A DNA stretch of 64,000 nt from contig NZ_JAIUZY010000003.1 in the NCBI RefSeq assembly GCF_020171625.1, positions 1-64,000 on the forward strand. Reading direction: 5' to 3'. Under the pieces are notes generated by a model. It searched no databases and was not told the origin of the DNA. It saw only the letters and a program-made list of their open reading frames with translations. The DNA is from Salipiger bermudensis. GTDB lineage: Bacteria; Pseudomonadota; Alphaproteobacteria; Rhodobacterales; Rhodobacteraceae. Shown here in pieces: positions 1 to 64,000 of this stretch. The position numbers and the translations under genes were made by a program. Positions within the stretch are counted from its first letter, which is position 1; each line of letters starts with the position of its first letter.

Positions 1-2
1 CC

Positions 3-1094
3 TTTGACGGCACCGAGTTCACCACCTCCGGGCTGCTGTTCGACGACAGCGTCGACAGCGTCGACCTCGCGAGCCTCGGCGCCGCGAGCACCGCCTCCGT
101 TGAGGGATCCCCCTACGCCATCACCGCGAGCGACGCGTCCGGCTCCGGCCTGACCAACTACACCATCGCCTATGTCGACGGCGCGATGACGGTGGACCCG
201 GCGGCGCTTACCATCACTGCCGACGATCAGGCCAAGACCTACGGCGAAGCCTTCTCCTTCGCCGGGACCGAGTTCACCACCTCCGGGCTGCTGTTCGACG
301 ACCAAGTCGACAGGGCCAGCCTGACGAGCGCCGGCGCGGGCGCGGAGGCCAGCGCCGCGGATGGGCCCTACCGGATCGCGATCTCCGACCCGGTTGGCAC
401 GGGTCTGTCGAACTATGACATCACCCTCGTCGATGGCACCATGCGTGTCGAACCCGGCGCCGGGCCGGAGCCGGTAGACCCGACCGGGGCGTTCGTGCCC
501 CTGCCGCCCCTGCCTGTCACCTTCGATACGCCCAACCCAAGAGACACGATAGAGCTCGCGCTCTCGACCGAGCCCAACGGAACCACGCTCGCGGTGCCGG
601 GACTGCCGAGCACCGTGGGGGAGGCCCGGCGCACGCTGGCGGCGGTCGAGCCGATCGCCACCACGCTCGAGGTCGCCGCGGACGCCTGCGCCCAGAGCAG
701 CGCCGACGTGAGCCGCTATCTCGCCTGCCTGTCGGACGCGCTCAACGATTTCGCCAACGAGCTTGACGAGATCGCCAGCGACCTGCCGCCGGGGATGCAG
801 GACGTGGCGCGCATCGTGCAGGACGCGCGGCGCGGCATCGACGGCGCCCGCGCCCGCGCCGAAAGCCGGCTGGCCGGGGCCACGACCGAGGCCGAACGCG
901 AAGCCATCCGGCGCGACGCGATCAACGAATCGCGTGCCGAGATCGACACCGCCGCGACCGAGATCCGCAAGGCCATCGCCTTTGTCCGGGCCGACGATCC
1001 CGAGCTTGCCAGCGTGCAGACCGCAACGATCACCCGCATCTCGACCGCCGTGGAAAGCGTCGGCATCGAGCTGTCGCGGGCGGTGGGGCTCTGA
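3..1094 (+). CDS. MBG-repeat surface/secreted protein, 3' part only
   Basis: The reading frame is open from the left edge, so the gene starts outside the window and about 363 C-terminal residues are visible. Two repeats of roughly 85 residues share the pattern FxGTEFTTSGLLFDD near their start and a GLxNYxI segment near their end. This pattern matches MBG/YDG-type beta-sandwich repeats found at the C-terminus of large haemagglutinin-like exoproteins of Gram-negative bacteria. After residue ~150 comes a proline-rich linker, then a helical tail rich in Ala, Arg and Glu with two cysteines. The stop lies 3 bases before the next gene, so the two are probably co-transcribed. An adhesin or two-partner-secreted exoprotein is inferred from the repeat type; no secretion signal can be seen here because the N-terminus is missing. 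Confidence 0.7.
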   Translation, partial: FDGTEFTTSGLLFDDSVDSVDLASLGAASTASVEGSPYAITASDASGSGLTNYTIAYVDGAMTVDPAALTITADDQAKTYGEAFSFAGTEFTTSGLLFDDQVDRASLTSAGAGAEASAADGPYRIAISDPVGTGLSNYDITLVDGTMRVEPGAGPEPVDPTGAFVPLPPLPVTFDTPNPRDTIELALSTEPNGTTLAVPGLPSTVGEARRTLAAVEPIATTLEVAADACAQSSADVSRYLACLSDALNDFANELDEIASDLPPGMQDVARIVQDARRGIDGARARAESRLAGATTEAEREAIRRDAINESRAEIDTAATEIRKAIAFVRADDPELASVQTATITRISTAVESVGIELSRAVGL

Positions 1095-1097
1095 GCG

Positions 1098-3032
1098 ATG
1101 GCCCGCCACGGACGACAGCTTGCGATGCTCTGCGCGGCGCTGTTCCTCGCCGCTGCGCCGGCCCTTGCCGACACCCGCGTGGCGCTGGTGATCGGCAATT
1201 CCGACTACAAGGCGGTGGGCCGGCTCGCGAACCCCACGAACGATGCGCTCGACATCTCGGTGGCGCTCGAGGGGCTGGGCTTCGAGGTGCAGACCGGGCG
1301 CAACCTCAGCCGCGCGGAGATGCGCGAGACGACGCGCAGCTTCGCGGCCGCCGCGGCGCGCGCCGATGTGGTCCTGTTCTACTACGCCGGCCACGCCTTT
1401 CAGGTCGACGGGCGCAACTACCTGCTGCCCACGGATGCCGCCCTCGGCACCGTCTCGGACATTCCCGAGGAGACGGTGGCAATCGAGGAGGTGCTGCGCG
1501 CGATGGAGGCCTCCCCGGGGGTGAAGCTGATCTTCCTCGACGCCTGCCGCGACAACCCGTTCGGGCAGGCGCTCGGGGATGCACCGGGGGTCGAAAACGG
1601 GCTGGCGCGGGTGGGCACGGACGCGAATTTCCTCTTCGCCTATGCCACCCAGCCCGACAACGTGGCCTATGACGGCACCGGGCGGAACAGCTTCTTCACC
1701 GAGGCGATGCTGCACCATCTCTACACCCCCGGGCAGGACATCTCGGAGCTGATGATCTCGGTGCGGCGCGATGTGCTGGCGGCGACCGGCGGGCGGCAGA
1801 TCCCGTGGGAGAACTCGTCGCTGACGCGCCAGTTCATGTTCGACGACAGTCCGGTGACGGTGTCCGAGGAGGCGCTGTTCTATCAGGTTGCCACGGGGGA
1901 GAGGGACCCCGACCTCTTGCGGCTCTATCTCGAGACCTACCCGCAGGGCGCCCATGCCGAGGAGGCGCTGGCCTTTCTCGATACCGGGCTCAGCACCCGC
2001 GCGCTGGGGCTGGCCGATGCGTCCGGCGAACAGGAAGAGAAGTTCTGGGCGCTGGCCCGGCGCAGCCGCCTGCGTCCGCTTCTCGAGGTCTATCTCGAGC
2101 GCTACCCCGAGGGCGCCCATCACGCCGAGGCGCAGCGGCTGATCGCGTTGCTGCCGCCGCTCGAGAGCGCCTCGGACGGCGCCCTCTGCGAGCGCCTCGC
2201 CACCCACCCGCGCGACGCCACGGCGGGCAATCCCGGCGTCCCCTTCGCCCGGCTGCAACAGAACGCGGCGGCGGCGATCCGGGCCTGCTCGGCGGCGGCG
2301 ATCCAGTCGCCCGAGCTGAGCCATTACGTGGCGCTGCTGGCCCGTGCGACCGCCGCGTCGGGCGATATGACGCGTGCGATCGACCTTTATCTCAGCGCCG
2401 CCGAGCGCGGCGACCTGCGTGCCATGGTGAGCCTTGCGCAGCTCAAGGAGAACGGCACCGGAATGGCGCAGGACATCCCCGGCGCCATGCGGCTTTACGA
2501 ACGCGCCGCCGAGGGCGGCAGCCAGGACGCGATGATCAACCTCGCGATCACGCTGTTCGAAGGCAAGCTGCTGACACAGGACAGCGACCGCGCCATCGCG
2601 CTTTTGAAACGCGCCGCGGCAGAGGGCGCGCCCAAGGCCGCCTTCAACCTCGGGGTGCTGGCGCAGGACGGCGCGCTTGGCGATCCGGCCGAGGCGCTCG
2701 ACTACTTCCGCCGCGCCGCCCGCGACGGCGAGGCACAGGGCTATTTCGCCGCCGCCATTCTGCTCGACGAGGGGCGCGGCGTGGCACGTGACCCGAACGC
2801 CGCCGCCGATGCTCTGCTGCGCGGCGTGGCCGAGGATGACGGCACGGTGCTGACCCAGCTCACCCGCAACAGCGCCGGCTGGACGCGCGAGACCCTCTCG
2901 GCGGTGCAGGCGCGGCTGTCGCAGGCAGGCTTTTACGCCAGCCCCATCGACGGACTGCCGGGCCCGAACTTCACCGCCGCACTGACCAAGTGGCGCAATG
3001 GCGGCTTCGATGCTGCTCTGCTGGCAAACTGA
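1098..3032 (+). CDS. Caspase-like (peptidase C14) protein with SEL1 repeats
   Basis: 644 residues. Residues 1-24 form a signal peptide ending ALA. Residues ~27-250 look like a caspase p20 domain: RVALVIGNSDY at the start, the catalytic His in YYAGHAFQ (about residue 98) and the catalytic Cys in FLDACRDNPF (about residue 150). Residues ~430-590 hold SEL1/TPR-like helical repeats (AxxLYxRAAExG pattern). The C-terminus (LSQAGFYASPIDGLPGPNF) resembles a peptidoglycan-binding-domain-1 helix bundle. With both catalytic residues present, an Arg/Lys-specific exported orthocaspase is plausible. ATG lies 3 bases after the stop of the surface-protein gene, so the pair forms an operon. The true substrate is unknown; processing of the upstream surface protein is possible. 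Confidence 0.75.
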   Translation: MARHGRQLAMLCAALFLAAAPALADTRVALVIGNSDYKAVGRLANPTNDALDISVALEGLGFEVQTGRNLSRAEMRETTRSFAAAAARADVVLFYYAGHAFQVDGRNYLLPTDAALGTVSDIPEETVAIEEVLRAMEASPGVKLIFLDACRDNPFGQALGDAPGVENGLARVGTDANFLFAYATQPDNVAYDGTGRNSFFTEAMLHHLYTPGQDISELMISVRRDVLAATGGRQIPWENSSLTRQFMFDDSPVTVSEEALFYQVATGERDPDLLRLYLETYPQGAHAEEALAFLDTGLSTRALGLADASGEQEEKFWALARRSRLRPLLEVYLERYPEGAHHAEAQRLIALLPPLESASDGALCERLATHPRDATAGNPGVPFARLQQNAAAAIRACSAAAIQSPELSHYVALLARATAASGDMTRAIDLYLSAAERGDLRAMVSLAQLKENGTGMAQDIPGAMRLYERAAEGGSQDAMINLAITLFEGKLLTQDSDRAIALLKRAAAEGAPKAAFNLGVLAQDGALGDPAEALDYFRRAARDGEAQGYFAAAILLDEGRGVARDPNAAADALLRGVAEDDGTVLTQLTRNSAGWTRETLSAVQARLSQAGFYASPIDGLPGPNFTAALTKWRNGGFDAALLAN

Positions 3033-3081
3033 ACGCACTGCCGGACGACCCACACCGAACCACAAACGGAGAACCAGAAAC

Positions 3082-3432
3082 ATGACCAGGACATTCGGCC
3101 TGACTGGGGCGCTGACAGCCCTCGCGCTTCTCGCGGGATGCGTCGAGGACAGCGGCAGCATGGACAGCGCCCCGATGGCGGCCTCGCCGGCGGGCCAGCC
3201 CTTCATCACGACCTTTGACGGCTCGGTCAGCAACGCGGCGATCAGCGCCTGCCGGGCCGAACTCGAATCGATGACCGAGGGCGGCGTGACCGCGGTGGGC
3301 TCCGAGTTCTCCGAAGCCGCAACCGCGGTCTACCTGCGCGTCGGCGCCAACGCTGCGCCGTGGCGCTGCCTGGTCTCGAATGACGGGTCGAATCCCTCGG
3401 TGATGTTTATGGGCGACGAAGGCGCGCTCTGA
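3082..3432 (+). CDS. Small predicted lipoprotein
   Basis: 116 residues. The N-terminus MTRTFGLTGALTALALLAGC is a lipoprotein signal peptide with the lipobox LLAGC, so Cys20 is the likely lipidated residue. The mature part has a low-complexity Ser/Met/Ala linker and then a domain with two cysteines (SACRAEL and APWRCLV) that could form a disulfide. I do not recognise the family beyond a general resemblance to small exported alphaproteobacterial proteins of this kind. It follows the caspase-like gene by 49 bases on the same strand and probably belongs to the same transcript. The start ATG is preceded by GGAGAACC. Confidence 0.6.
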   Translation: MTRTFGLTGALTALALLAGCVEDSGSMDSAPMAASPAGQPFITTFDGSVSNAAISACRAELESMTEGGVTAVGSEFSEAATAVYLRVGANAAPWRCLVSNDGSNPSVMFMGDEGAL

Positions 3433-3516
3433 TCGCGAACCCGGCTGCGGCCCATTGTCCTTTCCCGGCCTGCAGGCCACTAAGGCGCAAAACCAAGCGA
3501 CCGGGGAAGGCCCAGC

Positions 3517-4965
3517 ATGGAATATCTCGACCAGAGCCTGAAGGATCTGTTCGTCGACCTGCATTGCTCGGGCCTGTGGGTCGACGTGAAGGCAATCTCG
3601 GATTCGATCCTGCGGGCGCCCGCGGAAGAGATCTGCGCCGCATATGACGCAGCGCGCGCGGAAGGTCCTGTCGATCTGCAGGCGTTCTACGATCACTGGT
3701 TCGCCCCGGCGCGATCGCCCGGTGACACCTACCAGACCGATCCGGACCACGACGCGCTGCAGCATCTCGAGGCGATCTGGCCGCATCTCAGCCACCCCGC
3801 CGACAACGGCGACGAGCGCTCGAGCCGGTTCCCCCTGCCCAATTCCTACGTAGTCGCGGGCGGGCGCTTTCACGAGGCCTATTACTGGGACAGCTACTTC
3901 ACCCAGCTCGGGCTGCTGCGCAGCGGACGGACCGCGCAGGTGCGCGACATGCTCGACAATTTCGACCACGCCATCAAGCTGATCGGCTTCGTCCCGAACG
4001 GCTTCCGGTCGTATTTCCTGACCCGGTCGCAGCCGCCATTCTTCTCTTCGATGGTGGCCGATTACGGCCGCGCCATCGGGGATCTTGAGGGCAGTTTCGC
4101 GCGCTACCTGCCGGCGATGGAAGCCGAGTACCACTTCTTCATGGCCACCCCGCGCAACCACGAGGGTCTGGCGCGCCACTGGGATTCGGGCGACGGCCCG
4201 CGCATCGAGATGTATGCCACCGATCTTCACTGGCAGGACCATGCGCAGGACCACCCGGAGTTCTTCCGCGACCTGCGCGCCGCCTGCGAAAGCGGCTGGG
4301 ATTTCTCCTCGCGCTGGCTGAGCGATCCGACGGATCTCGGCACCATCCGCACGACGCGGATCTGGCCGGTCGATCTCAATTGCCTGCTTCTGCGCATGGA
4401 AGAGCTGCTGGCCAAGGCCACCGCCTCCTCCGCTCCGGAGCGCTCGGCGCAATACGCCGCCGCGGCCGAGAGCCGGCGTGCGGCGATCTCGGAGCGGTTC
4501 TTCGACCCCGAACGCGGCTATTTCTTCGATCTGTCGATCGAGGATGGCACACGTCTGCCGATTACCAGCGCGGCGGGGCTCTTCCCGCTCTGGGCCGGTG
4601 CCGCGACGCCCGAACAGGCCGCCCGCGCGGCGGACTGGGCCGAACGCCACCTGCTGCGCGAGGGCGGGCTCCTGACCACCGACATCGAAAGCGGCCAGCA
4701 ATGGGACAGCCCCAATGGCTGGGCGCCGCTGCAATGGATCGCGGTGCAGGGCCTGCGCCGCTACGGCTTCGATGCGCTGGCCGAGACGCTGCGCACCCGC
4801 TGGCTTGCCACCTGCGACACGGTGTTCCGCGAGACCGGAAAATTCGTTGAGAAATACAACGTGATCGACCCGCACATCCGCAGCGGCGGCGGCGAATACC
4901 AGCTGCAGGACGGGTTCGGCTGGACCAACGGCGTCTATCTCGACTTCGTGGACGACGCCCGCTAG
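3517..4965 (+). CDS. treF: Alpha,alpha-trehalase (GH37), cytoplasmic type
   Basis: 482 residues, no signal peptide, so the TreF-like cytoplasmic form is more likely than periplasmic TreA. It hydrolyses trehalose to two glucose molecules. GH37 signatures are visible: GGRFHEAYYWDSYF near residue 115, ESGWDFSSRW (with the acid Asp) near residue 260, QWDSPNGWAPLQW near residue 400 and the C-terminal GGGEYQLQDGFGWTNGV segment carrying the catalytic Glu. It is somewhat shorter than E. coli TreF (549 residues) but all core motifs are present. In this organism trehalose could be a compatible solute or a carbon source; no transporter or trehalose synthesis genes are adjacent. Confidence 0.9.
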   Translation: MEYLDQSLKDLFVDLHCSGLWVDVKAISDSILRAPAEEICAAYDAARAEGPVDLQAFYDHWFAPARSPGDTYQTDPDHDALQHLEAIWPHLSHPADNGDERSSRFPLPNSYVVAGGRFHEAYYWDSYFTQLGLLRSGRTAQVRDMLDNFDHAIKLIGFVPNGFRSYFLTRSQPPFFSSMVADYGRAIGDLEGSFARYLPAMEAEYHFFMATPRNHEGLARHWDSGDGPRIEMYATDLHWQDHAQDHPEFFRDLRAACESGWDFSSRWLSDPTDLGTIRTTRIWPVDLNCLLLRMEELLAKATASSAPERSAQYAAAAESRRAAISERFFDPERGYFFDLSIEDGTRLPITSAAGLFPLWAGAATPEQAARAADWAERHLLREGGLLTTDIESGQQWDSPNGWAPLQWIAVQGLRRYGFDALAETLRTRWLATCDTVFRETGKFVEKYNVIDPHIRSGGGEYQLQDGFGWTNGVYLDFVDDAR

Positions 4966-5069
4966 CCGCCTGTCACCCGGATCCAACGGTCCGGCGCCGC
5001 CACCCGCAGGCGCTGGACTTGGCGACCGATCTGCGCCATGCAGGGCCGCAACGACAGTTGGAGGTCAAG

Positions 5070-5591
5070 ATGGCAGATGGCACCTTCGCAGTGCTGCTTT
5101 TGATAGCAGGTCTGACGGATATGGGAACGAACTATTGCGGCACGCCGACCGGTTGCCTCGGGCCCGGCGAGCAGGAGTCGCGGCTGTCGTTCTCGGCGGG
5201 CAACGTGATCGAGCGGCGCGCCGACGAAGGCTTCGAGGTGCAGATGCGATACGATTTCGCCCGCACCATCGGCCCGTTCGGCCAGGCCGTGGGCCTGTCG
5301 CTGGGCGAAGAAAGCGGCTCGTGGGTCGGCTATGGCTGGACCTGGGGCACCACCTTCGGAAAGAGCCCGTTCTACACCGAGCTGCACGCCATGCCCGGCC
5401 TCTACGCCGCGGGCGACAAGTTCGACCTCGGCGGCCCGATCGAGTTCCGCTCGGGCATCGAGCTGGGCTACGAGAACCGCAGCGGCTGGCGCTACGCCGT
5501 GGGCTACGACCACCGCTCCAATGCCGGGATCTACGACGAGAACCCGGGCATCGAGACGGTACACTTCAAGGTCAGCATCCCGCTGCGCTGA
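5070..5591 (+). CDS. pagL: Lipid A 3-O-deacylase (PagL family)
   Basis: 173 residues from the ATG preceded by TTGGAGGTCAAG, a good ribosome binding site; the upstream in-frame ATG at 5019 lacks one. PagL is an outer-membrane beta-barrel that removes the 3-linked acyl chain of lipid A. The C-terminal signature YDHRSNAGIYDENPGIE contains the His-Ser pair of the catalytic triad (HxSNAG), and the last strand ends in an aromatic/hydrophobic pattern typical of outer-membrane barrels. Alternating hydrophobic strands run through the protein. The N-terminal signal peptide is short and weak (residues ~1-18). A terminator follows at once, so it is probably a single-gene transcript. Confidence 0.75.
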   Translation: MADGTFAVLLLIAGLTDMGTNYCGTPTGCLGPGEQESRLSFSAGNVIERRADEGFEVQMRYDFARTIGPFGQAVGLSLGEESGSWVGYGWTWGTTFGKSPFYTELHAMPGLYAAGDKFDLGGPIEFRSGIELGYENRSGWRYAVGYDHRSNAGIYDENPGIETVHFKVSIPLR

Positions 5592-5616
5592 CCGCGCCCG
5601 GACCCGGAACAGCACG

Positions 5617-5653
5617 ACGGCCCGTCTCCCTGCGAGGCGGGCCGTTTGCTTTT
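5617..5653 (+). terminator. Rho-independent terminator after pagL
   Basis: Perfect 8-bp stem ACGGCCCG / CGGGCCGT (5617-5624 with 5638-5645), followed by TTTGCTTTT. Confidence 0.8.
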
Positions 5654-5813
5654 GTCGGGTGGGCTGGCGGGCGCGCCGCTGCCGCGTGGGGCGATTGTGC
5701 TTGGCGGTGAGGCTCGCCCTCTCCGGGCGCGCAGAGGAGACCATCCCGCATCACAGCCTGTGGCGTTAAACGAGCCTTCAGTCAGTGAGATCGCAGAAGG
5801 CGACCGCGCCGAC

Positions 5814-6500
5814 TCACCTACGCTTGCGCAGACGCTCCAGATGCCCGGCGCGCACCGCGTCGGGGTGGATGACCCCCAGCTGCGCCGGCACGTCGGCCAG
5901 CCCGAGGATCGTGGCCATCGCGAACCGATGCCGCCCCCCGCCGCCCCGGAGCGGTTCTCCGTCGCGGGCGATATGGAAGTAGATGCCGTCATGTTCGCGC
6001 CGGAAATACCCGGGAAGCTCGCGCCGGGTGCGCAGCCTGCCGGTCCGCTGGGCCTCTTCGAAGACCCGGTCGAAGGTCTCGTAGCGGGCCATGATATCCT
6101 GCGTCGAGCGCAACCCCTCCGAGATGCCCTTCTTCGCGATGATCTCGAGATGGTAGTCCACGATCCCGGTTTCGGCCCAAGTTTTGCCTTCCACGAAATG
6201 CTCCCGCACCACGCGCATCGCCCGGGTTTCGGGAAGCGGCGCGCGCGACAGATCCCAGTCGCCGCCGCGGACAAGGCCGCTGTCCCGGCGTTTGAAACGC
6301 GGCGCACCTGCAGTCCCGTCAATCACGTAGACATACCGCACATCGGCTGGCGCGACGAATATCAACTCGTCGCTGCGCGGGGCGCCCGGACCGAAGCGCA
6401 GACGGGTCCACAGGTCCCGCATCGCCTTCTGCGGAACCCTCGCCGCGATTGTACGCTTGAGATTCGCGGGGTGCAGGGTCGGATGGTCGCGCAGGCTCAT
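5814..6500 (-). CDS. Uncharacterised protein with a ParB-like GGRHR motif
   Basis: 228 residues from the ATG at 6500 (MSLRDHPTLHPANLKR...). An open frame continues upstream to 6944 but its sequence there looks non-coding. The N-terminal half has basic and aromatic stretches (VRYVYVIDG, KRRDSGLVRGGDWD). The C-terminal half contains YFRREHDGIYFHIARDG and then GGGGRHRFAMATILGL, which resembles the GxRRxxA box of ParB/sulfiredoxin-fold proteins. Proteins of this kind occur near polysaccharide or sulfotransferase genes in Rhodobacteraceae, but none is adjacent here. Its function is not known. It stands alone between the pagL terminator and tRNA-Tyr. The start is uncertain because no strong ribosome binding site is visible. 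Confidence 0.55.
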   Translation of the reverse strand: MSLRDHPTLHPANLKRTIAARVPQKAMRDLWTRLRFGPGAPRSDELIFVAPADVRYVYVIDGTAGAPRFKRRDSGLVRGGDWDLSRAPLPETRAMRVVREHFVEGKTWAETGIVDYHLEIIAKKGISEGLRSTQDIMARYETFDRVFEEAQRTGRLRTRRELPGYFRREHDGIYFHIARDGEPLRGGGGRHRFAMATILGLADVPAQLGVIHPDAVRAGHLERLRKRR

Positions 6501-6996
6501 TCTGAGGTCTTCAACTTTCGGGAAGGGGATCGTCGGCTGACATGGATTCGCACGACCATAGGCCCCTGCCCCCGCCCCAACAAGGCAGGACCACGCCATC
6601 GGAGCCCCCGGGGGGGCTGAACGGTGGCAGTCTTCAGGCCCGGCCCAGCAGCGAAATTGCCCCGCGCGCCGCATCCTCCCGCCCGGCAAACCGGCACGGC
6701 GCGGGAGGGGTCGAGAGCGTTGGCCGGAGGGGCATCGCCTCCGCGGCGCGTGGCACTGTCGCCAGAAGCGGATGGCGATGGCGATGGCGAAAACCGTCTC
6801 CGCATCGCGCTCGCCGACACCCTCGACGCCCTTCGCATGGTCCGACGTCCGCCGGGGCAAGGCGCCGTGGCGACCAGAAGCCGAGGAATGCCCAGGCAGC
6901 GGGACACCCGACCCGTAAGCCGTTGACACATCATGCCGAAGCAAAGCGATCCAGCGGGACGCCGACCCGTTGATTCTACTGAACTTTAAGGGAAAG
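6501..6996. other. About 500 bases without a convincing gene
   Basis: Several overlapping frames stay open on both strands, but they are rich in Arg/Pro/Ala and carry no recognisable motif. This is what high-GC non-coding DNA produces. The right end (6971-6996) is AT-richer and may hold processing signals downstream of tRNA-Tyr. Confidence 0.5.
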
Positions 6997-7080
6997 TGGT
7001 GGGCGACCTAGGAATCGAACCTAGCGTGCGTCTCCGCGAGGGAGTTACAGTCCCCTGCCACACCTTGCGGCCTGTCGCCC
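6997..7080 (-). tRNA. tRNA-Tyr (GUA anticodon)
   Basis: On the minus strand the gene begins GGGCGAC at 7080 and ends GTCGCCC-A-CCA at 6997, giving a perfect 7-bp acceptor stem and an encoded CCA end. The anticodon loop reads CTGTAAC, so the anticodon is GUA (Tyr). The T arm is CTAGGTTCGATTCCTAG. The length of 84 nt including CCA and the long variable arm are those of a bacterial class II tRNA-Tyr. Confidence 0.95.
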
Positions 7081-7210
7081 ACTTTCTTGCCGGCGCTGCC
7101 GGCGTGTGGCGCTGACTACAAAAGGCGCAAACCGGCGTCAACAGGAAAATCCCTTGCGGCGAAGACAAGGGAAAGGCAAGGGAACAGCACTGCAGGAAGA
7201 GAGGCGCGAG

Positions 7211-7990
7211 ATGGTCAAGAAACCGAAATGGGTGGTCGAGAAGGAACAGGCGAAAAAGGCCCGGTCCGCCGAGACGGTATGGCTCTTCGGCCTGCACGCG
7301 GTGCGCGATGCGCTGGTCAATCCGCGCCGCGAGAAGCTGCGCCTGATCCTCACCCCCAACGCCGAGGCCAAGCTCGCCGACGCGGTGGCCGAGGCCGGGA
7401 TCACCCCCGAGATCCACGACCCGCGCAAGTTCGGCGCGCCGCTCGATCCGCAGTCGGTGCACCAGGGCGCGGCGCTCGAGGTGAAACCGCTCGACTGGGG
7501 CCGGCTCGACGACGTGGCGTTGCGCGACGACGACCGCCCGGCGCGTCTGGTGCTGCTCGACCGGGTCAGCGACCCGCACAACGTGGGCGCCATCCTGCGC
7601 TCGGCCGAGGTGTTCGGCGCGCAGGCGGTTATCGGCGTGCAGCACCACTCCGCCCCCGAAACCGGCGCGCTGGCCAAGACCGCCTCGGGCGCGCTCGAGC
7701 GGCAGCCCTACCTGCGCGAGCGCAACCTCGCCGACACCATCCGCGCGCTGCAGACGATGGGCTATCTGGTGCTGGGGCTCGACGGCGAGGCAGAGCACAC
7801 CATCGAACAGGCGCTCGACGGGCTGCGCGACCGCCCCGTGGCGCTGGTGCTCGGCGCCGAGGGTCCGGGGCTGCGCGAAAAGACCAAGACCACGGTCGAC
7901 CAGCTGGTGCGCATCGACTTTGCCGGCGGCTTCGGCTCGCTCAACGTCTCCAACGCCGCCGCCGTCGCCCTCTACGCCGCCCGGCCCTGA
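7211..7990 (+). CDS. rlmB: 23S rRNA (guanosine-2'-O-)-methyltransferase RlmB, TrmH/SpoU family
   Basis: 259 residues from the ATG at 7211, preceded by GCAGGAAGAG; E. coli RlmB has 243. RlmB methylates the 2'-O of G2251 in 23S rRNA using S-adenosylmethionine. The N-terminal substrate-binding domain starts with WLFGLHAVRDAL. The SPOUT methyltransferase motifs follow: DPHNVGAILRSAEVFGA (motif 1), LVLGAEGPGLR (motif 2) and SLNVSNAAAVALYAA (motif 3), which form the trefoil-knot SAM site. The open frame extends upstream to 7106 but that part overlaps the tRNA leader region and lacks a ribosome binding site. The pairing with tRNA-Tyr is common in related genomes. Confidence 0.9.
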   Translation: MVKKPKWVVEKEQAKKARSAETVWLFGLHAVRDALVNPRREKLRLILTPNAEAKLADAVAEAGITPEIHDPRKFGAPLDPQSVHQGAALEVKPLDWGRLDDVALRDDDRPARLVLLDRVSDPHNVGAILRSAEVFGAQAVIGVQHHSAPETGALAKTASGALERQPYLRERNLADTIRALQTMGYLVLGLDGEAEHTIEQALDGLRDRPVALVLGAEGPGLREKTKTTVDQLVRIDFAGGFGSLNVSNAAAVALYAARP

Positions 7991-8027
7991 CCTTGCCGGG
8001 CGCGCCTGCCGCGCCCATATCGAGCCG

Positions 8028-8342
8028 ATGCCAAACACCAAGATCGCCACCTGCTGCTATTGCGGCACCCGCGCCGCGCTGGTCCTCGACCGCGGCCGGC
8101 ACGAGCTGGCCTGCAGCGCCTGCGGCGCGCCGCTGCACGAGCTCAAGCAGCTGCGCACCGCCGCCGTCGACCGCGACGCCCCGCGCCACCGCCCCGGGAC
8201 CTCCGGCTCTGTGAGCTCCGAGAAGGAAGCGAAGGCCCGCGCCAAGGCGCTTCGCAAGACCCAGAAAAAGCGCCGCAAGAAGAGCGTCGGACGGAAAGCC
8301 GCCAAGGGCCTCTTCGACCTGCTCGAGGACATCTTCGACTGA
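8028..8342 (+). CDS. Small zinc-ribbon protein
   Basis: 104 residues from the ATG at 8028. The N-terminus has two CxxC pairs (CCYCG and CSACGAP) separated by about 18 residues, the layout of a treble-clef or zinc-ribbon. The middle is a linker. The C-terminus is very basic (KALRKTQKKRRKKSVGRK) and ends with an amphipathic helix GLFDLLEDIFD. This organisation suggests a nucleic-acid-binding protein, but no specific function can be assigned. It lies 37 bases after rlmB. Its last ~35 codons are duplicated in degenerate form directly downstream (8401-8502). Confidence 0.6.
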   Translation: MPNTKIATCCYCGTRAALVLDRGRHELACSACGAPLHELKQLRTAAVDRDAPRHRPGTSGSVSSEKEAKARAKALRKTQKKRRKKSVGRKAAKGLFDLLEDIFD

Positions 8343-8400
8343 CCCCGACCACCCGCGCTACCGGCCCGGCGCATCCAGCCCAACGTGCTCCGGAAGATAG

Positions 8401-8502
8401 GCCAAGGCACTGCGCAAGGCCCGGAAAAAGCACCGCAAGAAAAGTGCCGGACCCAAGGCCGCCAACCGCCTCTTCGACCTGCCAAGAGCCATCTTCGACG
8501 GA
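8401..8502 (+). pseudogene. Decayed tandem copy of the 3' end of the zinc-ribbon gene
   Basis: Translated from 8401 this stretch reads AKALRKARKKHRKK, then SAGPKAANRLFDLPRAIFD, against AKALRKTQKKRRKK and SVGRKAAKGLFDLLEDIFD at the end of the gene at 8028-8342. The DNA keeps the same register for about 100 bases. The stop codon TGA of the original is GGA here, so the frame runs on. No start codon or zinc-ribbon part is present. It is a partial duplication that has drifted. Confidence 0.75.
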
Positions 8503-8529
8503 CCCTCACCGCCAGCGCCGCCCCCGCGT

Positions 8530-8602
8530 CTTCTCTGGTTCCGAAATACCTCGGGGTGAATGCCGCCCCGCGGGCGGCAGAGGGGCAGCGCCCCTGCCCT
8601 CC
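8530..8602 (+). repeat. Diverged member of the GTATTTTTG/CAAAAATAC intergenic repeat family
   Basis: The core CTTCTCTGGTTCCGAAATACCTCGGGG (8530-8556) matches the core of the copies at 28143, 31890, 41748 and 52035 (long versions at 28091 and 31854). A GC hairpin CCGCCCCGCGGGCGG follows the core. Confidence 0.6.
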
Positions 8603-8694
8603 CTGCCCGTCTGCGCACAGCGTCCGCGCAAAACTGCCCTAGCCATTTTGCCCCGCATCTCTTATCTGGCAAAGACCAGACAGAAGGTGACGAG

Positions 8695-9819
8695 ATGGCG
8701 GATTTCGAAAGCCCCGGCCCGGTCGAAACGGACTGGAAGGATGCAATCTCTTCGATCGAGGAGATCATCGAGGATGCGCGCAACGGGCGCATGTTCATCC
8801 TCGTCGACCACGAGGATCGCGAGAACGAGGGCGATCTGGTGATCCCGGCGCAATGGGCGACGCCCGACGCGATCAACTTCATGGCCACCCACGGTCGCGG
8901 CCTGATCTGCCTGTCGATGTCCGCCGAACGCTGCGAGCAGCTCGGGCTCGAGATGATGTCGACCAACAATTCCTCCCGGCACGAGACCGCCTTCACGGTG
9001 TCGATCGAGGCCCGCGAGGGCGTCACCACCGGCATCTCCGCCGCCGATCGCGCCCGCACCATCGCGGTGGCGATCGACGCCTCCAAGGGCGCAGCCGACA
9101 TCGCCACGCCGGGCCACGTCTTCCCGCTGCGCGCCAAGGCGGGCGGCGTGCTGGTGCGCGCCGGCCATACCGAGGCCGCGGTCGACGTGTCGCGCCTCGC
9201 CGGGCTCAACTCCGCCGGGGTGATCTGCGAGATCATGAACGAGGACGGCTCGATGTCGCGCCTGCCCGAGCTGGTGGCGTTCGCCCAGAAGCACGGGCTC
9301 AGGATCGGCACGATCTCGGATCTGATCGCCTACCGCCGCCGCCACGACAACCTCGTGCGCGTGGAGCGTTCGCAGACCGTCAACTCCGAGTTCGGCGGCG
9401 AGTGGGACATGCGGATCTATTCCGACACCACCCATGGCGACGAGCATATCGTGCTGTCGAAAGGCGATCTGTCCGACGACGCGCCGGTGCTGGTGCGGAT
9501 GCACGCGCTCGATCCGATGCTCGACATCGCCGGAACCGGCCATGCCGGCCGCGCCGACGAGTTCCGCGATGCGATGACCACGGTGGCCGCGGAAGGCCGC
9601 GGCGTGGTCGTGCTGCTGCGCGACACCGCGATGAAGCTCGACCCCGAGGAGGGCAGCTCGCCCAAAACCCTGCGCCAGTACGGTCTCGGCGCGCAGATCC
9701 TGTCCTCGCTTGGCCTGTCGAAGCTGGTGCTGCTGACCAATTCGCCGACCCCCAAGGTCGTTGGGCTCGACGCCTACGGGCTCGAGATCGTCGGCACCCG
9801 CAAGATCGGAGACGGCTGA
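8695..9819 (+). CDS. ribB: 3,4-dihydroxy-2-butanone-4-phosphate synthase with a degenerate GTP cyclohydrolase II-like domain
   Basis: 374 residues from the ATG at 8695. The N-terminal ~215 residues are RibB, which converts ribulose 5-phosphate to 3,4-dihydroxy-2-butanone 4-phosphate and formate in riboflavin synthesis. Visible motifs are DHEDRENEGDLV (metal-binding acidic loop), STNNSSRHETAFTVSIEA and RAGHTEAAVDVSRLAG. The C-terminal half has the size of a RibA (GTP cyclohydrolase II) domain, but the zinc-binding cysteines (CxxGDxxxSxxCxC) are absent; the region VRMHALDPMLDIAGTG occupies that place. The RibA activity is therefore probably lost, as in many alphaproteobacterial RibBA-like proteins. 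It is the first gene of ribB-ribH-nusB and its stop overlaps the start of ribH by one base. Confidence 0.9.
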   Translation: MADFESPGPVETDWKDAISSIEEIIEDARNGRMFILVDHEDRENEGDLVIPAQWATPDAINFMATHGRGLICLSMSAERCEQLGLEMMSTNNSSRHETAFTVSIEAREGVTTGISAADRARTIAVAIDASKGAADIATPGHVFPLRAKAGGVLVRAGHTEAAVDVSRLAGLNSAGVICEIMNEDGSMSRLPELVAFAQKHGLRIGTISDLIAYRRRHDNLVRVERSQTVNSEFGGEWDMRIYSDTTHGDEHIVLSKGDLSDDAPVLVRMHALDPMLDIAGTGHAGRADEFRDAMTTVAAEGRGVVVLLRDTAMKLDPEEGSSPKTLRQYGLGAQILSSLGLSKLVLLTNSPTPKVVGLDAYGLEIVGTRKIGDG

Positions 9820-10370
9820 TGGCCTCGAACGAAGAGCATTACACCCTGCCCCGCCCGGAATTCGACACCCCGGTCAACATCCTCATCGTGGTGGCGCCCT
9901 ACTACAAGCAGATCGCCGAGCAGCTGGTCGCCGGCGCGATCGCCGAGATCGAGGCGGTCGGCGGGTTTCACGAGATGATCGAAGTGCCCGGCGCGCTCGA
10001 GGTGCCCTCGGCCATCGGCATCGCCGAGCGCATGTCGAACTTCGACGGCTATGTCGGGCTCGGCTGCGTGATCCGCGGCGAGACCACGCATTATGATACG
10101 GTCTGCAACGACAGCTCGCGCGGGCTGACGCTGCTGGGGCTTCAGGGCCTGTGCATCGGCAACGGAATCCTCACGGTCGAGAATTACGAACAGGCCCGGG
10201 TGCGGGCCGAGGCCGAGGGCCAGAACAAGGGCGGCGGCGCGGCCGCGGCGGCCTTGCATCTGATCGCGCTGGCCCGTAGGTGGGGCGGCGCCCGCAAGGG
10301 GGTGGGATTCGTCCCCTCCCGCGACGAGTACCAGATCGCGGGTGCCTCACGAGGAAACGACAGCGCATGA
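9819..10370 (+). CDS. ribH: 6,7-dimethyl-8-ribityllumazine synthase
   Basis: 183 residues. RibH condenses 5-amino-6-ribitylaminouracil with 3,4-dihydroxy-2-butanone 4-phosphate, the product of the upstream enzyme. The family signatures are present: VPGALEVPSAIGIA, GLGCVIRGETTHYD and GNGILTVENYEQA. The ATG overlaps the ribB stop (TGATG) and the ribH stop overlaps the nusB start (ATGA), showing translational coupling of all three genes. The C-terminus is slightly longer than in the typical 155-165 residue enzymes. Confidence 0.95.
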   Translation: MASNEEHYTLPRPEFDTPVNILIVVAPYYKQIAEQLVAGAIAEIEAVGGFHEMIEVPGALEVPSAIGIAERMSNFDGYVGLGCVIRGETTHYDTVCNDSSRGLTLLGLQGLCIGNGILTVENYEQARVRAEAEGQNKGGGAAAAALHLIALARRWGGARKGVGFVPSRDEYQIAGASRGNDSA

Positions 10371-10858
10371 CCACCCCGGACACCCCCCCGGCCCTCTCGG
10401 GCAATCAGAAGCGGCGGATGAAATCCGCCTCGCGGCTCTACGCGGTGCAGGCCTTGTACCAGATGGAAGCGGGGGACGTGACCGTCGAGAAGGTGCAGCG
10501 CGAGTTCGTCGACTACCGCTTCGGCGCCGAGATCGACGAGGGCGTCGAGATGGTCGAGGGCGATGTGACGCTGTTCGGCAAGATCACCTCGTCGGCGGTC
10601 AACTGGCAGGCCAAGATCGACCAGATGACCGACCGCGCGCTGGTGGCCAAGTGGCCGATCGCCCGGATCGACCCGACCCTGCGGGCCCTGTTCCGCGCCG
10701 CCGGTGCCGAGCTCGTCGACAGCGACACCCCGCCCAAGGTGGTGATCTCCGAATATGTCGAGGTGGCCTCGGCCTTCTTCCCCGAGGGGCGCGAGCCGCG
10801 CTTCGTCAACGCCGTGCTCGACCACATGGCCCGCGAGGCCCGGCCCGAGGCGTTCTGA
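10367..10858 (+). CDS. nusB: Transcription antitermination factor NusB
   Basis: 163 residues. NusB binds boxA RNA with NusE (S10) in rRNA antitermination complexes. The N-terminus SASRLYAVQALYQME and the C-terminal VVISEYVEVASAFF and PRFVNAVLDHMARE are typical NusB helices. The start overlaps the ribH stop. A rho-independent terminator about 40 bases downstream closes the ribB-ribH-nusB operon, an arrangement conserved across proteobacteria. Confidence 0.95.
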   Translation: MTTPDTPPALSGNQKRRMKSASRLYAVQALYQMEAGDVTVEKVQREFVDYRFGAEIDEGVEMVEGDVTLFGKITSSAVNWQAKIDQMTDRALVAKWPIARIDPTLRALFRAAGAELVDSDTPPKVVISEYVEVASAFFPEGREPRFVNAVLDHMAREARPEAF

Positions 10859-10897
10859 GGCCGGGCCCCCGCCCCTCCCGCAGACCCTGACCAGCCC

Positions 10898-10925
10898 GCG
10901 CCGCGATTTCGCGGCGCTTGCTTTT
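10898..10925 (+). terminator. Rho-independent terminator of the ribB-ribH-nusB operon
   Basis: Perfect 8-bp stem GCGCCGCG / CGCGGCGC (10898-10905 with 10910-10917), 4-base loop ATTT, then TTGCTTTTT. Confidence 0.85.
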
Positions 10926-10980
10926 TGGGGTGCGGGATTTTCGCGCTCCGCACCGTCATACGCGTGTTACACTTCCGGCT

Positions 10981-11268
10981 ATGCGGAGCCTTTGCCTGAT
11001 TCCCCTACTGCTCCCGGCGCCTGCGCTTGCGGCCTCGCCGATCGCCGAGGTGCTGTGCGAACCCGGCGCCCAGATGACCGAGCGCCTCGCAACGCGCTTT
11101 GGTGCCACGCTTTCCTCCACCGGCCTGCGCAATCCTGAAGAGCTGGTCGAGGTCTGGACCGACGCCGACGGTGGCTGGACCATGGTCATCGCCTACGCCT
11201 CGGGCACGTCCTGCATCGTGGCGATGGGCGAGCACTGGGCGCAGCTTCCGCCACAAGATCCGGCATAA
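10981..11268 (+). CDS. Small exported protein of unknown function
   Basis: 95 residues from the ATG at 10981. Residues 1-18 (MRSLCLIPLLLPAPALAA) form a cleavable signal peptide. The mature part has two cysteines (VLCEPG and TSCIVA), possibly a disulfide, and a short domain EVWTDADGGWTMVIAYASGTSCIVAMG that resembles a small exported family common in Rhodobacteraceae. It lies between the nusB terminator and parE. No function can be assigned. Confidence 0.6.
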   Translation: MRSLCLIPLLLPAPALAASPIAEVLCEPGAQMTERLATRFGATLSSTGLRNPEELVEVWTDADGGWTMVIAYASGTSCIVAMGEHWAQLPPQDPA

Positions 11269-11380
11269 TCCACAGGCTTTCCCCCATGATCGTGGGGTCC
11301 GTCGCCGCGCGGGGCCTTTTCGCGGCTGTCCCGCTCTGCCATACTCGCCGCCAATCAACGATCAGAACGAGCAGCGCACC

Positions 11381-13339
<1,959 letters not shown>

Positions 13340-13353
13340 GGAGGTGTCGCTGA

Positions 13354-13998
13354 GTGGCTGGCATACCCAACAGATTTAGGCTCGTCGCAGATCCAGAAAT
13401 TCCTGGTTACGACTTTTTCCAAGGAAACACGAAAAGGACCTGGTTCGAGTTTCTGAACAAACGCTTCGAAGATGAGTTCGTATTCGACCAAATAGACTAT
13501 AGGAAAACCACTTCTAACGCAGCATTCCGACTGGCTGGGCTGGAGGTGAAGTTTGGCCTATTGCGCTTAAATGAAGAGCGCATCAACGGTGGCTGCCCCG
13601 AAACACTCAGCGGAGCAATTCTACCCTCCATCGCAATAGACAGTGCTCTCGCCATCTATAGCGTCTTGGAAGGGCTCACTATGCTCTCGTATTTCTGCAG
13701 CCTGACGGCTTCTGATATGCGAACAGAAGAGATACTCAAAAAGGACCGTGGAGATAAGTTTGCGAAAGGATTCAAGTTTGAAACCAGTTGCAAGGCCACG
13801 AAAGAGATAGCGGCCCTCAAGGACCTTCGACATCGCTGCATGCATCAAGATTACGCGGACCGAAAAGATGGTCCGGACTACGGAGAAGTGTTCGAGTGGA
13901 CGAAAATTTCTCCACACTTCGATCTGCTCTCAAGATATTTGACTGGGGTGGCTCTTAAATCGGATTGTCCCCCGGACAGCAATTTGCTCACGACCTAG
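13354..13998 (+). CDS. Orphan protein with a HEPN-like RxxxxH motif, AT-richer than its neighbours
   Basis: 214 residues with a GTG start, preceded by GAGGAGGTG with good spacing. I do not recognise the family. The sequence is largely helical with no signal peptide or membrane segment. The C-terminal third contains LKDLRHRCMHQDYADRK, in which R-x4-H matches the RxxxxH signature of HEPN ribonucleases and toxins. Two hand-counted 60-base lines (13381-13440 and 13741-13800) have 47% G+C, against 68% in a parE line (12721-12780). Codon use is also unlike the surroundings (AAA, AGA, TTT, ATA are frequent). This points to recent acquisition. It starts 15 bases after parE and could be read through from it. 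The HEPN assignment is tentative. Confidence 0.6.
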   Translation: MAGIPNRFRLVADPEIPGYDFFQGNTKRTWFEFLNKRFEDEFVFDQIDYRKTTSNAAFRLAGLEVKFGLLRLNEERINGGCPETLSGAILPSIAIDSALAIYSVLEGLTMLSYFCSLTASDMRTEEILKKDRGDKFAKGFKFETSCKATKEIAALKDLRHRCMHQDYADRKDGPDYGEVFEWTKISPHFDLLSRYLTGVALKSDCPPDSNLLTT

Positions 13999-14018
13999 TA
14001 TTCTTAACCAGCCTGAGC

Positions 14019-14067
14019 GCCACCGCGCATCGCCGGACCACCCCCCGGGCCGGCGATGCGCGGTGGC
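14019..14067. repeat. Perfect 18-bp inverted repeat (long hairpin)
   Basis: GCCACCGCGCATCGCCGG at 14019-14036 is the exact reverse complement of 14050-14067, with a 13-base loop. No T-run follows on either strand. It lies 20 bases after the AT-rich orphan gene. It may act as a strong transcription barrier for the parE-side transcript or be the relic of a mobile repeat. Confidence 0.7.
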
Positions 14068-14254
14068 CTGGGGCCTTGATTCCGCGCCGCAGTGGTGAGC
14101 GTGGGCAAAAGGCCCGGCACGGACCTGACCCACGTACCACAAGCGCGCACGCGATGGCGTGGCGCCTCCGCCTCGCTTCCGCGCGGTGCGCGGATCGAGG
14201 CTTGCGCCCCGGCGCGCGACGCGGTTCAAGGCCCCGAAACCAAGCGGCCCGCCC

Positions 14255-14908
14255 ATGCTCACCCTCTCCCCGCCCTGGCTGACCTTTGATCTCGGCCAGC
14301 CCATGCAGATCCTCAGCTTCGCGCCCCACAATCCCGGGCTGGTCGAGGCCAGCCGCATCCTCTGGCGCGAGGTGCGCAATGCCGACCTGACGGAAGATCT
14401 CGATGCCATCGCATGGCTCGGCGCGCAGCTCGAAAAGCGAGAGGCCTCCGACGCCGTCTGCTTCCTGACTTCGCGCCGGCTCGACGCCCACCGCAGCGCC
14501 AAGGCGACCGAGGACGGCGTCACCGCAACCGCAGTGGTCACCGCGGGGCTGTCGAACGCCGAGCGCATCGGCACCCGCCTGCCGCAGACATGGATGCAGC
14601 CGCCGAAGCAATGGGGCACCATCAACATCGCGCTGCGCCTGTCCTGCCCGCTCGGCCTGAGCGCCCTGATCGAGGCGCTGAGCCTCGTGGCCGAGGCGCG
14701 CACCGCCGCCGTGCTCGATGCCGACGCGAGGCTGCCCACCGGCCCCGCCACCGGCACCGGCACCGACTGCATTGCCGTGGCCGCGCCCAAGGGCAGCGCC
14801 GCCTTTGCCGGCAAGCACACCACCGTCGGCCACGCGCTTGGCCGCGCGGTCTACGACGCGACGCTGGCCGCAGTGCGGGACTGGCAGCGCGACGCGGGGG
14901 GATGGTGA
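14255..14908 (+). CDS. cbiZ: Adenosylcobinamide amidohydrolase (corrinoid salvage)
   Basis: 217 residues from the ATG at 14255. CbiZ hydrolyses the aminopropanol side chain of adenosylcobinamide (or pseudo-B12) to adenosylcobyric acid so that salvaged corrinoids can be remodelled. Family features are visible: CFLTSRRLD, ATAVVTAGLSNAERIGT near residue 90, and TGTGTDCIAVAAP near residue 165. The conserved glycine-rich loops make the family assignment good. No other cobalamin genes are next to it. I looked for a B12-box riboswitch in the 14000-14254 leader and did not find one. Confidence 0.75.
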   Translation: MLTLSPPWLTFDLGQPMQILSFAPHNPGLVEASRILWREVRNADLTEDLDAIAWLGAQLEKREASDAVCFLTSRRLDAHRSAKATEDGVTATAVVTAGLSNAERIGTRLPQTWMQPPKQWGTINIALRLSCPLGLSALIEALSLVAEARTAAVLDADARLPTGPATGTGTDCIAVAAPKGSAAFAGKHTTVGHALGRAVYDATLAAVRDWQRDAGGW

Positions 14909-15026
14909 ACCTCGCGGCACCCACCGCCCGGATCGCTCACATCTGCGTCAGGCGCCCCACGCGGCGCTTCGCGAAAGGCACCGCCCGCGGCTAGCTTTGC
15001 CCCATCGCCTCGATGGAGCCCCGCCC

Positions 15027-15743
15027 ATGCGCCGCCTTGCCCCTGCCCTTGTCCTCGCCCTCTCGCTGCCCGCCGGCCCCGCGCTGGCTCAGGACACCGA
15101 TCTCGAGCTGGTGCTGCTGGCCGACAGTTCGGGCTCGATCTCGCCCGACGAGCTGATGTTCCAGCGCGAGGGCTACGCGCAGGCGATGACCGATCCGGAG
15201 GTGCTGTCCGCCATCGCCAACACCGCCTATGGCGAGATCGCCGTGAGCTACATCGAATGGGCCGCGCATCAGGGGCAGGTGGTGAAATGGATGCGCATCG
15301 GCGGTGCCGAGGATGCGCAGGCCTTCGCCGACCAACTCCTGAGCGCGCCCCGCATGGCCTTCGGACGCAACGCCATCGGCGCGGCGCTGCTCGAGGCCGC
15401 CTGGCAGATCGAGGCCAACGACATCGACGGCTGGCGCAAGGTGATCGACTTCTCGGGCGACAGCGCCGGCAACTGGTCCGGCCCGCCGATCGAAGCCGCC
15501 CGCGACGAGGTGCTGGCGAAGGGCATCACCATCAACGCGCTGCCGATTCTGCGACCCGACGACCCCGGCCGCGCGCAGGGCGGGCTCGAGGCGATCTACG
15601 AGCAGCGCATCATCGGCGGGCTGGGCGCCTTCGTGGTCACCGCCGAGACCCGCGACAGCTTTGCCGAGGCGGTGAAGCGCAAGCTGATCCTCGAGATCTC
15701 GTCCTCCGGCATGGTCGGCAAGCGCCACGCCGCCGCAGAGTGA
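15027..15743 (+). CDS. Exported DUF1194 (von Willebrand factor A-like) protein
   Basis: 238 residues from the ATG at 15027. Residues 1-22 are a signal peptide ending ALAQ. The mature protein begins with ELVLLADSSGSISPDEL, which contains the DxSxS metal-ion-dependent adhesion site of vWA domains. Further conserved parts are VSYIEWA, RNAIGAAL and KVIDFSGDSAGN, and it matches the DUF1194 family common in alphaproteobacteria. It is likely a periplasmic ligand-binding protein; no specific function is known. It is followed 53 bases later by a lipoprotein gene on the same strand. Confidence 0.75.
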   Translation: MRRLAPALVLALSLPAGPALAQDTDLELVLLADSSGSISPDELMFQREGYAQAMTDPEVLSAIANTAYGEIAVSYIEWAAHQGQVVKWMRIGGAEDAQAFADQLLSAPRMAFGRNAIGAALLEAAWQIEANDIDGWRKVIDFSGDSAGNWSGPPIEAARDEVLAKGITINALPILRPDDPGRAQGGLEAIYEQRIIGGLGAFVVTAETRDSFAEAVKRKLILEISSSGMVGKRHAAAE

Positions 15744-15796
15744 AGCCGCGCAAGACGGCGCTTGCGCCCGGCCCGACACTCTGACCCTATCGCGCC

Positions 15797-16480
15797 ATGC
15801 GTATTCTGGCCCTGTCCCTTTGCCTGCTCCTCACCGCCTGCGGCAGACCCCTGACCGAGAACGAGGTCTCGTTTCTGACCGCGATGCAGGGGCCGGGATT
15901 CGATGGCGACCGCATCCGCTTTCACGACGGGCTCTGGGCCGGAAAGATCACCTACCAGCGCCCGATCCGCCCGCGCCTGACCTGCATGGAGCGCATCTGG
16001 CCGCCCTCGCGCGGGGAAACCGTGACCGTCTCGCCCGGCGCCATGACGCTGTTCCGGCACGTGTTCTACCGCGAGGATCTCTACCGCGACGATTTCGTGC
16101 CGGACTACCCGGAGCGCATCGACCTTGCCGATGCGATGCTGCTGGCGCATGAGGCCACCCATGTCTGGCAGTGGGAGAACCGCGCCCGAACCGGCTATTC
16201 GCCGCTCAAGGCGGCGCGCGAGCACCGGGTGTCGGAAGATCCCTATCTCTTCGATCCCGAAAACAGCGCCCGGTTCCTCGATCACGGCTACGAGCAGCAG
16301 GGCGCCATCGTCGAGGAATATGTCTGCTGCCATGTGCTCGACCCCGAAGCGCCGCGCACCGCGCGGCTGCGCGAGATGATCTCGGCCGAGATGCCGATCG
16401 CGGGGCTCGAGGCGGTGCTGGACGATCCCGAGGTGCTGGTGCCGTGGCGCGGCATCCAGCCGGAGGGCATCTGCCGCTGA
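15797..16480 (+). CDS. Predicted lipoprotein with a metallopeptidase-like HExxH motif
   Basis: 227 residues. The N-terminus MRILALSLCLLLTACG carries a lipobox (LTAC). Around residue 115 the sequence LLAHEATHVWQWENRARTGY contains HEATH, an HExxH zinc-binding motif preceded by hydrophobic residues, as in gluzincin-type peptidases. A candidate third ligand is the Glu in IVEEYVCC near residue 175, about 60 residues after the motif. Six or more cysteines may form disulfides. Similar HEATHVWQ-containing proteins in Rhodobacteraceae are uncharacterised. It could be a periplasmic or outer-membrane-anchored peptidase acting on the cell envelope; this is inference. Confidence 0.65.
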   Translation: MRILALSLCLLLTACGRPLTENEVSFLTAMQGPGFDGDRIRFHDGLWAGKITYQRPIRPRLTCMERIWPPSRGETVTVSPGAMTLFRHVFYREDLYRDDFVPDYPERIDLADAMLLAHEATHVWQWENRARTGYSPLKAAREHRVSEDPYLFDPENSARFLDHGYEQQGAIVEEYVCCHVLDPEAPRTARLREMISAEMPIAGLEAVLDDPEVLVPWRGIQPEGICR

Positions 16481-16651
16481 TCCCCGCCGGGGCGTTGCGC
16501 GTGCGGGACGGACGGCGCGGCGGTCGCAGTAAGTCGCGGCCTCCTGGGCATACGCCGGGCCCTTGGAGTGGCGATATCTTCATGGGATCGGCGCGTCAGG
16601 CCCCGATCTGCGCGGCCCGCGCGCCGGGCTCGGACAAACCCGGCCTAACCC

Positions 16652-18145
16652 TCAAACCACCGCCAGATGGCTGCCGCCCCGGCCCGCCTCCATCGGCCAG
16701 GGGGCCAGCCGGCCATCGATGCGCAAGGTGGCGTGGCCGCCGGCGCCGCGCGGGTGCACCGCGAGGTCGACCAGCTGGCCATCGAAATTGCTGAAGCCAA
16801 GCGACAGGCTCTGGCCCTGTGCCTCGAGCCGGCGGCGCAGCACGTGGCAGGCGATGGCCTCGCCGAGCCGCAGATCGCGATAGTTCTCCGCCTGGAAGAA
16901 GGTTCCGCTCACCGACCGCGCCAGCGCCACGTCCGCGGCCAGCCGATCGGCCTCGGCGCCGATATCGATGCCGGCGCCCTGACTGCCCACCATGCGAAGG
17001 CGGGCATGGCGGCGGCTGTCGAACACCGCTTTCAGCAGCGTCGAAAGCGCGCCCGCCACAACCGCCTTGGCCACGTGATCGGCACGGTGCGAGGGCCGGT
17101 CCTCGTGCAGCGACGGCAGGTGCAGGTCGGGTCCTTCACCACGGGGGCCGCGCTGCGCGCGGTTCATCCGGTCGACCCAGTGCAGCAGGTGCGGCGTCTT
17201 CCCGGCGAGTTCCGCGGCACAGGCGGCGAGCTCGCTTGTCGAGTCGCCGAGCTGATCCTCCCGGGCGAGCAGCGCGGTGATCCGCGCGGCGGTCACCGCC
17301 GGTCGGCTGAGCCGGTCGGCCCGGCCCTGCATCCGCATCGCCGCCGTGTAGGCGCGCTCGGCACACTCGGCCATCATCGACAGCAGGCTCTGGGCCGACA
17401 CCGCGCCCGGCAGTGCGGCCTCAAGCCCGGGGTCGAGCGGCGCCCGGCGCCCCAGAAGACGCAGCGCCGCGTTGAAGTAGATGCGGCCCGGATGGCTGGC
17501 GTTCAGGCGCGCCACCAGAGCGCGCGGGGTGGTGATCGCCTCCTGCCCCTGCCCGGCCTGTCCGCGCTGCACCAGCGAGGCACCGGAGCAGCGCTCTATC
17601 CAGCCGAGCCACTGCGACATCGGCGCATCGGCCTCGGGCGGGGTGCTCGGCTCGGTCTCGGCGCAACTGGGGCGATCGGTGACATGCAGGGTCGAGAGGC
17701 GGATCTGCGGGCCGCGATGCGCGACCACGCCACGAAACAGGCTGCGCAGGGTCAGCTGACCATCGCCGTTCAGCCGCAGGCCACGGCGCTGGTCAGCATC
17801 CCCGCAGACGGTCCGGGAGCAGAGAACCGTCTCGAAAGGCCCGGGAAAGGGAAGGGCCTGATCGTTGAACCAGCTCAGCGAGCGCAGCTCGCAGAGCAGT
17901 TCGTGAAGGGTGAAATGGGTGCTCGCGTCGATCCAGATCTCGCAATGCGGGTCCTGCAGCAGCTCGAACGGCAGGTCCCGGACCAGCGCCAGAGCGTAAA
18001 GCTCAGCCAGTTCGGCGGCAAGCTCGGCCGGCCCCATGCGGGGGGCCGCGGGAAGCTGGAGATGAAATCCGGCTGGCGTGTCGGGGCGGCGGCCACCATC
18101 GATGACCCGCAGTCCGTTCTGGTGTGTCTCAAGCCCGAAGCTCAT
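16652..18145 (-). CDS. Degenerate vanadium-dependent haloperoxidase homologue, probably catalytically inactive
   Basis: 497 residues from the ATG at 18145, preceded by AGGGGAAATCACC. Several segments correspond, in order, to bacterial vanadium bromoperoxidases as I recall the family: an N-terminal AELYALALVRDLPFELL block, RALVARLNASHPGRIYFNAA then LRLLGRRAPLDPGL, RLSRP (family RRLRPEEF), PSHRADHVAKAVVAGAL (family AYGAGHATVAGA), and DVALARSVSGTFFQAENYRD then LRLGEAIA (family GRNxAGVHWRSDY then LRLGEAIA). The catalytic histidine of AGVH is replaced by Thr-Phe and the GH of the PSGH-like box is rearranged, so vanadate binding is unlikely. It is divergent from the protease gene at 18421 and belongs to the SARP-regulated locus. 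A scaffold, substrate-binding or regulatory role is inferred. Confidence 0.65.
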   Translation of the reverse strand: MSFGLETHQNGLRVIDGGRRPDTPAGFHLQLPAAPRMGPAELAAELAELYALALVRDLPFELLQDPHCEIWIDASTHFTLHELLCELRSLSWFNDQALPFPGPFETVLCSRTVCGDADQRRGLRLNGDGQLTLRSLFRGVVAHRGPQIRLSTLHVTDRPSCAETEPSTPPEADAPMSQWLGWIERCSGASLVQRGQAGQGQEAITTPRALVARLNASHPGRIYFNAALRLLGRRAPLDPGLEAALPGAVSAQSLLSMMAECAERAYTAAMRMQGRADRLSRPAVTAARITALLAREDQLGDSTSELAACAAELAGKTPHLLHWVDRMNRAQRGPRGEGPDLHLPSLHEDRPSHRADHVAKAVVAGALSTLLKAVFDSRRHARLRMVGSQGAGIDIGAEADRLAADVALARSVSGTFFQAENYRDLRLGEAIACHVLRRRLEAQGQSLSLGFSNFDGQLVDLAVHPRGAGGHATLRIDGRLAPWPMEAGRGGSHLAVV

Positions 18146-18222
18146 GGTGATTTCCCCTGTCGCTGGCGGCCTCTGGGCGGGCTGCCTTGGATGACGTGAC
18201 GTAGGGACAATCTGCTCAGCGT

Positions 18223-18322
18223 GCGTGAATGCAGCGTGAGTGCAGCGCGATTTCCGCGTGAGCGCTGCGCGAATTCGCTCATTTTTACAAACCCGCGTGC
18301 CGGTCCTGCGCGTGAATATTGC
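18223..18322 (+). promoter_or_regulatory. Four GCGTGA direct repeats, probable SARP operator upstream of the protease gene
   Basis: Four 13-bp units match GCGTGA-N5-GC: GCGTGAATGCAGC (18223), GCGTGAGTGCAGC (18234), GCGTGAGCGCTGC (18256) and GCGTGAATATTGC (18310). Start-to-start distances are 11, 22 and 54 bp, close to whole DNA turns. The last unit ends 98 bases before the protease ATG. Streptomyces SARP regulators bind heptamer direct repeats with 11- or 22-bp spacing. The same motif recurs at 21815-21838. Confidence 0.65.
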
Positions 18323-18420
18323 GCAATTCCCGCCCACCCTCCGGACCGCTCGCTTGACCGGGCAGCGGTGCTCGGCTTTGCTTGCCCCATTGTTGCAAAG
18401 CGTTTTGCGAGGACCCGGTC

Positions 18421-20517
18421 ATGACACTGTGCTGGCACGCCGCCGAACCCGCCGCGTTTCAAGATCCCTACGTGGATTTCTCCTGGATGCTGCGGCAGCG
18501 GCGCCAGCCGCCGGTGGGGTCCGATGTCTACCAGCCGATCTTCGTGCGGCTCGTCGGCGCCGACGATCCCGTGTCCGCGCGCAAGCAGCGAAAGCGGCTC
18601 AGGAGGCTGGTCGAGACCCCGGCCGATCCGCTGCTGATGGAGCCTTTCGAGCTGTCGGTGCTGCGCCGGCGCTGCCACCGGCGCGATCCCGATGCCGGCC
18701 TGCCAGACGAATACCCAGTCTATCGCGCCCTCGGCACGCCCGACGACGCCTTCGCCGACCTGTTCGAAGTGCTCGACGACGGCACGCCGGTGGCGCTCGA
18801 CCCGTCGAGCGTGGATTTCGACTCCGCCGAGGACTTGCAGCCGGACTCCGAGTCCTTGGGCAAGGGGCGGCCGATCGTGGCGGTGATCGACGACGGCATC
18901 GGATTTCTCAACGCGCGCTTCTGCAAGGCACGGCGCAGGGGGCGCGGCAGCGTCCTCAGGACCCGGTTCGAGGCGATCTGGCTGCAGGCGCTCGAACGTG
19001 CCGGTCCGGGGGACCGCAGCGCCTGTCTCGGAGAGATACTCGAACGCCGGCAGATCAACGCCCTGCTCCGCCGCGAGGGCTTCAACGAGACCGGCGAGTA
19101 CACCGCGCTGAACGCGCGGCTGGCGCGGGCCGACGCCCGGCGTTCCACCGATTTCGGCACCAGCCACGGCACCCACGTGCTCGACCTCGCCGCGGGGAGT
19201 GAGCCCGACGACAGCGACGATCCGGCGCGGGGCTGGCCGCTGCTGGGGGTGCAACTGCCACCGCAGGCCATCGCCGACACGTCTGGCACCAAGTTCGAGA
19301 GCTACCTCGTCGACGCGGTGCGCTGGGTGCTGCGCCGGGCCGAGGCGATGGACCCGCACGCACCGGTGATCATCAACCTCTCGCTGGGGATGCTGGCCGG
19401 CCCCAAGGACGGCACCCGCTTCGCCGAGTATCAGGTCGCCCGCGAGGCGCGGTTCTGGGAACAGATCAAGGGCCAGCCGGTGCGCGTGGTCTGGTCCTTC
19501 GGCAACGACTACCGCAAGCGGCTGGTGGCCGGCCTCTCCTTCCCCGCCGCCGAGGCGCGCCGCGACACCGCCCAGAGCATCGAGTGGCGTGTGCAGCCCG
19601 GCGATCTGACCGAGAGCTATGTCGAGATCCGCGCCGCGCCCGGCCAGCCGCTCGAGGCGCTCGAGATCGGCGTGACCACGCCGGCGGGGCTTGCCTCCGG
19701 AGTCTCGGCGCTGAAGCCCGGCGAGATCCGCAACCTGACGCAGGGCGATCAGGCGGTCGCGCGGATCTACCACGTACCCGAGCACCGGCTCGACCCCGAG
19801 ACCTTGCAGCGCAACTTCTACCTTCTGGCGCTCGCGCCCACCGCGTCTCTCGACCTCGAGCCGCTGGTGCCCTCGGGCGCCTGGCAGCTCGCGTTTCGCT
19901 ACGACGGATGCGCGGCACTGGACCTCGAGCTGCAGGTGCAGCGCGACGACAGCCTCGTGGGATACCGCGCCGGCGCGCGGCAGAGCTATTTCGAAAGCGC
20001 CGAGGGCTATGGCTGGGATCAGGAGTTCTTTGACTACACCCAGCTCGGGCCGGACTGCGCGATCAAATATGCCGGATCGCACAGCGCGCTCGCCACGGCG
20101 CTCACGCGGCAGGTGTTCCACGTCGGAGCCGTGCGCGATGACGCGCAGGACGACCGCCTGCCGCCCTCGGATTACTGCGGAGAAGGGGCGGCTTGGTCGG
20201 TGCCCGGCCCCACCGTCTCGGCCATCGCTGATCGCAGTTTTCTGCGCGGAGGCGTTCAGGGCTGCGGTACCCTCAGCGGCAGCACCCGGTTTCTCAATGG
20301 CACCAGCGCCGCCGCGGGCCGGCTGAGTCGCGCGCTTGCGCTTTCGTCGAAGGGACTGGTGGCCGATGCCACGACACCGCATCTGGCCGATTTCGACACG
20401 AGGCGGGTGAGCCTGTGCCCCGTCCCCGAGGCCGCGCGCGCGCGGCTGGGCAGCCATGTGGTGAAAATTGCCGAAGCCGAGTGCACTCGGCTGGGCAACC
20501 ATGTGGTGACAACCTGA
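18421..20517 (+). CDS. Subtilisin-family (S8) serine protease
   Basis: 698 residues; ATG 18421 is preceded by GAGGACCCGGTC. No signal peptide, so it is probably cytoplasmic or exported by another route. The catalytic triad is visible: Asp in IVAVIDDGIGF (about 157), His in TSHGTHVLDLAAG (about 249) and Ser in FLNGTSAAAGRLSRA (about 628); the oxyanion Asn is in VWSFGNDYRKR (about 362). The spacing between His and Ser is unusually long because of an inserted beta-rich domain around residues 380-560. The extreme C-terminus repeats RLGSHVV / RLGNHVV. It lies between the two haloperoxidase-fold genes and has a SARP-type repeat promoter. A role in maturing a partner protein of the locus is possible. 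Confidence 0.85.
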   Translation: MTLCWHAAEPAAFQDPYVDFSWMLRQRRQPPVGSDVYQPIFVRLVGADDPVSARKQRKRLRRLVETPADPLLMEPFELSVLRRRCHRRDPDAGLPDEYPVYRALGTPDDAFADLFEVLDDGTPVALDPSSVDFDSAEDLQPDSESLGKGRPIVAVIDDGIGFLNARFCKARRRGRGSVLRTRFEAIWLQALERAGPGDRSACLGEILERRQINALLRREGFNETGEYTALNARLARADARRSTDFGTSHGTHVLDLAAGSEPDDSDDPARGWPLLGVQLPPQAIADTSGTKFESYLVDAVRWVLRRAEAMDPHAPVIINLSLGMLAGPKDGTRFAEYQVAREARFWEQIKGQPVRVVWSFGNDYRKRLVAGLSFPAAEARRDTAQSIEWRVQPGDLTESYVEIRAAPGQPLEALEIGVTTPAGLASGVSALKPGEIRNLTQGDQAVARIYHVPEHRLDPETLQRNFYLLALAPTASLDLEPLVPSGAWQLAFRYDGCAALDLELQVQRDDSLVGYRAGARQSYFESAEGYGWDQEFFDYTQLGPDCAIKYAGSHSALATALTRQVFHVGAVRDDAQDDRLPPSDYCGEGAAWSVPGPTVSAIADRSFLRGGVQGCGTLSGSTRFLNGTSAAAGRLSRALALSSKGLVADATTPHLADFDTRRVSLCPVPEAARARLGSHVVKIAEAECTRLGNHVVTT
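20443..20509 (+). repeat. 22-bp direct repeat encoding the C-terminal RLGxHVV pair of the protease
   Basis: 20443-20464 and 20488-20509 are identical over 22 bases except one (G/A), with a 45-bp period. They encode RLGSHVV and RLGNHVV, the last residues of the S8 protease. Confidence 0.8.
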
Positions 20518-20558
20518 CGCCATATCCTGACGCCACTCCAGCGGGGCCTGGGCGGACC

Positions 20559-20582
20559 GGCCGGGACCAACAGGTCCCGGCC
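20559..20582. terminator. Hairpin between convergent protease and PAP2 genes
   Basis: Perfect 10-bp stem GGCCGGGACC / GGTCCCGGCC with loop AACA. It sits in the 115-base gap between two convergent genes and may terminate transcription in both directions; no long T-run follows. Confidence 0.55.
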
Positions 20583-20632
20583 ACTCGCAACAAAAGAGGC
20601 CGCTCTCGCGCCCCCCACTGGTTAAACTGGGG

Positions 20633-21709
20633 TCATCCTTCCCTGAGCGCCTTGCACCACATGGTGCGAAGCCAGTCCGGCACCAACGACGGGTCGATGG
20701 CGATTTTTGTCTCGGATATCGAACCCGCCGGGTCGGCGATCTGTTCCGACATCAGGGAAAGATTGAAATCGTTCGCGTAATCACGCCCATCGAAGCTGCG
20801 CGCCGTGGTCTCCTCGCGCTCATCGAGCAGATTGACCAGCGCCTCGGCCATGCTCACGCCAAGCACGGCGCCGGCCATGCTGTCGGTGGGGTAATGCACC
20901 CCCGCGACGGTGCGGTTGATCGCGATGCGCTCGGCCTGCCGGAAGAACGGCGTCTGCTTGGCCAGCAGCGCGGTCGGATCGAGCGGCTCGGAATCATCAT
21001 AGCACAGGCGGCTGAGCAGGGTCGCGGCGGCAAAGCTCTCGGTGGCGTGGCCGCTGGGCCATGCGCCATGCCCGGGGGTCTGGATGATCGGCTGCACCTG
21101 ATAGGCCAGCGTGATCGGCCGCGGCACGTCGAAGCCAAGCTTCACCGGCATCTCGACATGAGTGCAAAGCCGGAACACCGCCTGCATCAGCGCCAGTTGC
21201 CACTTGGTGGCGCCCGACGACATGTAGCTGACGCTGGCAAAGAACGACTGGATGTTGCTCGTCTCGACGCGGATCTCGGCCAGCCGGTCGTAGCGCAGAT
21301 CGGCCGCCGCGCGCAGGAAGCCCAGCTGCTTTTCCTCGAGCACCTCCATGCTCGGGCGTTGGAGGGTCACCAGCGGCGTGCCCTGAAACCCGACGCTGCC
21401 GCTCGCGTTGGAGCTCTCGCTTTGCTCGAAGCTCACGTCGTAGAGGCTCTGGATCGCCTGATCCATCACCGCCCGGCGCGGCGCGGTCCCGAGGCTCTTG
21501 ACCGCCGCCCAGCTCGAGCGCCCCTCAACCCGCGAGGCGCGGCTCGGCAGGCCGTTCCAATACCCGACCGTGCCATCGCGTGCGCTCCCCAGCGCGACGC
21601 TCAGGGCCGGTGAGCCACCGCCGCCTTCATGGCCCTCGTGCCCCTCGTGGCCTTCATGTCCCTCGTGGCCCTCATGTCCTTCGTGGCCTTCATGACCGTA
21701 AATCGGCAT
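20633..21709 (-). CDS. PAP2 / vanadium-haloperoxidase-fold enzyme with an N-terminal His-Glu-Gly repeat
   Basis: 358 residues from the ATG at 21709, preceded by GGAGGCTGGGG. Residues ~6-29 are eight HEG triplets followed by Gly. The C-terminal half carries the complete vanadate/phosphate site of the PAP2-haloperoxidase superfamily: KLGFDVPRP (K-x6-RP, about residue 192), PSGH (about 221) and NRTVAGVHYPTD (R-x5-H-x3-D, about 272). The enzyme could be a soluble phosphatase or a vanadium haloperoxidase; no signal peptide or membrane helices support a soluble protein. It is divergent from the SARP-like regulator gene and two GCGTGA repeats precede it. The degenerate homologue at 16652-18145 lacks these catalytic residues. 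Confidence 0.75.
   Translation of the reverse strand: MPIYGHEGHEGHEGHEGHEGHEGHEGHEGGGGSPALSVALGSARDGTVGYWNGLPSRASRVEGRSSWAAVKSLGTAPRRAVMDQAIQSLYDVSFEQSESSNASGSVGFQGTPLVTLQRPSMEVLEEKQLGFLRAAADLRYDRLAEIRVETSNIQSFFASVSYMSSGATKWQLALMQAVFRLCTHVEMPVKLGFDVPRPITLAYQVQPIIQTPGHGAWPSGHATESFAAATLLSRLCYDDSEPLDPTALLAKQTPFFRQAERIAINRTVAGVHYPTDSMAGAVLGVSMAEALVNLLDEREETTARSFDGRDYANDFNLSLMSEQIADPAGSISETKIAIDPSLVPDWLRTMWCKALREG
21623..21694 (-). repeat. Eight 9-bp units encoding (His-Glu-Gly)8
   Basis: On the minus strand eight consecutive units of the form CAY/CAC-GAR-GGN encode HEG, varying only at third positions apart from the first base of the Gly codon block. The repeat lies at the N-terminus of the PAP2-like protein. 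It could bind metal ions or be prone to copy-number change. Confidence 0.9.
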
Positions 21710-21814
21710 CCCCAGCCTCCCCCGAGACAATAAACTCCGAAATCGATTAACAATGATATGTCCGACATCAGACAGAAACTCCGGCGCTTCGTCAAAGCCT
21801 TGTGCCGGACAGGC

Positions 21815-21838
21815 GGGCGATTCACGCAGTATTCACGC
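21815..21838 (-). promoter_or_regulatory. Two GCGTGAAT direct repeats 11 bp apart, probable SARP operator
   Basis: On the minus strand GCGTGAATACTGC (from 21838) is followed 11 bp later by GCGTGAATCGCCC (from 21827). The first matches the GCGTGA-N5-GC consensus upstream of the protease exactly. The pair points toward the PAP2-like gene, whose ATG is about 105 bases away, nearly the same distance as at the protease. It also lies 69 bases upstream of the SARP gene and could mediate autoregulation. Confidence 0.65.
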
Positions 21839-21906
21839 CCGTTGCCGGGTCTGTGACGCGGTGGTAGTTTACCTAAAGTTTATTATTTCGATGTTTGGAC
21901 CCCCTT

Positions 21907-23508
21907 ATGCGCGACACCGCTCCCCCGATTCGGATCTCGGTGCTCGGCCCGCTTCGCGTAGAAGCCGGGGACGCCACTTGCCTCACGCCGAAGGGCGCGA
22001 AGAACCAGGCGCTTCTGGCGCTGCTTGCCCTCTCGCCCGAGATGTCGCGCCCGCGCCGCTGGCTCGAGGACAAGCTCTGGAGCCAGTTCGGACCCGAGCA
22101 GGCCAGCGCAAACCTGCGGCAGGCGCTGAGCAAGCTGCGCAGCGCGCTTGGGGACCACGCCGATATCCTGCGCGCCGACCGTGCCAGCGTCTCGCTCGAT
22201 CCGCTCGCGCTCTCGGTCGATCTGCGCGATGACGGGCTGCGCTTCGATCAGCGCACAGAGCTGCTCGAGGGGCTCGACGCCCGCGACCCCGAGTTCGAGG
22301 AATGGCTGCGGATGGAGCGCGCCGACCTGCAGGCCCGGCTGTCGCAGGCCGCGCCGAAAGAGGCCAAGGGCGTTCTGATCCACTGCCGTTCGGCCGCAGC
22401 GCCCGAGGACGGCGCCGAGATCATGGCCGACATCCTCGCCAACCAGATCGGCGAGAACATCGCCGAGCAGATCCGCGCGTGGCGACAGTCGTCCGATCCC
22501 GGCCATCCCGCCGAGCTTCCGGTGAGCGACATCTCCCTCACCTGCGACATCCTCAAGACGACCGACGGCCACACGCTGTTCGTCAAGGGGCTGCACGTGC
22601 CGAGCGGGCGTATCCTGTATTCCAAGATGCAATCGGTCGATCACCTCGAAGCCATCCTGCGCAGCGACGAGATCGTCTCGAAGCTGGTCTTCGAGGCAGC
22701 CGACTGCATCATCGGCAAGCTGCCACAGGTGCTCGACACCAACCGCCCCGAGAGCCGCGCCACGGCGCTGTCGCGGCTCAGCATGTACCGCATGTTCAGC
22801 TTCGAGCGCGACGCCCTGCGCGAGGCCTACTCGCTGCTTAAGCAGGCGCATGAGCTTGACAGCAACGGCATTTACCTTGCGTGGAGCAGCATGGTGCGGA
22901 TGATCCAGCTCCTCGAGCTGCTCGAGGACGACCGAGAGGCCCTGCGCGAGGAAGCCATCGCCCTGAACTACCGCGCGATGGAGGCCTCGGAAGACAACGC
23001 GCTTGTGCACGCGCTGATCTCCAAGGTGCGCGGCACGGCGCAGCGCGATGCAGCGGGCGCCTTCGAGCTGGCCGACACCGCGGTCAACCGCAACCCGGCC
23101 TCGGCCTTTGCGTGGAAATCTCTGGCGGAGGCCAACATGCTGATGGGCGACGTCACCTCGGCTTTCTCCGCCTCGGCCCGCGCCCGCGCCATCGCGCGCA
23201 GCTCACCGTTCAAGCAATGGTGGGATATGGGGCACTGCATCATCGCCATTGCCTGCAACCGCCCGCACGAAGCCATCGAGGCCGGCGAAGCGGCGGCGCG
23301 CGCGGCGCCTCTGTCGCGCCCGGCGCACCGGCACCTTCTGGCGCTCTACGCGCTCGACGGACAGCTCGACAAGGCGCAGGCGACGGCAGTGAAGCTTGGC
23401 AAGATCGAGCCGGGCTTCACCATCGACCAGATTATAAATGACGAGAATTACCCGGTGCGCACCCTGCGCAACAAGGGTCTGCTCGAGCCGATCCGCGCCC
23501 TGCTCTGA
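21907..23508 (+). CDS. SARP-like transcriptional regulator (winged helix plus TPR)
   Basis: 533 residues from the ATG at 21907; a TTG at 21895 is a less likely start. Residues ~8-100 form an OmpR-type winged helix: ISVLGPLRVEAGD, a basic helix ending TPKGAKNQALLALLAL, and RPRRWLEDKLWSQF then SANLRQALSKLRSAL, the layout of SARP/BTAD activators. Residues ~120-260 form a mixed domain (DISLTCDILKTTDGHTLFVK) reminiscent of the sensor part of CadC/adenylate-cyclase-like TPR regulators. Residues ~270-530 are TPR-like helices. It is divergent from the PAP2-like gene. The direct repeats in both nearby promoter regions make it the probable activator of the locus. The activating signal is unknown. Confidence 0.8.
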   Translation: MRDTAPPIRISVLGPLRVEAGDATCLTPKGAKNQALLALLALSPEMSRPRRWLEDKLWSQFGPEQASANLRQALSKLRSALGDHADILRADRASVSLDPLALSVDLRDDGLRFDQRTELLEGLDARDPEFEEWLRMERADLQARLSQAAPKEAKGVLIHCRSAAAPEDGAEIMADILANQIGENIAEQIRAWRQSSDPGHPAELPVSDISLTCDILKTTDGHTLFVKGLHVPSGRILYSKMQSVDHLEAILRSDEIVSKLVFEAADCIIGKLPQVLDTNRPESRATALSRLSMYRMFSFERDALREAYSLLKQAHELDSNGIYLAWSSMVRMIQLLELLEDDREALREEAIALNYRAMEASEDNALVHALISKVRGTAQRDAAGAFELADTAVNRNPASAFAWKSLAEANMLMGDVTSAFSASARARAIARSSPFKQWWDMGHCIIAIACNRPHEAIEAGEAAARAAPLSRPAHRHLLALYALDGQLDKAQATAVKLGKIEPGFTIDQIINDENYPVRTLRNKGLLEPIRALL

Positions 23509-23520
23509 GGGCGCTTAGGC

Positions 23521-24018
23521 TCAACTGGCGCGCTTGTCGTGATCGAGCGCACCCACGGCAAGAACCGGCGACGCATCAATGTCACGGGCGTCGAGCATGG
23601 CCGCGACGCGTTCGAGAGAGGACAGCAGCTGCGCCTGCTCCCAATCCTCTAGCCGCTCGAACTCGCGCACGAACCGCTGTTGCAGCGCATCCGGCGCCCG
23701 GTCGAGCGTCGCTTCGCCCTTGGCGCTCAGCACCACGTTGATCTGGCGGCGGTCCATGCTGGACTGGGCGCGATAGACCATGCCGTCATTGACCAGTTTG
23801 TCGACCAGTCCGGTGATCGTGGCCTGGCTGACGCCCATCTGGGTCGCCAATGCCTTGGGGGTGGTGGTGCCGCCCTTCGTCTGGACGATCTGCATCACGC
23901 GCAACTTCGCCGGCGTGACACCGGCCGCGCTGGCCAGGTCCCGTTCGTAGAGCTCTGTCGCTCTCAGTATGCGCCGTAAAGCAATCAAGCTGTCATCCGT
24001 TCGATCCATCGGACCCAC
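23521..24018 (-). CDS. ectR: MarR-family regulator of the ectoine operon
   Basis: 165 residues (a second ATG at 24009 is possible). The MarR winged helix is clear: KLRVMQIVQTKGGTTTPKAL, then MGVSQATITGLVDKLVNDGM as recognition helix region, then the DRRQINVVLSAKGEATL wing. Divergent placement directly upstream of ectABC-ask matches EctR1 repressors of methylotrophs and other ectoine producers, which repress the ect promoter. It converges with the SARP gene, with only 12 bases between the stops. The intergenic region of about 255 bases to ectA is AT-rich and holds a candidate operator. Confidence 0.85.
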   Translation of the reverse strand: MGPMDRTDDSLIALRRILRATELYERDLASAAGVTPAKLRVMQIVQTKGGTTTPKALATQMGVSQATITGLVDKLVNDGMVYRAQSSMDRRQINVVLSAKGEATLDRAPDALQQRFVREFERLEDWEQAQLLSSLERVAAMLDARDIDASPVLAVGALDHDKRAS

Positions 24019-24190
24019 GCCTCGCAGTATTGTGGACGTCCTTAGTTACATAAAGTGGGCCAAAGCTTCAATCGACTAAGCATCTCGCCCGGTATTTTCG
24101 TTTTCCTAAGGATAATAGTTTGCGATCAAGTTTCAAGTCATCCGATATTATCGCTTAAAATCAATGTATTATTTCTGTATCTGCGGACTT

Positions 24191-24212
24191 CGCCTAAAAA
24201 CTTACTTAGGCG
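24191..24212. promoter_or_regulatory. Palindrome in the ect promoter, candidate EctR operator
   Basis: CGCCTAA (24191-24197) and TTAGGCG (24206-24212) form a perfect inverted repeat with an 8-base AT-rich spacer, 64 bases before the ectA start and within the AT-rich ectR-ectA intergenic region. Confidence 0.45.
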
Positions 24213-24275
24213 GTTGAAACTTTATCGGCCCCGGCTTAGTTTATGCCTCGAAGGAAACAAAGGGAACCTGACCCG

Positions 24276-24812
24276 ATGCCGAAAGACAGCTTCACGTCCA
24301 AGCAGGACAAGCTCCGGCTCCGCAAGCCCGAGGCCACCGATGGCGCCGCCATTTGGGAGCTCGTGCGCGCGTGCAAGCCGCTTGACGAGAACTCGATGTA
24401 TTGCAACCTCGTCCAAGCGGAGCACTTCCGTGACACCTGCGTTGTGGCCGAGCTCGACGGTGACGTCGTCGGCTGGATCTCGGGTCACATGATTCCAAAC
24501 CAAGACGCCTATTTTGTCTGGCAGGTCGCCGTGAGCCCGAAGGCGCGCGGTCTCGGCCTCGGTCGCAAGATGCTCACCCACCTCATCGAGCGTGAGGAGT
24601 GTAGCGATGCCGACGCGCTGAAGACGACCATCACCAAGGACAATGATGCGTCTTGGGGCTTGTTCCGCAGCTTCGCCCGGTCGATCGGTGGCGAGCTGAG
24701 CGATGAGCCTCACTACAAGAAAGACGTTCACTTCGACGGGCACCACGACACCGAGCACATGGTGACGATCGCGCTGCCGGAGATGGAAGAAGAGCTGGCC
24801 AACGCCGCCTGA
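24276..24812 (+). CDS. ectA: L-2,4-diaminobutyrate acetyltransferase
   Basis: 178 residues from the ATG at 24276, preceded by AAAGGGAA; an upstream in-frame ATG at 24243 has no ribosome binding site. EctA is a GNAT-fold enzyme that acetylates 2,4-diaminobutyrate to N-gamma-acetyl-diaminobutyrate, the second step of ectoine synthesis. The sequence LRKPEATDGAAIWELVRAC, the NSMYCNLVQAEHF block and the acetyl-CoA motif VSPKARGLGLGRKML are typical. It is the first gene of ectA-ectB-ectC-ask, all on the plus strand with short gaps. Confidence 0.95.
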   Translation: MPKDSFTSKQDKLRLRKPEATDGAAIWELVRACKPLDENSMYCNLVQAEHFRDTCVVAELDGDVVGWISGHMIPNQDAYFVWQVAVSPKARGLGLGRKMLTHLIEREECSDADALKTTITKDNDASWGLFRSFARSIGGELSDEPHYKKDVHFDGHHDTEHMVTIALPEMEEELANAA

Positions 24813-24865
24813 TCCCTCCCCCCGTCGAATTTCACTGACAGACAGAAGTCCCGAAAGGACATCTC

Positions 24866-26140
24866 ATGACACGCGATATCTACACGCGCCGCGAAAGCGA
24901 AGCGCGCTCCTACTGCCGTAGCTTCCCGACAAGCTTCGTGAAAGCCAGCGGCTCCATCCTCACCGACGAGTCGGGCCGTGATTACATTGACTTTCTCGCT
25001 GGCTGTTCGTCGCTGAACTACGGGCACAATGACCCGGACATGAAGGCTGCGTTGATCGAGCACATCTCGAACGATGGCGTGACCCACGGTCTCGACATGC
25101 ACACCGAGCAGAAAGAAGCCTTCCTGACCGCGTTCGAGGACATCATTCTCAAGCCGCGGAACATGGACCACAAGGTGATGATGGTCGGCCCGACCGGCAC
25201 CAACGCCGTCGAGGCGGCGATGAAGCTGGCGCGCAAGATCACTGGCCGTCATAACATCGTGGCCTTCACCAACGGCTTCCACGGCATGACGATGGGCGCC
25301 CTCGCCGCGACCGGCAATTCCGGCAAGCGCAATGGTGGCGCCATGCCCCTGCAGGGTGTGACCCACCTGCCCTATGACGGCGCCTTCGGCGACGGCGTGG
25401 ATACGCTCGCACAGATCGAGTGGATGCTCGACAACCCGTCCTCGGGCCTCGACGCCCCCGCCGCCTTCCTCGTGGAGCCGGTTCAGGGCGAAGGCGGTCT
25501 CAACGCCGCGTCCAAGGAATGGATGCAGGGCATCGCCAAGCTTGCCAAGAAGCACGGCGCGCTGCTGATCGCCGACGACATTCAGGCCGGCATCGGCCGC
25601 ACCGGCACGTTCTTCTCTTTCGAGGAGTTCGGCATCGAGCCGGACCTCATCCCGCTGGCGAAATCGCTGTCGGGCATGGGTCTGCCCTTCGCCGCACTGC
25701 TGGTGAAGCCGGAACTCGACGTCTGGAAGCCGGCCGAGCACAACGGCACATTCCGCGGCAACACCCACGCCTTCGTCACCGCCCGCGTGGCGCTGGAGAA
25801 GTTCTGGAAGGACGACGCGTTCGCCAAGGAGCTCCAGAAGAAGGCTCGCATCGTCGAGATCGGCCTCACCTCGATCGCCGACATGGTCGATGGCGCCCGC
25901 CTCAAGGGCCGCGGCCTGATGCGCGGTGTCGACGTCGGTTGTGGCGACCTCGCAGGCGATATCTGTGCCGAAGCCTTCAAACGCGGTCTCATCATCGAGA
26001 CCTCGGGCGCGCATGACGAAGTGGTCAAGGTGCTCGCACCGCTGACCACCACGGAGGAGCAGTTCGCGAAAGGGTTCGAAATCCTGCGCGACGCCACCCG
26101 TGCCGCCCTCACCGAAACAAGCAAGATTGCAGCGGAGTAA
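24866..26140 (+). CDS. ectB: Diaminobutyrate-2-oxoglutarate aminotransferase
   Basis: 424 residues, the normal length for EctB. This PLP enzyme makes L-2,4-diaminobutyrate from aspartate semialdehyde using glutamate as amino donor. Class III aminotransferase motifs: DFLAGCSSLNYGHNDP near the start, MMVGPTGTNAVEAAMKLAR, LIADDIQAGIGRTGTFF (PLP-ring Asp) and PLAKSLSGMGLPFA with the Schiff-base Lys. A ribosome binding site AAAGGA precedes the ATG. It follows ectA by 53 bases. Confidence 0.97.
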   Translation: MTRDIYTRRESEARSYCRSFPTSFVKASGSILTDESGRDYIDFLAGCSSLNYGHNDPDMKAALIEHISNDGVTHGLDMHTEQKEAFLTAFEDIILKPRNMDHKVMMVGPTGTNAVEAAMKLARKITGRHNIVAFTNGFHGMTMGALAATGNSGKRNGGAMPLQGVTHLPYDGAFGDGVDTLAQIEWMLDNPSSGLDAPAAFLVEPVQGEGGLNAASKEWMQGIAKLAKKHGALLIADDIQAGIGRTGTFFSFEEFGIEPDLIPLAKSLSGMGLPFAALLVKPELDVWKPAEHNGTFRGNTHAFVTARVALEKFWKDDAFAKELQKKARIVEIGLTSIADMVDGARLKGRGLMRGVDVGCGDLAGDICAEAFKRGLIIETSGAHDEVVKVLAPLTTTEEQFAKGFEILRDATRAALTETSKIAAE

Positions 26141-26146
26141 CCCGAC

Positions 26147-26539
26147 ATGATCGTTCGCGACTTCAACGAGCTGAAAAACACCGACAAGCACGTGGCCGAC
26201 GCCCAGTGGACCTCCACCCGGATGCTGCTGGCACAGGATGGCATGGGCTTCTCGTTCCACATCACCATTCTCGAAGCCGGTTCGGAGCACACGTTCCACT
26301 ACAAGCACCACTTCGAGAGCGTCTATTGCATGCAGGGCAAGGGCTCGATCACCGATATCGCCACCGGCGAGACGCACGAGATCAAGCCCGGCGTCATGTA
26401 CGCCCTGAACCTGCACGACAAGCACATCCTGCGCGCCGAGGAAGACCTCCACATGGCCTGCTGCTTCAACCCGCCGGTTACCGGCACCGAAGTGCACCGT
26501 GAAGACGGCTCCTATGCGCCGGCAGAGGAGGTGGCGTAA
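26147..26539 (+). CDS. ectC: Ectoine synthase
   Basis: 130 residues, a cupin-fold protein that cyclises N-gamma-acetyl-diaminobutyrate to ectoine with loss of water. The start MIVRDFNELKNTDKHVAD, FHYKHHFESVYCMQGKG (metal-binding Glu/His region) and LHDKHILRA are family hallmarks. It is 6 bases after ectB and 3 bases before ask. No ectoine hydroxylase (ectD) gene follows, so the operon makes ectoine rather than hydroxyectoine from this locus. Confidence 0.97.
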   Translation: MIVRDFNELKNTDKHVADAQWTSTRMLLAQDGMGFSFHITILEAGSEHTFHYKHHFESVYCMQGKGSITDIATGETHEIKPGVMYALNLHDKHILRAEEDLHMACCFNPPVTGTEVHREDGSYAPAEEVA

Positions 26540-26542
26540 GCC

Positions 26543-27973
26543 ATGGCCCAGCATACGGTTGAAAAGATTGGCGGGACGTCGATGTCCCGCCTTCACGAAC
26601 TGCGCGACACGCTTCTGATAGGCGGTCGCGAGGGTGCTGAGCTTTACGGCCGTATCTTCGTGGTCTCCGCGTTCGGCGGCATCACCAACCTGCTGCTCGA
26701 GCACAAGAAGAATGGCGAGCCGGGCGTCTACGGCCAGTTTGCCGAAAGCGACAACACGCATGGCTGGCATGATGCGCTGAACCGCGTTGCCAACGCGATG
26801 ATCGAGGCGCACACCTCGATCCTCGAGCATCCGGCCGACATCCAGCAGGCGACGGACTTCGTGCGCACCCGCATCGACGGGGCGCGCAACTGCCTGATCG
26901 ATCTGGCACGCGTCTGCTCCTACGGGCACTTCCGCCTGTCGGAGCACATGCTGCAGACCCGCGAGCTGCTCTCCGGCCTCGGAGAAGCGCACTCGGCGCA
27001 TGTCACCGTGCTGATGCTGCAGCGGGCCGGCGTCGATGCCCGGCTGGTGGACCTCAGCGGCTGGCGCGGCGATGGCGATGTGGATCTCGACGAACGCATT
27101 CTCGGCGCTCTCGAAGGCGTCGATCCGATGACCGAGATGCCGATCGTCACCGGATATGCCCAGTGCAAGGAAGGCCTCATGCGCGAGTTCGACCGCGGTT
27201 ATTCCGAGGTCACCTTCTCGCGTCTCGCCGCTCTGACGAGCGCGCGCGAGGCGATCATCCACAAGGAATTCCACCTCTCGTCGGCGGATCCCAACCTCGT
27301 GGGACAGGATGCCGTGCGCAAGCTTGGCCGGACCAACTACGACGTGGCCGACCAGCTGTCGAACATGGGCATGGAGGCAATCCACCCGAAAGCCGCCAAG
27401 ACCCTGCGACAGGCCGACGTGCCGCTGCGCGTGACCAACGCGTTCGAGCCGCAGGATCCGGGCACGCTGATCGACGACCAGCCGGCCGAGACCTCCGCGG
27501 TGGAGATCGTCACCGGTCTCGACATCATCGCGCTGGAACTGTTCGAGCAGGACATGGTCGGCGTTAAAGGCTACGACGCGGCGATCCTCGACGTGCTGAC
27601 GCGGCATGACGTGCGCATTGTGTCGAAGGTGTCGAACGCCAACACGATCACGCATTACGTCGACGCCTCGCTCAAGTCGATGCGTCGCGTGGAGAAGGAT
27701 CTCGCGAGGCTCTACCCCTCTGCCCGGATCTCGTCGCGCACGCTGGCGATGGCCTCGGTCATCGGTCGCGATCTCAGCGGGCTTTCGTGCCTGCAGCGCG
27801 GCCTCGTGGCGATCGCCGAGGAAGGCCTCGAGGCCATCGGCGCCAGCCAGGGCCCGCGCAATGTCGACGTTCAGTTCATCATGGAACGCGACATCCTGCA
27901 GCCGGTGATTAAGGCTCTGCACAAGACCTTTATCGAGGCGCAGGACAAGCCCGAGATGCGCAAAGCCGCCTGA
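26543..27973 (+). CDS. ask: Ectoine-specific aspartate kinase
   Basis: 476 residues. It phosphorylates L-aspartate to supply aspartyl phosphate for ectoine synthesis. The N-terminus HTVEKIGGTSMSRL gives the KxGGTSM kinase motif, and VSAFGGITNLLLEH, TGYAQCKEG, SSADPNLVGQDAVRKLGRTNYD and two C-terminal ACT-like regions (KGYDAAILDVLTRHDVRIVSK) follow. The sequence is that of the Ask_Ect subfamily, which escapes lysine/threonine feedback. It is the last gene of the operon, closed by a strong terminator at 28003. Confidence 0.95.
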   Translation: MAQHTVEKIGGTSMSRLHELRDTLLIGGREGAELYGRIFVVSAFGGITNLLLEHKKNGEPGVYGQFAESDNTHGWHDALNRVANAMIEAHTSILEHPADIQQATDFVRTRIDGARNCLIDLARVCSYGHFRLSEHMLQTRELLSGLGEAHSAHVTVLMLQRAGVDARLVDLSGWRGDGDVDLDERILGALEGVDPMTEMPIVTGYAQCKEGLMREFDRGYSEVTFSRLAALTSAREAIIHKEFHLSSADPNLVGQDAVRKLGRTNYDVADQLSNMGMEAIHPKAAKTLRQADVPLRVTNAFEPQDPGTLIDDQPAETSAVEIVTGLDIIALELFEQDMVGVKGYDAAILDVLTRHDVRIVSKVSNANTITHYVDASLKSMRRVEKDLARLYPSARISSRTLAMASVIGRDLSGLSCLQRGLVAIAEEGLEAIGASQGPRNVDVQFIMERDILQPVIKALHKTFIEAQDKPEMRKAA

Positions 27974-28002
27974 GACGCGGCCCGGTCCTAAAGGTCCACT
28001 GA

Positions 28003-28034
28003 CCGCCCCGCCCCGCGCGGGGCGGTTCTTTTTT
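28003..28034 (+). terminator. Rho-independent terminator of the ect operon
   Basis: Stem CCGCCCCG / CGGGGCGG (28003-28010 with 28018-28025), loop CCCCGCG, then TTCTTTTTT. Confidence 0.9.
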
Positions 28035-28090
28035 ATGCGGAACACCGGCGCCGACCTTTGGACCCTGCGCGTGCGATCCCGTCCAGCCTG

Positions 28091-28213
28091 CCTCCGGCGG
28101 GAGTATTTTTGACGAAGAGAAGCAGGGGCGCGGCGCCCTAGTCTTCTTTGGTTCAAAAATACCTCGGGGGTGAATTGGCGCAAAGCGCCAAGAGGGGGCA
28201 GCGCCCCTCCCTT
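28091..28213 (+). repeat. Long member of the GTATTTTTG/CAAAAATAC repeat family (copy A)
   Basis: About 120 bases from CCTCCGGCGGGAGTATTTTTG through TTCAAAAATACCTCGGGGG to a GGGGGCAGCGCCCC hairpin. It also contains the perfect hairpin TTGGCGCAAAGCGCCAA. It is near-identical in inverted orientation to 31854-31975, so the two copies bracket katG and oxyR. Confidence 0.85.
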
Positions 28214-28324
28214 CTCTTTGGGGCGCCCCTCTAGCGCATCCTAGGGTCGCGCCCGTTCCCCACGGGTGAAAGCGCTCCCAACCGGACGCACCGCGTCCGA
28301 TATCGCGCCAGTGCCAACGAAAAC

Positions 28325-28352
28325 CCCGCCGACACCAACGGTGCGGCGGGGC
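28325..28352 (-). terminator. Terminator downstream of katG
   Basis: On the minus strand CCCCGCCG-CACC-GTT-GGTG-TCGGCGGGG forms a long near-perfect stem followed by TTTTCGTT, placed about 75 bases after the katG stop. Confidence 0.7.
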
Positions 28353-28424
28353 AGAAGCGCCCGTTCATGACGGGCACCGGTATCAACGCAGGGCGGCGCA
28401 CCGCCCTGCCAGGTCAGCCCAAGC

Positions 28425-30797
<2,373 letters not shown>

Positions 30798-31706
30798 ATG
30801 GCAAACATTTCGATGAAACATCTGCGCTATTTCGATGCGCTGGCCCGGCTGGGGCATTTCGGGCGCGCCGCCGAGCTGTGCGCGATCAGCCAGCCGGCGC
30901 TGTCGATGCAGATCCGCGAGCTCGAGGCGCTGATCGGCGCGCCTCTGGTCGAACGCGGGGCGCGGCAGATCCGGCTGACCTCGCTGGGCGAGGAGTTCGC
31001 CGCCCGCAGCGGCGAGATCCTGCGCTCGGTCGACGATCTCGCCGATCTTGCGCGCGCCGCGCAGGGGCCGCTGGTCGGGCGGCTGCGGATCGGCGTCATT
31101 CCCACCGTCGCCCCTTACCTGCTGCCGCGGGTCATCACCTCGCTGGCGCAGGAATACCCCGGGCTCGACCTGCGCCCGCGCGAGGCGGTGACGAAGACCC
31201 TGATCGAGGATCTGCTCGAGGCCCGGCTCGACACGGCGATCGTGGCGCTGCCGATCTCAGAACCCGGGCTCGAGGAGGTGGCGCTGTTCGACGAGGAATT
31301 CGTGCTGGTGCGCGGCCCCGGCGAGGCCCACAAGCCGGTGCCGGACCCGATGATGCTGCACGAGATGCGCCTGCTGCTGCTCGAGGAGGGGCACTGCTTT
31401 CGTGACCAGGCGCTGTCCTATTGCAAGCTCTCCCCCTCGGTGACCCGCGACCTGATGGAGGGCAGCTCGCTCTCGACGCTGGTGCAGATGGTGGGGGCCG
31501 GGATCGGCATCACGCTGATCCCCGAGATGGCGCTGCCGATCGAGACGCGCTCGGCGCAGGTCTCGTTGGCGCGGCTTCCGGCGCCGGCCCCGGTGCGCAC
31601 CATCGGCATGGTCTGGCGCAAGTCGACCCCGCTGGGAGAGCAGCTCGCCCGCATCGCCGAGATCGTCCGCTGCGTGGGCGCGCCCGCCGCGGAAAGCGCG
31701 GCGTAG
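30798..31706 (+). CDS. oxyR: Hydrogen-peroxide-responsive LysR-type regulator OxyR
   Basis: 302 residues. The N-terminal LysR helix-turn-helix reads HLRYFDALARLGHFGRAAEL, then ISQPALSMQIRELE. The redox motif EEGHCFRDQALSYC contains both cysteines in the same spacing as E. coli OxyR (GHCLRDQ...C; Cys199 and Cys208), so it should form the activating disulfide on peroxide exposure. The C-terminus has the GAGIGITLIPEMAL motif of the family. Divergent pairing with katG is the classic regulator-target arrangement. Confidence 0.95.
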   Translation: MANISMKHLRYFDALARLGHFGRAAELCAISQPALSMQIRELEALIGAPLVERGARQIRLTSLGEEFAARSGEILRSVDDLADLARAAQGPLVGRLRIGVIPTVAPYLLPRVITSLAQEYPGLDLRPREAVTKTLIEDLLEARLDTAIVALPISEPGLEEVALFDEEFVLVRGPGEAHKPVPDPMMLHEMRLLLLEEGHCFRDQALSYCKLSPSVTRDLMEGSSLSTLVQMVGAGIGITLIPEMALPIETRSAQVSLARLPAPAPVRTIGMVWRKSTPLGEQLARIAEIVRCVGAPAAESAA

Positions 31707-31853
31707 AGGCCCGCAAGCGCTGCGCCGGGTCGCGGGGGGGGCGATAGGCCCTGCCCTCTTCCCTCTCCCATCTCGGCTCCCCGGATCTGTCTCTTAGAAA
31801 CAGGGTCGGGGACCGCGCTTCCTGTTGCCCCGGCGCTGCGCCTTCCGATACAA

Positions 31854-31975
31854 GGAAGGGGGCTCTGCCCCCTCTTGGCGCTTTGCGCCAATTCACCCCC
31901 GAGGTATTTTTGAACCAAAGAAGACAAGAGCGCCGCGCCCCTGCTTCTCTTCGTCAAAAATACTCCCGCCGGAGG
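31854..31975 (-). repeat. Long member of the GTATTTTTG/CAAAAATAC repeat family (copy B)
   Basis: Reverse complement of copy A at 28091-28213 with only a few differences (for example CTCTTGTCTTC against CCCTAGTCTTC). The rest of the 31707-32018 gap between oxyR and the PHP-domain gene holds nothing else recognisable. Confidence 0.85.
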
Positions 31976-32018
31976 CGTCCGACGCTGCCACGGGCGAAGA
32001 GGCCGGGCGGGCGGTGCC

Positions 32019-32939
32019 TCAGCGCCAGACCGGGTTCGACCAGGCGCGTTTGCCGGCCCGGTCGATCACCGTGACCCGCAGCCACGGGCTGTTGCGAAAG
32101 CGCTCGAGCGGCACCGTGGCCGAGGTCAGCGACTGGCCGTGCACCGCGGTGGCGGCAGAGCCGTGGCCCTGCACGATCACCGTCTGCACCGCGGTGCTTT
32201 CGACCGTGACGGCGTTCGCGTCCAGGCGGACGGCGCGCAGTTCGGGGCCCTGGCTGGAGTAGAACGCCCCGCGCTTCAGCGCGTCGAGCAGCGCGTCGGG
32301 CGTGTTCTCCTCGGCCTTGACCATCACCCAGCCGCCGAAATGATCGGGCTCGGTGAAATGCGCGTCATCGGTGGCGACGAGGCTCACGCGGCGGCCTTCC
32401 GACAGCAGCAGGTCGGCAATGGCGGCTCCGTCGGCGCGGTCGCAGCCCATGGCGCAGCCGTGGTTGTAGATCTCGACCGCGTGGGCCGCTTCGAGGCTGC
32501 GCGCGTCCTCGAGCGTCAGCCCCGACCATTGCGGGTGGGCGATGGCGACGAAGGCCCCGGCGGCGCGGGCGCGGGCGGCGATCTGGGGGCCGGTTTCCTG
32601 CCCGGCGACGGGCGCAAATCCGGGTGCGTGCGGCGGCTGGAAGTCCTCCGGCAAGCCGACGGCGAGGATGTGCCACAGCTCGCCGTTCGACATCGCGCCC
32701 GAATGGATCTCGGCGCCGAGGAGCGTGGTGAAGCCCGCCTCGCGGAACGGCTCCGTGTCGGTGATCGGGTAGCCATAGGCGCCGACGAAATGGTCGGTGA
32801 GCGCGAGGAAATCGTAGCCCTCCGCCCGGTAGCGGCGGCAGACCTCCTGCGGCGTCAGACCGCCATCGGACCGGTCCGAATGGGTGTGCAGGTTGCCGCG
32901 CCAGAACCGGCCCGGTGCGCTGAAGGCGGGAAGCAGCAT
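32019..32939 (-). CDS. PHP-domain metallohydrolase (CehA/McbA-like)
   Basis: 306 residues. The N-terminal WRGNLHTHSDRSDGGL contains the HxH metal motif of PHP phosphoesterases; DFLALTDHF, GAEIHSG, FVAIAHPQWSG and VATDDAH supply further metal ligands. The C-terminal ~90 residues form a beta-sandwich (LRAVRLDANAVTVESTAV). The CehA/McbA subgroup includes carbaryl hydrolase, so ester, carbamate or phosphate substrates are possible. It is the last gene of the minus-strand cluster, 88 bases after the ABC permease, and may be co-transcribed with the purine-type transporter. No substrate can be assigned. Confidence 0.75.
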   Translation of the reverse strand: MLLPAFSAPGRFWRGNLHTHSDRSDGGLTPQEVCRRYRAEGYDFLALTDHFVGAYGYPITDTEPFREAGFTTLLGAEIHSGAMSNGELWHILAVGLPEDFQPPHAPGFAPVAGQETGPQIAARARAAGAFVAIAHPQWSGLTLEDARSLEAAHAVEIYNHGCAMGCDRADGAAIADLLLSEGRRVSLVATDDAHFTEPDHFGGWVMVKAEENTPDALLDALKRGAFYSSQGPELRAVRLDANAVTVESTAVQTVIVQGHGSAATAVHGQSLTSATVPLERFRNSPWLRVTVIDRAGKRAWSNPVWR

Positions 32940-33027
32940 CGCCTGTCTCCTCTCAAGGTCCGGCAGGGCCTAGCGCGCGGGCGCGACGCTTTGATGACAG
33001 CCGCGGCCCCCGGACCTCCCCGACAGC

Positions 33028-33939
33028 TCAGCGCCCGAACGGTTCGCCCAGTGATGCCACGCCATTGACCTTGAGCAGCCGCTTGTTGGCCGAGATCGCG
33101 CCCAGCACGAGGATCGTCACGATGTAGGGCAGGCTCGCCAGAAGCTGCGAGTTCAGCGCCACGCCGCCGGCCTGCGCGGCGAGCTGCGCCAGGGACACCG
33201 CGCCGAACAGCACCGCGCCGAACACCACCCGCCCGGTCATCCACGTGGCGAAGACCACCAGCGCCAGTGCGATCCAGCCGCGCCCGGCGATCATGCCCTC
33301 GGCCCAGAGCGGGGTGTAGACCGTCGCCGCGTAGGCGCCCGCAAAGCCCGCCATCAGCCCGCCGAACGCCACCGCGCCGTAGCGGATGCCGATCACGTTG
33401 TAGCCAAGCGCGCGCGCCGCGTGGGGGTTCTCGCCCACCGCGCGGATCACCAGCCCGAGCTTGGAGAACCGCAGCGTGGCCCAGATCGCCAGCGTTGCCA
33501 GGAGGCCCAGCCAGACCACCGCGTCCTGCGAGAACAGCCCGCCCACCAGCGGCAGCTCCGACAGCCCCGGCACCGACAGCTTGGGCAGGCCGGGCACGGT
33601 CAGGCTCTCGTAGCGCTTGCCGAACAGCGCCGAGAGGCCCTGCCCCAGGATGCCGATGGCGAGCCCCGCCGCCACCTGGTTGGCCCGCACTCCCAGCGCC
33701 AGCCAGGCGAAGACCAAGGAGAGCGCCGCGCTCGCCAGCCCCGCCGCGACGAAGCCCATGGCATGGCCGCCGCTGTGGCGCACCACGATGAAGGCCACCA
33801 CCGCGCCGAGCGCCATCATGCCCTCGATGCCGAGGTTCAGCACGCCCGAGCGCTCGGCCACCAGCTCGCCGAGGGCGGCCAGCAGGAACGGCATCGCGGC
33901 GGCCAGCATACCGGCGATGATGAAGGACAGCGCGCTCAT
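33028..33939 (-). CDS. BMP-type ABC transporter permease 2
   Basis: 303 residues with about eight or nine hydrophobic segments. ERSGVLNLGIEGMMALGAV near residue 30 is the signature of the nucleoside/basic-membrane-protein permease family (YufQ/NupQ type, branched-chain-like fold). The GENPHAARALGYNVIGIRYG loop is the coupling region to the ATPase. The start overlaps the stop of the other permease (ATGA). Together with the neighbouring genes it forms a nucleoside or purine importer. Confidence 0.9.
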   Translation of the reverse strand: MSALSFIIAGMLAAAMPFLLAALGELVAERSGVLNLGIEGMMALGAVVAFIVVRHSGGHAMGFVAAGLASAALSLVFAWLALGVRANQVAAGLAIGILGQGLSALFGKRYESLTVPGLPKLSVPGLSELPLVGGLFSQDAVVWLGLLATLAIWATLRFSKLGLVIRAVGENPHAARALGYNVIGIRYGAVAFGGLMAGFAGAYAATVYTPLWAEGMIAGRGWIALALVVFATWMTGRVVFGAVLFGAVSLAQLAAQAGGVALNSQLLASLPYIVTILVLGAISANKRLLKVNGVASLGEPFGR

Positions 33940-35008
33940 GCCGGGACCTCGTGGCCGTCGCGCACCAGCCGGTAGCGCACCAGCACGATCGCCGCGAGGT
34001 AGCAGCACAGCAGCGAGCCCTGGAACACCCGCACCGCGGCCACCGGCAGTCCGGCCGAGACCATGGCGTTGTCGCCGCCGATATAGAGCGCCGCCATGAA
34101 CAGCGACGAGAACAGGATTCCCACCGGGTGCAGGCCACCCAGATAGGCCACGATGATCGCCGCGTAGCCGTAGCCCGAGGAGATGCTGCGCTGAAGCTGG
34201 CCCATCGGCCCCGCCACCTCGGCAGCGCCCGCAAGCCCCGCCGCGAAGCCGCCGATCAGCAGCGACAGCCACACCGCGCGGCCCTCGGAGAAGCCCGCAT
34301 AGGCGGTGGCGTGCGGGGCCAGCCCGCCGACCACCAGCTGGTAGCCCTGAAAGCTCTTCTGCATGTAGACATAGGCCAGCGCGCTCCACAGCAGCGCCAG
34401 GATCAGCGCCACGTTGACCCGCGTGCCCGGGATCAGCGTCGGCACCATGGCGTCCCACTGGAACATCACCGTCTGCGGGAAGTTGAAGCCCATCGGATCC
34501 TTCCACGGCCCCACCAGAAGGTAAGCCAGAAGCTGCGCCGCGATCAGGCTCATCATCAGCGTGACGAGGATCTCGGACGCGTTGAGCCGCACCCGCCAGA
34601 ATGCCGGCAGCGCCGCCCAGAGCGCGCCGCCCATCCCGCCCAGCAGCAGCATCAGCGGCCAGATCCAGCCGCCGGTGGCCTGCGGAAACCAGACCGGGAT
34701 CGCACTGGCGAAGATTGCGCCGAGGATGAACTGCCCCTCGGCGCCGATATTGATCACCTTGGCGCGAAAGCCCACCGCCAGCCCCTGCGCGATGAGCAGC
34801 AGCGGCGTCATCTTCAGCAGCACCTCCGAGAAGGACGACCACGACACGAAGGGCTCGAGCAGCAGGGCGTAGAACACCGCGCCAGGGTCATTGCCCATGA
34901 CGATGTAGAGCAGGAAGTTCAGCACGATGGCGAGCAGCAAGGCGCCCATCGGCGCCAGCACCGCCATGCGGCGCGAGGCGGTGGTGCGGCGGATCATCCG
35001 GATGCCCA

Positions 35009-35009
<1 letters not shown>
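33936..35009 (-). CDS. BMP-type ABC transporter permease 1
   Basis: 357 residues with about ten hydrophobic segments. The motif KVINIGAEGQFILGAIFAS near residue 90 is the counterpart of the NLGIEG motif in permease 2 and marks the YufP/NupP-type permease. The N-terminus is basic (MIRRTTASRR) and cytoplasmic. Start and stop overlap the ATPase and permease 2 genes by ATGA junctions, so the subunits are made in a coupled fashion. Confidence 0.9.
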
Positions 35010-36520
<1,511 letters not shown>

Positions 36521-36527
36521 CGTCGGA

Positions 36528-37625
36528 TCAGTTCGGCAGCGGCGTGGTCACGCCGGCGACGTGCCAGTCCATCGCCACGATGGCCTCGTCGGACAGCGTC
36601 TCGCCGTCCTCGACGCCCACGGTCTCGTCCTGCCTGACGATGCGGCCGGTGAACGGGTGGAAGGTGCCCTCGGCGATGGCCGCTTCGACCTCGTCGATCT
36701 GCGCCTTGGCCTCGGCCGGGATGTCGGGGTTCCAGTCGGTCACCTTCACCACGTTGTCCTCGACGCCGAGGAAGGCGTTGCGGCCCTCGAAGGTGCCGTC
36801 CATGTGCGCCTTGACCGACTCCATGAAGAACGGGGTCCAGTCGGTCTCCACGCAGCCGAGATAGTAGTTCGGCGCGTTTTCCTTCATCGAGGAGTTGAGG
36901 TTGAACACATAGGCGCCGGCCTCCTCGCAGACCGAGACCACCGAGGGGGTGTCCTGCGCGTTCGAGAAGATCACGTCACAGCCCTGCGCCAGCAGCGCCT
37001 TGGCGGCGTCCTGCTCCTGCGCCGGGTCGAACCACGAGTTCACCCAGACCACCGAGACTTCGATATCCGGGTTCACCGCCTGCGCGCCCAGCGTGAAGGC
37101 GTTGATCGAGGTGATCAGTTCCGGGATCGCGAAGGCCGAGACCGAACCCAGCTTGCCGGTCTTCGACAGCGCCGCGGCGGCCATGCCCATCAGGTAGGTG
37201 CCCTGGAAGTACTTCGCCGCGAAGGGGGTGAAGTTCGGCGCAACCATGAAGCCCGAAGCGTGCAGGACGGTGACGTCGGGGTTGCGGCGGGCGATCTGCA
37301 TGGCGCCGTTCTGATAGCCGAAGCTGCCTGCAACCAGAACCTTGGCGCCGTCCGCGACCACCTTGTTCATGATGCGGTCGGCATCCGGCCCTTCGGCGAT
37401 GCCTTCGAGGATGGTGATGTTCACGCCATCGCCATACTCAGCCTTGATCGGCGCGAGCCCCTCGGCCAGCGCGTGCGACCAGCCCACTTCGCCCACCGGC
37501 GAGGGCACGACGAGCGCGATGCCCAGCGGGTCCTGAGCGAGCGCGATGGAGGGGGCGATGCCGGCGGCAAGGCCGGTGGCAGCCGAGGTCTGCAGGAACC
37601 GGCGGCGGTTGAGATGCTTTGTCAT
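36528..37625 (-). CDS. BMP-family periplasmic binding protein, Tat-exported
   Basis: 365 residues. The N-terminus HLNRRRFLQTSAATGLAAG is a twin-arginine (Tat) signal. The mature protein has the basic-membrane-protein fold (type I periplasmic binding), with IALVVPSPVGEVGWSHAL at the start, KVLVAGSFGYQ, TVLHASGFMVAPNF and YFQGTYLMGMAAAALSKTG in order. BMP proteins (PnrA, Med) bind purine nucleosides or purines. It lies between the deaminase gene (19-base gap) and the ATPase gene (7-base gap), so it should deliver the substrate of the downstream catabolic enzymes. Confidence 0.88.
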   Translation of the reverse strand: MTKHLNRRRFLQTSAATGLAAGIAPSIALAQDPLGIALVVPSPVGEVGWSHALAEGLAPIKAEYGDGVNITILEGIAEGPDADRIMNKVVADGAKVLVAGSFGYQNGAMQIARRNPDVTVLHASGFMVAPNFTPFAAKYFQGTYLMGMAAAALSKTGKLGSVSAFAIPELITSINAFTLGAQAVNPDIEVSVVWVNSWFDPAQEQDAAKALLAQGCDVIFSNAQDTPSVVSVCEEAGAYVFNLNSSMKENAPNYYLGCVETDWTPFFMESVKAHMDGTFEGRNAFLGVEDNVVKVTDWNPDIPAEAKAQIDEVEAAIAEGTFHPFTGRIVRQDETVGVEDGETLSDEAIVAMDWHVAGVTTPLPN

Positions 37626-37644
37626 GTCTCGATGACTCCCTGTT

Positions 37645-39000
37645 TTATATATCTATCTTGGCAAGCGACGCTTCGGCCTCGACGACCATCCGGCGCTCGT
37701 CGAGCCCGGGAAATTCACCGTCGGCCCAGACGATCCTGCCATTCACCATGGTCATGTCGGTGGCCATGCCGATGCCCACCCGCGGGATCAGGCTCTCGGG
37801 GTCGTGGCGGGTGCCGACATAGTCCATGCGGCGGCTGTCGATGGCAAAGAGGTCGGCGGCCATGCCCGGCACAAGCTGGCCGATATCCGTGCGCCCCAGC
37901 AGCGACGCCCCGCCAGAGGTCCCGTAGCGCAGGAACGCGGCCGGGGCGGGCACCGGGTGGCTGCGGCCCGAGGCCACCAGACATTGCAACATGTAGGCCG
38001 AGTGCAGGCAGTGCATGAGGTTCGAGTTGTCGTTGCTCGCCGCGCCGTCGCAGCCCAGCCCCACCCGCACGCCAAGCGCCTCCATCGCCGGGATCGGCGT
38101 GACCTCGGCGCCGACGAGGTAGACCGGCTCGGGGCAGTGCGACACGCCGGTGCCGCTGGCCGCCATCTTGCGCAGCTCGTCCTCGCTCAGCTCCCAGCAA
38201 TGGGCATAGAACGTGTCCGGCCCGCAAAAGCCCATCTCCTCGAGATAATCGACGGTGCGCAGCCCGTGGCGCGCGCGGATCACCTCGCTCTCGCCCTCGC
38301 CCACGTGGCTGTGCAGGATCGCGCCCTTGTCGCGGGCCAGCTTGATGCTCTCCACAAAGGTCTCGCGGTAGCAGTTCACCGGCTGGCACGGCGCAAGCGA
38401 GACCTGCCGCATCGAGAACGGCCCGCCATCGTGATAGCTGTCGATCAGCCGCTCGCAATCGGCGAGGAATTCGTCGGTGGTCTCGAGCATCTCGTCCGGG
38501 ATGGTCGAGCCTTCTGATTTCGGCAGCGTGTTGGTGCCCCGCCCGGCATGAAAGCGCAGGCCGATCTTTTCCGCAGCCTCGAACTGCCGGTCGACGATGC
38601 CTTTCCCCGCCTTGCGCGGAAAGCAGTACTGGTGGTCGAAGGCGGTGGTGCAGCCATGCTTGGCAAGCTCGGCCATCGCCGTCAGCGAGCTGTGATAGAA
38701 GCTCTCTTCGGTGAGCTGGGCGAAGATCGGATAGATCCGGTCGAGCCACTCGATCACCGAGAGCTTGGTCCAGTCGAGCGCCACTCGGTTGCGCACGAAG
38801 CACTGGAAGAAATGGTGATGCGTGTTGACAAGGCCGGGAAAGACGAACCAGCCGGCCGCGTCGATCACCTCGGCCCCCGGCGCGCTCAGCCCCGGCCCGA
38901 TGGCCTTGATCGCCGGGCCGTCGGTCAGCAGGTCGACGTCGCGCAGCACCTCGTTCCCGGTCACCACGGCGGCGCAGCCCTTCAGCAGGTACCCGGGCAT
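37645..39000 (-). CDS. Amidohydrolase-family deaminase (8-oxoguanine / hydroxytriazine deaminase-like)
   Basis: 451 residues of the AtzA/TrzN/SsnA subtype. Metal-binding motifs: PGLVNTHHHFFQCF (HxH), ILHSHVGEGESE (His and catalytic Glu), FYAHCWELSEDEL and GLGCDGAASNDNSN (catalytic Asp). Members hydrolyse an amino group from purines or s-triazines, for example 8-oxoguanine deaminase. Location beside a purine-type importer makes a purine or purine-like substrate probable, but the exact one cannot be read from the sequence. It overlaps neither neighbour; the GST gene ends one base upstream of its start region. Confidence 0.8.
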   Translation of the reverse strand: MPGYLLKGCAAVVTGNEVLRDVDLLTDGPAIKAIGPGLSAPGAEVIDAAGWFVFPGLVNTHHHFFQCFVRNRVALDWTKLSVIEWLDRIYPIFAQLTEESFYHSSLTAMAELAKHGCTTAFDHQYCFPRKAGKGIVDRQFEAAEKIGLRFHAGRGTNTLPKSEGSTIPDEMLETTDEFLADCERLIDSYHDGGPFSMRQVSLAPCQPVNCYRETFVESIKLARDKGAILHSHVGEGESEVIRARHGLRTVDYLEEMGFCGPDTFYAHCWELSEDELRKMAASGTGVSHCPEPVYLVGAEVTPIPAMEALGVRVGLGCDGAASNDNSNLMHCLHSAYMLQCLVASGRSHPVPAPAAFLRYGTSGGASLLGRTDIGQLVPGMAADLFAIDSRRMDYVGTRHDPESLIPRVGIGMATDMTMVNGRIVWADGEFPGLDERRMVVEAEASLAKIDI

Positions 39001-39001
39001 G

Positions 39002-39676
39002 TCAGGCTTGCTCCTTGCGGATCACCTCGGGCATCGGTCCCGGCTCGGGCTTCAGCTCGTGCAGGCGGTGGATGCCGGGCATCTCGACGAAGCCGTCCAG
39101 CGCCCGGATCGCCCGCATCCAGAGCCGGATCGAGGGATAGGGATCGAGCGGCAGCCCGCCATCGGGGGCCAGCGCCACGTGTGGAAAGCAGGCGATGTCG
39201 GCGATGGTGGGCCGGTTGCCGGCGAGGAAGCTCTCGCCGCGCCGCCGTGCCGCCGAGAGCGCCGCCTCGAGTTCGCGCAGGGCCTTGGTGGCCTGCCCAC
39301 GCAGCGCGTCGATATCGCCCGGCGCCAGCAGCATGTCATGCGCCCGCGCGGCCCCCGCGCTGTCGGTCAGCCGCTGCGAGAAGGCGAGCCATTGCGCCAC
39401 GCGGGCGCGCATGGCGGGCGTGTCCTCGCCCAGCCAGTCCGGAGCGTGCCGGGCGGCAAGATAGCTCAGGATGGCGGTGCTCTCTGTCAGCACCAGCCCG
39501 TCATCGCTGAGCACGGGGATGGTGCCCGCCGGGTTCAGCGCCAGCATCGGCTCGGAGAGATGCTCCTGCCCGGGGTGGACATCCACGGCGCGCAGATCGA
39601 GGCGGCGCCCGATCAGCGCCGCCAGCAGCCGCACGCGGTAGCACGAGGGCGAAAGGATGTAGTCGTAGAGGATCAT
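39002..39676 (-). CDS. Glutathione S-transferase-like protein (NdmE-like context)
   Basis: 224 residues from the ATG at 39676, which overlaps the stop of the oxygenase catalytic subunit. The N-terminal thioredoxin fold reads LYDYILSPSCYRVRLLAALI with a Ser/Cys active-site region, then NPAGTIPVLSDDGLVLTESTAILSYLA (split by function: cis-Pro and the ES glutathione contact). The C-terminal helical domain contains RPTIADIACFPHVALAP. In the caffeine N-demethylase system a GST-like protein (NdmE) holds the NdmC-NdmD complex together, and the tight coupling to a split Rieske oxygenase here suggests the same kind of role. Conventional glutathione conjugation remains possible. Confidence 0.8.
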   Translation of the reverse strand: MILYDYILSPSCYRVRLLAALIGRRLDLRAVDVHPGQEHLSEPMLALNPAGTIPVLSDDGLVLTESTAILSYLAARHAPDWLGEDTPAMRARVAQWLAFSQRLTDSAGAARAHDMLLAPGDIDALRGQATKALRELEAALSAARRRGESFLAGNRPTIADIACFPHVALAPDGGLPLDPYPSIRLWMRAIRALDGFVEMPGIHRLHELKPEPGPMPEVIRKEQA

Positions 39677-40521
39677 GCCGCCACCAGTTGTGCACCGTAG
39701 GTAAAGCCGTGCCGCTTGAGCCAGCGGCGATAGGCGATCGAGGTCATGTCGGCCCGGGTCGGGATCTCCCGGCCGGGATCGAGCGGCAGCAGCGCCGGCA
39801 GCTGGTTTTCCAGCACCGACCGGTCCTGCACGAAGATCATCTGCTGGAAGTGGATCAGGTCGGTCATCTCGGCATCGTCGTCGTAGAGCGCCATGTAGGG
39901 CCAGACATCGCAGAGCGTCTCGGTCAGCGGCTGCACGAAGAGTGCGATCACGTCCCACTCCTCGGGTTTCGGCGGGCAGGTCTTGTAGAGCACCGAACAG
40001 GTCGGCGCGCAGACCCGGTACATGTAATCGGTGGTGATGCCGCCCTCGGCGGATTTCGCCGCCTGCGGCTGGAAGAACTTCACCTTGGTGGCCCAGACCT
40101 CGTCGACATCGTCGCGGATCTCGACCTCGTAGCGTTCGACCTCGGTGTGCGGCTCGGAGCCGAGGATGTCGGTGTGCACGAAGGGGAAATGCGCGATGTC
40201 GAGGAAGTTCTCCACCGCCCGCAGCGGCGAACAGCGCACCCGGCAGACGCCCACATCGACGAGCCGCCGACCCGGCTGGTCGACCTCGGGGATGGTGAAG
40301 AGATCCTTTTCCGGCTGGCCCAGCGAGGTCCAGACATGGCCGAAGCGGTCGATGACCGGCAGCGCGCGCCCTGCCCCGTCAGTGACCTTCGGCGTGCCGC
40401 CGTCGTCGGCAAAGACCCGGATCGGCGCGCCCATCAGCAGCGTGTCACGGCCCTGCGCCGTGAGCTGCTTGGTCATCGCCACCGGGTACCACTGATCGCG
40501 CATCGCGCCCAATTCGCTCAT
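39673..40521 (-). CDS. Rieske-type oxygenase catalytic subunit lacking the Rieske domain (NdmC-like)
   Basis: 282 residues. The mononuclear non-haem iron site is clear: AVENFLDIAHFPFVHTDILG has the Asn-x3-His-x4-His pattern, and the second Asp ligand lies in the C-terminal VQDRSVLENQ region. The N-terminus starts like a full oxygenase (QWYPVAMTKQLTAQGRDTLLMG) but then goes straight to DRFGHVWTSLG, so the expected Cys-His / Cys-His [2Fe-2S] domain is missing. NdmC of Pseudomonas putida (7-methylxanthine demethylase) has the same layout and receives electrons from a Rieske domain on another protein. The gene upstream encodes a stand-alone Rieske protein and overlaps it by ATGA. Confidence 0.85.
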   Translation of the reverse strand: MSELGAMRDQWYPVAMTKQLTAQGRDTLLMGAPIRVFADDGGTPKVTDGAGRALPVIDRFGHVWTSLGQPEKDLFTIPEVDQPGRRLVDVGVCRVRCSPLRAVENFLDIAHFPFVHTDILGSEPHTEVERYEVEIRDDVDEVWATKVKFFQPQAAKSAEGGITTDYMYRVCAPTCSVLYKTCPPKPEEWDVIALFVQPLTETLCDVWPYMALYDDDAEMTDLIHFQQMIFVQDRSVLENQLPALLPLDPGREIPTRADMTSIAYRRWLKRHGFTYGAQLVAA

Positions 40522-41192
40522 GCCGCCGCCTCCTCTGCCGCTTCCACCCGGCGCCGCAGCGCCTCGACCGCTGCCGAGAGCGCATCGAGCGCCGCCGGAT
40601 CGCTGTCCTCTGGCGCCAGCAGGTGCAGTCCCGCCGCACCGTCGCGCAGCGGCTGGATCAGCGCCACCACGCTTAGGCCGGCAAGCGTGGCCTCGATCAC
40701 CGTGCCGGTGCCGCCGAGCGCCGCGGCAACCGCCTCCGGCGCCGCCGCCACCTGCAGCGAGCGAAACGCCGCGAGGCCGGGAAACTCGGGCGGCGGGCTG
40801 TCCGGTGCGTCCTCGGCGACCCAGATCACGCCGCTGGCCTCGGCCGCCGAGAACACCGGCACCCGGATCGCCTCGGGCGGGGCCAGCTCGGGATGGGCTG
40901 GGATGCGCACGCAGCGCCCGCCCTCGCCATAGCCCCAGCCGTGATAGATGCAGGACAGACGCTCGCCGCGCACGAAGCCGTGCGACAGACGCATCCCGCG
41001 ATGCGGGCAGCGGTCGGCCCAGGCGGCGATGCGCCCCGAGGCGCTGCGCCAGATCGCGAGGTCATGCGCCCCGAGCTGCCCCGGCGCGGCGGAGGCTGCG
41101 GGGATGTCGTCCGATAGCGCGGCGGGGGTCCAGTCGGTGGGCACGGTGTCTCCGGAATCGTCTAGGGTCACTGGCGCGTCGGATTCGATCAC
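40518..41192 (-). CDS. Stand-alone Rieske [2Fe-2S] protein, partner of the split oxygenase
   Basis: 224 residues. Residues ~15-125 are the Rieske domain of a ring-hydroxylating oxygenase, with DRCPHRGMRLSHG and LSCIYHGWGYGEGGRC giving the CxH and CxxH cluster ligands. The C-terminal ~90 residues (from AVAAALGGTGTVIEA) are Ala-rich, helical and lack any iron-binding site. Together with the downstream catalytic polypeptide it makes one complete oxygenase alpha unit divided over two genes that overlap by 4 bases. No flavin/ferredoxin reductase gene lies nearby, so the electron donor must be encoded elsewhere. Confidence 0.87.
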   Translation of the reverse strand: MIESDAPVTLDDSGDTVPTDWTPAALSDDIPAASAAPGQLGAHDLAIWRSASGRIAAWADRCPHRGMRLSHGFVRGERLSCIYHGWGYGEGGRCVRIPAHPELAPPEAIRVPVFSAAEASGVIWVAEDAPDSPPPEFPGLAAFRSLQVAAAPEAVAAALGGTGTVIEATLAGLSVVALIQPLRDGAAGLHLLAPEDSDPAALDALSAAVEALRRRVEAAEEAAA

Positions 41193-41301
41193 GCCGCCCC
41201 CTTAATGGCCATCCCGGCCCCCGGAGACCAGAGTCAGGGCGGCAAATTCGCACAAGGTTTCGGCGCGATGCACGGAAATTGGGCGCCGCCGCGAGGCGCA
41301 G

Positions 41302-41544
41302 CTACGCCCCGGGAATCCGTTTGCGTACGACCGTCTCAACCCAGGCGTCGATGGGGCCGAGCAGACAGCCCATCTCCATCGCGTCAAGCAAGGCCGGCGC
41401 CCCCTCGAACTCAACCGCCAGCCGCTCCGGCGCGCTGTCGCGCAGCCGCATTCCCACCCCCAGCCGCGCCGCGTGGCGCTCCACCCAGGGCAGGAAGAGC
41501 GGGGTGCCAAGCGCCCCTTCGATGGTGAATTCTTCGCGCGTCAT
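41302..41544 (-). CDS. Small acylphosphatase-like protein without the catalytic Arg
   Basis: 80 residues. The order of elements follows acylphosphatase: FTIEGALGTPLFLPWVERHA for the VxGxVQGVGFRxWV loop, ARLGVGMRLRDS for the GxVRN strand, AVEFEGAPALLDAM and the GPIDAWVETV end for GPxxAxVxxV. The loop Arg and the Asn of the active site are replaced by Leu/Asp, so phosphatase activity is unlikely. It lies 109 bases upstream of the Rieske gene on the same strand and may be the first gene of the cluster. The assignment rests on pattern only. Confidence 0.5.
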   Translation of the reverse strand: MTREEFTIEGALGTPLFLPWVERHAARLGVGMRLRDSAPERLAVEFEGAPALLDAMEMGCLLGPIDAWVETVVRKRIPGA

Positions 41545-41693
41545 CTGCGGTCCTGCGCTTCTTCGGAAACCGGCAAAGCAAACGCCCTTTGCCGACAGCC
41601 GTCAATCCCCGCCGCTCGGGCCGGCCAGCCAGCCCGAATCCTGCGCGGACGCAAATGTCCCATGCGCCGCCCCCGACCGCGGTGGACGGCCTG

Positions 41694-41776
41694 CCTCCGG
41701 CGGGAGTATTTTTAACGAAGAGAAGACGGGGGCGCGGCGCTCCTGGCTTCTTCTGGCCAAAAATATCCCGGGGGAG
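41694..41776 (+). repeat. Member of the GTATTTTTG/CAAAAATAC repeat family (copy C)
   Basis: CCTCCGGCGGGAGTATTTTTAACGAAGAGAAG is followed by the core CTTCTTCTGGCCAAAAATATCCCGGGGG. It lies between purU and the acylphosphatase-like gene, and is more diverged than copies A and B. No gene is visible in the 41545-41820 gap. Confidence 0.75.
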
Positions 41777-41820
41777 TCCGCGGCACGCGGACGGGGCAGC
41801 GGCCCCTCACACGGCGGGGC

Positions 41821-42711
41821 TCAGCCCATGCGTTCTGAGGCGTAGCTGCCCGGAGAGGCCGGGAACACCACCGTCTTGTTGCCGTTGAGGAAAACCCGGC
41901 GGTGGATATGGGCGTGGATCGCGCGGGCCAGCACCTGCGCCTCGACGTCGCGGCCCAGCGAGACGTAGTCCTCGGGCGATTGCGCGTGGGTCACGCGCGC
42001 CGTGTCCTGCTCGATGATCGGACCTTCATCGAGATCGGCGGTGACGTAATGCGAGGTCGCCCCGATCAGCTTCACGCCGCGCTCGAAGGCCTGCTTGTAG
42101 GGGTTCGCACCCTTGAAGGAGGGCAGGAACGAGTGGTGGATGTTGATGATCCGCCCCGACATCACCCGGCACAGATCGTCTGAGAGGATCTGCATGTAGC
42201 GCGCCAGCACCACGAGCTCGGCGCCGGTCTCCTCGACGACCTCCATGATCCGCGCCTCGGCCTGCGGCTTGTTCTCTTTCGTCACCCGGATGCAGTGGAA
42301 GGGGATGTCGTGGTTCACCACCACCTTCTGGTAATCCATGTGGTTCGAGATCACCGCCACGATGTCGATCGGCAGCGCCCCGATGCGCCAGCGGTAGAGC
42401 AGGTCGTTGAGGCAGTGCCCGAAGCGCGAGACCATGATGATGACCTTCATCTTGGCGGCCTCGTCGTGGAACTCGTACTCCATCTTGAGGCTCTTCGCGG
42501 TCTCGGCGAAGCGCTCGCGCAGTTCCTCCAGCGTCGCCCCCTGCTCGGACATGACGCTGACGCGCATGAAGAAATTGCCGGTCTCGAAATCGTCGAACTG
42601 CGAGCTGTCGGTGATGTTGCAGCCCTGCTCGGAAAGGAAGGCGGCGATCGCCGCGACGATGCCTCGGGTCGAGGGGCAGGTCACGGTGAGGGCGAATTTG
42701 CTCATGCTCAA
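41821..42711 (-). CDS. purU: Formyltetrahydrofolate deformylase
   Basis: 296 residues (an ATG two codons downstream at 42705 is an alternative). PurU hydrolyses 10-formyltetrahydrofolate to tetrahydrofolate and formate. The N-terminal ACT domain reads FALTVTCPSTRGIVAAIAAF. The formyltransferase-fold catalytic domain has SRFGHCLNDLLYRW, VISNHMDY, GRIINIHHSFLPSFKGANPY (catalytic Asn/His) and LIGATSHYVTADLDEGPII with the catalytic Asp. Its position directly upstream of the split demethylase cluster fits disposal of C1 units released by N-demethylation. Confidence 0.93.
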   Translation of the reverse strand: MSMSKFALTVTCPSTRGIVAAIAAFLSEQGCNITDSSQFDDFETGNFFMRVSVMSEQGATLEELRERFAETAKSLKMEYEFHDEAAKMKVIIMVSRFGHCLNDLLYRWRIGALPIDIVAVISNHMDYQKVVVNHDIPFHCIRVTKENKPQAEARIMEVVEETGAELVVLARYMQILSDDLCRVMSGRIINIHHSFLPSFKGANPYKQAFERGVKLIGATSHYVTADLDEGPIIEQDTARVTHAQSPEDYVSLGRDVEAQVLARAIHAHIHRRVFLNGNKTVVFPASPGSYASERMG

Positions 42712-43277
42712 AACTCCAGTCCATGGGCGGGCGCGTCATGCGCAAGGCCGGGAGGGTCGCCGCCGGGCCACGACCCGGCACCGCGGTCCCGGTGTCTTTC
42801 AGACGAATGGCGAAGACGCACCGGCGATGCAAGCCCGTCCGCGGCGCGCCGCCCGGCGAAAGCGACGCGGCAGGCGGGAGGCCACCCCTGCGCGGGCCGG
42901 TTCCTGGCATGAAACAGTCGTCGCATTGGGGCCTGCCCTGCCGGACACCTGCCGATCGTCGGTGGCTTACAGGACGGTGTCTTCGCCGCGCGGACGGGGC
43001 CTGTCGCGCGCACGGCTGGCTTTCTGCGCAGCGCGACAGACGGCCCGCGGGCTGGCCTTCTGCGCCACCGTACACGATCGCCCGCGGCGGCGCGCCCTCT
43101 TCTCGCCCTGCCCAAGCGGCGGGCACGCCCTTGAGAAAACTGCGCTCGAATAGACAACGACGGGACTCCCGAGGGCGCCGCAGCCCGGCGCGCTTCGTCG
43201 GGAGGAGACTTCATACACTCTGAGCGGAGGGGCGACAAAGCCCTGCCAACAACAACCGCGATGGGGAACCAAGGACA
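42712..43277. other. 566-base purU-amt intergenic region
   Basis: It separates divergent purU and amt. The frames that stay open are shadows with no motif. On the purU side a hairpin with bulge, CCGGTGTCTT...AAGACGCACCGG (42789-42823), lies in the purU leader. Before amt there is an inverted repeat rich in GGGAGGAGAC and CCCGAGGGCG. Confidence 0.5.
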
Positions 43278-44633
43278 ATGGAACAGGAACTTGCCGCGCT
43301 GACAGAGCGGTTGGCGGCTCTGGAGAGCGCCTCCGCGATGTCGGGCACGATCAACTCTGAGATCTTCTACTGGTGGTGCACGGCGCTGATGATCGCCATT
43401 CACGCCGGCTTTCTGGCCTACGAGATGGGCGCGAGCCGGGTGAAGAACGTGCTGGCGTCGGGGATCAAGAACATCCTCGCCTTCGCCTTCATGGTGCCAA
43501 CCTTCTATTTCTTCGGCTGGTACATCTATCTTGCCTTCTACAACGGCCTGATACCGGCCGCGGACGGCGCGGCCGGCCTGCCGTGGGACCTGTCGATGGG
43601 CCCGAACCTCGCCGACAATGCCACCGGCATCTTCTGGGCGGCCTTCACGCTGTTCGCCGCGACAACCGCCTCGATCTTCTCGGGCGCCGTGATCGAGCGC
43701 ATCCAAACCGCGGGCTTCCTGATCCTCGCCATCCTGCTGGGCTCGGTGGTGTGGATCCTCGGCGGCGCATGGGGCTGGCATCCGACCGGCTGGCTGACCG
43801 TCAAGTTCGGCTATCATGACGTGGGCGCCGCGGGCGTGGTGCACATGGTCGCGGGATTCTTCGCGCTCGGCGTTCTGCTCAACCTCGGCCCCCGCGTCGG
43901 CAAGTTCAATCCCGACGGGTCCGCCAACGCGATCCTCGCGCACAACATCCCCTTCACCATCACCGGCCTGATGCTGATCATCGTGGGCTTCTTCGGCTTT
44001 CTCGGCGGCTGCATCATCTACATGCCGGGGGAGCAGTGGATCAACATCTACGGCCAGCCCACGACGCTCTCGGCCTTTGCCTTCAACACCCTGATGGGCA
44101 TGGCGGGCGGCATCATCGGCGCCTGGGTCAAGACCCGCGATCCGTTCTGGATGATGTCGGGCGCCCTGATCGGCATCTTCGCCGCAGCCTCCGGCCTCGA
44201 TGTCTACTACCCGCCGGTGGCCTTCGTGCTTGGCACCTTCGGCGGCTTCGTGGTGCCGATGGTGGCGGTGCAGCTCGAGAGACTGGGCATCGACGATGCT
44301 GTGGGCGCCTTCCCGGTGCACGGTATCGGCGGCCTGATCGGCGTGGTCTCCTGCGGCATCTTCGCCGCTGGCTACCCCAATATCGACGGGATGCCGCCGG
44401 TCTCGCTCTGGGGGCAGATCGTCGGCGCCGTGACCATGGCCCTGCTGGGCTTCGTGCCGGGCTTCGCGGCGTCCTACGTCCTCAAGGTCTTCGGCCTGCT
44501 GCGCGTGCCGGATCACATTCAGGAAAAGGGCCTCGACATCGTCAAGGTGCCGGTCTCGGCCTACCCGGAAAGCTACACTCCGGGCCCGGTCAACGTCGTC
44601 ACCCCCGCCGCCGCCGTTGCCCCGGCCGAATAA
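43278..44633 (+). CDS. amt: Ammonium transporter (Amt family)
   Basis: 451 residues, about eleven membrane segments. The two pore histidines are visible in AAGVVHMVAGFFAL and in GAFPVHGIGGLIGV, with the intervening segments in the usual order. Residues 1-20 form a hydrophilic extension with a coiled-coil-like heptad (LAALTERLAALESA). A C-terminal tail ends in a proline/alanine-rich stretch. No glnK gene is adjacent, unlike the usual glnK-amtB pair; a 54-residue membrane protein follows instead. Regulation by GlnK in trans remains possible. Confidence 0.92.
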   Translation: MEQELAALTERLAALESASAMSGTINSEIFYWWCTALMIAIHAGFLAYEMGASRVKNVLASGIKNILAFAFMVPTFYFFGWYIYLAFYNGLIPAADGAAGLPWDLSMGPNLADNATGIFWAAFTLFAATTASIFSGAVIERIQTAGFLILAILLGSVVWILGGAWGWHPTGWLTVKFGYHDVGAAGVVHMVAGFFALGVLLNLGPRVGKFNPDGSANAILAHNIPFTITGLMLIIVGFFGFLGGCIIYMPGEQWINIYGQPTTLSAFAFNTLMGMAGGIIGAWVKTRDPFWMMSGALIGIFAAASGLDVYYPPVAFVLGTFGGFVVPMVAVQLERLGIDDAVGAFPVHGIGGLIGVVSCGIFAAGYPNIDGMPPVSLWGQIVGAVTMALLGFVPGFAASYVLKVFGLLRVPDHIQEKGLDIVKVPVSAYPESYTPGPVNVVTPAAAVAPAE

Positions 44634-44648
44634 GAAAGGACACCGACC

Positions 44649-44813
44649 ATGAACACCTCACCGATCGAAAGCTGGGAGGGCGCGGAGGCGGTTTTCACCT
44701 TCGCCGACAAACCGGCCATCCTGATACTCTTCCTGTTGCTTGCGGTCGCGATAACCGCGGGCACGATCATCATCGCCGCGGTGCACGAGAAGCACGCTTA
44801 TAGCAGTCACTGA
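44649..44813 (+). CDS. 54-residue membrane protein following amt
   Basis: An ATG at 44649, preceded by AAGAAAGGACACC, opens a 55-codon frame ending in TGA at 44811-44813. The sequence is MNTSPIESWEGAEAVF, a linker, one membrane helix (AILILFLLLAVAITAGTIII) and a short tail HEKHAYSSH. It lies 15 bases after the amt stop, so it is translationally coupled or co-transcribed. I do not recognise the family. A regulatory or assembly subunit of the transporter is plausible. Confidence 0.65.
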   Translation: MNTSPIESWEGAEAVFTFADKPAILILFLLLAVAITAGTIIIAAVHEKHAYSSH

Positions 44814-44838
44814 CGTCCTGACATCTTCCAAGCACCAG

Positions 44839-44870
44839 AGGGGGCGGGCCACGCGGCGCGCCCCCTTCTT
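44839..44870 (+). terminator. Terminator after the amt pair
   Basis: Stem AGGGGGCG / CGCCCCCT (44839-44846 with 44859-44866), 12-base loop, then TTCTT. Confidence 0.6.
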
Positions 44871-45095
44871 CATCCGGAGGACCGGTTCCAAATACAGGCC
44901 CGCGTTGGGGGTGTGGAGAGGCGTCCGTTGAGCGCCCTCCTCACCCGATTTGGAGTGCGAAGCGCACAAAACGCGAAGATTCTGGCGCAATCCGGGCAGA
45001 AACATGCCTCTTCCCCGGAAAGCTCTCAGGCTTTGTTAACTTAGTGTTTACCGGATCCGTGACACGGTCGGCCTCGCTTCCAGGACAGGTCGGAA

Positions 45096-45190
45096 GTGAT
45101 TACCAACGATTGCAATAGTCATAACTGCTACGACGTTCGGAACCATTATCAGCCGGGAGGTCCGCAAGGGTCTCCCGGCTTATTCCGTTC
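45096..45190 (+). ncRNA. Candidate small transcript ending in a hairpin
   Basis: The AT-richer stretch from about 45020 (TTGTTAACTTAGTGTTTACCGG) could be a promoter. A 9-bp hairpin AGCCGGGAG / CTCCCGGCT (45151-45159 with 45172-45180) followed by TATTCC could end a short RNA. A small frame starting with GTG at 45096 also crosses this region, so a leader peptide is an alternative. The rest of 44880-45249 shows no gene. Confidence 0.3.
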
Positions 45191-45249
45191 CGGGTGGCGC
45201 TTGCGGCACGGGTTGCTAGGATGGCGCGACGCAAAATCACAGGCTTCCC

Positions 45250-45696
45250 ATGACTCAATATCAATACAAGGTCGTTCCCGCCCCCGCGAAGGGCGAGAAG
45301 GCGCCCGGCGTGAAGGCGGCCGAAGACCGGTTCGCCCGCGCCATAGAACGGCTGATGAACGAGATGGCGGCGGATGGCTGGGAGTTCCAGCGCGCAGAGC
45401 TTCTGCCCAGCGAGGAACGCTCCGGCCTCACCTCGAGCCAGACCGTCTGGCGCAACCTGCTGGTGTTTCGCCGCCCCGCCGCGGTCTCGACCATCGAGGC
45501 GACCGAGGCGGAGCCCACCCTCTCCCCAGCCACCTCAGCGGCTCCCGAGGACGAGGCCGCTCTCGAAGGGCGCAGGCTGTCCTCGGCGGCGGACCTCGCC
45601 GCGCCCGACCGCGCCGAAGAAACGGCAGACGGTGATGTCGAAGGGGATACCGACACGCCGAAGCCTGCCGTCCGCGAAGACGACGACAAGACCTGA
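45250..45696 (+). CDS. DUF4177-like small protein
   Basis: 148 residues. The N-terminal ~75 residues follow the DUF4177 pattern: QYKVVPAP at the start, a helix RAIERLMNEMAADGWEFQ and the strand VWRNLLVFRR. The remaining half is a disordered tail rich in Glu, Asp, Ala and Pro, with no motif. DUF4177 proteins are small cytoplasmic proteins of unknown role. It lies in a separate transcription unit, convergent with bolA. Confidence 0.7.
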   Translation: MTQYQYKVVPAPAKGEKAPGVKAAEDRFARAIERLMNEMAADGWEFQRAELLPSEERSGLTSSQTVWRNLLVFRRPAAVSTIEATEAEPTLSPATSAAPEDEAALEGRRLSSAADLAAPDRAEETADGDVEGDTDTPKPAVREDDDKT

Positions 45697-45756
45697 CCCG
45701 ACGCCGCGCCGTGGCCCGGCCCCGCTGCAGAAAGGCGGCAGGGCCGGCGCTAGGCG

Positions 45757-46014
45757 TCAGCCGTCGAGATCGAGCGACAGGGCGTGGATCGCCGCGGTAA
45801 GCTCTGCGCCCAGAGCCGCGTGCACGGCGCGGTGCCGGGCGATCCGGCTCTTGCCGGCAAGCTCCGGTGCCCGCAGGCGCACGTGGAAGTGGCTCTCGCC
45901 GCTGCCATCATCGCCCGCATGTCCCGCGTGACGACCGCTGTCGTTGCGCACTTCAAGCTCGCTGGGCGTGAACGCCTCGCGCAGCCGTGTTTCGATTTCC
46001 GCCGACCGTGACAA
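45757..46014 (-). CDS. bolA: BolA family protein
   Basis: 85 residues. The pattern ESHFHVRLRAPELAGKSRIARHRAVHAAL is the class II KH-like fold of BolA, with the conserved His near the RHR segment. BolA-like proteins pair with monothiol glutaredoxins in iron-sulfur cluster handling. The J-domain protein is encoded divergently, 74 bases away. No glutaredoxin gene is adjacent. Confidence 0.9.
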   Translation of the reverse strand: MSRSAEIETRLREAFTPSELEVRNDSGRHAGHAGDDGSGESHFHVRLRAPELAGKSRIARHRAVHAALGAELTAAIHALSLDLDG

Positions 46015-46088
46015 ATTTCGTCTCCTGCCCTCTTCAAACTGGTGAGGGATTGTCTAAACTCCCTCGTCCGAGTCGAAAAGGTGAGACA

Positions 46089-46718
46089 ATGAGCAGACCT
46101 GACCCCTTCGGTTTCGATATGTCGGTAAAGACTTCGAAGAAGAAGAATCCGCGCGGACGCCGCGGCATGTCCGGAGAACAAGAGACCTCCACTCGCGTCT
46201 GCGAGCATCCGGGATGCGATCAGCCCGGCAAATTCCGTGCGCCCAAGGCGCCGGATGTGCTCGATGAATATTACTGGTTCTGCAAGGATCACGTGCGCGA
46301 CTACAATTCGCAGTGGAGCTTCTTCGACGGCAAGACCGAAGCCGAGATGAACGCCCAGCAGAGCTCCGACAAGGTCTGGGAACGCAAGACCAAGGATTAC
46401 CGCGACCCCGAGGCCCGGGCCTGGGCCCGGCTCGGCATCGAGGACCCGCACCAGGTGCTTGGCGACAATGCCACGCGCAACCCGGGCCGTGCCGCGGCAA
46501 CGGGCGGCGGACGCCGCCTGCCCCCGACCGAGAAGCGCGCCCTCGAGATCCTCGAGGTCGAGCGCGCCGAGACCAAGGCCGATGTGCGCAAGGCGTACAA
46601 GAAGCTGATCAAGGTGCTGCACCCGGACATGAACGGCGGCGACCGCAGCCAGGAAGAGCAGCTTCAGGAGGTTGTCTGGGCCTGGGACCAGATCAAGGAC
46701 AGCCGCAACTTCAAGTAG
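46089..46718 (+). CDS. J-domain (DnaJ-like) co-chaperone with an N-terminal cysteine-rich part
   Basis: 209 residues from the ATG at 46089. The N-terminal half contains CEHPGCDQPGKFRAPKAPD and WFCKDHVRDYN, a small zinc-binding-like arrangement. The C-terminal ~65 residues are a J domain with RKAYKKLIKVLHPDMNGGD carrying the HPD tripeptide that stimulates the ATPase of DnaK. It is a type of J-protein common in Rhodobacteraceae next to bolA. The DnaK partner is presumed elsewhere. Confidence 0.88.
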   Translation: MSRPDPFGFDMSVKTSKKKNPRGRRGMSGEQETSTRVCEHPGCDQPGKFRAPKAPDVLDEYYWFCKDHVRDYNSQWSFFDGKTEAEMNAQQSSDKVWERKTKDYRDPEARAWARLGIEDPHQVLGDNATRNPGRAAATGGGRRLPPTEKRALEILEVERAETKADVRKAYKKLIKVLHPDMNGGDRSQEEQLQEVVWAWDQIKDSRNFK

Positions 46719-47177
46719 ACGGATCGGACCCGGGCGGCAGGGTTCATGCCGCCCGCCGGGCGCGACGGAAGTCGCTGATATCGCATCCGGACTGCCGCTT
46801 CACGCGGGGCGGGCGATAGCGCAGGACTTCTCCCTCCAAGATAAAAGTCGCGATAGACACACCCTTAAAAGTTGTGCTAGCAAAAACCTGTCGATGGTAT
46901 TTTCCGTCGAAGGTCCCCGGGGATTCCCTGACCCGGGCACTCACGGACCGGCCAGGCCTGCGCGTCTTTCCCCTGGGCGCGCAGGCCCACACCCGGTCGC
47001 ACCTCTCCTCGTGACGGCAGGTTTCCGATCGTCCCCACGACCGCCAGACCTTGCGAAGCGGATCGCGCCCTAGCTTAGCCGAAACCAGCTCGCTATCGCC
47101 TGAAAGTGGGGGGATCATGCCCCTCGTCCGCCGAGACCGGCGCGTTTCAGCGACCTACCAGAGCTGAAAGCTTGCCC
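46719..47177. other. 459-base intergenic region between the J-domain and msrB genes
   Basis: A hairpin GGGCGGCA / TGCCGCCC (46732-46739 with 46747-46754) follows the J-domain gene and is probably its terminator. The stretch around 46840-46910 is AT-richer (AAGATAAAAGTCG, AAAAGTTGTGCTAGC) and may hold a promoter. No gene is visible. Confidence 0.5.
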
Positions 47178-47642
47178 TCAGGCCGGGCGGAAGCTCAGCG
47201 AGACGCCGTTGATGCAGTGCCGCTTGCCGGTGGGCGGCGGGCCGTCGTCGAAGATATGCCCCAAATGCGAGCCGCAGCGGCGGCAGTGGCACTCGGTGCG
47301 GGTCATGAAGAACGACCGGTCGGACTTGGTGCCGATCGCGTCCGGCAGCGCCTCGTAGAAGGATGGCCAGCCGGTGCCGCTGTCGAACTTGGTCTCCGAG
47401 GCGTAGAGCGGCAGATCGCAGCCCTTGCACAGGAATGTGCCGTCGCGTTTTTCGTCGTTGAGCGGCGAGGTGTAGGCGCGTTCTGTCGCCTCCTCGCGCA
47501 TCACCTCGTATTCCAGATCGCTCAGCATGGCGCGCCATTCGGCCTCGCTGCGGCTGATCTCGAAGCGCTCCTCGGCGGCGGACGCTGCGCCACCAAGGCC
47601 AAGCATGGCTGCGCTGGTCGCGAGAAATCCTCTGCGGGTCAT
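47178..47642 (-). CDS. msrB: Peptide-methionine (R)-S-oxide reductase, Tat-exported
   Basis: 154 residues from the ATG at 47642. The N-terminus MTRRGFLATSAAMLGLGG is a twin-arginine signal, so the enzyme acts in the periplasm. MsrB reduces the R form of methionine sulfoxide in proteins. CKGCDLPLY and CRRCGSHLGH give the four zinc-binding cysteines, and KRHCINGVSLSF holds the catalytic Cys. The mature domain is of standard length. It likely repairs exported proteins after oxidative or halide-derived oxidant damage. Confidence 0.93.
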   Translation of the reverse strand: MTRRGFLATSAAMLGLGGAASAAEERFEISRSEAEWRAMLSDLEYEVMREEATERAYTSPLNDEKRDGTFLCKGCDLPLYASETKFDSGTGWPSFYEALPDAIGTKSDRSFFMTRTECHCRRCGSHLGHIFDDGPPPTGKRHCINGVSLSFRPA

Positions 47643-47832
47643 GGTGGGTCCTCCTGAGCTGTTTGCGGTTCTAAGGTGCGTGCGCGGCGGCGGTCGGTCC
47701 AGCCACATCGGCACAAATTCGCGCGAGATCCGGGATGTTGGGGATCGCACAGGCTCCCGCGCGAGGCCGCCCTGCCCGCTCCGGGCCGGACGGCACTGCC
47801 GAACGCTGAGGCCCGGCAGATCACGATTTCAC

Positions 47833-47864
47833 CTCTCCGCAGTATCTGCTGACACCGCGGAGAG
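47833..47864 (-). terminator. Hairpin downstream of the fasciclin gene
   Basis: CTCTCCGC and GCGGAGAG (47833-47840 and 47857-47864) pair over 8 bp with a 16-base loop, about 50 bases after the fasciclin-protein stop; no clear T-run follows. Confidence 0.4.
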
Positions 47865-47913
47865 AGAGCCGCCCGGCCAAGTCGGGGGGAAAGGACCGGG
47901 CAGCGGGGGGCTC

Positions 47914-48468
47914 TTACATCGCCGGCAGGAGAACCCGGTCGATGACGTGGATCACGCCGTTCGACTGGCGCACATCCGCGATGGTCACGTTCGCGGTGCG
48001 GCCCTGCTCGTCGGTCAGGGTGATCGTGCCGCCCTCCATCTTCGCCTGCAGCGTGCAGCCGCCGACCGTCGGCACCGGGTGCATCCCGCCGTCATCGGCG
48101 ATCATGCCGGCAATCGCGTCAGACATCGCGCTGGTCGCGACGACGTGGCAGGTCAGGATCTGTGCGAGCTGCGCCTTGTTCTCGTCCATCATCAGCTGCG
48201 ACAGGCTGTCGTCGGAAATCTTGTCGAAGGCGTCATCGGTCGGCGCGAAGACGGTGAACGGCCCCTCACCCATCAGCGTGTCGACGAGGCCGGCCTGCTT
48301 GACCGCGGCCACGAGGGTCTCGTGATCGGCCGAGTTCACGGCGTTCTCGACGATGTTCTTGTCGGCATACATCGGCGCGCCGCCGACCATCGGGTTGTCC
48401 TGCGCCAGCGCCGGGGCGGCGGCAAGGGCAAGGGCGGATGCGACGATGGTGCTCTTGAAGATGGTCAT
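47914..48468 (-). CDS. Exported fasciclin-domain protein
   Basis: 184 residues. Residues 1-22 are a signal peptide ending ALAQ. The FAS1 domain shows NSADHETLVAAVKQAGLVDT, then GPFTVFAPTDDAFDKI, ILTCHVVATSAM and the C-terminal NGVIHVIDRVLLPA. FAS1 proteins mediate adhesion or hold extracellular components; single-domain exported forms are common in Rhodobacteraceae. Two cysteines (CHVV and CTLQ) may form a disulfide. Alone in its transcription unit. Confidence 0.92.
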   Translation of the reverse strand: MTIFKSTIVASALALAAAPALAQDNPMVGGAPMYADKNIVENAVNSADHETLVAAVKQAGLVDTLMGEGPFTVFAPTDDAFDKISDDSLSQLMMDENKAQLAQILTCHVVATSAMSDAIAGMIADDGGMHPVPTVGGCTLQAKMEGGTITLTDEQGRTANVTIADVRQSNGVIHVIDRVLLPAM

Positions 48469-48895
48469 TTGTATTTCCTCCTGGTTGGTCTCCTCCCACC
48501 CCCGATCGGAGCGGGTATGCCTACAACCACGAAGCCTGTTTCGGGGGAGTTTCAGGGAAAATGTTCACGTAACCGTGAGCCGCTCGACCCATCCGCGAGA
48601 CCGTCTCTGCGCCGATTGTGCCCCCTCTCGCCAGCCTGCGCCCAGGGTCAGGGCCGGGCGACGCGACGAAAGCCCAGTCAGAGCAAGCCGCGCCATCGCC
48701 AACCCGCGGGGCCGGGACGCTCCAGCACCGAAGCTGACCACGGAGTGCACCCGGAAAGTTCATTTCTCCCCTGGAGCGCCGCCCGTTCACAGGCCGAAAC
48801 GCGCCCCGGGAGCGCGTCCGGGAAGCCGGCCCAACCCCGGGGCTCCGCCCGTTCGCCGGCGAAACGCTCCCCCGGAGCGTTTCCGGGAAGCCGGC
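48469..48895. repeat. Intergenic region with a 66-bp-period tandem duplication next to phnM
   Basis: Two similar copies of about 52 bases (48779-48830 and 48845-48895) start with CCGCCCGTTC and end with GGAAGCCGGC. Each holds a hairpin; the second, GAAACGCTCC-CCC-GGAGCGTTTC (48861-48883), is perfect. On the minus strand this would follow phnM directly and may terminate it. The rest of the region shows no gene. Confidence 0.6.
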
Positions 48896-50071
48896 TCACC
48901 CCACTTGGCGGCCATGGCTCCAGACGCCGCGGATCACCGGCACACCCTCGATATGCGCCACCCGCACCAGATCGGCGAACAGCCCCTCGGCGATCACCCC
49001 ACGGTCGTCGAGCCCCGTGGCCCGCGCCGGGGCCGCCGTCACCGTGGCGATGGCGCGCGGCAGGTCCTCCCAGATGCCTGCCAGCTGAAAGGCCGAGGTC
49101 ATCAGCGCCGAGGGCACGTAGTCCGAGGACAGGATGTCGAGGAAACCGCGCTCGGCCAGCTCCGCCGCCGCCACGTTGCCGGAATGCGAGCCGCCCCGGA
49201 TCAGGTTCGGCGCGCCCATCATCACCGCGATGCCATGGGCGTGGCAAGCCTCCGCCGCCTCCACCGTGGTCGGGAACTCTGCCAGCCGCACGCCGTGTCC
49301 GGCGCTCACCGAAACATGCGCGGCGGTGGTGTCGTCATGGCTCGCCAGCACAGCGCCCAGACGCCGCGCCGCCGCCACCGCGCCGGCCTCGTGCGCGGCG
49401 CCAAGCCGGTCGTGGATCGCGCGCAGCCCGGCCACGTGATCGGCGAACTGGTCCTCCGACATGCCATGCTTGCCGCAGACGTAGTCCTTCAGCTTCGACA
49501 GGTCGCGGAACTGCCGCTGGCCGGGCGTGTGGTCCATGATCGACAGGATGCCCACCCGGTCGGCCTCACCGAACTCCTCGAGCTCGTCGAGCAGCGTCTC
49601 CGAGCAGACCTCGGCCCGCAGGTGCAGGAAATGGCTGATCCGCAGCATCCCCTTGGTCCGCGCCTGCATCAGCTCGCTGGCCAGCGCGCGGGCGTACTTG
49701 CGGTAATCCGTGCGCCCGCCCGAGATCACCGAGCCCACACGCATGGCGTCGAACACCGTGGTGATGCCCACCGAGGCCAGCTCGCCGTCATGCGCCTGGA
49801 TGGCCGCCGCGTGCGGCCAGTCGACCTTGGGGCGCGGCTGGATGTGGCGCTCGAGATTGTCGGTGTGCAGCTCGATCAGGCCCGGGATCAGCAGATCGCC
49901 GTCGCAGTCGATCGCCCCCGCCGGCGCCACTCCGCCCTGCTCCACCGCCGCGATGCGCCCGTCGCGCATCAGCACGCTGCCGCGCACCACCTCGTGCTCG
50001 AGAACGATGCGCGCGTTCGCCAGCACCGTCTCGCCGTTGGCCTGAATATGGCCCAGGCTCATCTCGCCCAT
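48896..50071 (-). CDS. phnM: Alpha-D-ribose 1-methylphosphonate 5-triphosphate diphosphatase, paralogue 1
   Basis: 391 residues of the PhnM amidohydrolase family. PhnM releases pyrophosphate from the triphosphate intermediate of the C-P lyase pathway. Visible elements: DGDLLIPGLIELHTDNLERHIQPRP near residue 60 (written here as two parts of the metal-binding loop, HTDN and ERH), ILSIMDHTPGQRQ, GAVLASHDDTT and VMMGAPNLIRGGSHSGN. It is divergent from the DUF1045 gene, with only 44 bases between starts, and separate from phnGHIJKLN. A second PhnM at 56762 shares about the same length and motifs. Confidence 0.9.
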   Translation of the reverse strand: MGEMSLGHIQANGETVLANARIVLEHEVVRGSVLMRDGRIAAVEQGGVAPAGAIDCDGDLLIPGLIELHTDNLERHIQPRPKVDWPHAAAIQAHDGELASVGITTVFDAMRVGSVISGGRTDYRKYARALASELMQARTKGMLRISHFLHLRAEVCSETLLDELEEFGEADRVGILSIMDHTPGQRQFRDLSKLKDYVCGKHGMSEDQFADHVAGLRAIHDRLGAAHEAGAVAAARRLGAVLASHDDTTAAHVSVSAGHGVRLAEFPTTVEAAEACHAHGIAVMMGAPNLIRGGSHSGNVAAAELAERGFLDILSSDYVPSALMTSAFQLAGIWEDLPRAIATVTAAPARATGLDDRGVIAEGLFADLVRVAHIEGVPVIRGVWSHGRQVG

Positions 50072-50115
50072 GCTCTGCCCTTTCTGTCGTCATCATTCCG
50101 TGACATGACGGATCT

Positions 50116-50811
50116 ATGCCCGCGCCCATGACACATTTCAGCCGTTACGCCGTCTACTACGCCCCCGAGCCGGGGCCGTTTGCCGAATTCACCGCCCGGT
50201 GGCTGGGCTGGGATGCCGCCGCGGGCACGGAGCGCGAGCACCCCGATGTGCCCGGCGTGCCGCTGCCGGTGGCCGAGATCACCGCCACGCCGCGCAAATA
50301 CGGCTTCCACGGCACGCTCAAACCTCCCTTCCGCATCACCGGCAGCCGCGCCGCGCTCGAGGCCGACCTCGCGGCCCTTGCCGCCACGCTGGCGCCCGCC
50401 GAGATGCCGGGCCTCGCGCTCACCCGTCTCGGCAGCTTCGTCGCCCTGACGCCCGAGGGCGATACCGCGGGCCTCGCGCGCATCGCGGCCCAGACCGTGC
50501 GGGCGCTCGATCCGCACCGCGCCGCGCCCGGCGAAGACGAGCTCGCCCGTCGCCGCAAGGCCAATCTCTCGCCCGCGCAGGAGAAGAACCTGCTGCGCTG
50601 GGGGTATCCTTACGTGATGGAGGAGTTCCGCTTCCATCTCACCCTGACCGGCCGCCTGCCCCGCGCCCAGGCCGAGGCCACCATGGCGGCCCTCGCCCCC
50701 GTGCTCGAGCCGCTGGCGCCGCGCCCGTTCCGCGTCGACGCGCTCTGCCTCTTCGGCGAGGACGAGGCGGGCCGCTTCCACCTGCTGCACCGCTACGCCC
50801 TCACCGGCTGA
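50116..50811 (+). CDS. DUF1045 phosphonate-metabolism protein (2H phosphoesterase-like)
   Basis: 231 residues from the ATG at 50116; an ATG at 50128 is an alternative. Two HxT motifs, FHGTLKPPF near residue 75 and FHLTLTGRLP near residue 178, give the paired His-x-Thr layout of the 2H phosphoesterase superfamily. The family is tied to C-P lyase loci and its members (PhnPP-like) may act on cyclic ribose phosphate intermediates; the precise activity is not shown here. The 3' end overlaps that of the opposite-strand phnN gene by 19 bases. The open frame is well defined at both ends. Confidence 0.8.
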   Translation: MPAPMTHFSRYAVYYAPEPGPFAEFTARWLGWDAAAGTEREHPDVPGVPLPVAEITATPRKYGFHGTLKPPFRITGSRAALEADLAALAATLAPAEMPGLALTRLGSFVALTPEGDTAGLARIAAQTVRALDPHRAAPGEDELARRRKANLSPAQEKNLLRWGYPYVMEEFRFHLTLTGRLPRAQAEATMAALAPVLEPLAPRPFRVDALCLFGEDEAGRFHLLHRYALTG

Positions 50812-51335
50812 AGCGCCGCGAGCATCTGCGCCAGCGCCGCGTCGAGATCGCCCGAGTTGTCGATCTCGCGCACATCCAGCCCCGCGGGCAGCGCAACGCC
50901 CGCCCGCCCCAGCCGCCGGGCGATCTCCGCTGCGCTTTCGCGACCACGGCTTGCGAGCCGCTCGGCCAGCACCTCGGGCCGCGCGGTGACGTGCAGCACC
51001 CGCATCCCCGCGAAGCGCTGCGCCGCCTCGGGCAGCACCGCCCGCGACAGGTTGCAGAGCACCGGGTGGCCCGCCGCCAGCATCGCGTCCACCGCCACCG
51101 GCACGCCATAGCGCAAGCCATGCGCCTGCCAGTGCAGGGCAAAGGCGCCCTCCGCCACCCGCGCCTCGAACGCCGCCTCGCTCACGCCCTCGAACTCCTC
51201 GCCACCGGCGCTTGCAGGCCGGGTGATCACCCGGCGCACCAGCCGCAGCCCCGGCACGCGCGCGGCCATAGCCTCCATCAGCGTGTCCTTGCCCACGCCC
51301 GACGGGCCGACCACGGCAAAGAACCGCCCGCTCAC
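50793..51335 (-). CDS. phnN: Ribose 1,5-bisphosphate phosphokinase
   Basis: 180 residues with the P-loop [15 protein letters not shown] near the start and the later RRVITRPAS and [17 protein letters not shown] motifs of the guanylate-kinase-like family. PhnN turns ribose 1,5-bisphosphate from the C-P lyase pathway into 5-phosphoribosyl diphosphate. The start overlaps the phnL stop by ATGA. The 3' end runs 19 bases into the opposite-strand DUF1045 gene. Confidence 0.93.
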
Positions 51336-52024
51336 GCCGCGCGCTCCGGGGTGAAGCGGCTGACGTCGATCTCGCGGTCGCAGACCTGCGCCCGTGCCTC
51401 GGCGTCGTGAAAGATCCCCACGATCGCCGCGCCGCGCGCCTTGGCCTCCTCGATCAGCCCCAGCACCACCGCGCGGTTGGTGGCGTCGAGAGAGGCGGTG
51501 GGCTCGTCGAGCAGCATCGCCGGGAAGTCATGCGCGAAGCCGCGCGCGATGTTCACCCGCTGCTGCTCGCCGCCGGAGAACGTCGTCGGCGACAGCGCCC
51601 ACAGACGCTCCGGCACGTTGAGCCGCGCCAGCAGGTCCCGCGCCCGCGCCTCGCCCGCCTCGCGGCTGCCGCCCGCCGCCCGGACCGGCTCGGCCACCAC
51701 CTCCAGCGTCGGCACCCGCGGCACCACGCGGAGGAACTGGCTCACATAGCCCAGCACCTCGCGGCGCATCGCGAGGATCTCGCGCGGCTCCGCCCCACTC
51801 ACCTCGACATCGCCGACCAAGATGCGCCCGCCATCGGCGAGGTAGTTGCCGTAGAGCATCCGCATCAAGGTCGACTTACCGGCGCCGGAGTCGCCCACCA
51901 GCGCCACGCACTCGCCGCGCCGCACCGAAAGCGCCGCCCCCGCCATCACCGGGATCACCGCGCCGCCCTGATTGTGCAGCACGAAACTCTTCGACACGTC
52001 CGAGACCCGGATCATCGCTTCCAT
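51332..52024 (-). CDS. phnL: C-P lyase system ABC-like protein
   Basis: 230 residues from the ATG at 52024, preceded by AAGGACAGGGCGG; an ATG three codons on (52015) is possible. It is an ABC ATPase domain without a permease: [16 protein letters not shown] (Walker A), [14 protein letters not shown] (signature), [11 protein letters not shown] (Walker B) and IFHDAEAR (H-loop). PhnL belongs to the C-P lyase pathway and forms the PhnI-PhnG-PhnH-PhnL triphosphate-forming step. The 70-base gap to phnK is filled by a repeat with a hairpin. Confidence 0.92.
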
Positions 52025-52034
52025 CCGCCCTGTC

Positions 52035-52085
52035 CTTCTCTGGTTTCCAAATACCTTCGGGGGTCCGGGGGCAGACAGCCCCCGG
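52035..52085 (+). repeat. Repeat-family member with hairpin in the phnK-phnL gap
   Basis: The core CTTCTCTGGTTTCCAAATACCTTCGGGGG (52035-52063) matches the other family members. A hairpin CCGGGGG / CCCCCGG (52065-52071 with 52079-52085) follows. It sits inside the phn operon, at its only gap longer than a few bases. Confidence 0.65.
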
Positions 52086-52094
52086 TCCGGCGTC

Positions 52095-52865
52095 TCAAAC
52101 CTGCAGCACGCTGGAGACGAGCAGCTGGGTGTAGCCATGCTGCGGATCGTCCAGCACCTGATCGGTGAGACCGGTCTCGACCACCGCGCCCGACTTCATC
52201 ACCATCAGCCGGTCGGCCAGAAGCCGCACCACGGCAAGATCGTGGGTGACGATGATCGCCGAGAGCCCCATCTCGCGCACCAGCCCGCGCAGCAGGTCCA
52301 GAAGCCGCGCCTGCACGCTGACGTCCAGCCCGCCGGTCGGCTCGTCCATGAACACCAGCCGCGGCCCGGTGACGAGGTTGCGCGCGATCTGCAGCCGCTG
52401 CTGCATCCCGCCCGAAAACGCCCTCGGCCGGTCGTCGACCCGGTCCTCGGCGATCTCGACCCGGCCCAGCCAGTCCACCGCCTGCGCGCGGATGTCGCCG
52501 TAATGCCGGGCGCCCACCGCCATCAGCCGCTCGCCCACATTGGCCCCGGCGCTGACGCCCATGCGCAGCCCGTCGCGGGCGTTCTGGTGCACGAAGGCCC
52601 AGTCGGTGCGCCCCAGCATCCGCCGCGCGGGCTCGGACATGGTCAGCGTGTCGACCGGCCCGTCGCCGCGGGTGTCGAAGATCACCTGCCCCTCGTCGGG
52701 GGCGAGATGCCCGGCAAGGCAGTTCAGCAGCGTCGACTTGCCCGAGCCGCTCTCGCCGACGATGCCCATCACCTCGCCCGGGTAGAGATCGAAGCTCACA
52801 TCGCCGCAGCCGAGCCGGGCGCCGTAGCGTTTGGTCAGATCCCTGACCTGCAACAAGGGCGTCAT
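52095..52865 (-). CDS. phnK: C-P lyase core-associated ABC-like ATPase
   Basis: 256 residues. ABC ATPase motifs: [19 protein letters not shown] (Walker A), [14 protein letters not shown] (signature), [20 protein letters not shown] (Walker B and D-loop) and [13 protein letters not shown] (H-loop). In E. coli, PhnK binds the PhnGHIJ core. The start overlaps the phnJ stop by ATGA. It belongs to the oligopeptide-importer-like class of ABC proteins. Confidence 0.95.
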
Positions 52866-53740
52866 GCCGCGTCCTCCGCTGAGAGGCGCCCGCGATGGCC
52901 CTCGGCCTGTCGCGCGGCGCAGAAATCGGTGTCCGAGCAGACAAACATCCGCCCGCCCGCGTCGTCGGTGATCACCTCGTCGAGGTAGCTGGTGCCGCAG
53001 CCGCAGAGATCGCAATCGTGATCCGCCTTGCTGGGCTCGAACGGGTGATCCTCGAAATCGAGGCTCACCACCTGCGTGTAGGGCGGGATCGCGTAGATCC
53101 GCTGTTCGCGCCCGGCGCCGAACAGCTGGATCGCGCCGCTCTCGAGCTTGGGATTGTCGAACTTGGGGATCGGCGACGGGTCCATCACGTAGCGCCCCTC
53201 GACCTTGACCGGGTAGGCATAGGCGGTCGAGATCGCGCCGTTATGGGCGATGTCCTCGTAGAGCTTCACATACATCAGCCCGTATTCCTCGAGCGCGTGC
53301 ATCTTGCGGCTCTCGGTCTCGCGCGGCTCGAGGAAGCGCAGCGGCTCGGGGATCGGCACCTGATAGACAAGGATCTGCCCCTCGCCGAGCGGCGCCTCGG
53401 GGATGCGGTGCCGGGTCTGGATGACGCTGGCCTCCGCGGTGTGCTCGGTGGTCTCGACGCCGGCGGTGCGCTCGAAGAACTTGCGGATCGAGACCGCGTT
53501 GGTGGTGTCGTCGGCGCCCTGGTCGATGACCTTGAGCCGGTCCCCCGGGGTCAGGCAGGCGGCGGTGACCTGCACGCCGCCGGTGCCCCAGCCATAGGGC
53601 ATCGGCATCTCGCGCGAGGCGAAGGGCACCTGGTAGCCGGGGATGGCCAGCGCCTTCAGCAGCGCGCGACGGATCATTCGCTTGGTCTGCTCGTCGAGAT
53701 AGGCGAAGTTGTAGGCCGGGTCGTGCTGCATCGCGGTCAT
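52862..53740 (-). CDS. phnJ: Alpha-D-ribose 1-methylphosphonate 5-phosphate C-P lyase
   Basis: 292 residues. PhnJ is the radical-SAM enzyme that cleaves the carbon-phosphorus bond, using a [4Fe-4S] cluster and a Gly/Cys radical. The C-terminal cysteines are present: DCDLCGCG (about residue 243) and VCSDTDFCAARQ (about residue 270) hold the cluster ligands and the thiyl-radical Cys. FGAGREQRIYAIPPYTQV and PIPKFDNPKLE are typical core segments. Start and stop overlap phnI and phnK. It is of normal length. Confidence 0.97.
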   Translation of the reverse strand: MTAMQHDPAYNFAYLDEQTKRMIRRALLKALAIPGYQVPFASREMPMPYGWGTGGVQVTAACLTPGDRLKVIDQGADDTTNAVSIRKFFERTAGVETTEHTAEASVIQTRHRIPEAPLGEGQILVYQVPIPEPLRFLEPRETESRKMHALEEYGLMYVKLYEDIAHNGAISTAYAYPVKVEGRYVMDPSPIPKFDNPKLESGAIQLFGAGREQRIYAIPPYTQVVSLDFEDHPFEPSKADHDCDLCGCGTSYLDEVITDDAGGRMFVCSDTDFCAARQAEGHRGRLSAEDAA

Positions 53741-54822
53741 TCCGCCGCCTCCTTCATGCTGCCCTCGGCCTCCCGGCGCATCTTGCGCACCAGCTCGAGC
53801 TCCGACTGGAAGTCGACATAGTGCGGCAGCTTGATGTGCTCGAGAAAGCCGGTGGCCTGGATGTTGTCGGAATGGGCGAGGACAAACTCCTCGTCCTGCG
53901 CCGGGGCGCCGACATTCTCCTCGCCCAGCTCCTCCCAGCGCAGCGCGCGGTCGACCAGCGCCATGGAGATCGCCTTGCGCTCGGTCTGGCCGAAGACCAG
54001 CCCGTAGCCGCGGGTGAACTGCGCCGGCTCGGTCTTAGAGCCCATGAACTGGTTCACCGTCTCGCATTCGGTGAGGGTGACCTCGCCGATGCAGATGTCG
54101 AAGCCCAGCTCGGAGATCTCCATCTCGACCTCGACCGCCCCGATGCGCAGCTCGCCCACGAAGGGGTGGTTGCGCCCGTAGCCGCGCTGGGTGGAATAGG
54201 CCATGCCCAGCACGAAGCCCTCGTCGCCACGGGTCAGCGCCTGCAGGCGCAAGGCCCGGTCGGCGGGGTACTCCATCGGCTGGCGGGTCATGTCGGCCGG
54301 CGTCTCGTCGCTGTGAGCTTCGTCCTGTATCAACCCGTCGCGATTGAGAAACTCGGTGATGCGCGGCGTCGGCGCCTCGGTCGGCTCGGCCTGACGCGCC
54401 ACCGGTGCCGCGCCCTCGGCGGCAAGTTTGAAATCGAGCAGCCGGTGGGTGTAGTCGAAGGTCGGGCCAAGCACCTGCCCGCCCGGCGCGTCCTTGAAGG
54501 TCGCGCTGACGCGGCGGTCGCAGCGCATCGCACCGGTGTCTACGGCGCGCGAATGGCCGATGCGCGGTAGCGTCGTGCGGTAGGCCCGGATCAGGAAGAT
54601 CGCCTCGATCAGGTCGCCGCGCGCCTGCTTGATCGCCAGCGCCGCCAGCTCGGGATCGTAGAGCGAGCCCTCGGCCATCACGCGGTTCACCGCGAGGCTC
54701 ATCTGCTCCCGGATCTGCGCCAGCGACAGCTCGGGCACCTCGGGGTCGCCGCGGCGCTCCTCGGCGAGCCAGTCATGCGCGGCGTCGATGGCGCGCTCGC
54801 CGCCCTTTACAGCCACATACAT
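53737..54822 (-). CDS. phnI: C-P lyase core subunit PhnI
   Basis: 361 residues from the ATG at 54822. PhnI provides the nucleosidase site that forms the ribose 1-phosphonate triphosphate with PhnG, PhnH and PhnL. MYVAVKGGERAIDAAHDWL, LAVNRVMAEGSLYDP, AYRTTLPRIGHSR and LEHIKLPHYVDFQSELELV are strongly conserved PhnI segments. The stop overlaps the phnJ start and the start overlaps the phnH stop. Confidence 0.97.
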   Translation of the reverse strand: MYVAVKGGERAIDAAHDWLAEERRGDPEVPELSLAQIREQMSLAVNRVMAEGSLYDPELAALAIKQARGDLIEAIFLIRAYRTTLPRIGHSRAVDTGAMRCDRRVSATFKDAPGGQVLGPTFDYTHRLLDFKLAAEGAAPVARQAEPTEAPTPRITEFLNRDGLIQDEAHSDETPADMTRQPMEYPADRALRLQALTRGDEGFVLGMAYSTQRGYGRNHPFVGELRIGAVEVEMEISELGFDICIGEVTLTECETVNQFMGSKTEPAQFTRGYGLVFGQTERKAISMALVDRALRWEELGEENVGAPAQDEEFVLAHSDNIQATGFLEHIKLPHYVDFQSELELVRKMRREAEGSMKEAAE

Positions 54823-55391
54823 CAGAGCGCCTCCGTTCTCGTGGTGCGCGGCAGCGCCGCGAGGCGGCCTTCGCAGGTGAAATAGCAATCCCAGCCCAGC
54901 GGGAAGCGCCCGGCATTGCGCTGGAAGGCCGCGGTCTCGGGCAGCGAGAGATGCGCCTCGGTCTCGATCCCCGGACCGGTGAGCCGCACGCCCTCGGCGC
55001 GCAGCTCCTCCATCTCGACGATCAGCGTCACCGAGCGGTCGGGATACTCCGCCGTGCCGATGGCATAGGCGTCATGCGGCGCCAGCGCGTCCCACCGCCC
55101 GAGGGCAAACATCGCCTCGCTAGGGCCGACCATCGGCGCGCCGACTTGGAAAGCGATCCAGTCGCGCACCCCCTGCGTGTCATGCCCGGGCGCGAGGTAG
55201 AGCGGCGTCTCGCCGTCGCAGAGCGTCAGCAGCAGGACCGCCGCCGCCGTGCTCAGAGGCGCGGGCGCCTCGGCCCCCGCCACCTCGTGCAGGCTGCCCG
55301 GGCAGGCCATCGCCTCAAGCGCGGCGCGAAAGGCACGCGCGGCCTCGACCGGCGCGTCGGTGAACCCGCCGCTGAGTGCGTCGTCTCGCAT
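54822..55391 (-). CDS. phnH: C-P lyase core subunit PhnH
   Basis: 189 residues. PhnH belongs to the PhnGHIJ core and has a PLP-transferase-like fold without cofactor. The start shows FRAALEAMACPGSLHEVAG and the centre LLLTLCDGETPLYLAPG, both typical. It overlaps phnG upstream and phnI downstream by one or a few bases, in the fixed order G-H-I-J. Confidence 0.95.
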   Translation of the reverse strand: MRDDALSGGFTDAPVEAARAFRAALEAMACPGSLHEVAGAEAPAPLSTAAAVLLLTLCDGETPLYLAPGHDTQGVRDWIAFQVGAPMVGPSEAMFALGRWDALAPHDAYAIGTAEYPDRSVTLIVEMEELRAEGVRLTGPGIETEAHLSLPETAAFQRNAGRFPLGWDCYFTCEGRLAALPRTTRTEAL

Positions 55392-55846
55392 CAGTCCTCT
55401 CCCCGAACCATTGTGAAGAACTCGACCTTGGTGGCCGCGGCCTTGGCGGCCCGCTCTCGGCGCGACGCCGCCTCGGCCTCGGCCAGCGGGGCGATCACCG
55501 CCTCGCGCAGCGTCTCGGCCTTCGGCCCTTGCATCAGCGCATCGACGAGCGCCGCGCGCTCCGCATGGGTCTTGTCACGGCCCTGCACGTAGCCATGCCC
55601 GACCTCGCCGGTCTCGAGCCTGAGCGCGCAGCGCGTCACCGTCATCTCGCCCATGTTGAAGGGCGCGCCGGTGCCGCCGGCCCGGCCACGCACCATCACG
55701 CCACCGGTCTCGGGCATCCGCAGCCACGCGTGCGCCGGGGCCGCGACTGCCGCCTCGAAAAGCTCTGCCAGCCGCGCCGCGGGCGCCCGGGCCAGCAGCC
55801 CCATCCAGCGCTGCCGCGCCTCGGTTCCGACTTCCGTCACATTCAT
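55391..55846 (-). CDS. phnG: C-P lyase core subunit PhnG
   Basis: 151 residues from the ATG at 55846. First gene of the phnG-H-I-J-K-L-N operon. The segments RQRWMGLLARAP, GRAGGTGAPFNMGEMTVTRC and YVQGRDKTHAERAALVDALM are family hallmarks. The promoter lies in the 112-base gap shared with divergent phnF, which holds a perfect palindrome. Confidence 0.95.
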   Translation of the reverse strand: MNVTEVGTEARQRWMGLLARAPAARLAELFEAAVAAPAHAWLRMPETGGVMVRGRAGGTGAPFNMGEMTVTRCALRLETGEVGHGYVQGRDKTHAERAALVDALMQGPKAETLREAVIAPLAEAEAASRRERAAKAAATKVEFFTMVRGED

Positions 55847-55863
55847 CTGGACAACCTTGCCGA

Positions 55864-55891
55864 CTTGTCTAGGTTTATATACAACTAGACA
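55864..55891. promoter_or_regulatory. Perfect palindrome between phnG and phnF, probable PhnF operator
   Basis: TTGTCTAG (55864-55871) and CTAGACAA (55884-55891) form an inverted repeat around GTTTATATACAA. GACAA at 55850-55854 with TTGTC at 55864-55868 makes an overlapping second half-pair. The AT-rich centre could be a -10 element. It is the natural site for the GntR-type regulator PhnF to control both phnG and itself. Confidence 0.7.
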
Positions 55892-55958
55892 AATCATGAG
55901 CCGAGTCGCCCCGAAGCGCAAGCCAACTTGCGTGAAGTTTCAATGACAGGAGCCGAGC

Positions 55959-56714
55959 ATGGCCCGCAGCCCGATCTGGAAATCCATCGCCGCCGAGCTC
56001 GAAGGCGAGATCGCCCGCGGCCTCTACCGCGCCGGGGACAAGCTGCCGACCGAGGCCGAGCTGTCCTCCCGCTTCGGGGTCAACCGCCACACCGCGCGCC
56101 GGGCGCTGGCCGATCTCGCCGAGCGTGACCTCGTGCACAGCCGGCGCGGCGCGGGCGTGTTCGTGAAGGCCACGCCGCTCGATTATCCCATCGGCGAGCG
56201 GGTGCGCTTTTCGCAGAACCTGCGCGCCTCGGGGCGGCTGCCGGAAAAGCGCGTGCTGCGGATCGAGACCCGCCCCGCCGACCGCGCCGAGGCCGAGGCG
56301 CTGTCACTGGCAGAGGGGGCAGAGGTGATCGTCTACGAGGGCCTGTCGCTGGCCGAGGCGATGCCGGTGGCGCATTTCATCAGCTGCTTTCCCGCCGCGC
56401 GCTTTCCGGGTCTCGCGGCCACGCTGGCCGAGGTCACCTCGGTCACCAAGGCGCTGAACGCCAACGGCATCGCCGATTACACCCGCGCCCGCACCCGGCT
56501 GACCGCCGAAGCCGCGACACCGACGCAGGCGCTTCACCTGACCATGCGCGAGGGCGCGCCGCTGCTGCGGGCCGAAGGCGTCAACGTCGATGCCGAGGGC
56601 CAGCCGCTGGAATACGGGCTGACATGGTTTGCCGGCGACCGGGTGGCGCTCACGTTTTCTTCAGACGATGTGGGCACGCAGGAGCAGACAGGGCCGCAAA
56701 CGTCACAGCCCTGA
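55959..56714 (+). CDS. phnF: GntR-family regulator of phosphonate utilisation
   Basis: 251 residues. The N-terminal winged helix of the HutC/FadR class is clear: LPTEAELSSRFGVNRHTARRA then LADLAERDLVHSRRGAGVFV. The C-terminal ~170 residues form a UTRA effector domain (YEGLSLAEAMPVAHFISC, TRARTRLTAEAATP). It is divergent from phnG across a palindromic operator and upstream of the second phnM. It likely represses the phn genes in the absence of a pathway ligand. Confidence 0.93.
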   Translation: MARSPIWKSIAAELEGEIARGLYRAGDKLPTEAELSSRFGVNRHTARRALADLAERDLVHSRRGAGVFVKATPLDYPIGERVRFSQNLRASGRLPEKRVLRIETRPADRAEAEALSLAEGAEVIVYEGLSLAEAMPVAHFISCFPAARFPGLAATLAEVTSVTKALNANGIADYTRARTRLTAEAATPTQALHLTMREGAPLLRAEGVNVDAEGQPLEYGLTWFAGDRVALTFSSDDVGTQEQTGPQTSQP

Positions 56715-56761
56715 CATTTTGGCGCGCTAGAAGCTGTGGAAAACCTCGAGCGGACACACGC

Positions 56762-57943
56762 ATGACGGCACTGCTTCCTCCCCTGCGCCTCGTAGGCGCG
56801 ACCATCCTGCGCGGTGGCGAACTGCAGAAGCGGTCGCTGGTGATCGAGGACGGCGTGATCACCAAGGGCCCCCTGCCCGAGGTCGACATGTCGGGCTACC
56901 TGATCCTGCCGGGCATCATCGATCTGCATGGCGACGCCTTCGAGCGCCACATCGCGCCAAGGCCCTCGGCCCCCTTCCCGATCCTGGCGGGTTTGCGCTC
57001 GACCGACCGCGAGGCGGCGGCGCATGGCGTCACCACCGCATGGCTGGCGCAGTGCTGGAGCTGGGAGGGCGGAATGCGCGGCCCCGATTTCGCCGAAGCG
57101 GTGATGGCCGCGCTCGAGAGCTACCGTCCGAGCGCGCTCACCGACCTGCGGCTGCAGCTGCGTTGCGAGACCCACATGCCCGAGACCCGCGAGCGGATGC
57201 TGGCGGCGATCCGACGCTTCGGCATCGACTACGTGATCTTCAACAACCACCTGCCCGAGACGCTCGAGCTGGCCGAAAGCGCGCCCCACAAGGTGACGCA
57301 ATGGGCCGAGCGCGGCGGGCGCACGCTGGCGGAATTCCTCGTGACGCTGCACGACGCGAAGGAGCGTGGCCGCGACGTGCCGCGCCATCTCTGCGCGCTG
57401 GCAGAGGCGTTCGACGCGATGAATGTGCGCTACGGCAGCCATGACGACCCCGATGGCGAGACGCGGGAATATTACCGCATCATCGGCGCCCGCATCGCCG
57501 AGTTCCCGACCACTGCCGCCGCCGCCAAGCTGGCGCGGGCCTGCAACGACCCGGTGCTGATGGGCGCGCCCAACGTGGTGCGCGGCGGCTCGCAATCGGG
57601 CAATGTCTCGGCGCTGCATCTGGTGGCGCGCGGACTCTGCGACGCGCTGGTCTCGGACTACCACTACCCCTGCCTCGCGCAGGCGGCCTGGGTTCTGGTG
57701 GATCGCGGCGTGCGCGACCTTCCGGGCGCGTGGGACATGATCAGCCGCGTTCCGGCCGAGATCATGGGGCTGGCCGATCGCGGCACGCTCGAGCGCGGCA
57801 AGCGGGCGGATTTCGTGGTGGTCAACGCCGCCACGCGCGAGATCGAGGCCACGGTGAGCGGCGGGCGGCTGGCCTACCTCTCGGGCGAGGCCGGCGCACG
57901 GCTGATCGGCACCATGCGCGGCGCGCGGCTGGCGGCGGAATAG
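56762..57943 (+). CDS. phnM: PhnM family diphosphatase, paralogue 2
   Basis: 393 residues from the ATG at 56762. It has the same metal loop as the paralogue at 48896 (LPGIIDLHGDAFERHIAPRP, giving the HxD-ERH pattern), then YVIFNNHLPETLE, RYGSHDDPDGE and LMGAPNVVRGGSQSGN. Sequence differs substantially from paralogue 1. It lies 47 bases after phnF, in the same direction, so PhnF may control it directly. One of the two may process a different phosphonate or phosphate ester. Confidence 0.85.
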   Translation: MTALLPPLRLVGATILRGGELQKRSLVIEDGVITKGPLPEVDMSGYLILPGIIDLHGDAFERHIAPRPSAPFPILAGLRSTDREAAAHGVTTAWLAQCWSWEGGMRGPDFAEAVMAALESYRPSALTDLRLQLRCETHMPETRERMLAAIRRFGIDYVIFNNHLPETLELAESAPHKVTQWAERGGRTLAEFLVTLHDAKERGRDVPRHLCALAEAFDAMNVRYGSHDDPDGETREYYRIIGARIAEFPTTAAAAKLARACNDPVLMGAPNVVRGGSQSGNVSALHLVARGLCDALVSDYHYPCLAQAAWVLVDRGVRDLPGAWDMISRVPAEIMGLADRGTLERGKRADFVVVNAATREIEATVSGGRLAYLSGEAGARLIGTMRGARLAAE

Positions 57944-57957
57944 CCGCGCGACCGGGG

Positions 57958-58830
57958 TTAGAGCCGGTCGAGCAGCTGGCGCTTCTTGGCGGCGAACTCG
58001 TCCTCGCTGAGCAGGCCGGCCTCCTTCAGGTCTCCGAGCTTGCGGATCAGCGCGACGATCTCCTCGCTGCCGGACGGGTCCGTCCCGGAGGCAGTGCTTG
58101 CGATCGACGCCGGTTCGGGAACCGGCGCTGCCGGCATCTCCAAGGCCGGATCGGCCAGCGGCTCGGGCGCTTCGGCGGCAGGGCCTTCCGGTTTCGCCGG
58201 CATCTCCTCCGCCTCCGCCACCCGCGGCAGATCGCTCAGCGATACCAGCCCGTGCTGGCTGGTGAAACTCAGCGACTGGTCGCCGCTCTGCTGCTGCGAC
58301 ACGCCCGTGATCCGGTGATCGCCGGTGTCGTAGACCTCGATCCGACCGCCGAAATCGATCGCCAGCCGCCGGGTCTGCGGGAACACCGCGTAGCGCAGGC
58401 TGTTCTGGCTGCCGGTGGAGGAGGGCTGGCCCAGCCCGGCGGGCCACGAGGCGCCCCCGGCCCCGCCCTTGATGAACAGGCTCGCACCCATGCCGTCGCC
58501 CTGCGATTGCGACTGGCCCTGCGTGCCCAGGGCCTCCGCCGTCCTCTGGGGCCGGTGGAAGAGATTGTCGACCATGAGGATGTTGGCGAGATCGGCGCAG
58601 AGCGCATCGACCCGCGCCTTCAGACCATTGTTGAACATGTCGCCGATCATGGTCATGCCGCCTTGGGACCACTGCCCCATGCCGCCCAGCTCGGCGATGT
58701 TGAACTGCGCCTGCGTACCGCGCCCGGCGACCAGCGCCGCCAGCACGGCCTCGGCGGTTTCGGGCGCGACGCCGTGGCGGATCGCCGCCTCGGAGACCAG
58801 TTTCCTGCCGTCTTCGGTGAGTGCCGTCAT
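57958..58830 (-). CDS. SHOCT-domain protein with a Pro/Ala-rich linker
   Basis: 290 residues. The N-terminal ~200 residues begin with VSEAAIRHGVAPETAEAVLAAL and contain MGQWSQGGMTMIGDMFNNGLK, a pattern seen in uncharacterised proteins with a C-terminal SHOCT domain. A linker rich in Pro, Glu and Ala follows. The C-terminal ~30 residues (LIRKLGDLKEAGLLSEDEFAAK) are a SHOCT (short C-terminal) domain, usually an oligomerisation or interaction module. It is convergent with phnM paralogue 2, 14 bases from its stop. No function is assigned. Confidence 0.75.
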   Translation of the reverse strand: MTALTEDGRKLVSEAAIRHGVAPETAEAVLAALVAGRGTQAQFNIAELGGMGQWSQGGMTMIGDMFNNGLKARVDALCADLANILMVDNLFHRPQRTAEALGTQGQSQSQGDGMGASLFIKGGAGGASWPAGLGQPSSTGSQNSLRYAVFPQTRRLAIDFGGRIEVYDTGDHRITGVSQQQSGDQSLSFTSQHGLVSLSDLPRVAEAEEMPAKPEGPAAEAPEPLADPALEMPAAPVPEPASIASTASGTDPSGSEEIVALIRKLGDLKEAGLLSEDEFAAKKRQLLDRL

Positions 58831-58972
58831 CTCGGATCTCCGATCCCTCTGGTGTGACGTGTCAGGCTTACCACGACGGCCCGGTCGCGAATACAGGAAT
58901 AACGTCGGGCGCTGAGGACAGCGGCCCCGTTTGGACGGCCCCCTCTCCGGCGATCACGGTGGCACGCCCGGG

Positions 58973-59584
58973 CTACGCGTATTTCTTGAGAAAGGCCTCG
59001 ATCGACAGGCTGCGGAAATCCTCGAGCCGCTCGCGCAGCGTGGCGTGATCCCAGTCCCACCATGCCAGCGCCATCAGCCGCTCGGCCACGCGGGCCGGGA
59101 AGCGTTCGCGCAAGGGAACCGCCGGAACGCCCGCAACGATCATGTAGGGCGCCACATCCTTCGTTACCACCGCGCCTGCCGCCACCACGGCGCCATGCCC
59201 GACGCTCACCTCCGGGCGCACCACGGCGTTGTGGCCGATCCACGTGTCATGGCCGATCTGCGCCCGCCGCGAGAGGCGATGTGCGAAGAACGCGGCATCG
59301 CGACCGGCATCGTCCCAGTAATCGTCGGAGCGGTAGAGGAAGTGATGCAGCGAGGCCTGCTGCATCGGGTGATCGGTGGGGCCGATGCGCGCGAAGCTGG
59401 CGATGTTGGCGAACTTGCCGACGGTCGCGTTGGCGATGTCGGCATAGCGGTCGCAATAGCTGTAATCGCCCATCTCCACATGGCCCAGCCGCGCGCCGCG
59501 GCCGATCTCGACGAAGCGCCCGAAGCGGCACTCCGTCAGCTCGCACCCGGGATGGATGAGTGGCTCTTCCGACAGGCGCGGCAT
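58973..59584 (-). CDS. Left-handed beta-helix acetyltransferase of the phosphonate locus
   Basis: 203 residues built from hexapeptide repeats: [49 protein letters not shown] and [18 protein letters not shown]. This is the xenobiotic/chloramphenicol acetyltransferase-like fold; the middle segment carrying DHPM is typical of the phosphonate-linked subfamily found in phn clusters (phn_thr type). The stop codon is adjacent to the phnE start region (overlap at 59584). It probably acetylates an amino-phosphonate or pathway intermediate; the substrate is not known. Confidence 0.8.
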
Positions 59585-60891
59585 CAGGTGCCCCGGATCA
59601 GCTTGCGGCGCAGCCAGCCCGACAGGCTGTCCATCGCCATGACCATCAGCACGATCAGCACGATGTAATAGCTGACCTCCTCCCAGTCCTTCTGGGTGAT
59701 CATCGCCTGCGTCAGCAGAAGCCCGATGCCGCCGCCGGTGATCGCCCCGATGATGGTGGCCGAGCGCGTGTTGCTTTCGAAGAAATACAGCACCTGCGAG
59801 ATCAGCACCGGGATGATCTGCGGGATCACCCCGAAGCGGTAGCGCAGCACCGGCCGCGCGCCGGTCGAGGCCACGCCCTCGATCTGCTTGCCGTCGACGT
59901 TCTCCAGCGCCTCCGAGAACAGCTTGCCGAAGCTGCCCGTATCGGTGAGCAGGATCGCCAGCGCCCCGGTCATCGGCCCCGGCCCGAAGGCGCGGCTGAG
60001 CACGATGGTCCAGATCAGCCCGTCGACGCCGCGCAGGAAATCGAACACCCGGCGCATGGCGAAGCGCACCGCCATCAGCGGCGCAAAGTTCTTGGCCGAG
60101 AGGAAGGCCAGTGGCAGCGCCACGATGGCCGCGCCGAAGGTGCCGAGAAAGGCCATCAGGATGGTCTCGAACAGCGCCCAGGCCACATCGCTATGGCGCC
60201 ACATGGCGTTGTGCCAGAAGTCGTGCCAAGCGCCCGCGAGGTTGGCGCGCGCGGGATCGATGCGCTCCCCGAAGGCGATCTCGAAGAGACCATGGCCGTG
60301 ATAGGGGCTGTCGAGCGTGAAGAAGAACAGCTCCCAGCCGGGGAAGTAGCGGAACAGCTCGGTGCGGTTGCGGGTCAGCGAGACGCGGCCATGCGAGGTC
60401 TCGACCTGAAAGCGGGTGCGCGAGGCCGAGATCCACTCGGGCAGCGCCTCGTCCCCGAGGTTCGACACCACCGCGCGCCCCTCGATGCGGGCCTCGATGA
60501 GGCCGAAGCCCGGCACGTCATAGGCGAAGCCGCCACCGGGCAGGAACCGCAGCGCGTGACCGTCGCCAAGGTCCACCGCCGTGCCGGCCGGATCGACCGA
60601 GACCCAGTCGGGCTCGGCGCCGGGGGCATAGGTGCCGCGGCGCTCGCCCTCGATGGCGACCACCACCTCATCGGTGCGGTTGTCCTGCGTGACGTGGGTC
60701 TTGTAGCTCCAGACGTCGGCCAGCAGCGTGCGGGCATTGTCCATGCGGGCGCGCTCGGCGAGGCCGGGGATGTCGAAAGCGAAGACGATGTAGCCGAGGT
60801 AGACCAGCACCAGCACCGGAAGGCCGAAGGCAAAGAGCTTCTTGCGGGCGAACAGGCGGTCGGCAGAGGCGTAGAGGGCGGCGTCGGCCAT
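59584..60891 (-). CDS. phnE: Phosphonate ABC transporter permease with a large insertion
   Basis: 435 residues from the ATG at 60891. The first ~30 residues include one membrane helix ([18 protein letters not shown]). Then about 185 residues of non-membrane sequence ([18 protein letters not shown] ... [12 protein letters not shown]) precede the permease part, whose core motif [20 protein letters not shown] is typical of PhnE. The insertion should lie in the periplasm. This longer PhnE type is known from marine Rhodobacteraceae. The start overlaps the stop of the other permease by ATGA. Confidence 0.9.
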
Positions 60892-61751
60892 CAGTGGCTT
60901 CCTTTCTTCGCGATCATCGCGTTGCGGACATGGCTCGAGAGCTGGTCGAACACCACGATGGTCAGGAACAGCAGGATGAAGATCGCCGCGGCCTCGTCGA
61001 AGCGCCCCTGCCCCCAGGCCATGGCGTTGCGCAGGTCGTAGCCGATGCCGCCGGCGCCGACGAAGCCGAGGATGGCGGAGGCGCGGATGTTGATCTCGAA
61101 GCGCAGCAGTGCGTAGCTGAAGTAGTTCGGCGAGACCTGCGGCACGACGCCCATCCACATGCGCTGGAACCATGTGCCGCCGACCGATTGCAACCCTTCG
61201 ACCGGCTTGAGATCGGCGTTCTCGTTGACCTCCGAGAACAGCTTGCCCAGCGCGCCGGCGGTGTGGAAGGCGATGGCGATCATCGCCGGCACCGGGCCAC
61301 CGCCCAGCACGAAGATCAGCACCAGCGCCACGACGATCTCGGGGATCGCGCGCATGATGTCCATGATGCGCCGGAACAGCGGGATCAGCCGCGGCCAGCG
61401 CGCCAGTCCCCGGGTTGAGAGCAGCGACAGCAGCATCGCGAGGCCGGCCCCGAGCAGGGTCGAGACGGCGGCGATGTTGATGGTCTCCATCAGCGAGGGA
61501 AAGTAGCGCAGGAAATGGCCGGGCAACCGGTCGAGCTTGGGGATCGTGTCGGCCAGCACCGCCGCCGGGAAATCGAAGATCTGCGGCAGGCCATCCCAGA
61601 AGCCACCGGCGTTGCGGTCGTCGGTGAGCATGAAGCCCGACACCATGAGCGCCACGAAGATCGCCAGCACGATGCCGCCGTAGAGGCGCTTGCGCGCCAT
61701 CAGCGCCATGTAATGCGCGCGCGTGTCGAAGGGAGGGTCGGAGTGCATCAT
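60891..61751 (-). CDS. phnE: Phosphonate ABC transporter permease
   Basis: 286 residues with the normal PhnE size; an ATG one codon on is an alternative start. Membrane helices fill the sequence; the EAA-like loop VEGLQSVGGTWFQRMWMGVV couples to PhnC. The pairing of a short and a long PhnE suggests they form a heterodimer channel for phosphonates. It is 153 bases from phnD, a gap that includes a strong hairpin. Confidence 0.92.
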   Translation of the reverse strand: MMHSDPPFDTRAHYMALMARKRLYGGIVLAIFVALMVSGFMLTDDRNAGGFWDGLPQIFDFPAAVLADTIPKLDRLPGHFLRYFPSLMETINIAAVSTLLGAGLAMLLSLLSTRGLARWPRLIPLFRRIMDIMRAIPEIVVALVLIFVLGGGPVPAMIAIAFHTAGALGKLFSEVNENADLKPVEGLQSVGGTWFQRMWMGVVPQVSPNYFSYALLRFEINIRASAILGFVGAGGIGYDLRNAMAWGQGRFDEAAAIFILLFLTIVVFDQLSSHVRNAMIAKKGSH

Positions 61752-61866
61752 GGGGGGGTGGTGTCCTGCCTGACGGGTGGCCCTCGGCGCGCCGCCGCAG
61801 GGGCACCGGGAGAGCGTGTCACGGTCTTGTCCGGGGTACTGGAAGGCTGACCCGGGAAAACGAAAC

Positions 61867-61888
61867 GGGCCCGCGATGACGCGGGCCC
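61867..61888 (-). promoter_or_regulatory. Hairpin between phnD and phnE
   Basis: Perfect 9-bp stem GGGCCCGCG / CGCGGGCCC with loop ATGA, about 17 bases after the phnD stop. No T-run follows on the minus strand, so it may stabilise the upstream phnC-phnD mRNA and set a higher level of the binding protein than of the permeases. Confidence 0.55.
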
Positions 61889-61904
61889 GAGAGCGATCTG
61901 CCGA

Positions 61905-62804
61905 TCAGTTGATCTTGGAACGGCGGGCCGAGACGATCGACTCGTATTCCTTGTGCGTCACCGGGATGAAGTCCTTGGCATCGCCGGCGGCCACGCCGTA
62001 GGCGCAGTCGGGGTCTTCTTCCCAGAGGTTCGCGGTCAGCTCGGTGACGGCGTCCTTGACGTCCTGCGGCAGCGCCTTGCGCAGCACGAACGGGCCTTCG
62101 GGGATGATCTTCGACTGCCAGATCTGCACCAGCTCGTTCATGTCGACGAGACCGGCGTCGCTGGCCTTGCGCAGGGCGCCCGAGTTGTAGCCGTCTTCCC
62201 ATGCGCCCTGGCCATCGGCCCAGGTCACGCCGGCATCGACGTCGCCGTTGCTGACCGCGACGATGGTCTGCTCGTGGCCGCCGGTGAACACGACGTCGGA
62301 GAAATACGCGCCCGGCTGCATCGAGAAGCCGGCCTCGGCGATCTCGATCGACGGGATCAGGTAGCCGGAGGTCGAGTTCGGGTCACCGAAGCCGAATTCC
62401 TTGCCCTTCAGGTCCTCGAGCGAGGTGATGCCGCTGTCGGCGCGGGCAAACCCGATCGAGTAGTAGCCGATGGAGCCGTCCGCGTTCTGCTTGACCAGAA
62501 CCGGCTCGACCGCTTCGGGATCGGCGATGAAGGTGCCGGCATAGGAGGACGCGCCCATCCATGCCGCGTCGATGGTGCCGCCCAGCAGGCCCTGCATCAC
62601 GCCGTTGTAGTCGGCGGGTGTGAAGATCTTTACCTCGACGCCGAGCGCGCTGGCGATCTTTTCGGCGTAGCACTGGTTCGAGGCCAGACGGTCCTGCGCG
62701 TTCTCGCCGCCAAGGATGCCAAGACGGAATTCGGTGATCTCCTGCGCCGAGGCGGCGGTGCAGAGCGCGGTGGTGGCCAGAGCGGCCGCGATGAGCATTT
62801 TCAT
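61905..62804 (-). CDS. phnD: Phosphonate-binding periplasmic protein
   Basis: 299 residues from the ATG at 62804. Residues 1-20 are a signal peptide ending ASA. The binding fold shows FRLGILGGENAQDRLASNQC, PADYNGVMQGLLGGTIDAAW and KEFGFGDPNSTSGYLIPS, the last being the anion-binding loop with Ser/Thr. It delivers phosphonates to the PhnC-PhnE-PhnE importer. It follows phnC by 59 bases. Confidence 0.96.
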   Translation of the reverse strand: MKMLIAAALATTALCTAASAQEITEFRLGILGGENAQDRLASNQCYAEKIASALGVEVKIFTPADYNGVMQGLLGGTIDAAWMGASSYAGTFIADPEAVEPVLVKQNADGSIGYYSIGFARADSGITSLEDLKGKEFGFGDPNSTSGYLIPSIEIAEAGFSMQPGAYFSDVVFTGGHEQTIVAVSNGDVDAGVTWADGQGAWEDGYNSGALRKASDAGLVDMNELVQIWQSKIIPEGPFVLRKALPQDVKDAVTELTANLWEEDPDCAYGVAAGDAKDFIPVTHKEYESIVSARRSKIN

Positions 62805-62863
62805 GATGGTTCTTCCCCTTTTTTCGGATTGAAAGGCCCGTCCCGTGGGCCCGTTGGAAGCTC

Positions 62864-63682
62864 TCAGACCACGACCTCGGCCTGACGGATTTCCGTCTCG
62901 GCCACGGGGTCGCGGATTTCGGTGGAGGTGGCGTCTTCGGAAAAGTCCGCCCCCGCCCCATAGATGTCGCGGGCGACACCGGTGGTGAGTTGTGCGGGCG
63001 TGCCGTCGAAGACGATGCGCCCGTCGCGCATCCCGATCACCCGGTCGCAATAGCGCCGCGCGGTATCGAGCGTGTGCAGGTTGGCGATGACCATGCGGCC
63101 ATCCTCGTCATGGATGCGGCGCAGCGCCTCCATGACGATCTGCGCGTTCATCGGATCGAGCGAGGCGATGGGTTCGTCGGCAAGGATCACCTTCGGGTCC
63201 TGCATGAGCGCCCGCGCGATGGCGACGCGCTGCTGCTGACCACCCGAGAGCGCCTCGGCGCGCTTGGCGGCGTGATCGGCGATGCCCAGACGCTCGAGAA
63301 TGTCGATGGCGCGGTGGATGTCCTCGCGCGGGTAGAGATTGAACACCGTCGACAGCGCCGGGCGCTTGGCCAGCGTGCCGTGCAGCACGTTCGACACCAC
63401 GTCCATGCGCGGCACGAGGTTGAACTGCTGGAAGATCATCGCGCAGTCCGACTGCCACGCCCGCTTCTCGGCGCCCTTCAGCGCCAGCACGTTACGGTTC
63501 TCGAAGCGGATCTCGCCCTCGGTCGCATCGGTGAGGCGGTTCATCATGCGCAGGAAGGTCGACTTGCCGGCGCCAGAGCGGCCGATGATGCCGATCATCA
63601 TCGGGCGATCGACGGCAAAGCTCGCGTTGTCCACGGCAGTATTGGCGCCGAAGCGCTTGGTCAGCTGGTCTACGACGAGCAT
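62864..63682 (-). CDS. phnC: Phosphonate ABC transporter ATPase
   Basis: 272 residues from the ATG at 63682. Motifs: [20 protein letters not shown] (Walker A), [20 protein letters not shown] (signature), [19 protein letters not shown] (Walker B and D-loop) and [14 protein letters not shown] (H-loop). It is the first gene of the phnC-D-E-E unit and energises the importer. The 30 residues after the ABC core are a short tail. Confidence 0.96.
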
Positions 63683-64000
63683 GTATCCCCCGGATGTCCT
63701 GTTCCGGGTGCCGTATAAGGCCGCAAGCGTATCGGGTTCGTGACGTCTGCGTGTCAGGAAGATCAACCACAGGTGAAGCTTTCATGACGGGACGGCATGG
63801 CGGCCGCACCTGTATCGCATAGCCGCAAGATTGCGGTTCGAGCCGGGTCCGGGCTAGAAGGCCTCATCGTTTCCGGCAATCGCGGCGCCACCCGCGGAGC
63901 GGATCGGTCTTCGGCGACTGCAGGAAAAAGGCCCAGACCCGCCTCATGCGACATTCCCCGGAGCAGGGCGCGGCCCCTGCTGTCCACCTTCTCGACCGCT
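63683..64000. promoter_or_regulatory. Region upstream of phnC with a possible Pho box
   Basis: About 320 bases to the window end hold the phnC promoter region. On the minus strand CCGTCAT-GAAA-GCTTCAC (63773-63790) resembles a Pho box (CTGTCAT-N4-CTGTCAY) with one good and one weak half. No reliable gene is visible; the short open frame at 63763-63987 has no motif. Confidence 0.3.

Follow-up and report, generated by a model that had tools for sequence, protein, structure and literature searches.

The window, a 64,000-nucleotide stretch of the Salipiger bermudensis genome, holds at 16652-23508 all four of the genes that an earlier note had placed together there, an arrangement that refined gene models bear out. 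The genes and their associated features are as follows:

16652..18145, minus strand: VHPO-like (haloperoxidase-like) pseudoenzyme gene, 497 aa, its ATG lying inside an open frame that reaches 18337; an accessory member
18223..18333, plus strand: GCGTGAAT-type direct repeats at steps of 11, 22 and 54, in the divergent VHPO-like/S8 promoter
18223-18241, plus strand: perfect two-copy operator-like site in the VHPO-like/S8 promoter, from the genome pattern search
18421..20517, plus strand: S8 subtilase gene, 698 aa, with a Csp-like overall fold by Pfam PF00082, PDB profile matches and an AF2 model
20633..21709, minus strand: PAP2-fold enzyme gene, 358 aa, starting MPIY(GHE)8, with intact active-site motifs
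21626..21697, minus strand: tandem array in the PAP2 gene, eight exact Gly-His-Glu units (residues 5-28) in 7 distinct codon spellings
21820..21838, minus strand: perfect two-copy operator-like site in the PAP2/regulator promoter, from the genome pattern search and the lag analysis in relatives
21907..23508, plus strand: SARP-type regulator gene, 533 aa, with an N-terminal AfsR-like winged helix and a C-terminal TPR region

The PAP2-fold protein matches Pfam PF01569 (E 2.4e-13; 50.4 bits, the cut-off being 27.2) and carries the motifs K-x6-RP, PSGH and R-x5-H, which show little or no variation across 41 sequences, in keeping with its description as an intact enzyme of the PAP2/haloperoxidase fold. 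The alignment rows listed conserve Lys, Arg and His at their positions; 7 of 55 rows have PSAH, PAGH or PSNH instead of PSGH. Phosphatases and haloperoxidases have these motifs in common. Haloperoxidases are among its profile and fold matches, but the best of both are acid phosphatases, which its profile and model fit better. Judged by eye, the protein lacks a signal peptide. The S8 protein matches PF00082 above its cut-off (E 3.4e-9; 36.9 bits against 21.8), and its residues D157, H249, N362 and S629 do not vary across 12 sequences, such that the catalytic residues of both enzyme and protease are established as intact. The closest PDB profiles to the protease are the Csp germination protease 9sj6 (4.3e-19) and CspB (1.1e-14), and the AF2 model likewise matches CspB best, followed by CspA and CspC (best E 4.3e-18), with a Foldseek TM of 0.64-0.69 to CspB, normalised by target length. 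This likeness is at the level of the overall fold; Csp proteases are marked by a prodomain and by a jelly-roll insertion in the subtilase domain.

The regulator falls below the Pfam cut-off for Trans_reg_C (18.5 of 26.2 bits), but positions 6-81 match the profile of AfsR 8hvr_I (E 0.0017), an OmpR/AfsR-type winged helix, while its C-terminal part matches many TPR proteins and no Pfam match to a BTAD domain was found at E up to 1. Hence the label of SARP-like regulator stands for a winged helix with spaced direct-repeat operator-like sites, but not for the BTAD domain, in place of which there is TPR. The operator pattern GCGTGARTNNNGCGTGART was derived from this locus, and genome-wide it matches perfectly at two sites, one in each of the intergenic regions where repeat-type operators had been reported. 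The rest of the genome contains a single site with 1 mismatch and four sites with 2, and the reversed control matches at 2 sites when up to 2 mismatches are allowed. The operator-like site is specific to this locus within the genome. Among relatives, repeats at a lag of 11 bp, with 7 of 8 bases matching, are enriched upstream of PAP2, occurring in 28 of 75 regions, compared with 2-9 regions at other lags and 5.0 in single-base shuffles; this version replaced a stricter exact-8-mer test, by which lag 11 appeared in 2 of 68 regions.

A recurring trio with an exchangeable protease

A scan with the PAP2 core, minus its array, left 80 loci, mostly from Rhodobacterales, of which 77 contain a trio of TPR regulator, PAP2-fold enzyme and subtilase; in the set that includes the G157 and G158 loci, trios number 29 of 40. 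Across 98 trios, the distances of the three proteins are correlated (Mantel r 0.83-0.86), the maximum of 200 permutations being 0.144. Phaeobacter inhibens has its trio on a plasmid. Linkage and co-inheritance are thereby established, and linkage held when related genomes were checked for unlinked copies of the genes. The unit proposed by the earlier note is nevertheless smaller than four genes, as what recurs is the regulator, PAP2 and protease, with the VHPO-like gene present in 25 of the 80 loci and accessory to the module.

The VHPO-like protein has no Pfam match. When it is aligned with VHPO-like proteins retaining GAGH and GRNxAGVH, it has neither active-site His, as its reading as a degenerate haloperoxidase homologue had supposed. 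Degeneration at three scored residues extends to 24 of the 33 VHPO-like relatives checked, and dN/dS against a same-genus relative (L120) is 0.24, much like that of S8. At the G157 and G158 loci the VHPO-like gene lies beside the regulator (broken in G158) without PAP2 and S8, and G158 carries another, diverged trio (L154). These observations bear on the idea of a halogenation or secondary-metabolite locus, in which a SARP would drive tailoring enzymes with the protease acting in maturation. The SARP-type operator, the VHPO-like relatives and the haloperoxidases among the PAP2 matches fit this idea, but it gained no support from neighbour clustering, which, using crude gene calls, revealed no recurring biosynthetic family. 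With the haloperoxidase degenerate here and accessory, and the PAP2 protein closer to acid phosphatases, such a function is very improbable.

S8 fills the protease place in most loci, and in some distant ones the protease family has been replaced: by an eqolisin (PF01828, E 8.9e-21 to 1.4e-27) at L305, L306 and L308, and by a papain-like gene at L341 (E 9.4e-7), with further papain-like matches at L337 and L339 falling below Pfam's cut-off. No recognised protease was found in the neighbouring frames scanned at six distant array loci (L307, L323, L324, L328, L331 and L342, a set that leaves out the neighbour of L329). One decayed copy (L327) has a split S8 frame and no array. The regulator place can also be filled differently, with a class-III cyclase-TPR protein in distant modules (by Pfam in L157, and by eye in L305, L306 and L308). 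Across the several groups of Alphaproteobacteria in which the module occurs, its protease comes from three families and its regulator is of at least two kinds, and this recurrence with exchangeable parts makes it look like a general device. Neither the four window proteins nor the one VHPO-like relative tried matched any PADLOC family, and a phage origin was rejected, the matches being weak ones to one phage record and two viral contigs. Judged by titles and abstract openings, no published description of a regulator, PAP2 and protease module was found.

Exact tandem arrays and their codons

The His-Glu-Gly repeat that the earlier note took as a local feature is real, with its eight exact units, but it is one instance of a general property: in 153 of 156 non-redundant PAP2 homologues, a peptide of 2-6 residues is repeated exactly in tandem. 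There are 92 versions of the unit (GHE, GNQ, NSQ, AGR, ENW and others), rich in G, Q, S, A and N and present in 4-19 copies per array in the 98 trios counted, whereas arrays are absent from the partner proteins (0 of 58 S8, 0 of 70 regulators and 0 of 24 VHPO-like frames). Close relatives have a unit in common and distant ones rarely do, with the same unit in 1 of 22 PAP2 pairs at 50-80% core identity, and paralogous trios differ in unit in all ten of the genomes read that have two or more. In the one model made, residues 1-28, which take in the array of the window protein, have pLDDT below 50.

Protein tandem repeats usually diverge, or stay alike through homogenised DNA. Here, codons one unit apart are identical at 629 of 2281 positions, below the 853±20 of shuffles, and since the residues are exact while codon coincidence is below chance, the repeat is kept as protein and not as repetitive DNA. 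Departures, sought up to 3 units past the longest run (inside which exactness is by definition), amount to 9 one-residue deviants with a perfect unit after them, beside 1156 perfect units. Array exactness, unit turnover and this codon pattern are likewise established. They weigh on the notion that the array is a functionless, low-complexity spacer produced by slippage. Consistent with slippage, Phaeobacter inhibens M633 has an NSF array of seven units rather than the six of ten other Phaeobacter records read, and its extra unit is identical to the adjoining one. Yet diversification of codons beyond chance around exact residues contradicts a neutral spacer, as do the rarity of departures and the near-universality of arrays, making it the least probable of the readings considered.

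Other candidates were also rejected. A phase-variable DNA repeat does not fit units that stay in frame with diversified codons. Nor does a collagen-like domain, as Gly at every third residue holds for the window GHE array and some other units only, and is broken by NSQ, ENW, HQS, AMT and four-residue units. GHE arrays elsewhere were dismissed as a partner system, the two matches inspected (L158 and L159) being heavy-metal-binding HMBD proteins.

What may read the array

An exact protein repeat, encoded by DNA that avoids repetition and replaced wholesale between lineages, calls for a reader of the exact unit. At columns of the PAP2 core (R147, N152, Q176 and A76 in the window protein) and at array-flanking columns, charge runs opposite to that of the array, with a sign-flip P of 0.0003-0.0008 over 128 trios, a signal that rests on few independent changes, with charge one of three properties examined and the core patch chosen from the same data. 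The 128 include 43 later trios, intended as a held-out test but merged with the first set because few of their units are charged. The distant set is mixed, as its cationic arrays do not cleanly repeat the core pattern, and there is some shift in the same direction as the patch across the remainder of the core. A contact between array and core is only suggested by these sequence comparisons. No S8 or regulator column was significant against array charge or hydropathy (closest was S8 hydropathy, P 0.08-0.09), and both proteins were rejected as array readers by these properties; for residue volume, one regulator column gave r -0.46, a raw value uncalibrated by a null.

Two alternatives were weighed. 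Following the model of RRNPP peptide signalling, the protease might cut the array into lineage-specific short peptides, sensed as a private signal by the TPR part of the regulator. Multi-copy peptides, exact at the protein level, encoded with a protease and a TPR regulator, and differing both between lineages and between paralogues, fit such a system. Nevertheless, the PAP2 protein has no secretion signal by eye, the regulator columns do not follow array charge or hydropathy, Gly/Ala-only units (AGGGG, AGG) are low in information, and the enzyme remains joined to its array in the lineages read, making this an unlikely function. We consider it comparably unlikely that the array is a self-assembly tag, whose identical units stack into enzyme filaments or condensates that the protease dissolves or primes, with exactness serving in-register stacking and unit switching separating paralogues. 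While exactness within arrays, turnover between them, the residue composition and the differences between paralogues would all suit such a tag, like-charged units (NR, SK, AGR) would repel each other, the array is disordered in its single model, and it is the core that tracks array charge.

The most likely reading, to which we assign a probability of roughly 0.38, is that the PAP2-fold enzyme is a regulated effector, with an array that its own core reads and the adjacent protease processes. The winged helix of the TPR regulator would bind the 11-bp-spaced repeats, switching on its own promoter and those of PAP2 and S8/VHPO-like. Cytoplasmic molecules that are phosphorylated or oxidisable would be the substrates of the enzyme. 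The identical units of its disordered array may bind the core patch of the same or a neighbouring subunit in many equivalent registers, holding the enzyme silent or assembled; cleavage by the co-encoded protease, in the array or in the linker that follows it, would then free active enzyme. A role for the protease, cast as a maturation enzyme by the earlier note, is likely, although processing itself is something we infer. In favour of this reading are the conserved and co-inherited trio, the restriction of arrays to PAP2, the likeness of S8 to Csp proteases, the replacement of the protease by other families, the charge pattern of the core and the decayed L327 copy. Against it stand the distant array loci whose scanned neighbouring frames had no recognised protease, and a simple inhibitory tail leaves the frequent switching of units unexplained. 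Stress, self-killing and competition are candidate biological roles. A more speculative and rather doubtful reading is that each lineage-specific repeat is matched by a partner surface, processed by a protease of exchangeable family under the TPR regulator, and replaced wholesale between lineages, setting up orthogonal channels for self/non-self distinction or for signals. If true, this private code would be carried by tandem arrays that avoid repetition at the DNA level. The module offers a clean handle on the concerted evolution of repeat arrays and, possibly, on how marine and soil bacteria signal privately or gate enzymes by proteolysis.

Each component resembles a known system. The regulator is like SARPs of the AfsR type in its winged helix and 11-bp-spaced direct-repeat operator-like sites, but differs in its TPR C-terminus and in having no BTAD Pfam match. 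The enzyme has the fold and active-site motifs of the PAP2 superfamily (class A acid phosphatases, LpxE and vanadium haloperoxidases), to which it adds a switching array and a linked protease and regulator, with no signal peptide by eye. Gasdermin-protease pairs are protease-activated bacterial effectors, and similarly encode the effector beside a protease of variable family, whereas the effector here is an enzyme and has no PADLOC match. The proposed release step is modelled on CspB of Clostridium, a subtilase of the same overall fold by model comparison, whose activity is required for the activating cleavage of SleC, as described in PMC3567191. Unlike the CspB/SleC pair, the present system is alphaproteobacterial, its S8 protease neighbours an array-bearing PAP2-fold enzyme and a SARP-type regulator, and in some distant loci a protease of another family takes its place.

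The four-gene locus and the inheritance of its trio

The four genes claimed in the earlier note at positions 16652-23508 are all present, with the start of the vanadium haloperoxidase (VHPO)-like gene corrected relative to the limits first assigned:

16652-18145, minus strand: VHPO-like gene
18421-20517, plus strand: S8 subtilase gene
20633-21709, minus strand: PAP2-fold enzyme gene
21907-23508, plus strand: TPR regulator gene

In this genome (4.74 Mb, 39 contigs), they are flanked by a lipoprotein-like gene and by a MarR gene, which is followed by what we take to be ectoine genes. The lipoprotein-like gene (15797-16480) has a HEATH (HExxH) motif, and its cluster, c5, is present in 7 of 41 sources; in the relatives displayed, its members neighbour the VHPO-like gene, reflecting either synteny or a further accessory member. 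Elsewhere in the window, the protein encoded at 1125-3032 begins with hydrophobic residues, contains a VALVIGNSDYKA stretch and by eye has a presumably caspase-like motif.

Single-sequence searches (E 1e-5) of 244 genomes sampled from the order matched the regulator most often, in 128, followed by PAP2 in 92, S8 in 61 and the VHPO-like protein in 17. By HMM, PAP2, S8 and regulator co-occurred in 29 of 40 fetched stretches; the 11 without the full trio include six taken for the VHPO-like protein (L130-L135) and two for GHE repeats (L158 and L159). Scanning named genomes with the PAP2 core minus its array confirmed at least 533 relatives, and among the best 80 of these the trio was present in 77 and the VHPO-like gene in 25. 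Among the matches listed, the closest named relatives were two records of Salipiger bermudensis, with core identities of 88% and 82%, and by record title most were Rhodobacterales, the others being Bradyrhizobium, Rhizobium halophytocola, Microvirga, Oricola, Cohaesibacter MAGs and a Rhodovibrionaceae MAG. A sample of 385 genomes of the class gave ten matches at E 1e-30, four from the window's own family, its own genome included. Relatives also occurred in 35 plasmid records, 21 of them from Phaeobacter.

Across 98 trios, the pairwise distances of PAP2, S8 and regulator correlate (Mantel r 0.83-0.86, against at most 0.144 in 200 permutations). Shared species history could by itself produce such a correlation as well as co-function could; at least ten genomes, however, carry two or more diverged trios. 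The module is conserved, and no description of it or its array was found in the literature at the level of titles and abstracts.

Individual loci vary. In a Phaeobacter inhibens M647 plasmid (L321), all three annotated trio genes are shorter, being full-length in the other strains read. At the corresponding site of a genome of the same genus as the window (L121), the regulator is broken, PAP2 and S8 are missing and the VHPO-like gene is kept; that genome holds a diverged trio elsewhere (L154). A record titled Enemella evansiae, which we take to be an actinobacterium, contains a trio resembling those of Mameliella, and is probably mislabelled or contaminated.

Three scored residues were kept in 9 of 33 VHPO-like relatives, four of which (L126-L129) lie beside PAP2, S8 and regulator, and five (L131-L135) in stretches with no trio. 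The 24 degenerate relatives, counting L130 from outside the window's group, mostly retain one of two His. Against the same-genus stretch L120, dN/dS was lowest for the regulator (0.10), followed by PAP2 (0.19), and was 0.24 for both S8 and the VHPO-like gene. The VHPO-like protein is best read as a pseudoenzyme held under selection, accessory to the trio.

An exact peptide array that changes between lineages

The PAP2 proteins of the module carry exact tandem short-peptide repeats, usually beginning in the first 20 residues or so; one distant group, whose units are NR, SR or NK, has it further in, at roughly residues 50-90 of the open frame. Reducing the 178 PAP2 frames of loci L120-L342 at 90% identity over their last 120 residues left 156, of which 153 had at least three exact copies. 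These arrays comprised 92 distinct units, of length three in 119, four in 19, two in 10, five in four and six in one. Of the three exceptions, L191 is truncated where its contig ends, L267 has HAK in just two copies, and L327 comes from a locus with a split S8 frame. Comparable arrays were absent from S8 (0/58), regulator (0/70) and VHPO-like (0/24) frames. Arrays were borne by 17 of the 613 gene calls made across 41 sources: 14 were PAP2, two were heavy-metal-binding (HMBD) proteins that had been fetched for GHE repeats matching the query, and the last, a 67-residue frame, is probably spurious. One of the heavy-metal-binding proteins (L158:7428-10082) has 32 tandem HEG units, and is apparently unrelated to the module.

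Two features of these arrays argue for selection on the residues. Firstly, in 92 arrays, one per unit, codons one unit apart were identical in 629 of 2281 cases, fewer than the 853 obtained when synonymous codons were shuffled within arrays (2000 shuffles, standard deviation 20, minimum 790); the first set gave 300 of 1056 against 393 (13.5). Secondly, one-residue departures are rare: the longest runs of 128 arrays contain 1156 perfect units, an exactness that holds by definition, and only nine one-residue-off units followed by a perfect unit were found within three units beyond either run end. Repetition at the DNA level is either avoided, or purged as unstable. Slippage does occur, as shown by M633, which has seven NSF units where each of ten further Phaeobacter records has six.

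The unit itself switches between lineages. In the first set it was shared by 6/6 pairs at 90% core identity or above, 2/3 at 80-90% and 1/22 at 50-80%; across the 98 trios it was common to 25/28 pairs at core distances below 0.3, 17/66 at 0.3-0.4, 10/250 at 0.4-0.5, 13/652 at 0.5-0.6 and 9/3154 at 0.6-0.7. NSQ was found in two distant places. By eye, tree neighbours have chemically similar units, [G/N/S/A]-x-[Q/E/D] around the window and cationic, GG-hydrophobic and four-residue groups elsewhere. A single GGAD within a GGAN array, and the hexapeptide AGQAGR beside AGR relatives, are possible intermediates. Units differed within all ten multi-trio genomes read, at a divergence where sharing is rare anyway.

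Possible partners of the array

Phylogenetic contrasts between array and column properties over 128 trios gave negative charge correlations with PAP2-core columns (window R147, N152, Q176 and A76; r -0.54 to -0.36; sign-flip P 0.0003-0.0008), strongest directly after the array (r -0.56), the patch having been chosen from the same data as the test and few independent changes carrying the signal. Charge gave no signal at S8 and regulator columns (P at least 0.06), nor did hydropathy (P at least 0.08); for residue volume a single regulator column reached r -0.46, a value without a null. The rule was not cleanly repeated in the distant set, and the rest of the core shifts the same way (mean net charge -2.3 with anionic and -5.9 with cationic arrays). 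This provides a lead, from sequence comparison, that the array may contact its own core.

The protease family is replaced in some distant modules. In three, an eqolisin (Peptidase A4, PF01828) frame adjoins an array-bearing PAP2, with a regulator that by eye is class-III-cyclase-like with TPRs:

L305:4002-5075: eqolisin frame
L306:5759-6850: eqolisin frame
L308:5083-6168: eqolisin frame

A second distant group has a papain-like frame, above the Pfam cut-off at L341 and below it at L337 and L339. Ten more distant frames were scanned and nine proved to be S8, whereas no recognised protease was found in the frames scanned at L307, L323, L324, L328, L331 and L342. The strongest hint that PAP2 is a target of this protease is that the family is swapped and a protease kept. 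We tentatively favour a PAP2-fold effector gated by the protease, its array read by its own core, with a probability a little under 0.4; a peptide-signal precursor and a self-assembly tag are each less probable but serious alternatives, of equal weight.

Likeness to known enzymes and regulators

The AlphaFold2 model of PAP2 (pLDDT 89, below 50 for residues 1-28) best matches acid phosphatases, with haloperoxidases weaker, as does its sequence profile; that of S8 (pLDDT 79) matches CspB first, then CspA and CspC. A common operator pattern was drawn from two sites of the locus, one in each divergent promoter region; the genome has no other perfect match to it, and elsewhere a single site departs from it by one mismatch and four sites by two. 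In relatives, the region upstream of PAP2 is enriched for an 11-bp lag (28/75). As the perfect pattern is confined to the locus and this lag is enriched, the putative operators would fit SARP-type binding and autoregulation. The regulator, with TPRs and no BTAD match, has a winged helix that matches AfsR.
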